Source: Paralichthys olivaceus
Lineage: Eukaryota; Chordata; Actinopteri; Pleuronectiformes; Paralichthyidae
Reading direction: 5' to 3'
DNA: 64,000 bases
Assembly: GCF_024713975.1 (NCBI RefSeq)
Contig: NC_091112.1
Span: 2,774,001 to 2,838,000 of the forward strand
Both the position numbers and the translations under genes were made by a program. The notes under the pieces were generated by a model. That model searched no databases. It had not been told where the DNA came from and saw only the letters and a program-made list of their open reading frames with translations. The stretch's first letter is position 1; the number at the start of each line of letters is the position of its first letter. Shown here in pieces: positions 1 through 64,000 of the stretch.

Positions 1-1836
1 AAAAAGTAGCTTAAGTTTACAGTTTAATAATCAAACTGATGAAAAAGCAGATTTAAACTGAGACTAGGTGGAATGAACTGATGTAGACTCGTCTGTTGTG
101 AGGATGCTGCACAGAGGTGAGGAGGTCAGGTTCTACCTCTTCCAACATCACTGTGGCACGATGCCCAGTTCAGAGGCAGCTGGCATCGCTTGGTGAACGT
201 GCACACACACGTTTGCACTCACACAGCTATTTGCTCGCCTTTCAGTTCAGGTAGCAGCCGCTTTGACTTGGCAGCTGCTCCTCTCAGTCAGCAGAGGGTG
301 GAGGGCCTGAGCGGGAAGAGGGAGGGAGGACAGGAGACGGGCAGAGGGAGATAGGGGAGGGGGGAGATAGGGGAGGGAGGAGATAAGGGGCGGAGAGCGA
401 GAGGCAACTTGACACAAGAGACACAAAAGGTGAATGGAAGTGTGTTTTTACTCTGCTGGAGATGGAGGAGGAAAAGTAGAGAATAGGTCAAAGTGTAAAA
501 TCCCAGGTAAATGTCAGACGTATGCATTTACAGGCCTACAAGTTATAGATGGGTCAAAAACAGGTTCTGCTGAACACTTCAACATGTCCAAAGGTTGGGA
601 GGAAACCTGCATGTATAAATATATGCAATGACCCACACCTGTGTGAAAATGTGCTGCACAAAGCATCTCATACTTTGAAACTCTGACACCACGGGCTACA
701 ACATTGTTGAGTGACTGCCATTCATAACCAGAGGCTCAAAAATGTGGTCTGAGCCAGTTATAATCACGAGAATGACACGGTCCGTTAGTGATTCTTAACA
801 GCGCCTGCCTTTTAAACAACTCCTTGTTTAAAGTGTCTTTCTCCCAGCCACCGTACAGAGATCAGACTTATTTGTGATTATAGGAGCTTTGATCACGGCT
901 TGTCCGTGAAAATCAAACATGTTATAACTCCTCTCTGGAAACACCTCCGGCTGACTTGGCTCCATCTGAGAGCGTCTGCGCTTGCGTTATGTGCTGTTCA
1001 TCAATACGTCATGTGACACCAATCACCAAAAGAACCAGGGACTGTCAGTTTATAATGAACTCTGTATTACATTAAAAACAACAACACTGTTTGGAGTCCA
1101 AGCAAAGATTCGAGACAGTTTGTTTACAGTGTCACACGTGAACTGCTGGAAACATCCGTTTTCTAATGTCCTTAAATATCTGATGTGAGTTATATTCTGA
1201 AGGAAAAAAAAAAAAGTACAATTAAAGAACTTAGAGAGAACACAGGTTGTTGTCTCTGTTGAAGATCACTTCAGTGAAACATAGTTAAAGAGCAGATTTT
1301 TATCTTATCACATTCTGCTGTGCACCAGTCTGTGTAAAGCTGTGCACAGAAAGAATAGGAAGAATGAAAACTACTGATTGTACCACAACATCCCTGTTAC
1401 TCAACTGTACACAACTTAAAAGCAACACGCACAAGCTTCCCTGTACATTAAGTTCATGTTGGAACTGTAACAAACACCCAAAATACGGCTTATACCCCAA
1501 ACTACTACACTTACTGTTCCATTTATGTAACTGAGTCTGATATCTGATAATTGTGGAAAGACATATTTGACATATTTAATCTCATTGTGCTGCTAAAGGA
1601 AAAGTCAGGGGACCTTCACCATCGTCTGGGGACGATAAAGATCTGGACAAAGTGTCACAACAATCCATGAAGCGCATGTTCAGCTATCGCACAGTGAAAA
1701 GTGAAAACTTTGTCCAGACAAACTGTTTCCGCCTCTGCAGGAGAAAACATAGCCTCTGGCGATCTGATGACTGAACGGAGCAGAGTACAGCTAGAAGCCG
1801 TGTTCTTATTCCAGACACACACTAGAACGGGGTGAG

Positions 1837-1838
<2 letters not shown>

Positions 1839-1872
<34 letters not shown>
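1839..1872. repeat. (GA)n microsatellite
   Basis: An uninterrupted GA dinucleotide run of about 17 units lies in the gene-poor left flank. It has no link to a gene. Confidence 0.95.
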
Positions 1873-1874
<2 letters not shown>

Positions 1875-2019
1875 TCTGAGATGTGTGTTTAATTGTGTGT
1901 GTGAGTGTGTGAGTGTGTGAGGGAGAATGTGATTCAACCAGCAGACTGGCAGCCAGTTTCTAGCAGAGCGTCAGTGGTGAGTCATCTTGTAGGAGTGGTG
2001 GTGGTTATAGCAACAAGGG

Positions 2020-2580
2020 ACCTGAGCTTTAAACCACTGAGTGAAACGTGTTTGTTACACAGACCCACAGCGACCAGTCTAATTCAAAGCTTTCCACTTT
2101 CTTCATTTAAAAAAGGGACTTGTCCACATACTTTTGACAATATAACATTATAGAGAGTACAAAATAGATGTGATTAAATATTTTTCCATGATAACCAAAT
2201 ACAACCATATACAAAAATATGCAGCAGCTATCTCTCTGGTAAAAATGTGTGTTTTCAATGTGAAAGTCTTTTATTTGATTATAATTGATTGATTTTGTGT
2301 TTTGCAGGGGGAAATATCACATAAGTATGAAACACAGCGGAAACAGGAAAGTATATTTTTATCTCTCGTCATGGCAACGAGAGATCCGGACGCTTAACGA
2401 CCGACTGAGAGAAACATGTTTGTCAGTACAGACACATGCTGTAGATAGACCAGTCTAATAATGCACAGCTTTGAGAGGACTGCTTTCTCCTCCCTCTGTG
2501 AGCCTGAGGCAAACCAGTAAACAAAATCACATACTTTTAGAAATGTGACATCGTGGAGAAAGAAAAAAATAGACATGACT
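2020..2580 (+). repeat. Diverged direct duplication
   Basis: Two blocks, about 2030-2175 and 2390-2580, share an ordered series of matching segments: an ACTGAG...GAAAC...TGTTTGT block, then GACCAGTCTAAT, then CAGCTTT/AAAGCTTT, then ACATACTTTT, then a final ATAGA(T/C)(G/A)TGA segment. Order and spacing are roughly kept, but the blocks are clearly diverged. This looks like an old tandem duplication or two copies of an unnamed repeat. I do not recognise the family. Confidence 0.5.
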
Positions 2581-2723
2581 CATATAGAAAAGAGTCCCAC
2601 CATCCTCGTGTTTCTCTAAACAATATTGATTCTAGTTTCAAATCCTTGGTTTGTCATCAGCAGCAGCACCACCAACCAGTCCTGCGTCAGAGTCTCTTCT
2701 GCCAGTTCTAAGAAACACGACTT

Positions 2724-2763
<40 letters not shown>

Positions 2764-2767
2764 TGTG
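2724..2767. repeat. (GT)n microsatellite
   Basis: A GT dinucleotide run of about 20 units ends in a TTGTGTG interruption. It lies outside any gene seen here. Confidence 0.95.
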
Positions 2768-5700
2768 CAGCAGAGGACGAAAGAAAAGGCCTCTGACTGA
2801 TTCAGAAAATCCCACAACACTGACATTCATGTGCATAGAGGCCGTTTCAACACAATCTAAATTGCAATGTCAGCACTGTATGCAAACACACTGTGAGCCA
2901 GAGGGGGAACAGTTCATGCAAATAAAGCACATTTACAACACACAGCTGGCTCCATATATCTCCTGTGTGCTGCTCCGCACCCCCCCCCCCACTGCTTCAC
3001 ACTTGCTAACTAAGTTCTCCCTTTTGGTGTCCGGGCTCTCGTCTGCATTTGTTTCACACCCGGAGTGTCGAGAAAAAGAGTAAATCCCAGGAAGAGAAGC
3101 TGTTTGATTCCACCTCTGACCTCTGCTGTGGGGGCTGCAGGGCGCTTCATTTGTTCACCTCTGGTCTGACTGCAGACACAATCAAACCAGGAGGTGAACA
3201 TCTCTCTACAAACTGTGTCTTTCATAGTTTCTTTTATTCTTCAGCCCATTTGTTTATGCTATTTATAAATAGATACTGATCTGTAACGCCTGTTAGAATA
3301 TTGTACGAAATATTGGACTGTATAAATCAACCCGACTTCTTTCAGTGATGTTTTTGCACAAAATTTATTTTTACAAGGTTTTAGAAATAGAACCAGAAAG
3401 TAGATTGTTCCCCTGCGGCCAGTTTTACTTTTGAAATTACTTCCAGCTACAATTGTCCTCCACATAATCACATGACCCTGATGAAGACTGTGCAAATTAA
3501 AGGGGAACTACAGTTTGTAAGATAGAAACAAAGGTGGAGAAAAAAGAGTGAAAAAAAGTGAATAATGAAATCAGTTGTTTCTGTAGATGTGTTGTGAATT
3601 CTTACAAACCTCAGATATTGTAATTTGTACTCCACAACAGTGCCTGATAGATTCTTTGGCACATTGAGCTTAATAATAGATAAAGATGGACTCTTATGAG
3701 CCCAGGGGAGAATTGTATTGCATTATATCACTATATAAAGTCATAAACTCTTTAAATCATATTTATATAAAGGCATCGACAATTATAAATAATACGTATT
3801 ATATTCTAAAACAAGGCAGAACTTCTACATATGATATCTGGATATTTATTCTTTCAATTTAACTCAAGTAAAAGTGTTTCACAGGATTTCTACTGTGACT
3901 CAAGTCAAACTACATTTGAATAAAGATTCACAGTGGAGGCATCATGTCGATGTTTTATTATTATTAATTATTAGAATAAAGTGAATTTGTCTCGTTTAAA
4001 AATTATGATGAAAGAGATTGTAACACTGTGTAAACTGGTGGAGGGACAGAACGTGTAGTCGACATGGGGGACGATTATTGCTGCTGCACCGCACCGGCTT
4101 CATTCTAAGAACTTCCGGTTCATTTCTATATTAAAAAATAAATAAATAAATAAAACTCTGACGCAAAGTTTAAACAGAGAAGTGACGTAATCACCCGGCA
4201 ACGATGACTCATGTCCGGGTGTGACTTCTGAGAAACGTGGAGAAATAATGAAATGTACAGAGACTGAGATATTAAATCATTGAACTCATGAACAAGGTGA
4301 CGCGTGAGGATGATTTAGGATCAATGAGTAAATCAAACTCTGTTTTTAAGTGGACTTTATTTCTGTCACTCATTGATTTTGAATTTCTGACAAATACAAA
4401 AATAAAACTTTCACAAACTGGCTCTGATCTTATTTTGTTTCAGTTTGAGACCTTTGCTTATTTTGATTTTCATTATCTTGCCCCACCTCGTGGCTGTAGA
4501 GAGGAACTGTTCACAATCAAACACTATCTTGTCCCGTCAGTCACACAGATTCAGATTCAGACACCGTTATTATTATAATTATTGTTCATGTGTGTGTTTA
4601 TGACAAACTGCTGTGTCCCAGGGTTCTAAGCAGCTGTGAGATCAAATGTATTATTATTATTTACCCCTTTTGGTGGCGTTTATTGCTGGCCGCGTTCAAA
4701 TTACTGTAAAAACTTTAATGAAGTCTGACACTGTTGTTTGAGAAAGACGTTGTCGTGTTCGTTTATTCACACAGGGGATACACCAGGTTTGAATATATTG
4801 AGATATGTGTTGAAGGAAATTTCCGCCAAAATGTTTATAAAAAAATTAAAAAGTCAGCTTTTCTTGGAAATGTAATTACACACAGAAATCATGGTCTGAT
4901 ATGAAAAAGTTTATCGTGTATATTTTTCATTCTTGCCAGATAATAACAGCAACATCCATAAATGTAAACTCACAAAAAACAATTGTATCTAAATATAAGG
5001 AATCTTCTTCCTTTTCTATTTCTTCACTTTTTAAATTATTATTTTTTATTTTACTGTACCTATTCGATATGTATCAAAAATCTGTGGACATGAAATCCAC
5101 AACAGGCTCATGAACAAATCCAAACAGCAGATAAACTGAAAATCAAACACAGACGGAGCAAAGTCTGCATCAGCACTGATGTAAATAAAAACAAAGCAAA
5201 CATGTGAGGCCTCAGCTTCACGATCATATTGGAGATTAATAAGTGTTTATTCTACAATAACACCTAAATTAGACTGGGGGGAGTTTTGTTCAAGTAAGTT
5301 ACTTTGGCTGTTACTATAATAACAGATAAATTAAATAAAGGAATTTAATATTTCTCCACCAGAGCGACACTGAGGTCTGAGCTAAAACTAATACAACAGT
5401 CCTGCAACAAATCCTCCTGTAGGAAGTGGATCGTTTTAGTTTCTATTTCTATTTGATTTGTTGCATGCTTTTAAAATTGAAATTCCTAATATCACAATAC
5501 AACAAACTGAACGTTGACTGCAGTAGCTTCATCCAAGTGTTCCTAATAAAGTGGACTAGTGTCTGTTCTGCCATTTAAAGGGAACATGCACATAATGTAG
5601 ATTTTCTTTGTTGTGATTTGAGATTAAAGGAGTTAAATGAAGGTTATTTGAGACGGTAACATATTAACACAGGGTGGCATGTTTTAAATCTTCTAGAGAG

Positions 5701-7082
5701 GAGTCAAACAGAAGCAGCGGATGCGAACCTGACAGCAGCAGCAGCAGAAGAAGAGACGTGATGTCACTATCATGTCCACGTACAACAAGATTCTCTACAC
5801 AATAAATTAAACTAAGGCATGAACACACTGTGTCTGTAAAACATTGCACATTTTCAAAGCAAAACATTTTTACATGTCATATCTTTACAGTCACAGTGCA
5901 GCATGATATAGTGCATGAGTCAGAGATGCTCCCACATTAGATTCTTCTTGATGCAGATTCTGATATTTGTCCTTTGGGTATTGGCCGATACTGAATACCA
6001 ATCTGATACCAGTGCATTTAAAAACATGGAAATATAATAGCGGAACAATATAAGTGGATCTTCGGATGCTTTATGAGATTACTAGTGTTGTTCTTATTAT
6101 TACTAACTGTGTTATAAGTTATCAGGGGCAGTGAAGCGCAACTTCTGCTTGAGAGAAGTGATGAGAACATTTCAGCATTTCAGGTTTTCAGGTGCTGGTA
6201 TTGAACCATTTCTCGTAAAAGTTTACAAACAAATCCAGTCATTGCTTTGGAAGTTGAGCATAAAAACGTCTAAATAACAAGTAAAAGAACTAATCCTGGA
6301 AACTTTGTTTTGTAAAATATTGGCACTCGTATCGCACATAAGGCTTTTTGGTTTCTTTGTGGAAAGTGCTTCTTCTGGTCAAATGGACAGTGAAGACGTG
6401 GTCAGAGATTAAGCAGCGTAAGAAATGTGGTCTGATCATAAAACACTTGGTCCCATTTTCTTCACTGTCCGAGAAAAACGAAACAATATGTTTTAAAAAG
6501 CACGTCCACCCCCGCTCTCTCTCCACATTCACACTCACCTTTTAGACAAAAGGCAAAAATGCCCCAAATCCTTCAGTAGTAAATATTGTTCTCATTTAAA
6601 GAGCTGGACCGTTAAAACACAAGTTCTCCATTGGAAACTGCCGAGAGTGTCCAGCAGGTGATGAATCATTTCAGTGCAAACAGTCAGTCTGTCCATTTGA
6701 CTTCAACACACTCGGAACATCCAGCTGCTTTTCTCAACTCAACTCAAAATGTGATAAAACTGCTCCATCGTTTCAAACTCTTTGCTAAAACTATTGTGCT
6801 AATTCATTAAAAAAACTCTTTGCTTTAACGTTCAAAGACCTGACACACGTATTAAAGATACAAATACTGCACTGACACAGTAGAACCATCGAGACGTCCT
6901 GCTTCTACAACTTCTATGATTCAAATATTATTCTGTTCTGCTGCCACCTGTTTTTAACATCGGCCTTTTACACTCTTTGATTTGAATTTTCAGAGGTAGA
7001 ACTTTCTCTGTTTGAAAGTAAACATCCTGCTTATCTGTATTTTATATAAAAGTGGAGCTGGATTATTTGTACTTGTGTTTTT

Positions 7083-7302
7083 TTATGTTGAGATGGACCT
7101 GCTGCTCTTCCTCTCCACCTCCGCCCTCTCCTCCTCCGTGAGGGCCCACGGCTGAATCTTCCCGCTGCCGAATATGACGAAGACGAGAGCGCCGGCTGCG
7201 TTGATCCCGGCCGCAACCCAGAACACCATCTGCCAGCCTGCCAGTGTGTGCTGCCAACCAGAGAAGAAGACATCAATGGTGTGTAACTGTAACGACTATG
7301 TG

Positions 7303-7337
<35 letters not shown>

Positions 7338-8729
7338 GTGACATTAATCATTTAGACAAAGGTACATTTTATAGTTTGAGGATAACTAATGTTTGTGAAT
7401 AATCAATAACACGGTCTGATATGCTGACGTAGTGATCGACCTACATCTTTTGTGAAGTATCCGGTCACTATCGGTGCCACGACACCAGGGATGGTCCCAA
7501 ACGTGTTGGTGATTCCCAGAAGAAATCCTGCGTACCTTCAGGGGACAAGGAGAAATGTTGTCTTCAGTATTTCCTAAGATACACAGAGGGAGTGACGGAT
7601 ACTTTCACTGAAACTAAACGTTGTATTAGAGCGACTGAATATTAATACTGACGCCATTTTGGACTCTAGTGTTACACAAACTAAACAAATGATATCGACT
7701 TTTGTTCGTTGAAACGCTCGTCAACACAAATGTGGATATTTCTGAGCAGGGAGAGACGGTAACACCCACCGAGGGGCGATGTCTATCTGATTGATGAAGA
7801 CTCCGGAGGCGCTGACCCCACCGGTGGTCATGGAGAGCGTGAGGAAGGTGACGGTGAGGACGTGGCTGCAGCCGGCGTACACCACAGCCACGAGGAAAAC
7901 TGTGGGAAACAAAAGACCTGCAGGGAGGAGGAGGAGGAGGAGGAGGAGGAGGAGGGCGTTAGGGAAGGAGGGAGACACCTGCACATACATGAACAGTGCA
8001 TCTGACACACAAAGACGATCTGGGGAACACTTGCCTGTGACAGTGAAGAGTTTGCGCACGGCGGTGATGCTGAGCAGCCTCCTCTCGATGAGGCTGTCAG
8101 CTGCGACGCCCGACAGCGTGGAGAGCACAAAGGCACCGAGATACGGCAGAGCGGACAGGAAGCCGTTCTGAGGACGGAGACACAGATTCAGACGTTTGAT
8201 GAATGAAGCTTGTTTTTCCGTCGCTGGTTCTTTAAAAGACGATACGTTTTTTGCTATCTACCATTCTATTAAAGGAAAACTCACCGATTTGAGGTCAAAG
8301 TGCAGGATGTTGTTCATGTATGTGGGCAGGGAGGTGAGCATGGCGTAGTAGGACCAGTTCGAACACATCTGGGTGATGATGATCGCCCACAGGGGGACGG
8401 ACAGCAGCATGGGCACCACGGGGACGGACCAGCCGTGACCCGTGCCCTGTCGTTTCAGATTAGACCAGAGCATGAAAACTTTAAACACAATCCACAAACA
8501 GCACAAAACCGACACACGTAGAAATAAAACACGAAGGACGGGAAGAGAAAGTAACAACAAGAGTGAGAACAGGAAGAGAAACGGAAACAGGAAGTTTAAA
8601 AGCGGATTGAAGAATGATAAAACAATGGAGGCAGAAAGAACAACAACACCTAAAACTCCCCCTTCTGATTTATTCAAACTATATAAATGCGTGTTTATAA
8701 TTTATGTGTAATATCCTTTACAGATTCAT

Positions 8730-8801
<72 letters not shown>

Positions 8802-11061
8802 TGTAGTATAAGGCACAAATGTTTGCATACTTCAATTGAATATGAATTAAAGCTTTTTATTTTTTGGTCCATGTCTCTTCTGATAACACGGAGAAGGCGG
8901 AGTTTATGAACGATACTGCAGCCAGCCACCAGGGGGCGATTTAGATTTGGGAGCTGTCCATCTTGACTTACAGTCGATGATCAAACATTCAATCAGGAGA
9001 AAAACTACTGACAACAAATACAGGTTAGAATCTGTATTTGTACATGTACACTTGTACGAGTGGAGTCACTGTAATAATACTTTGTTTCATGTATTTATGT
9101 CCAAGATCTAAAGTCATATGAGGTTGAGTTTTTTTCCTCTGATCAATATTCTCATCTCTGCATCTCACAAACTGAGAAGAAATCTGAGAGGGTAACGTTT
9201 CCCTCAGGCTTGAACCTTGTGATCGTCTCTTCCATTTGTTTCCACTGTCACTTACTTTCTAACCAGAAGACGTGAGAGACGCGTTTTAAATAAAACGTCG
9301 GTTAATGTTTCGTGCGCACACCTGAGGCCCAATAGAGTTGATGATGTAATCTCTCTCCTCTGTGCTGATTTGACGATGAGTCCGAGGGTCATCTGACACG
9401 AAAATGAACCAGAAGACGGCCCAGAGGCAGCCGGCTCCTCCTGAGAGACACAGAGACAGAGAGACAGGGAGACAGAGAGACAGAGAGACAGTTATTGTTT
9501 CACCTTGATGTTGGTTTTCCCTTTAATTTCTCTGCCGTCCCTACATGAGGATGTGATCTTGTTCTCACCACAGATGTAGAACACAGCGGGCCAGCCCAGC
9601 GTTTGACAGATGAAGCCCGTGAGCGGCAGAGCCACAAAGGCTCCAAAGCTTGACCCGGATCCCGACAGCGTCATCAGACGAGAGCGCTCCAGAGGGGGAG
9701 CCCACCGAGCCCACATCGCCATCATGGCCGGGAACGTGACTCCCTGAAGAAACAGCGAGACGGAGAAAGACTGAGACAAAAACAAACGATGATCTTGTTT
9801 TTTCAGTAAAAGAACGTTTTCACTTTTAAGTTTCCTGCAGCTTCCTGAGACACGTGCGACTCCACTACCCAGCATCCTCTTACCTCGCCAAAGCCCTCCA
9901 GAGCTCGCAGTGCGAACAGCCAGGTCACACCGAACTGAGCAGCCAAGGGGGTGAGGAGGGTGAGGGCAGCCGTGCCCAACACACCCAGCCCCAAGAAGAC
10001 TTTCCCCCCGTAGAGACCGGCCAGGTAACCCCCCGGGATCTGCGTGAACAGGTAGCCGAAGAAGAAGGCCCCCAGGAGCCAGCCCTGAGTCTCCGAGTCC
10101 CAGGGATACTGAGGGACCTGGGATCAGAGGACGGACAGATGCAGGTCAAGTTCAGAGACTTTTTAACCAGTTTCACTGCTTTTTAAGACTTTTCAAGATT
10201 CAACAAAAGTTTTTACCCCCTCTGGTTGTGGGAACGTGTCACTGCTGTTTTCCATCCCCGACGGCATCGGACACGCGTGCACGACGGAGCTGTTCGGACC
10301 CGGCGTGGGCTCAGTGATGTTCACCATGGCGACCATGGCAACACTGAGGTTGACACGGAGGCCGTAGACCACGCTGAACCCGAGGAACATGAGGACGGCG
10401 AGGTTGAGACGAGCGGAGCAGCACTTTGGAGGAGCTGCTGACACACAGAACAATGGCGTTAGCATTTGGACCTTTGATGCAGGATACAAGGTATATTCAT
10501 ATTTGACATTTTTATTATTTACAGTTTCCATTTTTTTATATTTCCATTTTTCCATTTTCTCTGGAAACACAATATAGTAAAGAATTAATTTGGACTTTTT
10601 GGCTTCTGCGATAAACTAAAGGCTTCTTTGCGTATTTCTTCTTCATGTGTTTGGTTCAGTATTATGTGATTTTAGTTTGACTGCCTCCTCACATGTCTTT
10701 TATAACTGACAAAGTGCCGACGTGAATGTGACTCTGCAACAACTGCAAACACCTTCCCTCTGTCATCCTAACGTGATCATCACAGTAAACACATTTTTAG
10801 GTTTTTAGACTTCTCGTTTGACAAATTAAGACATTTCCCAACATCACTTTGGAATCCCTAAGATAAATACAACTGAAATAACTGGAAAGTTGTGTCGAGA
10901 GGAAAGTCCAAACTCCTCATTGAATAAAAATGTCCTGATAAGAACAGAAACAAACCCGCGTCGGTCTTGATGAGCGGCTCCACGTCCTCCACGTCCTCCT
11001 CGTCCTCCTCGTCCTCCTCTGAAGAGGCTGCGTTGATAGAGAAGCCATGTTGTCGCTGCAT
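7083..11061 (-). CDS. slc17a5: Sialin-type SLC17 transporter
   Basis: Predicted proton-coupled organic-anion (sialic acid) exporter of the lysosomal membrane, major facilitator superfamily. Ten coding exons on the minus strand: 11061-10956, 10434-10217, 10117-9884, 9743-9569, 9440-9322, 8446-8285, 8167-8035, 7917-7770, 7535-7445, 7250-7083. All phases fit and give 517 residues (human sialin 495). Recognisable blocks include [48 protein letters not shown] and [19 protein letters not shown]. The N-terminus is acidic and carries DVEPLI, an acidic-dileucine lysosomal sorting signal of the [DE]xxxL[LI] type. The start used is the first ATG in the exon; an untranslated first exon ends at 13553. Intron 7 has a GC donor. 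The His of the sialin/VGLUT block FPAxHxxW is Met here, so this may be a diverged paralogue rather than strict slc17a5. Confidence 0.85.
7299..7340. repeat. (GT)n microsatellite in intron
   Basis: A GT run in the last intron of the sialin-like gene, between its exons at 7445-7535 and 7083-7250. Confidence 0.95.
7918..8034 (-). other. GC-AG intron with (CCT)n tract
   Basis: This 117-bp intron of the sialin-like gene begins G|GCAAGT on the minus strand, the usual context of GC donors, and ends CCTGCAG. The reading frame is kept only if the GC site is used: a phase-1 G joins GT CTT TTG, giving VTG-LLFP as in the family. Its polypyrimidine tract is a run of CCT triplets, seen as GGA repeats at 7924-7955 on the plus strand. 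Confidence 0.8.
8735..8796. repeat. (TA)n microsatellite in intron
   Basis: A pure TA run of about 31 units lies in the 0.9-kb intron of the sialin-like gene (8447-9321). It may form a cruciform and is likely length-polymorphic. Confidence 0.95.
8917..8975 (+). repeat. Dispersed repeat, copy A
   Basis: It shares the block GCCAGCCACCAGGGGGCGAT with the copy at 16496, followed by GGGAGCTGTC and CCATCTT. It is shorter and more diverged than copies B and C. It resembles a short interspersed repeat that I associate with spiny-rayed fish genomes. It lies in a sialin-like gene intron. Confidence 0.7.
9443..9491. repeat. Degenerate GAGACA repeat
   Basis: A purine-rich run built of GACAGA/GAGACA units abuts the splice acceptor of the exon 9440-9322. 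On the minus strand it supplies the pyrimidine tract of that acceptor. Confidence 0.8.
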
Positions 11062-11093
11062 GGCCGTCGACTGAGCCAACGAAACACTAAAAT

Positions 11094-13553
11094 ACTGTAA
11101 AGCGACGTCAGTGAATCATGGCGTCCAGGAAATCTGTTGAAGACATGGAGATCAGATGTCAGAGCAAAACACAGACACACAAACAAACAGGATAAGAGAT
11201 AAACACGATTAAATGTGTGAATAAATGTGAGATCACATGAGACACACACAGACTTCACTTCAGAGCCTGAAACTGACAACACAACACAGTGGTTTTGTTG
11301 TTCATCCTCTGAAAGCGGTGAACTTTTCAGGAACTAAAACCACCCGTGACACACGTCTCTGCTCCAACTCACCACTGTGGTTTTGTAGAGGTTTCATTCG
11401 ACCTGAGGTCACAACGTCAGAAACAAGAGATGAGTAAGAAAATACCTGAAACCAAGTCAGAGCATCTCTGTTCATTCAGAGACCGGCAGCGATTCTGGTT
11501 TTACATAAAGTTTAACATGTTCTGAATTATATCTGTGAATCTGTGTTTAACTGGTGACCGCGTCCTCAGGCTGCAAGAGGAATGAAACATGATGCAGTCG
11601 GTTCAAAACAATCACACAATTATATTAGAACCTAGAGCTGCTGCGATTTCTCCATTTACCGATTCGACAGAAATTTAATTTGCAACTATTCTGATAATCC
11701 AATTTTGATTTTAGGGTTTTTTTCTGAGCAAAAATGACCAAATTTGCTGCTTCCAACATAAACATGAGGATTCAACTTAATATATTTGGGGTTTGGACTT
11801 TTGTTGAGACAGAACAAGACATTTAAACATTGAATAAACTTTGTCAAACAAAACAGTTGATTGAGGAAATAACTGGCAACTGTTTTTATTTATTTATTTC
11901 CTCTGCTGCCCGTGTTGATCTGGACTCAGTGACAGAGGAGATATTGTTTCTCATTATCTTCCTGGTTTAATAAAGGATAAATTAAACAATGTGCTCAGTT
12001 GCAGATCTAACATCATGAAAATGATCTGATTAGTGCTTTTACAAAACCAAACCGTGATTACTTTGTGTATTTAATGTGCTTAGTCATTGATAAATAAATG
12101 ACATCAAGTTTTTTTAGGCCATGATCTAAAAGCTGAGTCATTGTTTTAAGTTTCAAATCGCGATGACACCGACGAAAAAAACTTTCTACCAAACAGATTT
12201 TCAGGAACTGAGAAGAATGATGCACTCCTGACTTCATCTGCAGGTTTTTTTCGAGTTTGAGTTTCCTCACGAACTCAGTGACACATACGAGTTCAAATGA
12301 GGAATCCTGCCGCTGCAGCTCCTCAGTATCAGTTGTCACCTAAATGAACTCTTCTATCAGTGATTGATCCATTAATATTATCGCAAGTCTGAAGAATTCA
12401 TAGATTTCACAGTCCAGTCAATGTTTCAGTTCAATGACTCTTTTCTCAGAATCGAGTCATCAGCTCAAAAACTTCCATCACAACTTGCACAGATGTTCAG
12501 GAAACAGCAAAACATTTTATTTCTTTATTTATGTCAATCCTCACATTTGAGAAGCTGAAACTGGGTCCTGATGGTATCTTTGTTTAATAGTGATTAAAGT
12601 GGTTAATAACTTTGTTTGACTTTATATTCTAAAGCATCAGTGTGAATGTGACAAACCGGTAAAACAGGCCGTGTGAGGAGGAGACATGAAAGTGTCTCTG
12701 ACTCACTGAGCGAGTGTCTGTGCACATGTGTCGTGATGTCAGGGTCAATAATCCTGAGTCAGTCCGATAATGAAGGAAGGAAGATGTGTGAAATCTACAA
12801 TATTCAATATCGAAATTCCTCTGCATTAAACCGTCACATGTGCTGCCACCATGTCTGTCATAGTTTAGACAGTTCAAGTGTTTGAGCTGCCACCACTTTT
12901 AAAACACATCTGATCGTTTCCTGCACTCGAGTCTTAAAAAATAGATAGTTGCTCAATGTTTTTAGGAAATCAATCAATCAATCAATCAATCGGCTTGCTG
13001 TCTCAACAAGTCTTGACTGTTTGGGGCCACAAGCTGTGGACTAACTGAGAAAATAAAGTGAACAAAATCAATACACTCTTTCTTTTTCATTCTAAAACAA
13101 CAATTTCAGATATATTTTTATTGTTCAATTTAACTTTACTGGTGTATTCATGCATTTCAGCACTTCATAGAAGATCTGATACAAATAATGATGATTATTA
13201 TTATTATTGCATGTTTCACTTCATTTGCCATAAAATAATAACCATGTCTTTCTCAGCAACTTCATTATCAATTGTTCTGTGTCATGTGAAAATCCAGCTC
13301 AACCACTAATAGTAATAATACCACAAGTATACACTGCTGTACGTGAATAGTACTTCATTTACACACACACAGGTATTTCACTTTACTTTTCATCCTTCGA
13401 GTGGATTCACCTGACAGTCGAAAAAAAAAAAAAGTGGAACATGTAATTGAGCGTTTTCACAGTTTCTCACTGATAGAATAGTTTTTACAGTTTAATGAAC
13501 CTGCACTCAGGGACTCGGTGAGTTTAATGAGACTTCATTGAGTAAAACTCACC
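11094..13553 (-). other. Sialin-like gene intron 1 and 5' exon
   Basis: The coding exon starts after the acceptor TTTACAG at 11095, leaving a 33-nt leader before the ATG. The best upstream partner is a GC-rich exon ending CGGCAG|GTGAGT at 13553; its transcription start is probably near 13600. The intron between them (11095-13552) shows no gene. It contains an AATC tetranucleotide run at about 12968-12992. Confidence 0.6.
12968..12992. repeat. (AATC)n microsatellite
   Basis: About six AATC units in intron 1 of the sialin-like gene. Confidence 0.9.
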
Positions 13554-13708
13554 TGCCGGAGCGTCTCAGAGCCGCAGCAGCTGTGTCTCTGTGTGGAGAG
13601 TGGGAAACATGTCGCGGAGGAACCGGATCGTTTGTCTCGCGTCAGTAAAACAACAACATCTGAGCTCAGCTGCAGTTTTTCACCACAACAAGAGAAACCG
13701 TCACATGA

Positions 13709-13740
13709 GCGCCAGGACCCGGAAGCGCCAGGACCCGGAA
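13709..13740. repeat. Tandem 16-bp unit with ETS sites
   Basis: The unit GCGCCAGGACCCGGAA occurs twice in perfect tandem, placing two CCGGAAG ETS-family core sites 16 bp apart. It lies just upstream of the inferred first exon of the sialin-like gene. Confidence 0.85.
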
Positions 13741-14082
13741 GCTTTGAGGAAACACAGAGCTCACAGCGACTGGACCGGACACGCCCCGTGTGACGCGGTC
13801 CGCTGTATGATTTACAGATCAGCGCTGCGGATGTGACGTATATATCACTTGCCCAACAGCCGGCGCATCCTCCTCGGTGATTGGCTGACAGCCGCGGTGC
13901 CAGGTTGGGTCGGTTTTCCGCATCTCTATGTTTTACAAACCTTTTTTTTTATTTCAACTCTTTCACATTTACATTTAAAAATGTTTTGCAAATAAACTAA
14001 AAACCGAACAGAGAAGAGTGAATGCAAATTGTGTTCAAATCCTTTTTTTGTGGAAAGTCATCAACGCACTTCAGGCCCCTCT

Positions 14083-14092
14083 GTCACGTGAC
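14083..14092. promoter_or_regulatory. CLEAR/E-box palindrome GTCACGTGAC
   Basis: A perfect 10-bp match to the CLEAR element bound by TFEB/TFE3, regulators of lysosomal genes. It lies about 0.5 kb upstream of the sialin-like first exon and 335 bp upstream of the mycbp ATG. The motif is seen directly; use by TFEB is inference supported by the lysosomal role of sialin. The core CACGTG is also a MYC/USF site. Confidence 0.6.
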
Positions 14093-14212
14093 GAGTTTAC
14101 TTTTAATTTCCTCCGACCTGGCAACTCAGACTCATCCACTTCCTACCGGCTGAACGCGACCGGACGAACTGTTTTTTTTATAATATTTATAAATTAATGT
14201 TTAACATTGACT

Positions 14213-14234
14213 AAGTTCTTCTTCTTCTTCTTCT
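14213..14234. repeat. (TTC)n microsatellite
   Basis: A short run of TTC units inside the mycbp upstream region. Confidence 0.85.
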
Positions 14235-14427
14235 ACAAACCTTTTAACTGAACGAGAGAAAACTACAAACACGTTTATCACGTCTTCCGGGTTTAACCTG
14301 TTGTTATGGCAACGCCTGGAGTGCTCGTGGTGCGTTGAAGGAAACAAACAAACAAACAAACAGCAGCTGTCGGTGTTTCCTGTTGATAAACAACCGGATA
14401 TCCAACAGCCACCCCCCCACGCGCATC

Positions 14428-15377
14428 ATGGCGCATTACAGGGTGAGTGTGCGACCACACAACCTGTAGTTTTATTGAACTGGTTATTCACTCAGAGGCT
14501 TGTGGTGCGACGCTTGTGCTAGCGGGCTAGCGTGGTGTAGCTGGGCCGTGAACGCACCACAGGCTGATAAACTCCATATACAGCAGATTGTTGAGTTTTT
14601 GAAACTGTGTGTGTGTCGAGGGTGAAAACGTGTGTCTCGTTCCAGGCCTCAGAGTCGAAGAGGGAGCAGTTCAGAAGGTACCTGGAGAAGTCCGGGGTCC
14701 TGGACACTATAACCAGCGGTGAGCACACAACACTGCGAGCCGGTTAGCATGTTGACACCTGAGGCTCTGACTCTGCTCGGCTCATTCTTTGCTCTTTGCT
14801 CTGTTGCAGTTCTAGTGGCTCTGTACGAAGAGACTGACAAACCCAACAATGCTCTGGAGTATCCTTCACGTGACTGAGCAGCTGTACAGCTGTTACAGAT
14901 GTCTGCCCCCCCCAGTCCTAAAACCAATATTTATGAGGGCAGCACTTTGGTCAAAGAGGTTCCAGGAACATGACTGACTCACAGCAAGTCTGTTCTTCGT
15001 GATTATCAAACTAAAGTATTATTTTGCTTTGTGTTCATGATTCTGGAAGGACAGCACGCATCTGCTTCAATTAAAGGCAAAGATGAAACTGAGTGTTGTG
15101 ACCTTAACCCTTCACCCTGCAGTTTCATAAAGCTTCACCTCGGTGCAGCTGGGCCAGAGCCAGCAGACGCTGAGGCTCTTCGCATGGAGCTGGCCGATCT
15201 TCAGCAGAAGTGCAACCTGCTCATGGAGGAGAACAAAGAGCTGAGGAACCGGGTGAGACACCTGCCTCCACGTTGAGAGGTTTCACTGTCTGTGCTGCTG
15301 TGACCTCTAACCCTTCGCTTATCATTTTCCAGCTCATGCAGTACGAATCGTCACCTGAGGAGGGAGCTGCAGAGTAG
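14428..15377 (+). CDS. mycbp: c-Myc-binding protein (AMY-1)
   Basis: Small coiled-coil adaptor that binds the MYC N-terminus and A-kinase anchoring proteins; found in cytoplasm and nucleus. Five exons: 14428-14442, 14646-14718, 14810-14858, 15123-15252, 15333-15377. They give 103 residues, exactly the human length. The protein starts MAHYR, followed by SKREQFRRYLEKSGVLDTIT, LVALYEETDKPNNALDFIK, then a leucine-rich coiled coil (LADLQQKCNLLMEENKELRN) and an acidic tail. The first coding exon has only 15 nt; its ATG is supported by the conserved MAHY start. The gene diverges from the sialin-like gene and converges on gja9. An AATAAA at 15822 may be its polyadenylation signal. Confidence 0.96.
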
Positions 15378-15821
15378 AGAAGTGCTTTCTCTTGTTCTTT
15401 GCAAAAAAATATAAGAAAAAACGTTAAATGAGCATCTTTGTAGAATATGTAAATGTTTATTACATAATAACACGGTGATCACAAAGTCACAGTTTGTTTT
15501 TGTTCCGCAACAAGAAGCAACTTTTGTTTTCTCACATTAAAAATGTGTTTTTCAGCATTTGGTGTCAGTCGCTGATTTTAAACAAAACCACAACATTCTT
15601 CTTACACGCTGATCTTCATTTCATTCTTTTTAAAGATTGTGCTCCAATATTTTCAATCATCTTTGACATAATATTAATTGCATGTCTGAATATCAAGTAA
15701 AAAAACGAATTTCATAAAAAATCTATAATTTACATGTCGCTGCTCATGTGCCTGATGGGAATGAGAGGTCTGATAGATGACAGCACATTTAAGAAGCTTT
15801 ATTTTGTTCACATTATAGTAG

Positions 15822-15827
15822 AATAAA
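15822..15827 (+). terminator. Candidate mycbp poly(A) signal
   Basis: AATAAA about 445 nt past the mycbp stop. Supported by motif and position only. Confidence 0.4.
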
Positions 15828-16495
15828 GATATTTTCCACAAGTTTTTGTTTTCATAAGTATTTTTTGCTGGATCACTGTCAAATATGTTGGAACTGGAGC
15901 TCGATTAATTCAGTGTCACTGATTTAAAAGTATCCGGTTGCATAACTGTGTTGTGGCCTGAAACAACTTTATCGATCTGTGGCTCAGTTTTCCATCCCAC
16001 AGATGTTCCATCCAAACAGATCATTAAAAGTCTGATGCATGTGCTCGTCCTGCTAAATGTGAAAAAATGAATCTGTGCGTTGGGATCTGAGCAGCTTTTA
16101 GAAGTAAGAGGAGATGTTAGATCACAGTTTTTTATTCTGAAAATTGCTGCTCTTTGTTTTCAGTGGCACAATCTTATCTGACCCCCAAACACGTCTTTGA
16201 GTTTCTGTTGTTTCCAAACCGTAAATAAAGATGATCGACACTTCTGTATTTTCAGGAGCCGCCGTGTTGCACATTTGACTTATTTTGCCGCCACAATCTG
16301 CGCAGTAGTGATCGTGGTGTGGAGCTGCGGTATCAAGGTCCTGCCGATACGCATTCTCGACCAATCAGGGGTCAGTCTCAGCTGTCAGTCATGATGTTTT
16401 CATTGCAACGACCAATTGAAAACAAACATACTGTAAAAAATGAACACTTTTGCCTAAAATACTTGAAACTTAAAAAAGTCAAATAAATTAAACTA

Positions 16496-16576
16496 AGCCA
16501 GCCACCAGGGGGCGATCAAGGTCTTTTGGCTTCACTTTTGAAGAACAGTCATGTCGTCCATCTTTATATACAGGAA
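16496..16576 (+). repeat. Dispersed repeat, copy B
   Basis: The most complete of three copies. It contains the AGCCACCAGGGGGCGATC block, then TTTTGGCTTCACTTTTG, then GTCATGTCGTCCATCTTTAT. It lies in the gja9 3' untranslated region. The family name is not certain to me; it behaves as a short interspersed element. Confidence 0.75.
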
Positions 16577-16599
16577 GTGATCCACAGCTGTAGGTTTGT

Positions 16600-18108
16600 T
16601 TATATCTGTAGGTCAGTCGGAGCTCGCCTGCTGCTGGCGCTGCTCGCCACGGACACTCTGCGGTTTGGAGAGGAGGCCGTGGGGCTGTTGCTCTCCCGGC
16701 TGTGTCGGGACACGGAGCTCAGCTCCCCTGCAGAGTCCGGGCTCTGAGACCGGCTCACTCTCTTAATGTCTGACTTGGAGAGCACCCTGGCTCTGGGGCC
16801 CACGCAGCTGCCACGTAGCTTCATGCTGCTGCCGTTCCCGTGGTAGGAGTCGCCGCTGTCCGAGCCATTCCCCTCCACCACCGTGGAGCAGTTCCACGGC
16901 GGACTGACCCTCCGAGACTTCCTCACAATCCCTGACAGTGTAGTGCAGGAGGAGGTGTCTGCTACAGGGAGGGTGGGATACTCGGAGCTCGCACACCCAA
17001 GGTCCTCATGATGTGGAGACCGTTCCTCCGGTTCATCCTGTTTGTCCGCAGGAGGTGAACGCGTCTCACTGCTGGTGTTGTTGGAGTTGCTGTTCTGCTC
17101 CGTGGGGCTCGGCATTCCCTCCTTGCTGTCCTTGTGGCCGTCTGGTTTTGCACCAGGGTCTCCTTGTATTGGCATGAAGGCAGAGGAGGCATTGAGCAGA
17201 GGGTAGTTGGGTCCGTTGCCCTGCTTCTCCAACAGTAACGTGTATCCACTCGGTGCTGTGGGGATGGTGGTCTTGCGTCCCACTGAGGTTCCCGTGCAAA
17301 CCTGATGAACGACTGAGTTCTTCTTGGACTTGCTGACGTAGTACTCGTCGAGGTCGTCCTTCAGGTGCGGGTAGAAGTCCAGGATGCCCTTCTTGAGCTT
17401 CTTGTAGCCCAGGTGCATGATCTCAAGGAGGCTGAGAAAGAGGGAGATGCAGGCGATGGCTTGCATGAACATCATGAACACGGACTTCTCTGTGGGCCTG
17501 GACACAAAGCAGTCCACCACGTTTGGGCACGGTTCCCTCTCACACTTGTAAAGCGGGCTCAGGTGGTGTCCGTACAGGATGTACTGACCCATCATGAAGC
17601 TGACCTCCACCACAGAGCGAGTGACGATGTGGGCCACATAGGTGCACAACAGAGACCCTCTGAGCGGCGCCTTGTTGAGCTTCCCTTGCTCCAGCTGCCT
17701 CATCTCCTTCTCGATCCTCCTCTTCGCCTCAGCCAGCTCCACGTCCACCGCCTCCAGCTCCCGACGCAGAGCCACCTTCTTGCAGTGGCGCTCCTTCTCC
17801 AGGGCCCGTAGCTGGTAGATGGCGTGGCCCATGTAGACCAGCGAGGGCGAGGACACGAAGATGACCTGCAGCACCCAGTACCTGATGAGGGAGATGGGGA
17901 AGGCCTGGTCGTAGCAGACGTTCCGGCAGCCGGGCTGATCCGTGTTGCAGATGAAGTCTGACTGCTCATCGTTCCACACGTCCTCCGCAGCCACACCCAG
18001 CACCAACATCCGGAAGATGAAGAGGATGGTCAGCCAGATCTTGCCGACCATAGTGGAGTGGATGTGGACCTCCTCCAAGATCCCACCAAGGAAGTTCCAG
18101 TCTCCCAT
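16600..18108 (-). CDS. gja9: Gap junction alpha-9 connexin
   Basis: Connexin that oligomerises into hemichannels and gap junctions in the plasma membrane. The coding region is a single exon of 502 residues (human GJA9 515). It starts [20 protein letters not shown]; four membrane spans follow the connexin plan. The first extracellular loop has the C-x6-C-x3-C pattern ([12 protein letters not shown]) and the second C-x4-C-x5-C ([12 protein letters not shown]). The cytoplasmic loop is long and charged ([20 protein letters not shown]). The C-tail is long and Ser-rich, ending RRAPTDLQI, close to the human GJA9 end. Its neighbour mycbp is also adjacent in human, but there both lie on one strand; here they converge. 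A splice acceptor at 18126 shows that an upstream untranslated exon exists, with a candidate ending ...GCAAG|GTAAATG near 19316. Confidence 0.95.
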
Positions 18109-18124
18109 GGTTTACATCAGCAGA

Positions 18125-21100
18125 GCTGGAGTGAGTGAGGTCAAAGCTCAAAGTCAGAATATTCATAAACAATCAATATAGTTTTTTTTACTTTGAAACT
18201 GATCAATATTATCATCAATATCTGGGAGGTTTAAAACCCAGTAATGTTATAAACACAGGCAGCAATATTGTTTTTTAATAATAATGATACGATTTCACTT
18301 TTTTAAAAATTAAATAAGTTTGAACTTTTGTTCTTGTGGAAATTTCAGTCATATGGAAATAAATGACTAACTTCCTGAAGCTGCAGCGTAAAGTTTACAG
18401 CTGGAATAACACAGAATGGTTAGTATCAATATTTAGCTGTTTGCAAAAATCTGATAAATTGGACCTTAAATTTGGATCTGCACCAAAACTTCATTTCAGA
18501 GAAAGTTGTAGTTTCACTTTTGTCCATTTAGAGGCAGCCGGAGCTTCGGTGGAAACATGACTCGAAAATTACAGAACTAAAAAAAGGAGTATAAACACAA
18601 TATAGTGTAAAATGCTCCTAACGTGTAAATATATAGTTTGGTACAAACATATTTATATTATACTGTCCGCACATTTTCTACTGACACTCATGACTAGTAA
18701 AGTTTTGATGACTCTGTTTCTGAGTATTTGTTCTTTTACTCATTTATAATATCTCTATTCTGTCTAGAACGTAGTTTGACATCATACGACCAGTTAACCC
18801 TGTCACAGCTGAGCACTGACACATAGGACACTGCACTAATCTGACTGTATGACCTTGAGCTAGTGGTTTAAATGCAGTTATTATAGGTGCTCATCGTCTT
18901 TAGATAAAGTGATTAAAGATAATCAATCAATAGACCGATCACATCAAATATAAATCAATAATCAGACCTGGGACGTTATTCACAAGAAAGAAAATAACAG
19001 TGGAAAGCTGATGTGTGCATCTCACTGAAATGTACTCACACAAATTGATTTTAAAATGAGTTTTCTTACCTCTCATGTCAGAAATGAAATGTCACAATAA
19101 AAGCCTTTCTGCTGCGGCTGCTGCTGAGCTCAGTCCCACAGACACATCTTTTATTTTCTTGGTCCTTTGTGTAAAAAGTCAAAAGTTTCCGTCTCTGCTG
19201 TCGGTGAAAACTGGACCAAAACCAAATCAGTCCAGTCGCCTCCAGTTGTTCACAACTTATAGTCCATGAAAGAGAAAATCAATGGATGCTGGTGAAACGC
19301 TCTGTTGCCATTTACCTTGCAGCGGTGAGAGTAGTGTCCGGCCCCGACAGTGACCGAGGCGGAAATGTGCTGCGCACATTTGTTGTTTGTCGCCTGTTTC
19401 TGGTTGAACCTAAAGGACCCTGAACTGGTTTGATCCTTCAGGACACAACTGGTGCACTGGGCTGTTCCCTTCGCTGGGATCGTTCCCTACATGAGAGATC
19501 AATTCTTCTCTCAGAACAGAAATAGTCAACCCCCAGAAATATCCATGTTGCAGAAGTGATCATCTGATCTGTCAAAAGACATAAAAATTTAACTATAGTG
19601 ATAATCAGCCGATTTTATTTGCTACCTTCTTGAACTGTTTTATTTTAGTGGTTTAATATAAAATCCTGGACTGAAAACTTTGTGGTTCTTCTTGTGAAAT
19701 CTTTTTGATAATTAGACCAGTGACAGATGTGTAAAATAAAGAAAACACGATGCTTCATCAGACTTTAACTGTCGTCGCCTTAAACCGAGATTTAACTCGT
19801 ACCTGCTTTACTTCATTTAATGTGGAGGGTCTATGTAACAGCTGTTTTTGTCTGATCATCTTTTGAATGGCGAGTCTGATCAATGGGACATGTCCCATTT
19901 CATACATGGCTGCATCCTCCCCCTGAATCTAATTTCAGTTATTCCTGCAGCTACTGTTCCATTAAAAGGAAATCAATGAACAAGGCTGGACACGGAGCCC
20001 GCTGGTCTGTGCACCAGGGAAATATTACTCCTGATGTTTCCTCCATATCTTCTCCTTTAATAGTTTTCCCTGATTGAAATAACCTGAGTGCCTGTGTTTG
20101 ATATCCAGCTGACCCGATGAACGAGTTTACAAACTGAAGCCACACGTCGTTTCTTTTTACAGAACGTTATCATTTAATACTCAAAATAACAGTTTCTTTC
20201 TACGGATGATAGAAGGTCGGGAGGATAAAACATGCTGTGACAACAAGGGCTGCTCAGAAAAACTATCAACACAGTCGGATAAAGAACTGATGAACGGAAA
20301 ATTAAATTTAGAAAAAAAGGGTTTACGGATACAGAAAAAACACATTAATGTACAAACAGATTCTGGTCGAGAAAATTTTAACACTTTTTTAAAAAGATTC
20401 TTTTAGTGTATTTAAGTCCAAACAGTCTTCATATTGTTTTTGTATTTTTTTATTCCTTCCAGGCAGCCAGAGGTTTTAATGTTAAAATATAAAAATATCA
20501 ACTTGAAGTTGAATCCATCGGTGTTTTCATCCTTCTCAGCCGTATTACTGCTGCAGGAAATCTGTTTTCAATTCGGTCTGAAGCCGCCAGTAAAAGTGGA
20601 AGATTATAAATAATGTGCAACGTGATGAATTATCAATCAAGCTGAGTTTGGAGTTTATTCTAATTAAGAAATTAACACATTTCACACATGAAGAAAACAG
20701 CAGGAGATTGGAAATTGTCCCGAACATTCAGGGCCAGAGGAGTTTTTTTCTTCCGGTTTTGTGATTTTCAATTTTTCTAGAACCGTCATCAACGAGCCCA
20801 CTCGCTCGCCGTGAATGTTCTAGACACTTTCCTGCTGTATTCTCACACGGACTAACTCGAGACATTTTCCTTGAGGAAAGTTCCAGAAAAGGTCCAGAGC
20901 AGCTGACTCAGACATTTGCATTCTCACGCGCAGCCCCTCCGGAAAATGTCCGGAGCTCAGTGCATGTCTGAGAGCGGCTGAAAAGAAAAAAAAACTGGTC
21001 GTACTCGTTAACAAATTGGATTCCTTTTAAAATACTGACTGATTTTGCAAAAAGGGTGCATAGGGTTTAGAAAACTAAATTATCAGCAACTGTATGTAAA

Positions 21101-21364
21101 AAAAAAGAAAAAAGAAGAAGACGACAGATTATTCCTGGCCGACAACCACTGAACATAGAAACTGCATCATGTTCCTAACCGGAAACGTTACCAAAATAAT
21201 GTTATAAAAACAAGCAACCGACCTCGGGAATTGTTCATAAAAGGAAGCTGCAAAAACAAACTTTCTACAAATGGTTCAGTGGAACGTTACATTCATGTCA
21301 AACAAATCTTTTCTTAACAAACACCCAACTCTGGTACTGAGCTGAAGGAAGGAGCGGATACTTT
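18125..21364. other. Intergenic, gja9 upstream and srsf10 3' side
   Basis: I found no coding gene. It includes the gja9 5' intron and promoter (a candidate untranslated exon near 19316-19380 on minus) and, at the right end, the srsf10 3' untranslated region. It is AT-rich with no clear mobile element. Confidence 0.5.
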
Positions 21365-25264
<3,900 letters not shown>

Positions 25265-25569
25265 GAAATTAAAATCCCTCAGCGGCGGAAAATGTCGCTA
25301 CAGAAAAAAAAAACCCAGCAGCGAGAAAGTGCGCTGAACATGCGCAGTTAAAACGCGCCTTGTTCGCTCCTCTTCTTCGTTTGGGTTTGTGTGTGTGAAG
25401 GGCCGACAACAGACGAGGACATTACCGCCACCACCCGGTGAGGAGCATGAACTGCAGTGTGCAGTGGTGACTGTTTAGAATAAAATGAAGTGAAATAAAA
25501 TGAAATAAATGAATGAATGAATGTTAGTGATGATTCTGAGGAGGCGACAAAACAAACATACAGAGACAC

Positions 25570-25800
25570 GATGATTACAGGAACACAAATGACCACTTGG
25601 ATGCAAAAAAACTAAAAGAAGCAAAAAGTAGTTATAAAGAAACAACAAAAACAGCTTTACAGCCACAAACAGACACAAAACAATCACACAAACACTGAAA
25701 ATAACCACAAAGATGCTCAACAACCACTAACAGACCCAACGCGACCACAATGAAACACAAAGCAATCACACAAAGAAACAAAGGACAGACACGAGCTGCT
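25570..25800 (+). repeat. Degenerate CACAAA-rich minisatellite
   Basis: Loose repeats of ACCACAAA, AGACACAAA and CAATCACACAAA give strong strand asymmetry, with almost no T on the plus strand. Similar low-complexity arrays are frequent in fish intergenic DNA. Antisense reading gives long hydrophobic frames that are not genes. Confidence 0.65.
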
Positions 25801-25907
25801 TGTTGTTTCCACATGTTTGTCATGTTTTTGCAATGAACCGAATACAAACAATTATTTTGGTTTGTTGAATCGTTCAACTTTATTCAAGTCATTCAAATGT
25901 ATTAAGC

Positions 25908-25913
25908 TTTATT
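25908..25913 (-). terminator. Candidate fabp10 poly(A) signal
   Basis: AATAAA on the minus strand, 80 nt past the fabp10 stop. A second copy lies near 25879. Confidence 0.6.
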
Positions 25914-25992
25914 CATAATCACTAGCGGGCCCTTGGCCCTCGGCCCTCGGCTGAGAGGGTCAGAGGACGATGGATGAGCCGACAGCTGCCGA

Positions 25993-27150
25993 TCAAACTC
26001 GTCTGCTTCTGCTGACGAAGGTTACTGAGCCAGAAGTGACCGTCTGGAAACAGAGACACAAATAAATATGATTCACCCACAAAAAAACTCAGTCTGTGTT
26101 TCTGTGTGAAACAGAATATCTGTAGCATCAGCAGATTTTTAAAAATGAACTAAAGCCTCTCACCTCGACCATGTCCTCTCCCTGGAGCTCTCGGACAGAG
26201 GTGAATTTATCAGTCTCAGCGATCAGCTTCCCGTTCTCCTCTCTGACGGTGCACTGGACGAGAACACAGACATGGATGGGGAGACCGAAAATGTGTGTAT
26301 CAGTTGTTTATATTTAATATAAATGGAGAATTGGGGATGAGGAAGGAAAGGAAGGGTACATTTATTTTGTTAATTCAAAATGAACAAAAAGTGGAAACAA
26401 TGTTGTGTTGGTCAGCGGCTCTCAAATGTTTGTTATGCAAGAAAAATGTAATCCTCTAAATAAATTTAAAAAATCAATTTCAGCAACAAATTACAAATGA
26501 ATTAGCAAATTAAATAATAACTGTCTTGCTCACTGACTGTGCTCCATCCATTCAAAGATCTTCATCTTTTCAGTCCATCTGACAAAACCTTCAATAATAA
26601 TCTCTGCAGATGTTTTAAATTGCTGGTTCTTCAAAGTAAAGATTCCTTAAACTTTGCAAAGAGCACGACTGTTTCCATGGTTTTTACTTTTAAATGCACA
26701 AAACTAAAAACTGCAGACTGAATCCTGATCTCAGGGTGGTGAAAGTCTTCCAAGGTCAAACATCCTCATCATCATCATCTCTGACGTCTTCTCCTCTGTT
26801 TCAACTTTACTTGCAATAATCTGAAATTACCTTGAACTTCCTGCCGTCCAAAGACGCCATCTCTGTCTCTTGTCCGAGGCTGAACGAGTGAACTTTGGTG
26901 CAGACGGGAGTTTTCATCGTGTAGGTGAAATCTTTGCCGTTCTGCTCGATCACTATCACCGGTTTGACCTCCTTACGCATTTTGACAACCATCTGAGGTG
27001 CACCTGAAACACAGAGATGACGAACAAATACGTCTGCACACATTACATTAACAAATCCTTCAAATATGAGAAAACATCTGTACCAACTATCTTCAGGAAC
27101 TCCTCCAGATTTTCCTCAGAATAAACTTTCCAGGTGCCGCTGAAGTCCAT
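25993..27150 (-). CDS. fabp10: Liver-basic fatty acid-binding protein
   Basis: Small cytosolic beta-barrel carrier for fatty acids and bile acids, typical of liver in non-mammalian vertebrates. Four exons: 27150-27084, 27003-26831, 26253-26164, 26043-25993 (67, 173, 90 and 51 nt), the classical FABP structure, giving 126 residues. The start MDFSGTWKVYSEENLEEFLK is the FABP signature region. Next come EVKPVIVIEQNGKDFTY, SFSLGQETEMASLDGRKFK, CTVREENGKLIAETDKFTS and a basic end SRSRRV. The KPV...QNG and DGRK blocks resemble FABP10 more than FABP1. Fish have fabp10a and fabp10b; I cannot tell which this is. The start is fixed by the conserved MxFSGTW. Confidence 0.9.
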
Positions 27151-29114
27151 AGCTCCTGGTTGTGCTGCTGCTGCCTGAGAGTGTTTGTTGTTCTCGTTGT
27201 GATAATCTCATCACGAACTGCTGGTTGTCATGTTGGGGACTTTAAACTCCCTGTTATTTAGACTCTGGAATTTCCAATGAGACCCACGATAGGTGGAACT
27301 TTCCCTTTTTCCTCCCTCACAGGCTGTGATGTAACATCGTTAAAGACCTGTAATATGTAAAATGTAATGTGTCTTTAACGTGTTGCTGATTTTCTCTCCA
27401 CCTGCTCCATTTTCCCAAATCCAACAAAATCCACGCCCATCATTCCTGAACATTAACGATGGTAAACTTTTATTTCAGACAGGAATTAAAGCTTTTCTCC
27501 ATTTAACACATTTTTAAAACCTCAAGTTTTTCTTTTCATGATATAAAAAAACCCAAAAAACTGGCAAACACACAGAAAAGCACAAACATTTTAAGGCAAA
27601 CGTGTGCAGGCAGCAGAAGCTCAGGCAGTCCAGTGCAGTGCAGCAGACTCAGGATAAACATGCTCCGATAAGAAGAACACACACACGTGGAGCTTTGCGT
27701 CTCTGTGGGAATGTTACTGAAGCTCGCAGCACAACAAACACTTGAGCTTATCGACGCTCACATTACAAATGAATCACCGTGGAGCACATTTTGGACAGAA
27801 ACACTTATTTTCTTTGTTGCAGTGGGCATCTGTTAATCATGTGCCAAGCTGCGGTCCCTGAGAAAACACTGATCCGTCATGCGTCCACATCTGAAACATC
27901 AACAGTGCTGAGTTTGTTCACAGACGTCGGTCATATTATAATACTTTCAGTTTGTTCTTGACTCTTTAAAGTTGTTTGAACATGCTTGGATCAACAGATT
28001 GATGTTTTCTATTCAACCAACCAGTCGACAGTTAGAAATAAGTTACTGTGGTTCACTTTGTTCCATAATACTTCACGGCCAGTGTTTTTGAGGCAGATAC
28101 AAACATAACATAACTTTTTTTTTTTTTTTATAAAAACACAAACAATGATTATATAAAATCCCTTAAAGTTTCTTTTGTTCTTTGAAACATTTTAGACCAC
28201 GACACGTACAGAGCAGCACATTGTACAGTTAGAGGCTGTGCTTTGAGCTAAATGCTAACACACTCACTGTTTTAACATGTTGATCCCAGTATAGCACGAT
28301 AGCATGCTAACATACGGCTAAATGGCACAAAGCTGAGCCTGATAGGAAAGATTTTACTGATGCAGATATTCTGTTAATTAGCACAACAGCTTTGATCACC
28401 GACGCCCACGAACTACAAAGATGGACGACGCGACAGCTCCCAAAAAAGTGAAGCCAAAGAATTTTGATCGCCCCCCGGTGGCTGCTTGCAGTATAGGTTC
28501 TGAACCCTGATACTTTGGCTTACAGTCGGCACAGCAGGAGGAAGGGAAGCTGTGCCGAGCATCTTTATTTGCCGTCTGTGCTCTGAACCAAATGACATCA
28601 CAGTCCAGCAGCTCCCACACGTGTCCACAGGACTCGTCCTGTGGGGACAGCGAATGTTGGCAGTTTGGACGAGCTCCTTCTAAATGAACTCAAATACATT
28701 AAAGCATTTCTGATATGAAAAGTATTTTTCCTTTTGGTCAACACTGACACGAGCTGATATCTGATCAGTTATCCATCAGAATTCATTCTGTGTTATTCCT
28801 ACTAATGTGCTTTGAGCGGTAAACTCCACCCATCTGGTGCTTCAAGTTTGGTAAAGGTGCTTTTGTCTTTTTCTTGTACTACTTAATGCACACGTGCGTG
28901 TTAAGACTCAATGTGACTCACACTGAAACAGGAAATGGCTGTGGTGCATTCTGTAGTGTGATGAAATATGAACTTCTGGACATTCAGGTATAAACGTAAA
29001 AATGATCCCAAATATAAAGCTTTGCTCCGATTGTTCATCCAGTGATTTTCACTGACTGAACGTAACTGATGACACGAGGAGAGACGAGGAGGAAACATGT
29101 AAACATGTGCTTCA
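27151..29114. other. Intergenic fabp10/slc9a1b
   Basis: No gene is seen. It contains the fabp10 promoter side, a dispersed repeat copy at 28410-28495 and, at the right end, the slc9a1b 3' untranslated region. The two short minus-strand frames at about 28396-28628 read through the repeat and are not genes. Confidence 0.55.
28410..28495 (-). repeat. Dispersed repeat, copy C
   Basis: Reverse-orientation copy of the element at 16496: on the minus strand it shows GCCACCGGGGGGCGATCAAA, then TTGGCTTCACTTTTTTGGGA, then GTCG..GTCCATCTTTGTAGT. It carries the GGGAGCTGTC block that copy B lacks. Confidence 0.75.
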
Positions 29115-32100
29115 TCATGAGAGGGAGGAGCCGTCCCCCTCCTCATCTCTGTTTTGACCGGGGTCGCTAAGGCAGCGAGAGAGTTTCAGATGCTCCTCCT
29201 GGTCGTCTGGTGCTTTCGCCCTCAGCTCTGTTTCACCTTTATCTCGCAGTGCTCTGCTGTGATTGGGCCTCAGGGATGATTCGTTCATCAGGCTGACGTT
29301 GTCAGGAGGGCCGGGACGTGTCTGAGACGCTCCACCTCTGGGACTCTCGCCCTCAGCGTTGTAGGTGTAAACCTGGTGTTCTGGGAAATAGAGATGTTAG
29401 TGTTCGAACAATGTCGACAAGCTGCTGCAAAACCACGAAGACAAGAAACTGTATGTCTTTTGTTCTTTTTGAGGAGGAAAAAGGTTTTTGAGAAGTAGTT
29501 AAAGTATTTACAAATACTCCTGGTATAAATCCTGCATTTAATGACTGAAGTAAAAATGTTTATTATTGGCTTAATGCAGGCACAGTATTATTTAATATAT
29601 ATATGAATTTGTAGAGTAACTTGTGATCTGTCAGATAAATGTAGTAAAATGTACAATATTTACCCGAAGCAAAGTTAAAGTTTAAAGTAGTAGACGGTAA
29701 ATATGCTAAAGTGAAATTTTAAAATTAAACTTGGCGCGGCACTTTAACACCTCACCACTGTTGATAAGCAGCAACACGAGTTAGAAAAATGTTTGTGTTG
29801 TCTTCTGCACACAAACTGAGAAACTAGAAAATATATCAGGCTGTAAAAATGTGCGTTTAATGAAAGTTTGATTTAAAATAATTCATACTATTGATTATCA
29901 CTGAAATCCACATTTGTAAGCTACAATTTAGAAAATATTTCTATAAACACATCATGTACACAATCATTAGTGAATTTCTTTTAGAATGCTGTTGATAAAA
30001 ACATGTACTGAGCATTTTACAGTTGAAAATTGAACTTAACAATGCCCTCTCGTGGTCAAACTATGCAATGGCAACAGTGTTTGGGAATTGATCAAAATGC
30101 ACATATTTTATTTTATTAATCAAATTAATGACAGAAATAATTATCTAATAAGAATCAAATAGAGAAAACGCTCCAAACACTTTACTTCACTGGCCTTAAA
30201 AGCTTCATGTGCGACTGACCTGGTTCGAAACAGACTTTTCTCACAGACGGAGTTTCCTGCCGGTTTGCAGGAACTGTGAGGTAGTGACTCATCTGTGAGG
30301 GAAACAAAACAAAAAGAGAGAACGCACTTTAATTTTCAAAGCTTTAAACCTCAAAGAAGAATCAGCGTCGGTGCTGAAACTCACCCTCCTCTCCATCTCC
30401 ACTCTCTGCTTCCTGAAGCGAAGCTCACTCAGATTGTCCTCGAACGGATCCATCATCAGGTCGTGTCGGCTGTAGGAGCGAAGCTGAGGAGAGAGAAAAA
30501 CATCAGTGCCAGCATCGGAAAATATGATTCTTCTTCAAACAGTTAATCAGTGATTTTTCGCGGTGGGATGCTCCTGGAACTTGAAAATGTGGATGAAACG
30601 TTCGTCGCGCTCAGGAACGCGGATGCACATCGGTAAATAATTCATGAACTCTCCACCGAGGCCTCTCGTACCCTCTGTCTCGTCTTCTGCAGGTTTCCTC
30701 GCAGGATCTTTCTGATCTCCTCCTCTCGACTCCTGGAGATACTCGGCATCGCACGTCCTCTGCTCAGACCTTTCGGCTGAATGTTCCTGCAGGTGCACAA
30801 AAAAATACAACTCTGATATCTGACATTTTCTTTGAACCATCTATTGAAACAGTTTTTAGACTTTTAACTTTCCTTCTTATTTTTTTATCTCACAGTTTTT
30901 AATGTTAAGTGATAATCAAAGTCAAAATGTGGGAATATGATGATGGCAATAATAATAATAATAATATAAAGTGGTTCCTAAATGAAGTTGAGATCAACTC
31001 CCCTTAATCCTTCATCTAAGAAACTACATGAGGATCTGCTCCTGTGACGTGTGACTCAGACTTACTGCATGGAGACGGACGACGCGATGGTGGGCAGCTT
31101 GGCGGTGCTCCCGCTCTCCACCAGCATCATGGCCTGCTTCATCTCCATCTTGTTGTAGAAGGAGATGAGCTGAGGTTCAGTGGAGCGTTCGCCCGCGATC
31201 AGCCACTTCTTCACGTACGTCTTGTTGAAGCGGTTCAGCCTGAGAAGAGACGACAGTGACAACAGTGGTAGACAGAGACGCCATGGAAACGGAAGACGGC
31301 GAAAGGAGGACGTGTTGACGGAATCCTACTTGTCTTTCCAGTGATGGTGTCCGTAATGACCACAGATGTCTTCGATCCCTGTGAGCAGATGATCCAGGAA
31401 CTGAAGATGAAATTCGTTTTTACAGTCAGGTTTCACGTATACAGACAGAAATCACACATTTACCCTCAAACTACTTGAAGTCCTAAAAAAAAAACCAACT
31501 AATGTCTATTTGCCAAATAAAATTATCGAACTTATCCACCCTGTAAAAAAACAAGAAACATTTCTAACAAGGTTTCATTGAGAAAAAAGGTCCCGTCAGT
31601 GATTTAGGAGAGAAACTACAAAACTTAAAATAAACCATTTAATGTGTGAAAACCTTTCAGGATAAATAAATCACGTGTTAGAATCAAGACTCGACTGTTG
31701 TCTGTTGCTGAAGCGTCACTGACTGAAGGTTCAAATGTCACCTGTGTGTGAATCTCCTCGTTTATCGATCTTTTGCTTTCCTTCTTCTTCTTCACTTCAA
31801 GAAGCTCCACCAGAGGCCTGATCGTCATCCCCTGAAAACACACAGGAGGGAAGTCGTGCACGTTTGTTTTTCCACTCACGCACATGAAGAGTGTGTCGCA
31901 AACCATCCTCCTCACCACTAGAGGTCAGCAAAGAGAAAAACCTGACTAATCAGGTGTAAAAAAAAAAATAAAAAGCACAAATGATATATTGAAAAAAAAA
32001 CCCAGTTCTTAAAACTAATATTATTCATTCATAATTTTGTTATGAGCTGCAACGTGTTTTAATTCTGACGGACGCGTCCAGAGAGATTCGCTCTCACCTG

Positions 32101-35100
32101 CACGAAGACGGTGAAGAAGATGACAGTGATGATGGCGGTGAGGAACATCTGCTTCATCTCCTTGTTGGTCAGCAGGAAGCCCAGTGAGAAGGCGATGGCC
32201 CCCCGCAGGCCCCCGTAGGCCACGATGAACTGTTCCTTTTTGTTCAACTTCACGATACGAAATTTATTGATGATGTACGTGAGTCCGATGACCCCTGAAA
32301 CACACAACAACAACAAGAGGCAGCAACGTGTGTTATCGTACACTATGCTGACAAATCACACAACAACATGACACATAATCGAGGTTGTGTCCGTTTGCAC
32401 TGACCCAGAACCCTCGACACCAGACACAGGATAAGGGTGAGGATGACAAAGGTCCAGTTCCAGGCGTGAGGGCCGGCTACCGTGGAAACGCCGAGGAAGA
32501 TGAAGATGAGCGTCTCGGTCACGCTGCTCAACATCTTCAGGAAGTATTTGATGGTGGTGTGGGACTTGTGGGAGATGTTGGCCTCCACGTACGGCCGCAT
32601 TACCACGCCACACGCTATCAACCTACGCGGGACGGGAGCAGAGGAGAAAATATTCTTGAGACGAGCCGCTCTGTTTTCAGTTCAAGGTCAGTCGCACGTT
32701 CCAGGATATTTTAGATTTCTGTCAGAGTCTGACTCACGACATGATCCCCGACAGGCGGAAGACCTCAGCGGAGAGGTACGCCATGTAGCTGTAGAGGAAG
32801 ACAAACAGCGGCTCGATGACTCGAGTGTGAGAGGTGAAGCGGGAGGTGAAAGCACCCAGGAGGCCGTAGATGGCTCCGACCATGATGCCTCCCAGGGAAA
32901 CCACGAAGAAGCAGATGACGCCGAGGAGGGCGTCGCCCACAGTCACAGTTCCTGCTTCAGAAAACTCCTTGAACAGGTGATACAGAACCTGCAGGGAGAG
33001 GAACAGAGGCAGAGCCAATTTGGAAATGGAAATACTCAAGTTCAAGTAAACACAAAATTATTCTCCAGCCTCCCTCTTTCGCTCCACTCACCACGGTGAC
33101 GGCGTCGTTGAGGAGCGACTCCCCGAACACGAGGATGTGCAGCAGCTCGTTGATGTGGATCTCCTCGAACACGGCCAGCACGGCCACGGGGTCCACGGCC
33201 GAGATGATGGAGCCGAACAGGAGGCAGGACAGCAGGTCCACGCTGGCCAGCTGCGCCCCCTCGATCTGACACACGCCGTACATCATCCCGCCGACAAAGA
33301 AGGTGTTCCACAGCGTGCCCACCACCGCGAACACCAGGATGGTGCCCAGGTTTTCCACGAAGGGCCGGATGGGCAGGAAGTAGCCGGCGTCGAGGATGAT
33401 GGGAGGCAGCAGGTAGAGGAAGAAGAGCTGGGAGTGGAGGATGGGGGCTTCCTCTCCGATGGCTTTGATGAAGCAGCCAACAAGAAGACCGACGACGATC
33501 AGCAGGCAGCTCTCCGGGACCACGTTCGACACATGGGGAATAATGTGAAAACCTGCGGAGTGAGAGGATTTCAAATTTTTATGTCTCTGCACCAAAGCTG
33601 GTGACGTTAGATTGTTGGGTTGTGGGTCCCATTCACATCGTTCATATCTCAAGAGCGCTTTGAAGAAGTGTCTTCAAATACAAATCAGGGAAAACACCCA
33701 CTGAGAGAATCTGCAAACGTCCTCAACAAGGGTCGTTCACTAAGCGGGAGGTCGGTGGTTTGATTCCCGGCTCCTCACTGTGTGGGTGAATGTGTGAATG
33801 GGACTTGTACTGTAAAGCACTTTGAGTGATCGACAAGAAAAGTGTTATAAAAAGTATTGACCCTCTCTCTCTTCACTGAACGAGCCTTGGCATTTGTTCT
33901 GTGCGTCACATGACTCCAGGCTGCTGAATACGAGCCAGTCAGTGGTCTTGTGTGCAGCCCCCCCCCCCCCCACCTCTCCACTCTGACTCCGCACTCTGCA
34001 CACTGACATCTTTGTTATCGAGCTGTGCGTTTGGACAGGAAGTGGGACCGGTCCTCGGAGAGCACAGCTGGACGAACAGATAAAGATGCAAGTGAGCGTC
34101 ACTCTTCAAGCCGATCACAAACCACCGTCCTACATCGAGGCTGGTGCCCATTTCAATATTCAGTTGGTTGTTATGTAAGACGGATAAAGTTTCAATATAC
34201 ACTTGAACAAAAGTTGATGAAGTAATAATGAGATTGGCTCGTGATTGGTCGAGCACGTCTACAGGCACGACCCCCACGATCACGACGGCTCAGACTCAAA
34301 ATGTCCAACGATTCATCTCTTATCAGTGACCTTCAGCTCTGACGCAGATACACAGAGCCAACTGGTCTGTGGCATTTATTATCATCATCATTATGTTTTT
34401 GATTACTTGTAGTGGAGCTGGCTTGTGTCCCACCGCTCCACAGGTTGTGTTCATCTTCTCCAATCTGCAGCTTCTCTTTGTCGTGGGTTGAACAAAACGA
34501 GACATTTGAAGAAATTTGACATTTTTAATTTTCTCACTAGTCACTGGTCAGTCTGCTGTAGTTTAACAATCCATTAGTTTGACATTTTCAGTCAGAATCC
34601 ATTTGAATCTCCTCACGTGAGTTCAGAAATTCAAAAATTACTTTAGAAACTTTGGACATTTAAGTGAAGGGCTCATTAACCAGAGTTTGATCCACCAGCT
34701 CCTCTCTCTGGTCTATTGATTCAGTATAGATGGATTCAGTATAGATGGATTCAGTATTCATGGATTCATGGATCTGTCAGATCGGTAGTTTGTCTCTCAC
34801 CTAGCTTCATGAGCAGAGCCAGGAGGATCCACAGGGAGATCTCGAACGGCTTCCTGACGTCCTCGTAGTGGAAGGAGAGGACGGGGAAAGCCTTCTTGTG
34901 AGCCGTGGAGTTACTCGAGTTGTCAGGGTGCTGCTCCCCCGGCTGTGCCTCCCGGCCTGGGTCCCTCCGCGTCCCGTTGCTTTCCCCCGTCACCTCGTCA
35001 CGACTCGCGGAGGCACCGACAGCGAGCAGCAAAACGCAGGCGAGGACCCCGGCGAGACGCGCTGCGGAGCGGCCGCCGCTGCCGCTGCTTCTCCGGGGAG

Positions 35101-35122
35101 GCCGGAGCGTGAGAGCAGCCAT
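29115..35122 (-). CDS. slc9a1b: Na+/H+ exchanger, beta-NHE type
   Basis: Electroneutral plasma-membrane Na+/H+ exchanger for pH and volume control; the fish red-cell form is switched on by catecholamines through cAMP. Twelve exons: 35122-34801, 33552-33092, 32988-32738, 32622-32405, 32294-32098, 31831-31742, 31400-31330, 31239-31066, 30786-30672, 30483-30385, 30292-30220, 29380-29115; 778 residues. It has an N-terminal signal-anchor-like segment and NSSNST glycosylation sites, then about 12 membrane spans including [30 protein letters not shown] and [14 protein letters not shown]. The regulatory tail includes [20 protein letters not shown] and [14 protein letters not shown]. The tail [15 protein letters not shown] and [17 protein letters not shown] fit trout beta-NHE better than mammalian NHE1. 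ERR|MS, a PKA-type site, spans the junction of exons 10 and 11. Confidence 0.93.
33735..33865 (+). repeat. tRNA-derived SINE remnant
   Basis: It carries GGTTTGATTCCCG, a tRNA B-box-like promoter, then GTGTGAATGGGACTTGTACT, GTAAAGCACTTTGAGTG and GAAAAGTGTTATAAA, the familiar body and tail of an abundant fish SINE. It lies in intron 1 of slc9a1b. The 5' end is unclear. Confidence 0.75.
34719..34763. repeat. Three 15-bp tandem units
   Basis: Three tandem copies of ATTCAGTATAGATGG, the last with changes, lie just downstream (in transcription) of exon 1 of slc9a1b. Confidence 0.85.
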
Positions 35123-37247
35123 TTTCAGAAGGTTCCCCCGCTGCTGTGATCCAGATCCGAGGAAGATGAAGATAAGGAAGAGGAGGAAGAGGAGGAGAGC
35201 GGTGCGGGCAGGGGCGCGCCTTTACGCACAGACATCTTCAAATTACGCACAGCTGAAGAAGAAGAACACAGGTTGGATGGCGTCATTAAAAAACTTATGA
35301 CATCAGCGGAAGATTTTTTTATTTTAATTATCATCACGTCAGATAAAAAAGCAGAGATCTGTTGTTTGTTTACTTCTTCTTCTTCTTCTTCTTCTCAACT
35401 TCACGTGTTTTCATCCGTCACATCAACACTTACTCTGCACTTTAACACCCAGCTCGTCCACAGCGGAGACCCACGTTCACTGACACCTGCTGGAGGGAGG
35501 GTGAACTACAACCACCAGACAGCTGCAGGGTCCAGATGTGTTTCACTCTTAAATACGATCTATGGTTTGACTGAGGTATTTTTATTTCACTTAATATTAA
35601 TCAATGTATAATTTCTGACGTTTTACAAACAAAAGTAGTAAATATAAATGAATTATGGGCCTCCTCTGACCCCTCTGACCTCTGGGCCTGTGTCTCACAG
35701 ATCCATTCATTTCATGGCTCGTGTGAAAAGAGAAAAAAGATTCCTGAAGGAAATGTTCCTGCTGTTGTTTCAAAGTGTGATTCTCTTTCTGTCAGACGTT
35801 TTATTTTCCTTCCATATGTACTGAAAATCTCTCAGAAGAAGAATAAAGATTGAGACTGTTATGAAACTATTTGAAGTAGCTTCCGTTGTTTCTCTTCAGA
35901 GTGAACAAAGGTTTCACAGCTCTCACATTCTCCTTTAACGTCTCTGTCCATCCCCAGTGGCAGAGATTTAGTGAAACCATCATCAGAGGCTGTTTCTCAC
36001 AGAGTCAAATCTCCGTCCATGTCTGGTCGACAGAGGCTGAGGGAGAAATAAATCTGCAGGTGACGTGAGCTGAAAAACAATGAAATGCTCAGTAGAGCTG
36101 AACGGAGCTGCAGGGCTGAGATAATAAGAAGTAATGTTTTCCTTTGTTAACATTAAATGTAGATCGGTTTAAGTTTCATATAAATCTTTGTGTAACTTTG
36201 TTCTTCATAATGAATTGTCTCATCCACAGCAGCTTCCCCTCATGTGAGAGATTCATTCACATGAATCGCTCTGTACAGTTTGTGCAGTCACGCGTTGTTT
36301 CAGCTTCCGACAAAACTTTTCCACGTGATTGAGACACAGCGACACAGCGACACTTTTGAAACTGACTGAGAACCACCATTTGTTTTAATGTCCCAGAAAT
36401 ATGTGGAGAAATCTGCACACACACACACACACACACTGAAAACATGGTTGTGAACATAACTTATTCAAGAATTACATCAAATGACCAACAATTAAACAAT
36501 TAAATTCTTTTTTATGGACATTTTGTTTTTACATTTTCTTAATAAATCCAGTAAAAACATTATTTTTAAGTTATATTTTAGTAAACTGAAGATTCCCTGA
36601 TGAAAAGAGCTCCTTCACAGTTTGTGTAGCACATAATAAATACTCACAGCATTAAAAATTTAAAACATAAAGGGGCAACAGCAGAACAATCCTCAAGACT
36701 GGACTCAAATATTCTGCAGGAAATTTAGTGACTAATTTTAATAAACAACATTTCTGTGATCAATTTACAAGTTTTTATTTTGTTCATTTTGTTGAATTGA
36801 TTATTGTGTGTGTTTTGTTGCTCTAAAAAATGCAGCAAGTATTAACAAGTCTATAACTTTAATGCTGAGATGATTGTTAAAAAGTGACATGCTCATTTAT
36901 TGCATTAAAATAGAGCCACAATTAAAATGTGCAAACATCTAAACACAAATTATACAGTGTTCAAACTACAGGTTCCTTTATATTTACTTGTAAATGTTGT
37001 GATTACGACATTAATTAGGAAATTAATCAATTTAATTAACTAAGAAATTAATGAACGTGATTACAAGAAAAAAAAGGGAAATCTTCCCGTTGAACTTTGT
37101 CTCACACTTTCTTCTTTGTTCACTCAGATTTTCCTTTTAGCGACGACACAAACACGTTCTTTCTTTCAAACTCCTCCATCACAAACCTTCTCCGACTTTC
37201 ACAAACAGACAATCAGACCATCCCCCAACACAACTTGTTATCGATCA
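35123..37247. other. Intergenic, slc9a1b 5' side
   Basis: The left edge is the GC-rich slc9a1b promoter and leader. A (TTC)n run lies at about 35372-35396 and a short (CA)n run at 36417-36437. I see no gene in the remaining AT-rich DNA. Confidence 0.5.
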
Positions 37248-37838
37248 TCAGGCGTTGGGGTGTTTGAGTTGGACCCGCTCTGCCATCTGTCTGGAGCTGT
37301 ACAGACACACTCCCGTCCCGACTGAGGCCATCATCAGGGCGATGGGGTCAATGAGGCTGCGCTGTGGCTGCATGCAGACCTCACCAGACACCTGACGCTG
37401 GAGACAGGACGGACACAGGCAGACAAACTGCAGTTGAACACACATCAGGCACCATGTTTAGGGTTTTTTGAGATTATTACAGATAAACAATTAAGATGGT
37501 GGCCTCTACATCAGGGTCCTTTCTTACCACCGGGTGTCACTGCGGTTAAAACAATCCTCCACACTGTGGCTTTAAAGCAAAACTGTGTAACTTTACTGAG
37601 CAACGTGTTTTGATTAATTCTGTTATTATGAAAGTATTGATTCAGAGTCGTGTTTCCAGGTCTGTTTGTCTTCTTTAATAACAGCTGAAATAAAAGGTTT
37701 CTCATTGAATACGTCCTCAGTTCACAGAGATAGAAGTGGGAGTGGGTCACAGACACTAACCTGGAGGAGACGGAAGTAACCTGGCGTCAGTCTTCCCAGT
37801 CTGATGATCATTTCTGCTGCTGGAGCTTCACAACCTTC
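37248..37838 (-). CDS. Two-exon membrane microprotein or cfap69 tail
   Basis: Two minus-strand exons, 37838-37761 and 37397-37248, have good acceptors (CTCTCCTGTAG, CCTGTCTCCAG), a donor CAG|GTTAGT and matching phase. From the ATG at 37811 they encode 66 residues: MIIRLGRLTPGYFRLLQ, then RQVSGEVCMQPQRS, then a hydrophobic stretch LIDPIALMMASVGTGVCLYS and a charged end AERVQLKHPNA. One membrane span is likely. I do not recognise the family. The first exon needs an upstream exon. It also reads in frame from cfap69 if that gene's exon at 38556 stops at 38504 (AGG|GTGAAC), giving a 989-residue protein. Which is right cannot be settled from sequence alone. Confidence 0.5.
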
Positions 37839-38329
37839 CTACAGGAGAGGAAAACTATTCACACCAACAAAATGAAAATATTTTAAAGTGGAAATTAGTT
37901 ATAATTGGTAAAAAAGGATAATTACAGATTAGGAAACTTTTTAAAGATTGCAATGAAATGTACCTAGATATGAGCTTTTTAAAGTGGTGGTGCTACATGT
38001 GAGCTCTCCATTGTTTTAGCTTGAAATAAAAAACTTCTTTTCTGTCAGAAGTTTTCTAATCGCTTGAATTTATTTAAAAAAAATTATCAGAATTTTTTTT
38101 AATTAAAAAAAGCAGATAGGAACATTATTTATTTGTCACCATTTATAACCTTTATAAGTGGAGGCTGCTGTATTGAATGTAGAAAAACACACCTTGAATA
38201 AAACATGTCTTCATAGTTATTAGGTTATACTTTTAAATACTATCCACTAAACACATCAGAAAACACAAAAACTATCTGTATAAATTCTAATAACCACATT
38301 AAGGTGTCGTCACTGTGTTACTGTGATGA

Positions 38330-39246
38330 TTAAGTGCTTTCATAGTATAAGTGAATAAGTGATAAGTGAAGCTGCATCCTCTCAGTGAGTCTGTAAACCA
38401 TCAGTAAAACAGAGTCTGTCTCACAGTTTGAAGTCGACGGGTCCTCGGGGAGGTGGTCGGCACCCAGCAGGGATCCAGACGCAGCACCAGCACCCACGTT
38501 CACCCTCCGCTTCATCGATGGCTGCAGCAGCTCAGCAGACTGACACCATGTGAAGCCTGAACAAACAGTGGCAGCCTGTGGAACTGAGGAGGCTCCTGTG
38601 TGTCCCCGCTCTTTTGTGAAGTCCCAGTCTGATGGGCTCATCACACAGACACACACTCACTCACAGGGCTGCATGAAAAGCTCGGCCTGTCAGAGATGAT
38701 TTGGTCACCCAGCCAGTAAAATGGGTGAGAGCAGGAGCGGAGGCTCTGTGCAGCATGTTGCACGCTCGAACGAACATTTGTGTTAATGCACTGCAGCGAC
38801 TTATGTAAGCCGAAACACAACACTTCAGACAAAGAGGCCAAATACAAAGATCTGGTTTTCTACACGCAGCAGAGTACAAATACACAGAGACGTAACTAAG
38901 CGGTGCTCAGTGCTTTAATTCTCCATCTTGAAATGCTTTTTTAATATACATTCACTGTAAAAGATGTAGCGTCCATCAGATATGCTGGAATAAAACATCA
39001 GCAAACTAAAAATCAAAGAACACTCTTCAACTCATTTTACCTTCAGGTGTGTATAAACTACAGGCTGAACTTCGTTTTAAGAAACATGAAGTTATTATCA
39101 GCCATGTAAAAAAATCATCAGTCATTTTTACCTCTCCTCACTTATTCAAAGGGCTGTTTGAGGGATCAGACTTGGTTTTAAGTTAGAATTAGATTTAAGT
39201 TCGGGTAAGGATGAGAGCCAGGCATGTATTTGTGATCGAACAGTTA

Positions 39247-39289
<43 letters not shown>

Positions 39290-42200
39290 AAGGGTAGAGA
39301 GCTGGACCAGACTACAAGGTGCTGATTGTGCACAAGTGATGTCACGTCTGCATCGGCTGCTGTTTCTCTTCAACATCTGCAGACACAGAAAAGTTATAGT
39401 TTACACTGTGTAACATTATAAATCTGTTAGTATGATCTTAATTTCGCTCTGTTATGGATTTAAATGAAAAAGAAAGCTATAACATAAAAGTGTAGTAAAG
39501 GTCTTGTGTTAAACGTCTGACAGATACAGAGCTGAAGTACTCTGGGTCTCATGTTGCTGGTTCCTCTTGGTTCTGACCTGAACTCCCGATTGGACCTCTG
39601 GTCAAAGTCAGCTTCAGTCCTGCAGGCGCCTGAGCATCAGAGTTCTCTGCTGCCATCACCTGCCCAACGAGATGCTGAAACACAGACGTAATCATCAGGG
39701 ACAATGTTTCCTTGTTGTTCTGTTGTTCTGCAATCACCTCAGTAATAATTTATAAAAATATGCACGACACAGCAGCAGCGTCACCTCTTCGCTCAAAGTT
39801 TCTATTATATCTCTGCTTTTATTCACAAGTTGTTTTTTTAAAATTAAAGACCAGTGAAAATGTTTGTAATATTTCCCACTCAACGTCACTAAAAGCTTGA
39901 TGAAGTCAAAACAACAGATACAACCGCTTTGCTCCAGAAGCTTCAGATACACTGTGGTGCAAACCTCATCATAAAATCTGTGTAATCATGTAAATGTGTC
40001 AGTGAGAGACCTCTGCAGAGTGAAACGCAGCATCCGCGTCCTTTAAGGGTCTGGATGATTCCACCTCTTTCTTCCTCTGTGCTTTTACCTCCTGTACATA
40101 AAAACAAGAGAAACAGCACAGTTGTCACTGATAAGAATAAAAACAAGGTTATCTAAATATATTTGTGTAATAGTGCTGCTGATATAAAATATACAGAACC
40201 TTCAGGATTTCATAGTTTGAAGTTCTGGAAACCAGACTGTCCCAAGACTTCGCTATGAGCTCCTTCTGTTTCCAGTGAGACTTTATCTGTGATGAAATAA
40301 ACGACACAAGAAGTTCACCAGTCAAAACTACGAGACAAATGTCTTTTGATGAAAATATCGCTCGCCTCAAAATGTAAAACTAACAAGTCTGAGATGCATG
40401 AGCCAGATTTTCTCTGTTAAAATTGTCGAGGCTTTCTGCTCTTTGTATCTTTGCTGTGTGTTGTATTAAACTGTCCTCACCTCCGTGTACATGAGCTCCT
40501 CCTCTCTGAGGTCCTCCTTCTCCTGCTGCTCCAGGATGCTGTTTTGTTCTGTTATCATCATCCTCGCAGTGTCCTCTGGGATCTTACAGATGGTGCGCAG
40601 AGACTCCCGGTCTGGGCTGATCGGCCTCAGGCCTTCTAACATCAGCTCCGTGCTGATCTCGTCCCACACCTCACCAACCTACAGCACCACAGTGTTAGTT
40701 CAGGCAATTTCAGTTCTTGATATTACATCAATTGCTGAGATTGAGATTCCTGCACCTTAAAGTCCAGATATCTCCTGACGATGCCCAAAGTCACATAATC
40801 TTTGGATGACAATCCGGGGAGGTCCAGAAAACCTGAGAGAGTATTTATTATCACTTAATCAGACCAAAGGAAAATCCCTAAACTCTTAGACTTGTCTTAT
40901 ATAAACCACTACCACACTTTGCATTGACTGAAATTGATCTGATTCTTCTATTTCGTTTTACCAAGTTTGCAGAAGATGGAGTAAATCTTCGACCGCAGGT
41001 TCTCTGACATCTCCAGCACTGCTGCACTCGGCATGTTCGCTGACAGCTGGGTGTCCTGCTGGTTCCTCCTGAGGACGAACCTCTGGGGCTCTAATGAATT
41101 TTATCAAACAGAAATGATCAATGGTGACGTCCTGAAGAAGTCTATATTTCTTAAAGCATGCGTTGCTCTGGAGAACTCTGACTACTGAAAATAGTGAGTT
41201 TAAATGTATTTCCATGTAGAAAAACATTCATCACACCCTTTCTATTGTTGTTGTCTAGTTGCAGACCTGTTATTCCTCCATGTTTGTTTCTGGTGACTCC
41301 CAGTTCCTCCTCTTCCAGCCTCCACAGCTGCAGCAGGAGTTTGGAAGCTGTCTGGCCGCTCTCATCCCTCCAGCTCCGGATGTCAGTCAGAGTGTTGGGG
41401 TTGTCACATAACTCCAACAGGGTTGCGAGAACGATGCCGTGAACACACCTGGGGCTCGACTGAAAACAAAGAGTCCGAAGTTATATATTTTCTGTCGGTG
41501 CATATGGACACTGCCAGAGCAACTTAAAGGTGTTTTCATCACACAAGAGTGTAAATTTGCTGATATCAGATACTTACGACGAGCAAGTCGAGCAGACGAA
41601 ACACTCCTTCTTTAGCCAAAAAATAATCCTCTGTGGTGTAGCAGCCCACGATACAGGACCTGATGGGATACAGAACAAAACGATCTCAGCTTTGTGGGTG
41701 TAAAATTAACAAAGACCAACAAGTTCAAGAAGTTCACTACATTTACAGAATTTGTCTTTAGTCTTTGATTAAACTGCAGAATCTACAGCTAACGATGTGA
41801 GACCACAGGAGCTGTGCTGATTCCTAACAAGTCTTTTAGTGGATATGAACTGACCAAACACAGTCGACCGTAGAGAGGATGAGCTTGTTGTGTCCCAGAC
41901 CGCCGTAGAACTTGTCAGAACCTTTCTTCAGGAAATGAAGTGTCATCTCAACTCCCTCTGACGCAAACAGTTCCTGTGGCAGATCATCACAGACTCTGTC
42001 AACAGCTCAGCACTGACATTAAGTATGGTATGAGACGGTAACTGAAAATGTCTCTATCTATAATCTATCCATCCAAAGTCAAGAGAAAGATAAAAAGGAT
42101 TAATGGATAACTACTGGAAAGTGCTATTTCTCGATTTCTTACTAGATTTTCAGCAGTTTTACCTTCCTGTGCATGTCGCTCTCACACAGCGCTGAAAGTA

Positions 42201-45200
42201 TCAGCTGAATGTCTGACTTTATCTCCAGAGACACAGCATCCTCCTCATCGGGACTTGCTTCCATCCGCATCACAATCTCTGAGAAGATACAGAAGTTCTA
42301 ACCTCTTTCTGCTGATAATGCTCAGTTAAATGAAGAGAATGTCACAATTTAATTTAATTCACCCGTGAGCTGAGTGATGGTTCCTTGGTCACAAAGGTCC
42401 TGGATGACTGACTCTTCACCTAAAGACGTCACAGATCGGAGGACTCTGATGCAGTGCCTCAGTTGAGCCTTCTTACTGCCTCTGCCTCCGGTGCCATGGG
42501 AACTGTGACCATCACCGACGGAAGAATCTGAAATAAAATAGGAAATGTAATGGGTTTAATTTCTGATGGAGGAAATAAGTGTGTTCACATGAGCAGTTAC
42601 TGTAAGATCCACAGTATCTTACATATTAGGAAAGGATGCATGAATGTTACTCTGTGGCCTTTGACCTTTCAGATACAGGCGTTTTCCTGCTTCCTCACCT
42701 CTCCCAATGCACCAGTCCAGCAGGAGCAGCAGGCGTGCGTTTCCCTGACAGGACATGTAGTCGTTCAACATGAGCGGAGCGATGGTGGAGAGTGTGGCCA
42801 GCGCCTGCAGCTGGAGCTCTTCCTGCTGGATGGAGGACCAGTAACGCAAACCTGACTGTCGCTCAGACTTGGCAGCAGGTGGCTTCACGAGCGTCAGCAG
42901 AGCAGGCATCACCTGCTCTTCTTTGTATAGCTGAGAGAGGAAAGCATGGAGCAAACGTTCAGACTCCAATGATTCCATTCATACAAAACTGCTGAGTGAG
43001 ACTGGGACCGACCTGCAGGGCGGCCAAATCCTTTGACATTAAAACCAACAGATTCAACAGCAACTTCTTCATTTTCAAATCTTCGCTGTTGAACCTGAGT
43101 TTGAAGTTGCGAACCAGGGGATTGTGAGTTTTCACTACAATATAGATGGAGAAAAAAGTTGTAAGTATGAAAGCAGCTGTTAAACTCATGACTAACTGAA
43201 TTATAATTGCGATCTGTAAGAAAACAGTTGTCTTACACTCAGGAAATGTGACGAAAACCATGAGCTGCTTTGCAAATGAACTCTCCTGAAAATTAGAGAC
43301 ATCATGTCAGACTGTAGCAGTAACATAACCCCCCCATGACTAAAACACAGTGTATGTGTCCTGTACTCACAATGAGCAGAGAGTTGGTGTTCTCAGCGAT
43401 GAGAGTTATGATCACGAGCAGATCATTTCTGAGTTGGAGGTCCGAAGGGTTGAAATTGCTCATCAGCTGGTGAAAAAACGCTTCTTTCAGAGATCTAAGA
43501 GAAATGAAGAGATCAAATATCTATTTGGACAAAGTAAGACCACAAACCTATTAAAACTCTAAATGTTTGGTTGACTTCCTTTAGCTGTTTTGAACATTTT
43601 TAACATTTCAGGGGAAATATTTGTCCTCTTATAAAATAAATAAATGATTCGTCCATGTTTGAAAACACCATGAAACCTCAGGAGATGCCTACTCGATACA
43701 CTCCATGCTGCTGAGCTGAGCGGTGACCTCGTCCTTGCTGCCTCTCTCCAGCAGGTTCCAGAGGATTTCTGAGGAGTGGAAGAGGACCTGACCAGACGGG
43801 TCGGGCTGGTTCATGTGAAGACAGATAGTCTCGGCTCCCTGTGCATTCAGTATTAAAGCACAGTTCCTATCTGCAGTTTCAAGATGAAAAAAGATGAAGT
43901 AGAGATGTGATTATTGACAATAACAACTCATTGACCTGCTGACATTGACAGAAGGACACTTAAAATCCCTGTTTTGATTGTTTGCCTAATTGTTATTTGA
44001 TTTGATTGATGAATTATGCTCTCGAGGGGTTGGCTACTCTATCTAAAGAGGGAGGACGTCTGTTTGAATTGACAGGTCTGACACATCCCCTCCTCCACTA
44101 CCTCAGTGACAACCAGTTACTGACCAGAGGAGCCTGAGAGGATCTGAAGGGTCTTCAGGAGCTGCAGCTTGATGGTGGGCTGGTTCTCCACAGTGGTCAT
44201 GGAGAGGAGCAGCGTCTGTGCCACGTCACTGAGCTCCAGCAGCTGCAGCCTGTAGCCTGGAGAGGTTGGCTGGAGACCTGCACAGAGTAGAGAGATATAT
44301 TATATATTACACACGACCAGAAAGTCCTGGAAACAGTGAGGACATAAAACAAACAAAGGGAAGATGAATATGAATGGTAAAACAGAAAATGAAGGAAAAA
44401 TATATTTTGCATTTTAAAGAAATAGAATTCACTATCATTATTTTTTTTTTCTTGATAGTATAATGAGGGCAAGTAGAACAAAAATAAACCAACTAAAAGC
44501 TATATAGTAATAAGTATTTGAGAAGTCTACTATTATTCAGAGACAAGTTGAGACAGTGGAGACATTCAAGTGAATAAATGTAAAAAAGAAACAAAAGCAC
44601 AAGCATGCCACCACAGGAGCCATGAGAGAGTCTCACTTAGGGAAAGTCTAGAAAATCTGTCAGGGCATAAAGTCCGAGGCTTTGTCTTGGTGGCACTGTC
44701 CGTACCGTCGATCAGCTGTTGAGGAGCCACATTGTTGTAGAATGATTTCACACATTCAACTATCTGTTGTTTTACTTCAGCATCTGACACCCTCATGAGA
44801 CACCCTGTCAACAGAGACACATCTGTCACTTCTCCAGGACAGAAAGTTCAAACTATATGAAGGATATCATAGGTTGGTGTTGTTTTACCAACAAGATGCT
44901 TCTGATGTAGCCAAAGCTAATACTGTTTGCTTCAGAGTTCCATATATAAATATAGTCTTCTATAACTAACTGCTATGAAATTACAAATTACATCTTTTTA
45001 AATTTTGAGCTTTACATCATCTGATGGGGATCATCTTTTAAGATAAATAAATTAAAAAAATAAAGTAGTAGCTACTAGAAGGTATGGTATTCTTTAGGAA
45101 ATTGTTAAATGTAGTTTTATGTAAATATGACCAGGGATAGCTTTTAATAAGTGTACCCATGTGGGAGATGAACTCTATGACGTCCTGAGCGTAGTTCAGC

Positions 45201-46597
45201 TCATCAGATGTTTTCTCCTTCAGGAAGGGAGATCTAAGATGGAGCAGAGCAACACGGACATGTTCAGATGATCTCATGAGAAGAAAGGGAGAGAAAAATA
45301 TTAGCATTTACTTACCTGCAGATTTTAAGAGCCTCACACAATATGGGCACATACTCAGGATGATCGTTCGCTTTGTCAGCACAGATATTGAGAATTTTGG
45401 TGACGTCGGACAGATCCTTCAATAGCTTGAAAAAGGATTAAGACGTTTTTTCACAATTTTAAGCAAAGAGTCTCTGAGAATCTCAGAGGGGAGGGAGAAG
45501 AGATGGGGCAAAAAAAGTCATCATAATAGCTGAGACTATTTTTGAACAGGGAAAATGCTGACAGACAGTGACGCAGAGGTAAATTAGAGCCTTGGGAACA
45601 GCTTTTGGTTCCGTGGTCAGGTTGCATGAGAGCGAATCTATTTCCATCACTGCACCGGGAAACATTAATGAGGAAAATTTGACGTGTGTGACACCTCATA
45701 TCATCAGACGTTACAAGACAGGGACTTCATGTAAAGAGAAGTCGACCTTATAAGAAAAAGTCAGAACATTATAACCAGGACAAAGGATACAAAACCAATT
45801 TGGCTTCTCTTCAATAGTTTCTTCAGGACAAACAGGTGCCTCTCCTTCAAATGAGCCTTCAGTAAAACCAGAACGAAAAGTAAAATTACATATAACATCA
45901 CTTAAAACCAAAATATAAAAAACAGTGACAACTTTCACGTTTAACTTACCGTCAACGGATCTTTAAGGAGACGACTCACCTTTGTCAAATCCAGACTTCT
46001 GGCACTGACCTGTTAAGAAAATCAACAGTTTACACTGTCCTTCAAAGTACTACTGCCTTCATTACAAAACAAAATCTATTTTACTTTGCATTCATCCTTT
46101 AAAAATCTAATGTTATATTGACTTCTTTTGTATCTTGTGTTAAGGTAAAAAACCTTGAATTTAAACCTGGACCACTTTGTGGAAATCAGACTCTTTTATT
46201 TATTTATTAAATCCTGTTGTGCATTTCTGAAATAAAGATTCTTTACCAATCGTATGATTGTATTAATATTAGTTTGTGATGGTGAAAATATCATATTAAA
46301 ACCTGTGTATGAGTGTAAGGTTCATTTGTTCTTTTAAGCAAAAAGACAATTTCAAGTGATTTACCTCCAACATAAAGAAAATAAGAGAAGAGGCACTGGA
46401 TGATTTATAAAAATACACATTTAAATATTAAAGGAAATTGTGCTGAATGAAAACGGAAGCATAAAAATAACTGACCAGTTGACATGACATCAACATAATG
46501 AGAATAGAAACCCCGTGTTCACCTCCTGGAGCTGGCTCCTGTCTGCCGCTGCGGGAATCTGCGGTTTCTTTCTGAGTGAAACTTTGGCTGAATCCAT
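38330..46597 (-). CDS. cfap69: Cilia/flagella-associated protein 69
   Basis: Armadillo-like scaffold of sperm flagella and olfactory cilia. There are 24 exons on minus; coding starts at 46597 (MDSAKVSLRKK). Exon starts: 46597, 46009, 45856, 45425, 45233, 44804, 44277, 43870, 43494, 43285, 43134, 42930, 42527, 42278, 41973, 41659, 41459, 41090, 40832, 40678, 40286, 40091, 39674, 38556. With the last exon read to the stop at 38330 it is 971 residues (human 941). Matches to human include LPFLK-like SPFLKEKTSDELNYAQD, SDVTKILNICADKA, DYMSCQGNARLL, HGTGGRGSKKAQLR and LLQLWRLEEEELGV. Alpha-helical repeats fill the protein, with a charged coiled-coil end. Intron 3 looks minor class. The 3' end is uncertain (see 37248-37838). 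It is divergent from kdm1b. Confidence 0.92.
39249..39287. repeat. (GT)n microsatellite
   Basis: A GT run of about 19 units between the last two exons of cfap69. Confidence 0.95.
45426..45790 (-). other. GT-AG U12-type intron of cfap69
   Basis: On minus the donor reads GGTTTT|GTATCCTTTG, an exact minor-spliceosome donor. Near the acceptor, GTCTTAATCC (45435-45444) is a U12 branch-site-like element a dozen bases before TTTCAAG. Phase-0 joining gives SQIGF-LLKDLSDVTKIL, which aligns gap-free with the human protein at this position. Confidence 0.8.
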
Positions 46598-47698
46598 TCG
46601 GGGAAAGGTTTGATTGTCTTCTCACGGGAAACGCGAGCGACGCCGCCTCATCTCCCCGTGTTTTCTGTCCTCAGGTGTCAGGCGGCTTCCTGCGCTCACA
46701 CCTCGGTCACCGACAAATCAAGAACTATCCGCCGATAACAACACAGCGACCCGCCGGGAGCACCTTCAACTCGGACTCGGTTTGTTTTCTGGTGAAGTCT
46801 GAATAATGGTAATTGAAGCGCTATCGTCCAGTGGAGGACAAACTCAAACCGTGGCAGCTGCAGCTCGCGGAGCAGAGGCACTTCCGGTGACAACAGAAAC
46901 CCAGCTGCCACCGGGGCCCTTTGTTGCCATAGTGATGACCGGAAGCTGCCTCTGTCAGAACATTTGTATTTTGTTGTTATGAACCAACGAAACGGACATG
47001 CTAGTTTTTTTAAACCAAGTTTTATTCTCGTGTCTTTACACGAACTCAGTTCAGCGACAATGACCCCAAGGACAGAAATGATGATGCATATCCTGTTAGA
47101 ATAAAGTGAAATGTGCTGATATTAAAAGCGAACTTTTTTTACTTTCCTGGCCAACCAGTAATTAGCAAAAACATAAACAACAACAAAAAAAGTAAAATAG
47201 TAACAATAAATCTTTTTGAAGTTGAACTAAAACCCCTAAAACATCTGGATATTTAGTAGAGGAAACATATTTATCGTTTTCACATGAAGTACTGCGCTAA
47301 CTGATTTGCTGCCTCGGGTCGTGGCAGCTTCTCTCCTCGAGCTGCCGCTGCCGCTGCCGCTGCCGCTGCCGCTGCCGCTGCCGCTGCCGCTGCCGCTGCC
47401 GCTGCCGCTGCCGCTGCCGCTGCCGCGACCCGGACTCCCGCGCGGCGTACTCCCGTTGCTATGGCGACCGCGTAGAGTACGGAGAGCGGCGCGGTCCAAC
47501 CCCGCCCACTTCCCCTTTCAAGCCGGAAGTGCCGTCCTGCTAACAACAACAACAACGACGCGGCGGCGGCGGCGACCAGCCTCTCCGCTCCCGCAACAAT
47601 AGTAGGGATCGAACCTTTTGCTGCGGAGGAAGAACGAACCATCCAGAATCTCCCATGAACGTGAATTCGTCCCGGGGCTGGTGAAGCGCGGGTCGGCC
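46598..47698. promoter_or_regulatory. Divergent cfap69/kdm1b promoter interval
   Basis: About 1.1 kb separates the two divergent ATGs. It is GC-rich near both ends, with ETS-like CTTCCGG at about 46880, a hexamer microsatellite at 47341-47425 and CpG-dense DNA from 47430 to 47700. The middle (about 46970-47280) is AT-rich and featureless, so two separate promoters are as likely as one shared one. Confidence 0.5.
47341..47425. repeat. (CCGCTG)n hexamer array
   Basis: About 14 nearly perfect GC-rich hexamer units lie 270-360 bp upstream of the kdm1b ATG. Every frame is open because the unit length is a multiple of three, which produces spurious Leu-Pro, Ser-Gly and poly-Ala reading frames. Confidence 0.95.
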
Positions 47699-50600
47699 AT
47701 GCTGTCAGACGCAGGTCAGTGTTAGCTGCTGCTGCTGCTTCTTGCTAATTGCTAAACGTGACACTGGTAGCTTGGTTTAAAGGGCTCGATTAACGTCGTT
47801 GTACGCTCACTCCACCGGCTACCGGCGGCTCAGCTTGTCTCCACGCGGACACACGGGGGTGTTGTATTGTGTTACATTGTTGTCGTGCTTGTCCAGACTA
47901 CTCCGGGAATGCCTCCGGCGCCCGGCGAGCCAAGAAGAGGAGCTCCGGGGAGTCACCGGGGGACAGCCAGACCCTGCGCTCCTCCGGGAGACAGATCAAC
48001 GTCCGGGTGAAGCGAACCAACAACCCCCCACCTGGACAGGTAACCACTGAGCCGGTTCTATACTCGATCCCATTTATATCAGAGTCTGACTGATACCTCA
48101 AGTACTTGAGAGTATTCATACATATTCATGTTTATATATCATACATGTCTATATACACACATATTCATATATTTCAACATCTTCTGATGCACAAATACAG
48201 TATTTAATCTACTTTTTTGCAAATGTATTACATGTTCCTTATGTGTTTATTGCGTCTCTAACTTTTTTACTGTTTCCTCTTACTTTTACAAACCCTCTGC
48301 AGCATCTTTGCCATTGTCTATATTTGAGAAACAGAATCTTTCACAAACTGAGTAGGACATTTTAGAGTTGAAGAATAAGAAGGTGACAGGTACATTTCCT
48401 CGGACATAAAGTATCTTTAGCATATACTAGTCTGTATTGCAGTTTCTCATACATCACAACATGTACACTGTATTTATCGCAACCTTACTTCAGGTCACTG
48501 TATGAATTATGATTTGTTGAGTTAAGTTCGGTAATAACACTCTCAACACTTTCTTCTAGAGCAAAAGAAAAGCTACGGACACAGAGGAAGAAGACGATCA
48601 GTCTGAGAAGAAGTACAGAAAGTGTGAGAAGGCTGGATGTTCTGCCACGTACCCCGTTTGTTTTGCGAGTGCAAATGAGAGGTACCAGGTTTCTTGGTAA
48701 AACAGAAGTAAGGATTTAAGTTACGTGCTTGTTGACAGTGGGTCATTCTTCTGTCTCCTCTCAGGTGTGCTAAAAACGGATACACCTCTCGATGGTATCA
48801 TCTTTCCTGTGGTGAACATTTTTGCAATGAATGCTTCGATCACTACTACAGGAGGTAATGTTGACAGAGCCGCTGAACACATAACCTCCGCACAATACTG
48901 TACCACATCCTGGGAAATCATCTTCGTTCTGTCTGAAGAGTATAAGTCAGATATTTTGATTGATTTTTTTCTAATTTTTAGCCACAAAGACGGTTATGAG
49001 ACCTTTGCATCGTGGAAGAAGGTGTGGACGAGTAATGGGAAAAGTGAGCCCAGTCTTAAAGCTTTCATGGCAGATCAGCAGCTGCCGTTCTGGGTACGAG
49101 CACGCTGCTTTCCTGTTTCCTGTTAAACAGCTGAATGTGGTATCTCTGAGTTCTCCATACATACTTTACATGTGACTTTCAGGTTCAATGCACCAAACCG
49201 GACTGCAGGAAGTGGCGTCAGCTCACAAAGGAGATCCAACTCACTGCTTCCTTAGCAGCAACATATCGCTGTGGAATGAAGTTCAACAACATTAAGGTAA
49301 ATAGGAAACTGAAAAAGGAGGCATTGACTCAGTGCCATTTTTTGGTTGTAATTACCTTGTTTGTTTCTCGACAGAGTGAAGGACCAGACCACTGCTCCCA
49401 ACCAGAGGACCTGGTAAGAGCTGGGGAGGATTCCAGAACAGATCATAGCAAATAATGAACAGTTTTCAGCCAGTAAAATTCATTATACAAATTCTAAATG
49501 AAATGATTATGCATCAATTGTGTGTCATTAAAAGATGATCCATTGTATTTCATTCTCTTTAACCCCAACTCTTTTATTTACACAGAGAGTAGCTGAGGTG
49601 ACCGACAGCTGGTGGCATTCAATGCTGATTTTGCCGCCACTGTTTAAAGAAAGTCCAGCCAGCCCTTTCCTCGCTGCCTACTACCCCGACTGTGTGGGAA
49701 TGAGTCCGTCAGGCTCTCCCAGCAACATGGCTCTGAACGATCTGAGGGCTGATCACTGCCGAGCTGTACAGCCTCAAAGTAAGTGTGTGAGTACAGGTGA
49801 AATTTAGAGATGTCAGTCCAAACCACCAATGTGGTTTATTAATCATTACTGTGCCCCTCAGTTCCAGGTCTGTGTCCGTACTTCCAGCCCTTCTATCAGC
49901 CTAATGAGTGTGGCAAGGCTCTGTGTGTGCGGCCGGATATGATGGAGCTGGATGAGCTTTACGAGTTTCCAGAGTTTTCCCGTGATCCCACCATGTATTT
50001 GGCTCTGCGTAACCTTATTCTGGCTTCCTGGCACAAGAACTGCAAGGTATGCTGACATCTGCCAACACTGAACTATCTGTTCATCTATTGAACCAGGAAA
50101 TGATTTTCTTTCTTATCTTTTTTTAGCTCTTAAATGTCTCATTGTTCCCTAAAAGTGATTAATTTCAAACTCCACAAAACAACAAGCAGTTGATTTAATT
50201 AATCTATTTATTTCTAAAGGAGATGCTGACTTCTCAGAAATGTGCACAGCACATCATTGTCCGGGGGTTGGTGCGTGTGCGCTGCGTGCAGGAGATGGAC
50301 CGGGTGCTCAACTTTATGACCAGGAAGGGTTTGATCAACACGGGTGTGCTGGCGGTCAAACAGCCGCTCCTCCCTGAAAGACACCGTGCTGTGAGTGTCA
50401 ACAGCTCACATCTATATATTTGTGATTATTAATTTAGTTAAAGCTCACAGTCATCCAACATCGTATTTTTACAGAAGAACGTTATCGTCATCGGTGCTGG
50501 AGCTTCAGGACTTGCTGCTGCACGGCAGCTGCAAAACTTTGGCGCTCAGGTTAAAATACTTCACTTAACTTGGATTCTTATTTCACATCTTACCACTGTT

Positions 50601-53131
50601 GTCTGCTCACAGAGTTACATACTTTATTTCCTTTGATTTTGCAGGTGATGGTGCTGGAGGCAAGGGAGAGAATTGGAGGACGAGTGTGGGATGATTTGAC
50701 TCTGGGCGTCACTGTGGGCAGAGGAGCACAAATTGTCAATGGTTGTGTAAATAACCCCATCGCCCTGATGTGTGAACAGGTAAGAATTAATATGTATTAA
50801 TGTATGGACCCAAAATACGTTGCTTTATTTAGATCATGACCTTTAGTCTATTAAATATTTGTATTTCTAATATTTATGATCGACTAAACACGGTATCCTG
50901 TGCTGCCCTGCTATCAACTCTAAAAGCTATGTTCCCTCTTCCTCCTGACGCAGATGGGCATCAAGATGCACAAGCTGGGGGAGCGGTGTGACCTCTTCCA
51001 GGAGGGAGGACAGGTTACTGACCCGGCCATTGACAAGCGCATGGACTTCCACTTTAACGCCATCCTGGACGTGGTGTCAGAGTGGAGGAAGGACAAGTCA
51101 CAGAACCAGGACACACCCTTGGGAGGTGCTGAACCAATCTCACAGAGCACCTGATAATATTATCAGGGAAGAGTAATTCTTGGCCTTCTTGAAGAAAACT
51201 GAATTTTGATTTATTTTTAATGTATTATCCTGATTTTATTCCTGCAGAGAAAGTCCAGGAGGTGAAGAAGAACTTTCTGCAGGAGTCTGGGATCCAGTTC
51301 AGTGAGTTGGAGGAGAAAGTGCTTCAGTTTCACCTCAGCAACCTGGAGTATGGCTGTGGAAGCATGTTAGACCAGGTCTGGAAAACTCAGAACTTAAAAA
51401 GAACTCTGCAAGTTTTTATTCCTGTTTGAGGGTCGGCACGAACAGAAAGTCACATGGTGTGTTTTGATGGACAGGAAGTTCAGGCTGGAAAATCCCTCAG
51501 TCTCTTTGAACTATCCTTGAACTGCATCCTGCTCATATCGTAATATAATACAAATGTTTGTTTGTAGGTATCAGCAAGATCCTGGGATCACAACGAGTGT
51601 TTTGCCCAATTCTCAGGAGACCACACTTTACTCAACAAGGGCTACTCTGTTTTACTCCACAAACTGGCCGAGGCCCTGGACGTCCGCACAAAGTGTCCGG
51701 TTTGTTTGACTTTTCTTATTTTTTTAAACTTACTTTTACGACTTCATTTTTACTTTACTTACACTTACATTTTAGCATTAAGTTGTGTACAATATATACT
51801 GCAATAAATGTACTCGTTAAAAATATTTTAGGTTCAGGCCATTGACTACTCAGGTGACGTTGTCAGAGTTACCTCCTCCAATGGGTCCCAGTGGACGGCA
51901 CAGAAGGTAAGAACAGGATCTCTATTATCCATAAAGACTTAGAGGATGTAACAGTTCAAATAAGCAAAATCTTTTATCCTTGACTTTATTTCATGTTTAT
52001 TTTTACTTTAATGTCCTTTCCTCTTTTAGGTTCTTGTTACAGTCCCATTGACTTTACTTCAGAAGAATTTGATTCAGTTCAACCCTCCACTTCCTGAAAG
52101 GAAACTGAAAGCAATCCACAGTCTGGGAGCTGGTATCATAGAAAAGGTAAAAACTGCCTGATGTGTCTGTAAGTTTCACTTCTCTGTCTGTGGGTAAATG
52201 ATGAAACATCTGTATCTCCACCTGCAGATCGCTCTTCAGTTCCCGTACAGATTCTGGGACAACAAAATCCAAGGGGCAGATTACTTCGGTCACATCCCAC
52301 CAGGTCCTGACAAGAGAGGCATGTTCAGTGTCTTCTATGACATGGATCCACAGGTTTGTTTCTCTCCTTTCACCCACAAGACAAAGACACAAACATCGTC
52401 TTACTGCTATTTGTCTTTTCTATTATATTTAAGTCTTCTTTCTGTGTTAACAATGAGAGACTGTGCTTTAATGCTGCTGTATTGTATTTGTAGGGAAAGC
52501 AGGCTGTCCTCATGTCAGTGATCACTGGTGATGCCGTCCCTGCTGTTCGGGACCTGGAGGACAAGGCCGTGGTTGATGAGTGCATGAAAGTTCTGCGAGA
52601 ACTTTTCAAGGAACAGGTAATGACATCATATTCACAGTTAAATGTTTGTGTGTGTGTGTGTTTCTGATCTCTGTTATTTTCTTCTTGCCATCCTGACAGG
52701 ACGTCCCGGAGCCGATACATTTCTTCGTCACACATTGGAGCAAAGACATATGGTCCCAGATGTCTTACAGCTTTGTGAAGACAGGGGGCAGTGGAGAGGC
52801 CTATGATATCCTTGCTGAAGACATCCAGGGCAAAGTCTTCTTCGCTGGCGAGGTAAAATAATTAAGAACAGTGCAATGTAAATAATGTTCATTATCGTTA
52901 TTAGTTCTTACTTTTACTGAAAAGGTTTTTTTTAGTTGTGCTCATATTAAATTAAATTGTGAGATGTTAGGTCATCACAGGTCAAACAAATGTTGTGACT
53001 GTACTTTTTAATTGATGTATTTTAATAGTTACCATCTTTGTTACCAGGCCACCAACAGACACTTCCCTCAGACTGTGACAGGAGCCTACCTCAGTGGGGT
53101 CCGAGAGGCCAGCAAGATGGCTGCTATGTAA
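47699..53131 (+). CDS. kdm1b: Lysine demethylase 1B (LSD2/AOF1)
   Basis: FAD-dependent nuclear demethylase of mono- and dimethyl H3K4, needed in mammals for maternal imprint setting in oocytes. 21 exons from ATG 47699 to TAA 53131 give 834 residues (human 822), with consistent phases. In order: basic N-terminus; a Cys-rich zinc-binding region ([35 protein letters not shown]); CW-type zinc finger ([29 protein letters not shown]); SWIRM-like region ([38 protein letters not shown]); FAD-binding [13 protein letters not shown]; amine oxidase core with the catalytic-site Lys in [14 protein letters not shown]-terminal FAD block [19 protein letters not shown]. It lacks the LSD1 tower insertion, as expected for LSD2. 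The first coding exon has only 16 nt. Confidence 0.97.
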
Positions 53132-54866
53132 ACTGTCAGCACCAGATCACTCAACAGCACCAGCATGGACACACACGGGTCTCACTGAGAAAAACAGCTC
53201 TGACTGTGTTACCTTAGTCGCTCCACACAACGTTTCACCAAGCTGTTATGTGTCCGATCTCCAGGACCCGGCTCCACATACTTAACACCCGATTGATTAA
53301 AGTGATTTTTATTTATGTCACAAACCAGCTGTAAAAATAATTTTAGTTGGCGACAAGAAGCAAAAATCCATAGTAGCAAAGAAGGGAGACTGGATTACCC
53401 TGTGTAGCTCTGCCATGTTCCACTGTGCTGGAGAGCAGGATGATGTTATCTTGAGTTTAACGGTGATGAGATGGTCAAACATTTTCTTTTGTAGAGCCGA
53501 TGCTGCATGAAACATTGGTTAACTCTCCGTTTTCTAATCATCAATCAAACTGAATAAGATTTAATCTGCAGAGATCAGGTTTCAAGAGATGATACAGTGA
53601 TATTTAAAAACGAAATCTTCTTTGAGAGTTGCCTACCAATGATTTATACAACTCTAACAGATTTGCATTGTTTTGCATGTGTTATATGTGTGTTGGTACA
53701 AATGGTGTAGGGAACTGGATGAAAGGTTAGATATTTACTATTAGTCCTTCTGCGATAGCACTTTTATTTATAGCCTTGATTTGATTTGAAAAAAGGAAAA
53801 AAAAAAAGAAAGGAATATTTCACGTCACAAGGTAAATTCCTCTCATGGTTGAGATTGATCAGAAGACCCCAGATCGTCCCCCTTACTTTCTCAGGGATTT
53901 GATCAGGATTAGGATTTTACAACCTAGACAAAATAATAATGTATTTGTACAATTTTGAATATCATTGTTTAAAAAAAAAAAAGGTCACACAAACAACCAA
54001 AGGAGGAAAGTAAATCCGACCTATTTCCCTTGTGTTAGCTCTCGAATTCAAACTAAACCTTTAGCTGTTGGGGGTTGGGAATCAGCACAGCAATGTCCTC
54101 ACTGTCTTTTAATTAATGTTGATTAACGATGCTTTACATGTAGAGTCATATCTGTGTGAGAATCTAGAACCACGTCCTGTCCGTCTGACATTACAGTGCT
54201 TGAGTATTTATCTTGTATGTGTGTAATAAACTGAGCTTTCAACTGCCACCATCCGCTGATCGGTTTGACTCTGGAGGAAGATGAACACGTTAGTAACTCA
54301 AAGTGATGTTTGAATGAGTTGCTCTATTCTGTAAAATACACTTTAATGTCTTAACTTTCCTCTACGCTGCAGAGTACTGTGTTCCAAAGTCCAGAATACT
54401 CATCTAGTAATTAGCACTTATATATGATAAGTATATATATTATACAAAACATGATTTTTTGGGGGCTAAAATTAAAAACAAATGCAGATTTCCCAAGAAA
54501 TCCAGGATTACCTTTCCCTCTAGTTTTGTTGGTAGGGAGTCAGGGAACCAATGACGGTACGAGACGTCATCAACACTCGCCCGAGCGCCTTCCTCCAACG
54601 CGGGGACGGAAGAAAACAAACCGATCGTGAACTGGGAGGAAAGAACAAGGTGTTCAGGAGGAACTGGTTTCAAACGTGGGAACCGACTCCTTGTGTTGTG
54701 TCTGCGGTTTGACGGAGCAGAACATCTGGGGGGAGACAAAGCTCGTAAAAAAAGAAACAGCTGGATAGTTAAGCTAACATTTCCTGTGAAACCAGAAGCT
54801 AACAGCAGCAGGATCAATTGGCGCCTTTCGGATGAGGAGGATATAAAAGTCACAGTGATCAACAAC
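53132..54866. other. kdm1b 3' UTR and next gene's promoter
   Basis: A 1.1-kb kdm1b 3' untranslated region probably ends after AATAAA at 54225. From about 54540 the DNA becomes more GC-rich and holds the leader of the SSDDEPLI repeat gene. No other gene is seen. Confidence 0.55.
54225..54230 (+). terminator. Candidate kdm1b poly(A) signal
   Basis: AATAAA in GTGTAATAAACTGAGC, about 1.1 kb after the stop and the best signal before the next gene. Confidence 0.55.
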
Positions 54867-57800
54867 ATGGACGTTAGCACGTGTGACCAGCCCGGTACCG
54901 AGATACACGACTCTCCAGGTAAACAGCTGATGGGTGATGGGTTTAAAAAAAAAAAAAAAAAACCATCTGAGCTGTGGAGCCAGATGTGTGGGAGCTAAAC
55001 TAAGTTGGTGAAACAAAGATGGAGGAGTTCACGCTGACCAAGTCCGAACACGATAAATGCCACATCATTAATTCTTTCAAGTGCAACATCTGATTCTGAC
55101 ACTCACACCTCTGCGGCTGCAGCATGGGAGTTTCCACCGCGGGTCATGTGGTCGAGTGAGGAAACCTGGTGACAACACAGAGGGGACGAGATCCAAACGA
55201 TGAAAGTTTAATGAGACTTATTATATATTATTATTATTAAAGACTTATTCATTAGAACACTCCCCCCACTGATTTCTGAGAAAATCAAAAGTTGTCTACT
55301 TTTTCAGTGCGACACTTGCACAACTTGCTCACGTTAAATATTATTATTAAAACATCCTTGAGAGGTGACACAGATATTTCACGCTGCTCGTGTTCACGGT
55401 GACCTCCACTGTGTGTGTGTCACGTTTCAGTAGATTTGACCACAACAAAACGAGTGAATGTTTTATGCACCTGTTGCTGGTCAGACATGTAAACTTCAAT
55501 TACAGAAGTGTTTTTAGAATGTGGTATTACTGGTTGTACTGGTTGGATCAGAGTGCTTGTCCTACCATCAGTAATAAAAGGTAATACTTTCACATAACTT
55601 TTATGGTAATGGCTCCCAATACAATTCAAAATACTTGGCTCCAGGATGTGTAAACTAAAAATCTCTTGTGGTACAAATGAACCGTAGAACTCAGATGTTC
55701 AGATTTACCAGAGGAACCTCGAAAGGGAGTTTCTGACTCATTCATCTCATTGTATCTCTGACTGATGACAGGGAATGACAGCCCCAGCTCTGATGACTTT
55801 GAACCACTTTCAAAACTGCTGAAAAGGGGAAACAGTGAGGAGAAACAGTCAAGCCCATCGTAAGTAAACTATTTTCAGCAAAAGCAAAAAGTGCTAAATC
55901 TGCGTGTTTGTATCTTCTCCTGTTGTAGCTTCTGATCACTCCGACGACAATGAGCCGCTCATCAAGAAGAAAAAACCTGTGCAAAAAGAAAACACATCCA
56001 GATCTAACAGCACAAACAAGAATTCTGGTGAGTTCTTCAACACGTGTGTGTATTATTAACTGTCTTGCTGATGTTAGCGATGATTCACTGTCTGGAGTGA
56101 ATCGCCTACATTTTTTGCTCTTTTTCAGATTTGAACACAAACGACAGCTCTGACAATGAGCCTCTCATAAAGATCGCCAAAACTGCAAAGAAGCCTTTCT
56201 CAGCGCCTCCAAAAAAATCTGTTGACACAAAGAAAAAAGGTGATAAGGAGTAAAGTTGTTGTTTTACAGCCTCGTCTGCTTTTATGGCATCAATTGGCTT
56301 CATTTTCAGTTGCTTAGAGGAGCCCATGCTTGCTCAAGGACAAGTTTGAAAGCAATGCCACAATGTTATAGCCAGTTTTGAATTGAAAGTACAATGTTTT
56401 CAACCTGATGATGTGTGACCTTTAAAAAGAAGAATGTGTCAAATGTGTCTGTTTATATCTTCTCCTGTTGCAGCTTCTGATCACTCCTCAGATGACGAGC
56501 CGCTGATAAAGATGAAAACAAAGAAACCTGGGAAAAAGGAAAACACTTCGTCCAGATCTAATGGCACAAAAAAGAATGCAGGTGATTACATCAACATAAG
56601 TTTTTATCTGTATTGCTGATGTTATCGATCGATCTCTTAGAAAGAGGCAACTCTGGCATGTGCAGATGTTTTGGATTCTTACGAAGTCTGTACTTGGTGA
56701 CCCTCCCTTTGGTGGATGATACAGTTTGGAACAGCAGCTGGAAGTCTTCCTGCTCTTGATTGATTTCCAGCCACTCCTCTTGGAGACAAAGTGCATTAAA
56801 GGTTCAGCGTGTAGGATTTAAGTCAAAGGGCTCTATCGGCAGAAATTTAATATAAAATAATCCTTGTGATGTTATCACTCGTATGTGATGATCTAAATTA
56901 CACAAATTGAAGTACAATACTTTCAACCTGATGTAGTGTGACCTTTGAAAGAAGATGTGTCTGTTTATATCTTCTCCTGTTGCAGCGTCTGATCACTCCT
57001 CCGATGACGAGCAGCTGATTAAGATGAAAACAAAGTTTGCATCTGCTAAGAAACCCGGCAAAAAAGAAAACACATCATCCAATGACCCAAACAGCAACAA
57101 TACAGGTTAGTTACATCACCAGTCCATCAGCAGGTTGGTTTCTGAATGTTGACTTTGCTGTATGTAACTGTTTTGACTATTCGAACACAGACAGCTCTGA
57201 CAATGAGCCTTTGATCAAAATCGCCAAAGTGTCTTCCAAAGCTGCAAAGGAGCCTCCAAAGAAATCTGTTGATACAAAGAAAAAAGGTACGGTCGCTGTC
57301 TCCACATGAACCTGCGGCATCAACAGAACGCTGCTGTTCTCTCTCACAGATTCTTGACACTTGAATCTTTGTTTTTACACAGAAGCACCAGCTGACGATG
57401 ACGATAGTTTGGATGATGAACCTCTGAGTGAAACTGCCAAGAAACTTAGATCCAGACATCAGCCAAAAAGATCATCTAGAAAAGAAAGCCCGGTAATGAA
57501 ATCCCAAAGGACGGCAGCGAGGAAAAAGGGTGGGTGTGAAATGTAGAAATTTAAAAATGTCTAAAAGGCTTTTTCTGAGAAGATCGGGACCAAAAATATA
57601 TTTTGCTTTATTCCAGTTAAATATGCAGAGTCATCCAGCGACAGCTCAGATGATGAACAACTGACAACAATAAAAAACAAGACAGCGGCTGCATCGGCAA
57701 ACAACAAGAAAACAAAATCAAAACAGACAGACAAATCACTAAAAGGTATGTACCACTTTATTGGACTGACCAGAAGGAAATAACTCTATTTTGTTTAATT

Positions 57801-58684
57801 ACAAGTTGTTCAGTTGCTAAACTCTTGGGTTTTTAAAGACTCTTCATTCTCAGACAGCAGCTCGGACGATGATGACGAGCCCTTGGCGAACCTTAAAGCC
57901 AATAAGAAGAAACCAGTGAAGAAAAACACAAAGAAGACAACTGCACCGCGAGGTGGTGCCTCAAAAAAGAGACGAGGTACTACGGCAGCATTTCTAACGA
58001 GATGAGAAGTACACCATGTACACCAGTACTTTAGATTGAATCCTTGTTGCTGTGACTGTTTGGCAGGACTGACGAATGAAAGCTCAGACGACGAACCCTT
58101 GATAAGCCTTGTGAAGAAGAACCACACAGACAAAGAAAGGAAAACCAAAACAAATTCTTCGACGGCAAAAAAGAGGAACACAGCCCCCCCAAGAAAGCAC
58201 GTGTCAGGTAAAGACTGGTAAAGGTAACACAAGATAATAAGCAGATCATGACACTAACAGCAGACGACTACGTTTGTAGCAGAATAGAACAAACAAGAAT
58301 CACATGTTTGAAAATGAGTAGTTAGAGGTAAAAGACGAATCTGCTCTGTTGACTCACACCTTTGTTTTGTCAATATTTTTTAGGGTCATCAAGTGACGGA
58401 TCTGACGACGACCCCTTAATCACAGCAGCTAAACACCCTCAGGTGACCAAACTCCTGAAAATAATACTGGACAGGTGTGACGATGACGAGGCCAGACCAA
58501 CGGGAAGCTCGGACCAGACCAGAACAGGTACCGATCACAGAACGATGCGATTATTGATGCCGCGATTAAAGTCTCGAATTAAAAAGTGATATTCTTCATC
58601 TCCAAAGCAGAAACAGTGGTCGCTGAAGGGAATCCAACCAAGGAAGAATCAGAGGGTTCAAAGGAATCATCAGGAGAAGAATAA
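54867..58684 (+). CDS. Unrecognised SSDDEPLI repeat-exon nuclear protein
   Basis: Family not recognised. Thirteen exons: 54867-54918, 55772-55834, 55929-56027, 56129-56239, 56474-56581, 56986-57105, 57191-57286, 57383-57529, 57617-57745, 57854-57976, 58067-58207, 58384-58527, 58608-58684; 469 residues. Every intron is phase 1. Exons 2-12 each open with an acidic SSD(D/N)EPLI-type motif (casein kinase 2-like sites); exons 3-11 then run into a Lys/Ser/Thr-rich basic tail with KKPGKKENTS or KSVDTKKK blocks. Exon 12 instead ends in a short helix-like HPQVTKLLKIILDRCDDDE. Low complexity and alternating charge predict a disordered nuclear or chromatin protein. The start ATG has good context (AACAACATGG). 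SDDEPLI also occurs in the DEK C-terminus, and DEK neighbours KDM1B in human; a link is possible but unproven. Confidence 0.8.
56374..57110 (+). repeat. Recent tandem duplication inside repeat gene
   Basis: Exons 5 and 6 and their upstream introns are near copies about 510 bp apart. Both introns carry a TTGAA(A)GTACAAT..TTTTCAACCTGATG block, a GTGTGACCTTT block and TTTATATCTTCTCCTGTTGC before the AG. The exons share SDHSSDDE(P/Q)LIKMKTK and KKPGKKENTSS. Exons 4 and 7 also share DSSDNEPLIKIAK and KSVDTKKK, so an alternating A-B exon unit has been copied. Confidence 0.8.
56796..56905 (+). repeat. Interspersed repeat remnant
   Basis: TTAAAGGTTCAGCGTGTAGG and GGGCTCTATCGGCAGAAATT followed by TAATATAAAATAATCC resemble the ends of a repeat common in spiny-rayed fish. 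It is truncated, within the intron between exons 5 and 6 of the repeat gene, and explains part of that intron's extra length. Confidence 0.6.
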
Positions 58685-60141
58685 GAAGAAGAATCATCGT
58701 GTTACTTTGTCAAAGAAAGGCTCATTGTCACCTTTCAGTTTCTGGACTGGGACGTTCCAACCACTTAGTTTTAAGGAATTTACCAAAAGGTTCTTATTCC
58801 CGAGATTAATCCCCTAAACATCACAGTTAATGTTTATACAGTATGAAGTTAGTGTTTATACAGTATGGAGTTTAAGTATGTTTTATATATGAATATATAC
58901 ATGTTTATTTAAGTAATTTTACTCCAGTTTTTAGGTTTGGGACCAGGTTCCTGAAAGATGAAATGCACAGTCTTTAATGGTGTTTTACTATTTGTGCCTT
59001 TTTATTTGCATTGGCTGTTTCCTCTGGTTTTAACACTTGTTGATGTTAGGTATATTTTTGCTTTCATATTATCTGTACCCTCAGCATGAGGCAGTGAAAA
59101 TCTATTATGATGGATTAAACTGCTCAGATGAATCCGTCTCTGTCAGTTGTCTTTACACACACATGCACACACACACACAGTATTTACAAAACTGCAATTA
59201 TACTCTATATGTCACTGCTGCTTACAGTGGCAACATGGAACCTAATGGAAAAAATGCTAATTTTAAAATAAAAATATTGATATTGAATAAATGACTCCTT
59301 ACAATTCAATGATAAGATCCTTGTCCTATGTGCACAGGACAGTGACACATTTCGGCTCTGGTTTGGAGACACTGGGTCACATGACATGGAAGGAAATGAT
59401 CTATGTCCCTCTGCTGTCCTGCTTTCTGTAATAATATGAAACATGGGGGGGGAAATTCAATTGAACTGTTAATATAAAATAAAAGACGCACTAAAATTCC
59501 ATAACAACATATGTGTCCTGTGTGCACATGGTAATTATACAATTCGGCTCTGGTTTACATGACATGGAAGCTGTTAAATAATAGAAATTCAAATAAATGA
59601 GATTTATACACATTGGCAATAAAAATAATAAGGAAAGTCAGCAGGAAGAGATTTACCATAAAATTAGTTTAATATGATTTGAGTGGTATTTTATGTGAGT
59701 GTGTCTGAGAGTAATCACGGTGGTGGAGAGCGGTGGTTCTGAGTTTGACTGCCCGTCCTCTGACGACCATCCCCGGGTGAACTGAGCCGGAAGACGCCGC
59801 CGCTGGAGTGAAAGCACCGCGGTGCCACAGTCAAACACTTCCGGCATGTCCCGGTCCCGGCCCCGGCAGCAGCAGAACAGTTCCCCCCCAACCTCTCCTC
59901 CTCCTGTCCAGCTCACACCGCTTCCACACAGCGACGCCCCGCGATGTTAGTTCTCATCTCCGTGGAAGAAAAGTTCCCCCCGGAGGAGGAGTGAAGCTTC
60001 ACCCGGGCCTGTCATCACCCACCCGCGGAGGCACCTCACAGCCGAGTCCCGCCGGTGCTATCTGGGGTTAGCTGCCCGCCTGTTAGCTAGCATGCTGCCG
60101 CCCCTCCACAGCGCACAACTCTCCCAGGACTAATTCTCGTC
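58685..60141. other. Repeat-gene 3' UTR and dpy19l4 promoter
   Basis: No further gene. A possible poly(A) signal AATAAA lies at 59286. A local direct repeat spans about 59318-59570. From about 59760 to 60140 the DNA is CpG-rich and forms the dpy19l4 promoter and leader. Confidence 0.55.
59318..59570 (+). repeat. Local direct repeat, two copies
   Basis: Two copies about 190 bp apart share TGTCCT.TGTGCACA, a TTCGGCTCTGGTTT block and CACATGACATGGAAG-like ends. They are moderately diverged and of unknown family. Confidence 0.7.
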
Positions 60142-63100
60142 ATGGCTGAGTTAAGATGCCGGAAAACAGAGATCCAGGAGGGGGATGCAGACAGAGAGGG
60201 GAGCCGGGCTGAGCCAGAGCCGCGGGCTGAAGGTAAGTGGAGCTAAATGTTGCCGTCCGACCACCGGAGGTTAGCTTCGTGAGCAGCAGGTCACTCCAGA
60301 GAGAAGCGGCGGTGAAGATAAAGTGTTTGGTTGTTTTTGAACCCGATCAGAGATGAACGAGGCGGCGACAGTCTCCGGCAGGGAAGGAGGTGAGGACCTG
60401 CAGCGGAGGAGCGATGGAGGCGAAGAGGAGGCTGCTGAGCAGAAACAGGAGGAATCAAACAAACCAGGAGCGTCGGTGAAAACATCCAGGAGGTCCTCAA
60501 CATGTGAGTTTCACTTGTAACGCCAATGCATTTCAAAACACCAACGAACCAATGTCTCTGAATCTGTGTCACTCAGCTGATATTCATTCTCCTGTGGAGC
60601 TTTGTCTCCTCACTTTACTCAGTTTTTACGTGTATAGCAGCAAACATTACATCTCAAGCCACTTTACATAGTAAGAGAAACTTTAGTAGTGATTGCAGCA
60701 CAAGTTAACAATAATAAGAACCATCATCACAAGTATGTGAACACATATACGAGGAATTTGACTCTGGTGTGTGTTTCTGCTCCGCAGCCGGTTTCCTGCA
60801 GCGTCTGGTGAAGGTGTTCTTCGGCTGTTTGGCTGCGGTTGCCTGTGGTGTTCTCTACGCTGTGTATCTCTCAACGTATCACGACAGGAAGTTCTGGTTT
60901 TCTACTCGACAGGTGGGTGACTTTTGTTTTCGCCTGTGCTTACGCTTCCGTGACATTTTCTGTCATCATTCTAAAATTCACTTTTTTTTTTTTCCGCCTC
61001 AGGAGCTGGAGCGTGAAATCACCTTCCAAGCAGGCAGCGGGCTCTATTATTACTATTACAAGCAGCTGCTGGCAGCCCCGTCGTTTGAAAGAGGTTCACG
61101 TCATTTCTGCTTCTTATTGAGGAAAGAAAAATGAACCAGCACCTCAACAGACGTCACCTGTCACTCTCTTCTGCTCCAACAAATCCTGTTCTCGTGTTTC
61201 TCTTGTTCCCCAGGGTTTTATGAGCTGATCATAGATAACAGGACTGTCTCAGGCCAAACCATCAACGCAGTGGAGCGTCTGTCTCTGTATCCAGAGCTCA
61301 TCACTAGCTTTGTGTACAGAGTCACAGGGAGCCAGGTCAGTCATTGTAACTCAGTAGAATCAGTAGAACTCAACAATATGGGTCCTTCTAAGTCTGCATG
61401 ACGTGTGTTGTACGAGTCGGGACGAACGTGGATGTAAACTTCAACTCCTCAGCTGTGATAAAACACGTTTGTGTCCCTGTGTCTCCAGGATATCGTGGAG
61501 CCCATCTACTTCTATGTTGGCGCGGTTTTCGGCCTCCAGGTGGTCTACGTCACCGCGCTGTTTGTGTGCAGCTGGGTGATGAGCGGTACGTGGGTGGCTG
61601 GCATGTTGGCCGTGGCCTGGTACGTGATCAACAGGTGAGGCGATGTTCGTCACTCTTCAGTGGGAGGTTTTCTCTCCGAATTGTAGAAAAATTAGACATT
61701 CCTGCTTTTAATATGATTAAAAACGTCAGTTGTGAAGCAAAATGATTCCCTCTCTAAAATCTGGATTTCCTCTTTTTCCTTGTGCAAAAGTTTGACTTGT
61801 CCTCTTTGTAACTCGTCCTCCTACAGACCAGACACAACCAAAGTGGACCAGGCTATTCCGCTACGGGACAACTGGGCTCTGCCTTACTTCTCTTGTCAGG
61901 TGGCAGCTTTGACTGGATTCCTGAGTAACAATATCTGCTCTGCCACTGAGGTGAGCCTCTCATGAGAACTTGTAGCTCTTTTCCATAACTGCCTGAGCGG
62001 GAACAAATTAACTGTGAATGATGATTGTATCGATTCCCACTGCAGATGAAAACCAGTGGGTTTGAAATGATTGAACTCTGCATCTACACAAACACAAACT
62101 GTGTTTCTCTACAGATGTTTTGCTATCTCACCATGAGTGCCACCACCTTCACCTTCCTCCTGGTGTGGGAACACAGCCATTATGTGCTCTTCATCCAAGG
62201 CCTCTGTCTCTTCCTGCTCGACTCTTTCGACCTGGTGCCGTCACGAAAGGTAACTAAATGTTGACCACACAACAAGCAAGTCTTAGATTTAACTTTTATG
62301 CTCATAATTGTATATTCACCTTCCCCTTCTCGTTTGTCGTCTCTTGTTTTCTCCTTCATCCCTGGTGCCTACAGATGGCAGATATCCACAAGGTGTACCT
62401 CAGCTCCTTGTTCCTGGCGTACTTGTTCCAGTTTCAGAACCCGACCTTGCTCAGCTCGCCGCTGCTCAGCCTCCTGATTGGCTCAGTGCTCGCGAGGTAC
62501 TTCCAGGTAGAGTTAGCTGCTCCCACACGACAAGAGTTCAGCCAGATAGATATTTTTGTAACTCTTCTTTGTTTGCGGACATTCAGATGTGAAGGATTCA
62601 AGTTTCTCTACATCCAATTAGAAACAGTTGTTTTCTGTATTTGTATCTCAGCAAAAGATGAAGGTGGGTCCTCTAGTTGCCAGAGTAATGAAGCTCTTCC
62701 TCCATTTCCACCTGGTCTTTACCACAGGGATCACCTTCAGTTATCTGGTCAAGGTAAAATCACACTCTTTTGACCACTTAAAAAAACAGTTATGTTCATT
62801 CAGTGGTGGCTTCTAAGAGTTTGGACACTAACCAGTGTTTTCCATCGACAGAAACTTGTACCTGTGAGTGAAGGCGACTTCGTTTTGAAGTTCCTTGAAG
62901 TAAAATTTGGACTCAACACAACAACGTGAGTTACAACGCCATCATTCAAAGTCACAGGCTGGACTTCAGTTTAAATAAACTGTGGCATCATTTCATTTCC
63001 TCTGTGATTACGAACAGTTTATTATTCAATATTTCTTTTGGTCTGTTTTAATCTGCTTTAATCTAACGGCCACATGTTTGCTTCCTCGTCGTCAGTGACT

Positions 63101-64000
63101 TTGTCACCAACCTCCTCCTGTGTCAAGAGACCTTGCAGAGTCCGGGTCAGGATTTATTTCTGCGACTGACGCAGGCCTCCGTTCTTCCCTTTTACTTCCT
63201 GGTGCTCACCGTGTGTCTGCTGTCCACCCTGCAGACCATTTACAGAAGACTCAGGTTAGAGGCTCGCGCCACATCACTCACTATGCACTGATGTTATATG
63301 GTGTCTTTTTAAAACGATACTTCACAGAAAACGGATTCATCATGGTTGTGCCTTTAGCTGAAGTCAGTTTCACTTCTCTGCAGTGGTCAGCCAATGAAAA
63401 CCGACCTCCAACTTGAAGATGGACGAATAGGAGAGCAGCCCGAGGTCATCTACCACGTTTTTCACACGCTGCTGTTTGGAGGCCTGACTCTGCTCTTTGA
63501 TGGGTGAGTCTGTCAGCGTAACAAGTGAATTAATTTAGATTTAGTACATGAAACATTAAACATTTTTAAACTGACTGTCTTCTTCCTTCACACAGGATGA
63601 AGTATTTATGGACGCCATACGTCTGCATGTTCACAGCTTTCGGTGTGTGTTCTCCAGACCTCTGGATGACTGTGTTCAAGTGGCTTAAACTGAGGTCCAT
63701 TCACCCCGTTGTGCTGGTGAGTGTCCTCTGACACTCTGAAAACAAACAGTGCTCTTTCACGCATAAAAATATATATCAATGTTATAGTAACATACAGTAG
63801 CAGAAGAGTCTAATCTCCATCGTTTGTCTCTGAACAATACTGAATCATTCAGGTTCTTGCTTCAGTTGTTAATTCTTTATCTTTTATTCTGCAGTCTCTG
63901 ATCCTGAGCACAGCCGTTCCCACCATCATTGGTTTCAGTTTATGGAGAGAGGTGAGAACTTCAGCTCTTTTTCTCTCATCGCTCAGACTCTGAACAATTT
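60142..64000 (+). CDS. dpy19l4: DPY19-like 4, 5' part of gene
   Basis: Multi-span endoplasmic-reticulum membrane protein of the Dpy-19 family, whose characterised members are tryptophan C-mannosyltransferases; the activity of member 4 is not established as far as I know. Fifteen exons are visible: 60142-60232, 60351-60503, 60788-60912, 61003-61093, 61214-61335, 61489-61634, 61827-61950, 62115-62249, 62375-62506, 62652-62753, 62852-62925, 63096-63254, 63384-63503, 63596-63716, 63895-63951. They give 584 codons, about four-fifths of the family length; the 3' end lies beyond the window. The N-terminus is charged and disordered; then [60 protein letters not shown] and [19 protein letters not shown] match DPY19L4 best. 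Intron phases agree throughout. Confidence 0.95.

Follow-up and report, generated by a model that had tools for sequence, protein, structure and literature searches.

A stretch of 64,000 nucleotides from Paralichthys olivaceus, referred to here as the window, carries between CFAP69 and a DPY19 gene a chain of short exons, most of which encode a similar acidic motif. What kind of gene is this, and where did its repeated unit come from? An earlier note had described a gene of thirteen exons whose introns all lie in phase 1, with internal exons that are consequently symmetric. That observation is confirmed: on the + strand at 54867-58684, thirteen exons join into one frame that is open throughout, and all 12 introns are phase 1 with GT-AG ends. 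The predicted open product also stands, although it has 473 residues rather than the 469 first given, a difference of four. A chance probability for 12 of 12 phase-1 introns was computed and left unused, because duplicated introns are not independent of one another.

All exons lie on the + strand. Exon 1 (54867..54918) supplies a start codon in a CAACATGG context and an acidic leader of 18 residues that lacks the motif, and exon 2 (55772..55834) a SSDDFEPL unit with a short basic tail. Exons 3 to 7 fall into two types, each with a basic tail: type A comprises exon 3 (55929..56027, SDHSDDNEPLIK unit), exon 5 (56474..56581, SDHSSDDEPLIKM unit) and exon 6 (56986..57105, SDHSSDDEQLIKM unit, its tail ending in NSNNT), while the type B exons 4 (56129..56239) and 7 (57191..57286) both carry a DSSDNEPLIKIAK unit. 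Basic tails likewise follow the DDDDSLDDEPL unit of exon 8 (57383..57529; tail net charge +11), the SSDSSDDEQL unit of exon 9 (57617..57745), the SSSDDDDEPL unit of exon 10 (57839..57976; +13) and the ESSDDEPLI unit of exon 11 (58067..58207). Exon 12 (58384..58527) has a SDDDPLI unit and then a predicted helix in place of the basic tail; AlphaFold, given the exon peptide alone, places helices at residues 10-15 and 18-35 with a mean pLDDT of 76. A resemblance of this helix to the HIRIP3/CHZ motif was considered and dropped, the single exon having no Pfam match up to E 10. Exon 13 (58611..58684) encodes a short acidic C-terminus and the stop codon. Upstream, 54501..54866 (+) is a likely promoter and 5' UTR region, with a CpG observed/expected ratio of 0.83 against 0.59 in the gene, and candidate polyadenylation signals lie downstream at 59114..59291 (+; ATTAAA at 59114, AATAAA at 59267 and 59286). 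Three further AATAAA occur past these, at 59478-59618. Intron 5 contains an unstranded dispersed repeat (56795..56913, approximate ends), of which at least 39 further copies, 82-88% identical, appear among the best 40 of 811 candidates scored.

Such a chain could in principle be a decayed or never-expressed stretch that is open by chance, and the splice sites give this some footing. Scored with a simple frequency matrix and ranked against every GT or AG of the window, 17 of the 24 sites lie above the 96th percentile, and seven rank lower: the exon 2 acceptor (90) and donor (95.9), the exon 7 acceptor (93), the exon 10 acceptor (80) and donor (85), the exon 12 donor (92) and the exon 13 acceptor (94). 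The weakest point of the model is the exon 2 donor. Phase 1 is reached solely through the donor after 55834 (ACA/GTGAGG); a GTAAGT close by, after 55859, would give phase 2 and disrupt the reading frame on entering exon 3. Exon 10, weak at both ends, has alternative AG sites close by, one in frame (57854) and two out of frame (57858 and 57861).

Set against these weak sites are the frame itself, open across thirteen exons, and the pattern of change between exons that are copies of one another. Self-alignment reveals a tandemly duplicated block at 55880..57288 (+), in which 55880-56596 matches 56425-57121 (63.3%) and 55898-56241 matches 56955-57288 (64.1%), so that the duplications within exons 3-7 take in introns as well as exons and support the earlier suggestion that exon number can change here. 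Over the full aligned length of the duplicate exons, dN/dS is 0.11 for exons 3 and 5, 0.22 for 5 and 6, 0.28 for 3 and 6 and 0.25 for 4 and 7. Silent changes make up 11.8 of 21, 9.5 of 21, 11.3 of 32 and 10 of 23 differences, respectively, an excess per site with binomial P values against neutral site shares of 0.00026, 0.0045, 0.038 and 0.016, which are non-independent since the comparisons share exons. Within 26 codons of exons 5 and 6 there are seven silent differences and one replacement; as these blocks were picked for similarity, the full-length count is the fairer one. By these low ratios the duplicate exons look translated and constrained. The gene is presumably expressed, and an accidental open chain is very improbable. 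A remnant type B exon was also sought in intron 5. Used by themselves as queries, exons 4 and 7 did not rise above shuffles (53 and 199 of 200 scored as well), whereas a longer query running from intron 3 through exon 4 scored 29 against a maximum of 28 in 200 shuffles. As that match is carried mostly by the intron part, the second duplicate either lost its type B exon beyond recognition or never had one.

Within the window, the motif of the repeated unit is confined to the gene. A pattern composed after the exons had been seen, [DN][DEN][DEF]?[EDF][PQ]L, has 12 regex matches in the six frames of the 64 kb, all of them within the gene and in frame; there are 12 for 11 units because the pattern overlaps itself in exon 10, which is counted twice. 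Each of the 11 internal exons thus has its one acidic EPL-type motif. Strongly basic tails (net +4 to +13) occur on nine of the eleven, the exceptions being exons 2 (+3) and 12 (-1), and the product segregates its charges more strongly than any of 2000 shuffles (z 7.6). One motif per exon, basic tails on all internal exons save the first and last, and alternating charge had all been described beforehand and hold, the tails in the main. The product has 28 CK2-type sites where 18.8 would be expected, a count reached in 16 of 2000 shuffles, and its computed net charge of +17 would become -39 were all of them phosphorylated. Motifs of the SUMO-interacting type (LIKI and similar) have six matches against 0.93 in shuffles, in exons 4, 7, 11 and 12 only.

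This organisation has a precedent. Three papers describe a treacle central region in which acidic CK2 motifs alternate with basic linkers (PMC9133508, PMC7957619, PMC11996177), as 11 repeats over the 11 consecutive exons 6A-16 (PMC9133508, PMC7957619), although the text of PMC7957619 also gives 10 repeat units. One repeat per exon is therefore already a known design, and the analogy drawn in the earlier note is apt. NOLC1 (Nopp140), as described in PMC9133508 and PMC7957619, likewise alternates acidic CK2-phosphorylated segments with basic ones; in the flounder product the CK2 sites are predicted. Given this shared design, down to the eleven repeats over eleven exons, the gene might be a fish treacle (TCOF1) or NOLC1 whose motif has diverged. 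However, the product has no match to the Pfam families Treacle, LisH or SRP40_C, the last being the domain of NOLC1, at E up to 1. Its motif is DEPLI, not the S/E-rich one of treacle and different also from that of NOLC1, and the gene is shorter than treacle's. It lies in another genomic neighbourhood, with CFAP69 and DPY19 beside it, whereas human TCOF1 is placed between CSF1R and SPARC in PMC7957619. A genome search with the Treacle family was uninformative, matching nowhere, its controls included. Divergence from either known gene is hardly credible, and the best reading of the comparison is that the gene would work like treacle without being a treacle.

Conventional searches offer little else. 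The product has no Pfam match up to E 1 and six exons searched singly have none up to E 10. Against PDB sequences and NCBIfam the full product hits adenylate kinase only (E 0.25 and 0.15), which are chance matches. Searched against the genome as protein, it gives 13 matches up to E 10 (28 candidates scored), all inside its own gene, that of exon 1 being weak and running through stops; no second copy appeared among those candidates. Viral contigs hold 48 stretches with the pattern and no relative of the gene. A literature search for the word SSDDEPL had no match, one for a DEK paralog in fishes returned nothing that looked relevant among the matches listed, and the gene itself is absent from the matches listed, which does not prove it undescribed.

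The unit does have a counterpart in DEK. PMC5643318 reports a human DEK phosphopeptide, SSDDEPLIKK, with Ser301/303/306/307, and the genome's own dek encodes SSEDDEPLIK in exon 9, again with CK2-type serines and lysine-rich surroundings. A profile of the units ranks DEK first of 177,635 PDB sequences (E 0.014). Among 3434 ORFs, drawn from the fetched loci other than L001-L010, which hold the gene, and from the window outside it, the same profile ranks the genome's dek exon first (E 1.1e-5; next 0.85), listed twice since two of the loci overlap. Across 588 Mb the form D-[NKDE]-E-P-[LF]-I-K occurs in seven places, four in the repeat gene, one in dek and two in ORFs of 35 and 61 residues; a reversed control also gave two. 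The earlier description of the motif simply as a different one is thus unsupported as it stands, the motif being one that DEK also has, while the exon structure, phase symmetry, alternating charge and treacle analogy of that interpretation are supported.

Whole units were aligned to dek exon 9. For eight of the 11 (2, 3, 4, 5, 6, 8, 10 and 11) three or fewer of 1000 shuffles scored as well, and for unit 7 five did; exon 12 matches weakly (41), and unit 9 does no better than shuffles (198). The tails of exons 11, 2 and 10 resemble dek exon 9 past EPL (2, 9 and 14 of 1000 shuffles as good), and dek exon 8 finds a likeness in the tail of exon 6 (10 of 1000) and a weak one in that of exon 3 (44). 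No such likeness is seen between dek exon 8 and the other nine of 11 tails, for which 191 or more of 1000 shuffles score as well, or between dek exon 9 past EPL and the other eight of 11, for which 125 or more do. DEK, moreover, has one unit against 11, with little likeness outside the short segment. Acidic serine-rich motifs are frequent in nuclear proteins, and DEPLI could be a short linear motif of the CK2/acidic kind with separate origins in DEK and in an unrelated, lineage-specific low-complexity nuclear protein grown by tandem exon duplication. Consistent with this, the shared core is some 10-12 residues long, most tails and introns match dek no better than shuffles or control, and neither the full product nor the dek exon 9 peptide, which as genome query matched dek alone (one candidate scored), connects the two genes. 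Independent origin must nevertheless account for the I and K that follow EPL in dek too, for a form nearly confined to dek and the repeat gene (five of seven places in 588 Mb), for DEK as the top match of an unbiased PDB search, and for the intron position described below. We regard it as unlikely, though deserving of serious weight; DEK ancestry appears likely, short of proof.

The position of the intron is shared as well. In this genome's dek, exon 9 is entered through a phase-1 intron (intron 8) seven residues before EPL, and the same offset is found in exons 3, 5 and 6. A phase-1 intron precedes each of the 11 units, that of unit 3 only if the weak exon 2 donor is used. Intron 1 of dek is also phase 1. 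Against the link, a gene with the introns of dek has roughly a 7% chance of carrying one in phase 1 no more than 12 residues upstream of the motif. Window introns 2 to 12 (intron 1 exceeds 450 bases) were each aligned with dek intron 8, and the best, intron 3, had six of 200 shuffles as good; they show no dek intron 8 signal, because a control dek intron gave 0 and 3 of 200 against two other window introns.

By domain plan the repeat gene is not a DEK, since neither of DEK's domains, SAP and DEK_C, was found. SAP has no match in the product (Pfam, E up to 1) or in the three + frames of 53.0-60.1 kb (E up to 10), a weakly sensitive test because even the control, the dek region of this genome, reaches just E 0.051 for SAP, a match that falls short of the curated cut-off though it is in the same frame as DEK_C (E 7.6e-11). 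DEK_C has no match in the product (E up to 1) or in exon 12 alone (E up to 10), so that the shared segment, unlike that of DEK, is not followed by a recognised DEK_C. The surroundings of the two genes point in both directions. For the NHE-like and connexin-like ORFs of the window, the nearest paralogs (70% and 62%) are on contig C13, which carries dek, and so is a Dpy19 gene, all of them 2.9-4.9 Mb from dek; another Dpy19 is on contig C1. The potassium-channel (Kv) gene adjoining dek has no close paralog near the window, and one CFAP69 ORF has no second copy among three candidates scored.

The reading that we consider reasonably probable is that this is a real protein-coding gene whose core grew by repeated duplication of a DEK-type block and whose product is a treacle-like charged scaffold. 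Growth would have started at a single phase-1 intron of a DEK-type gene, the duplicated block being that intron together with the 3' half of the lysine-rich exon before it and the 5' half, carrying SSDDEPLIK, of the exon after it. Every round of duplication would then add an exon that begins with an acidic DEPLI head, ends in a basic tail and has a copy of that phase-1 intron on either side, a scheme that explains both the common intron phase and the constant head-tail order of the units. The product, missing the SAP and DEK_C folds, would be a disordered nuclear protein in which 11 acidic, mostly CK2-type serine motifs alternate with lysine-rich blocks. It may act, like treacle's repeat domain, as a multivalent scaffold for chromatin or RNA, perhaps in condensates, its charge tuned by phosphorylation. 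A more specific proposal, which we put forward only tentatively, is that dek and this gene are sisters from a genome duplication. This one would have lost exons 2-8, SAP included, between two phase-1 introns (introns 1 and 8 of dek), and the remaining half-exon, intron and half-exon would have multiplied to 11 phospho-switch units. A folded nucleosome binder would thereby have become a disordered, treacle-like block polyampholyte whose length can vary by whole exons.

On this reading the gene would single out a stretch of DEK bordering its C-terminal domain that, according to PMC12263440, is unseen in DEK-nucleosome structures. If the proposed origin is true, a charge-patterned scaffold would have been derived from a folded chromatin protein by one simple repeated step, in which one intron and two half-exons are duplicated and a complete acidic/basic module is added in frame. 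A treacle-like design would then have been reached independently, in a gene whose repeat number and function could be compared across fishes.

The repeat gene (54867-58684, plus strand) lies in a window that corresponds to positions 2774001-2838000 of contig C20 in a genome of 588 Mb and 25 contigs, fish-like to judge by its size and the genes it contains. The repeat gene is flanked by CFAP69 on the opposite strand (Pfam CFA69_ARM_rpt) and by a downstream gene of the DPY19 family (Pfam Dpy19). Open frames at 52054-52861 (minus strand), between the repeat gene and CFAP69, probably form a multi-exon gene and have no Pfam match; an open reading frame containing a long alanine run occupies 47280-47744 on the minus strand. 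The 13 exons of the repeat gene join into a single open frame of 473 residues with the stop, and the earlier note's claim of an all-phase-1 exon chain holds at 12 of 12 introns. Internal exons are 63-147 bases long, every one divisible by three, between a first exon of 52 bases and a last of 74. With a simple matrix, 17 of the 24 splice sites score above the 96th percentile of GT or AG sites in the window; the weakest points of the model are exon 2, which needs a donor after 55834 to end in phase 1, and the junctions of exons 10 and 12.

Each internal exon (2 to 12) is treated here as a unit with an acidic head and a tail. As had also been noted earlier, each of the 11 carries the acidic EPL-type motif once, and a six-frame search of the 64 kb window confined the motif to this gene, with a pattern composed after the exons had been seen and matching exon 10 twice through self-overlap. 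The variants are EPL in eight units, EQL in exons 6 and 9 and DPL in exon 12. All 13 matches up to E 10 in a genome-wide protein search fell within the repeat gene (28 candidates scored). The charged, serine- and threonine-rich composition of the product (K+R 20.7%, D+E 17.1%, S+T 23.2%), with five aromatic residues, suggests disorder. Its charge segregation exceeds that of all 2000 shuffles, with 11 acidic heads against nine strongly basic tails. CK2-type sites are found in 10 of the 11 units, exon 3 having none by the strict pattern, and the net charge of +17 would become -39 if all 28 sites were phosphorylated.

Two long direct repeats span exons and introns (55880-56596 versus 56425-57121; 55898-56241 versus 56955-57288). 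The duplicated block consists of a type-A exon (3, 5 and 6), an intron, a type-B exon (4 and 7) and an intron, and its copies hold exons 3-4, then only exon 5, then exons 6-7. The type-B exon is unrecognisable in the middle copy, where exons 4 and 7 as sole queries did no better than shuffles; an alignment drawn mostly from the preceding intron extends weakly into its place. Since the repeats cover exons and introns alike and one copy has no recognisable type-B exon, the exon number has probably changed in the past of the gene. Intron 5, within the middle copy, also holds a dispersed repeat (56795-56913), of which 39 or more further copies lie elsewhere in the genome, on the scoring of 40 candidates out of 811. 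The introns leading into exons 5 and 6 end in the same 31 bases (56443-56473 and 56955-56985), although silent differences at several sites separate the exons themselves; this identity may reflect gene conversion or a constraint on splicing.

Over the aligned length, dN/dS between duplicate exons is 0.11, 0.22, 0.28 and 0.25, the silent excess being per site (raw silent differences 11.8/21, 9.5/21, 11.3/32 and 10/23). Within blocks chosen for similarity, exons 5 and 6 show seven silent differences and one replacement over 26 codons; for exons 4 and 7 the counts are five and one over 23. This per-site excess supports a translated and constrained gene rather than a dead or accidental frame.

Ranking 177,635 distinct PDB sequences by a profile built from the 11 units put DEK first, through two of its sequences at E 0.014 and 0.015; next came an artificial repeat protein (E 0.022), no single stretch of which passed alone. 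The human DEK peptide SSDDEPLIKK carries phosphoserines 301, 303, 306 and 307 in the phosphoproteomics tables of PMC5643318. A DEK_C search of the genome returned 10 places, one of which, on contig C13, has DDSSEDDEPLIKM immediately upstream of the domain. There, DEK_C (E 7.6e-11) shares one frame with a SAP match that falls short of the cut-off (E 0.051), and this gene is taken as the genome's own dek. It occupies about 732.6-735.6 kb on the minus strand, close to a gene that resembles voltage-gated potassium channels (BTB_2 and Ion_trans). In our own model, the phases run 1,1,0,2,0,0,0,1,0 from dek intron 1 to intron 9. Intron 8 (phase 1) sits seven residues upstream of EPL, the same offset as in exons 3, 5 and 6; in the remaining units the distance is 4 to 12 residues. 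As a phase-1 intron would fall within 12 residues of the motif by chance in roughly 7% of cases, its position is supporting evidence for the link, short of proof. A degenerate DNA pattern for D-[NKDE]-E-P-[LF]-I-K occurs at seven places in 588 Mb (four in the repeat gene, one in dek, two in open reading frames of 35 and 61 residues), against two for the reversed control. DEK ancestry is fairly probable.

The resemblance is uneven. Against dek exon 9, at most 3 of 1000 shuffles were as good as whole units 2-6, 8, 10 and 11, compared with 5 for unit 7, 41 for unit 12 and 198 for unit 9, and the matches are carried by the short head. The tails of exons 3 and 6 matched dek exon 8 better than the majority of shuffles did (44 and 10 of 1000 as good), and those of exons 11, 2 and 10 the later portion of exon 9 (2, 9 and 14); the other tails matched neither in the shuffle test. 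Likeness between the introns of the repeat gene and dek was not above control, and a genome query with the peptide of dek exon 9 returned dek alone (one candidate scored). Two minus-strand window features, which we take to be an NHE-like exon (32957-33673; 70%) and a connexin-like single-exon frame of 503 aa (16600-18111; 62%), have their closest paralogs on C13, 4.6 and 4.9 Mb from dek. One Dpy19 gene also lies on C13, 2.9 Mb from dek, and another on C1. This distribution fits an old chromosome duplication relating C13 and C20; no support came from either the dek neighbour or CFAP69.

The dek exon upstream of intron 8 terminates lysine-rich (...KKADSSSNSKNNTNT), and the following exon opens with an acidic DEPLIK segment. 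We infer a path in which a tandem duplication, its breakpoints lying within the two exons, would have created a junction exon with a DEPLIK head and a lysine-rich tail, bordered on either side by copies of the same phase-1 intron. Repeated rounds would then yield the uniform phases and the constant head-tail order of every unit. In exon 12, the last unit, a predicted helix replaces the basic tail, as would be expected if the start of DEK_C had been retained, the sequence match itself being weak, with 41 of 1000 shuffles doing as well.

In the treacle repeat domain, as described in PMC11996177, alternating charge blocks stabilise condensates, and scrambling the blocks abolishes normal condensation. 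By analogy, the product of the repeat gene may be nuclear, phosphorylated and able to condense; binding to nucleic acid or chromatin would run through its basic tails, and phosphorylated heads would act as a switch. It shares alternating acidic and basic blocks with treacle but has no Pfam match to LisH or the treacle family; unlike DEK, it matches neither SAP nor DEK_C, and SRP40_C, the NOLC1 test, was likewise without a Pfam match. Given these results, the gene is likely to be DEK-derived and to work like the treacle repeat domain while belonging to neither family.
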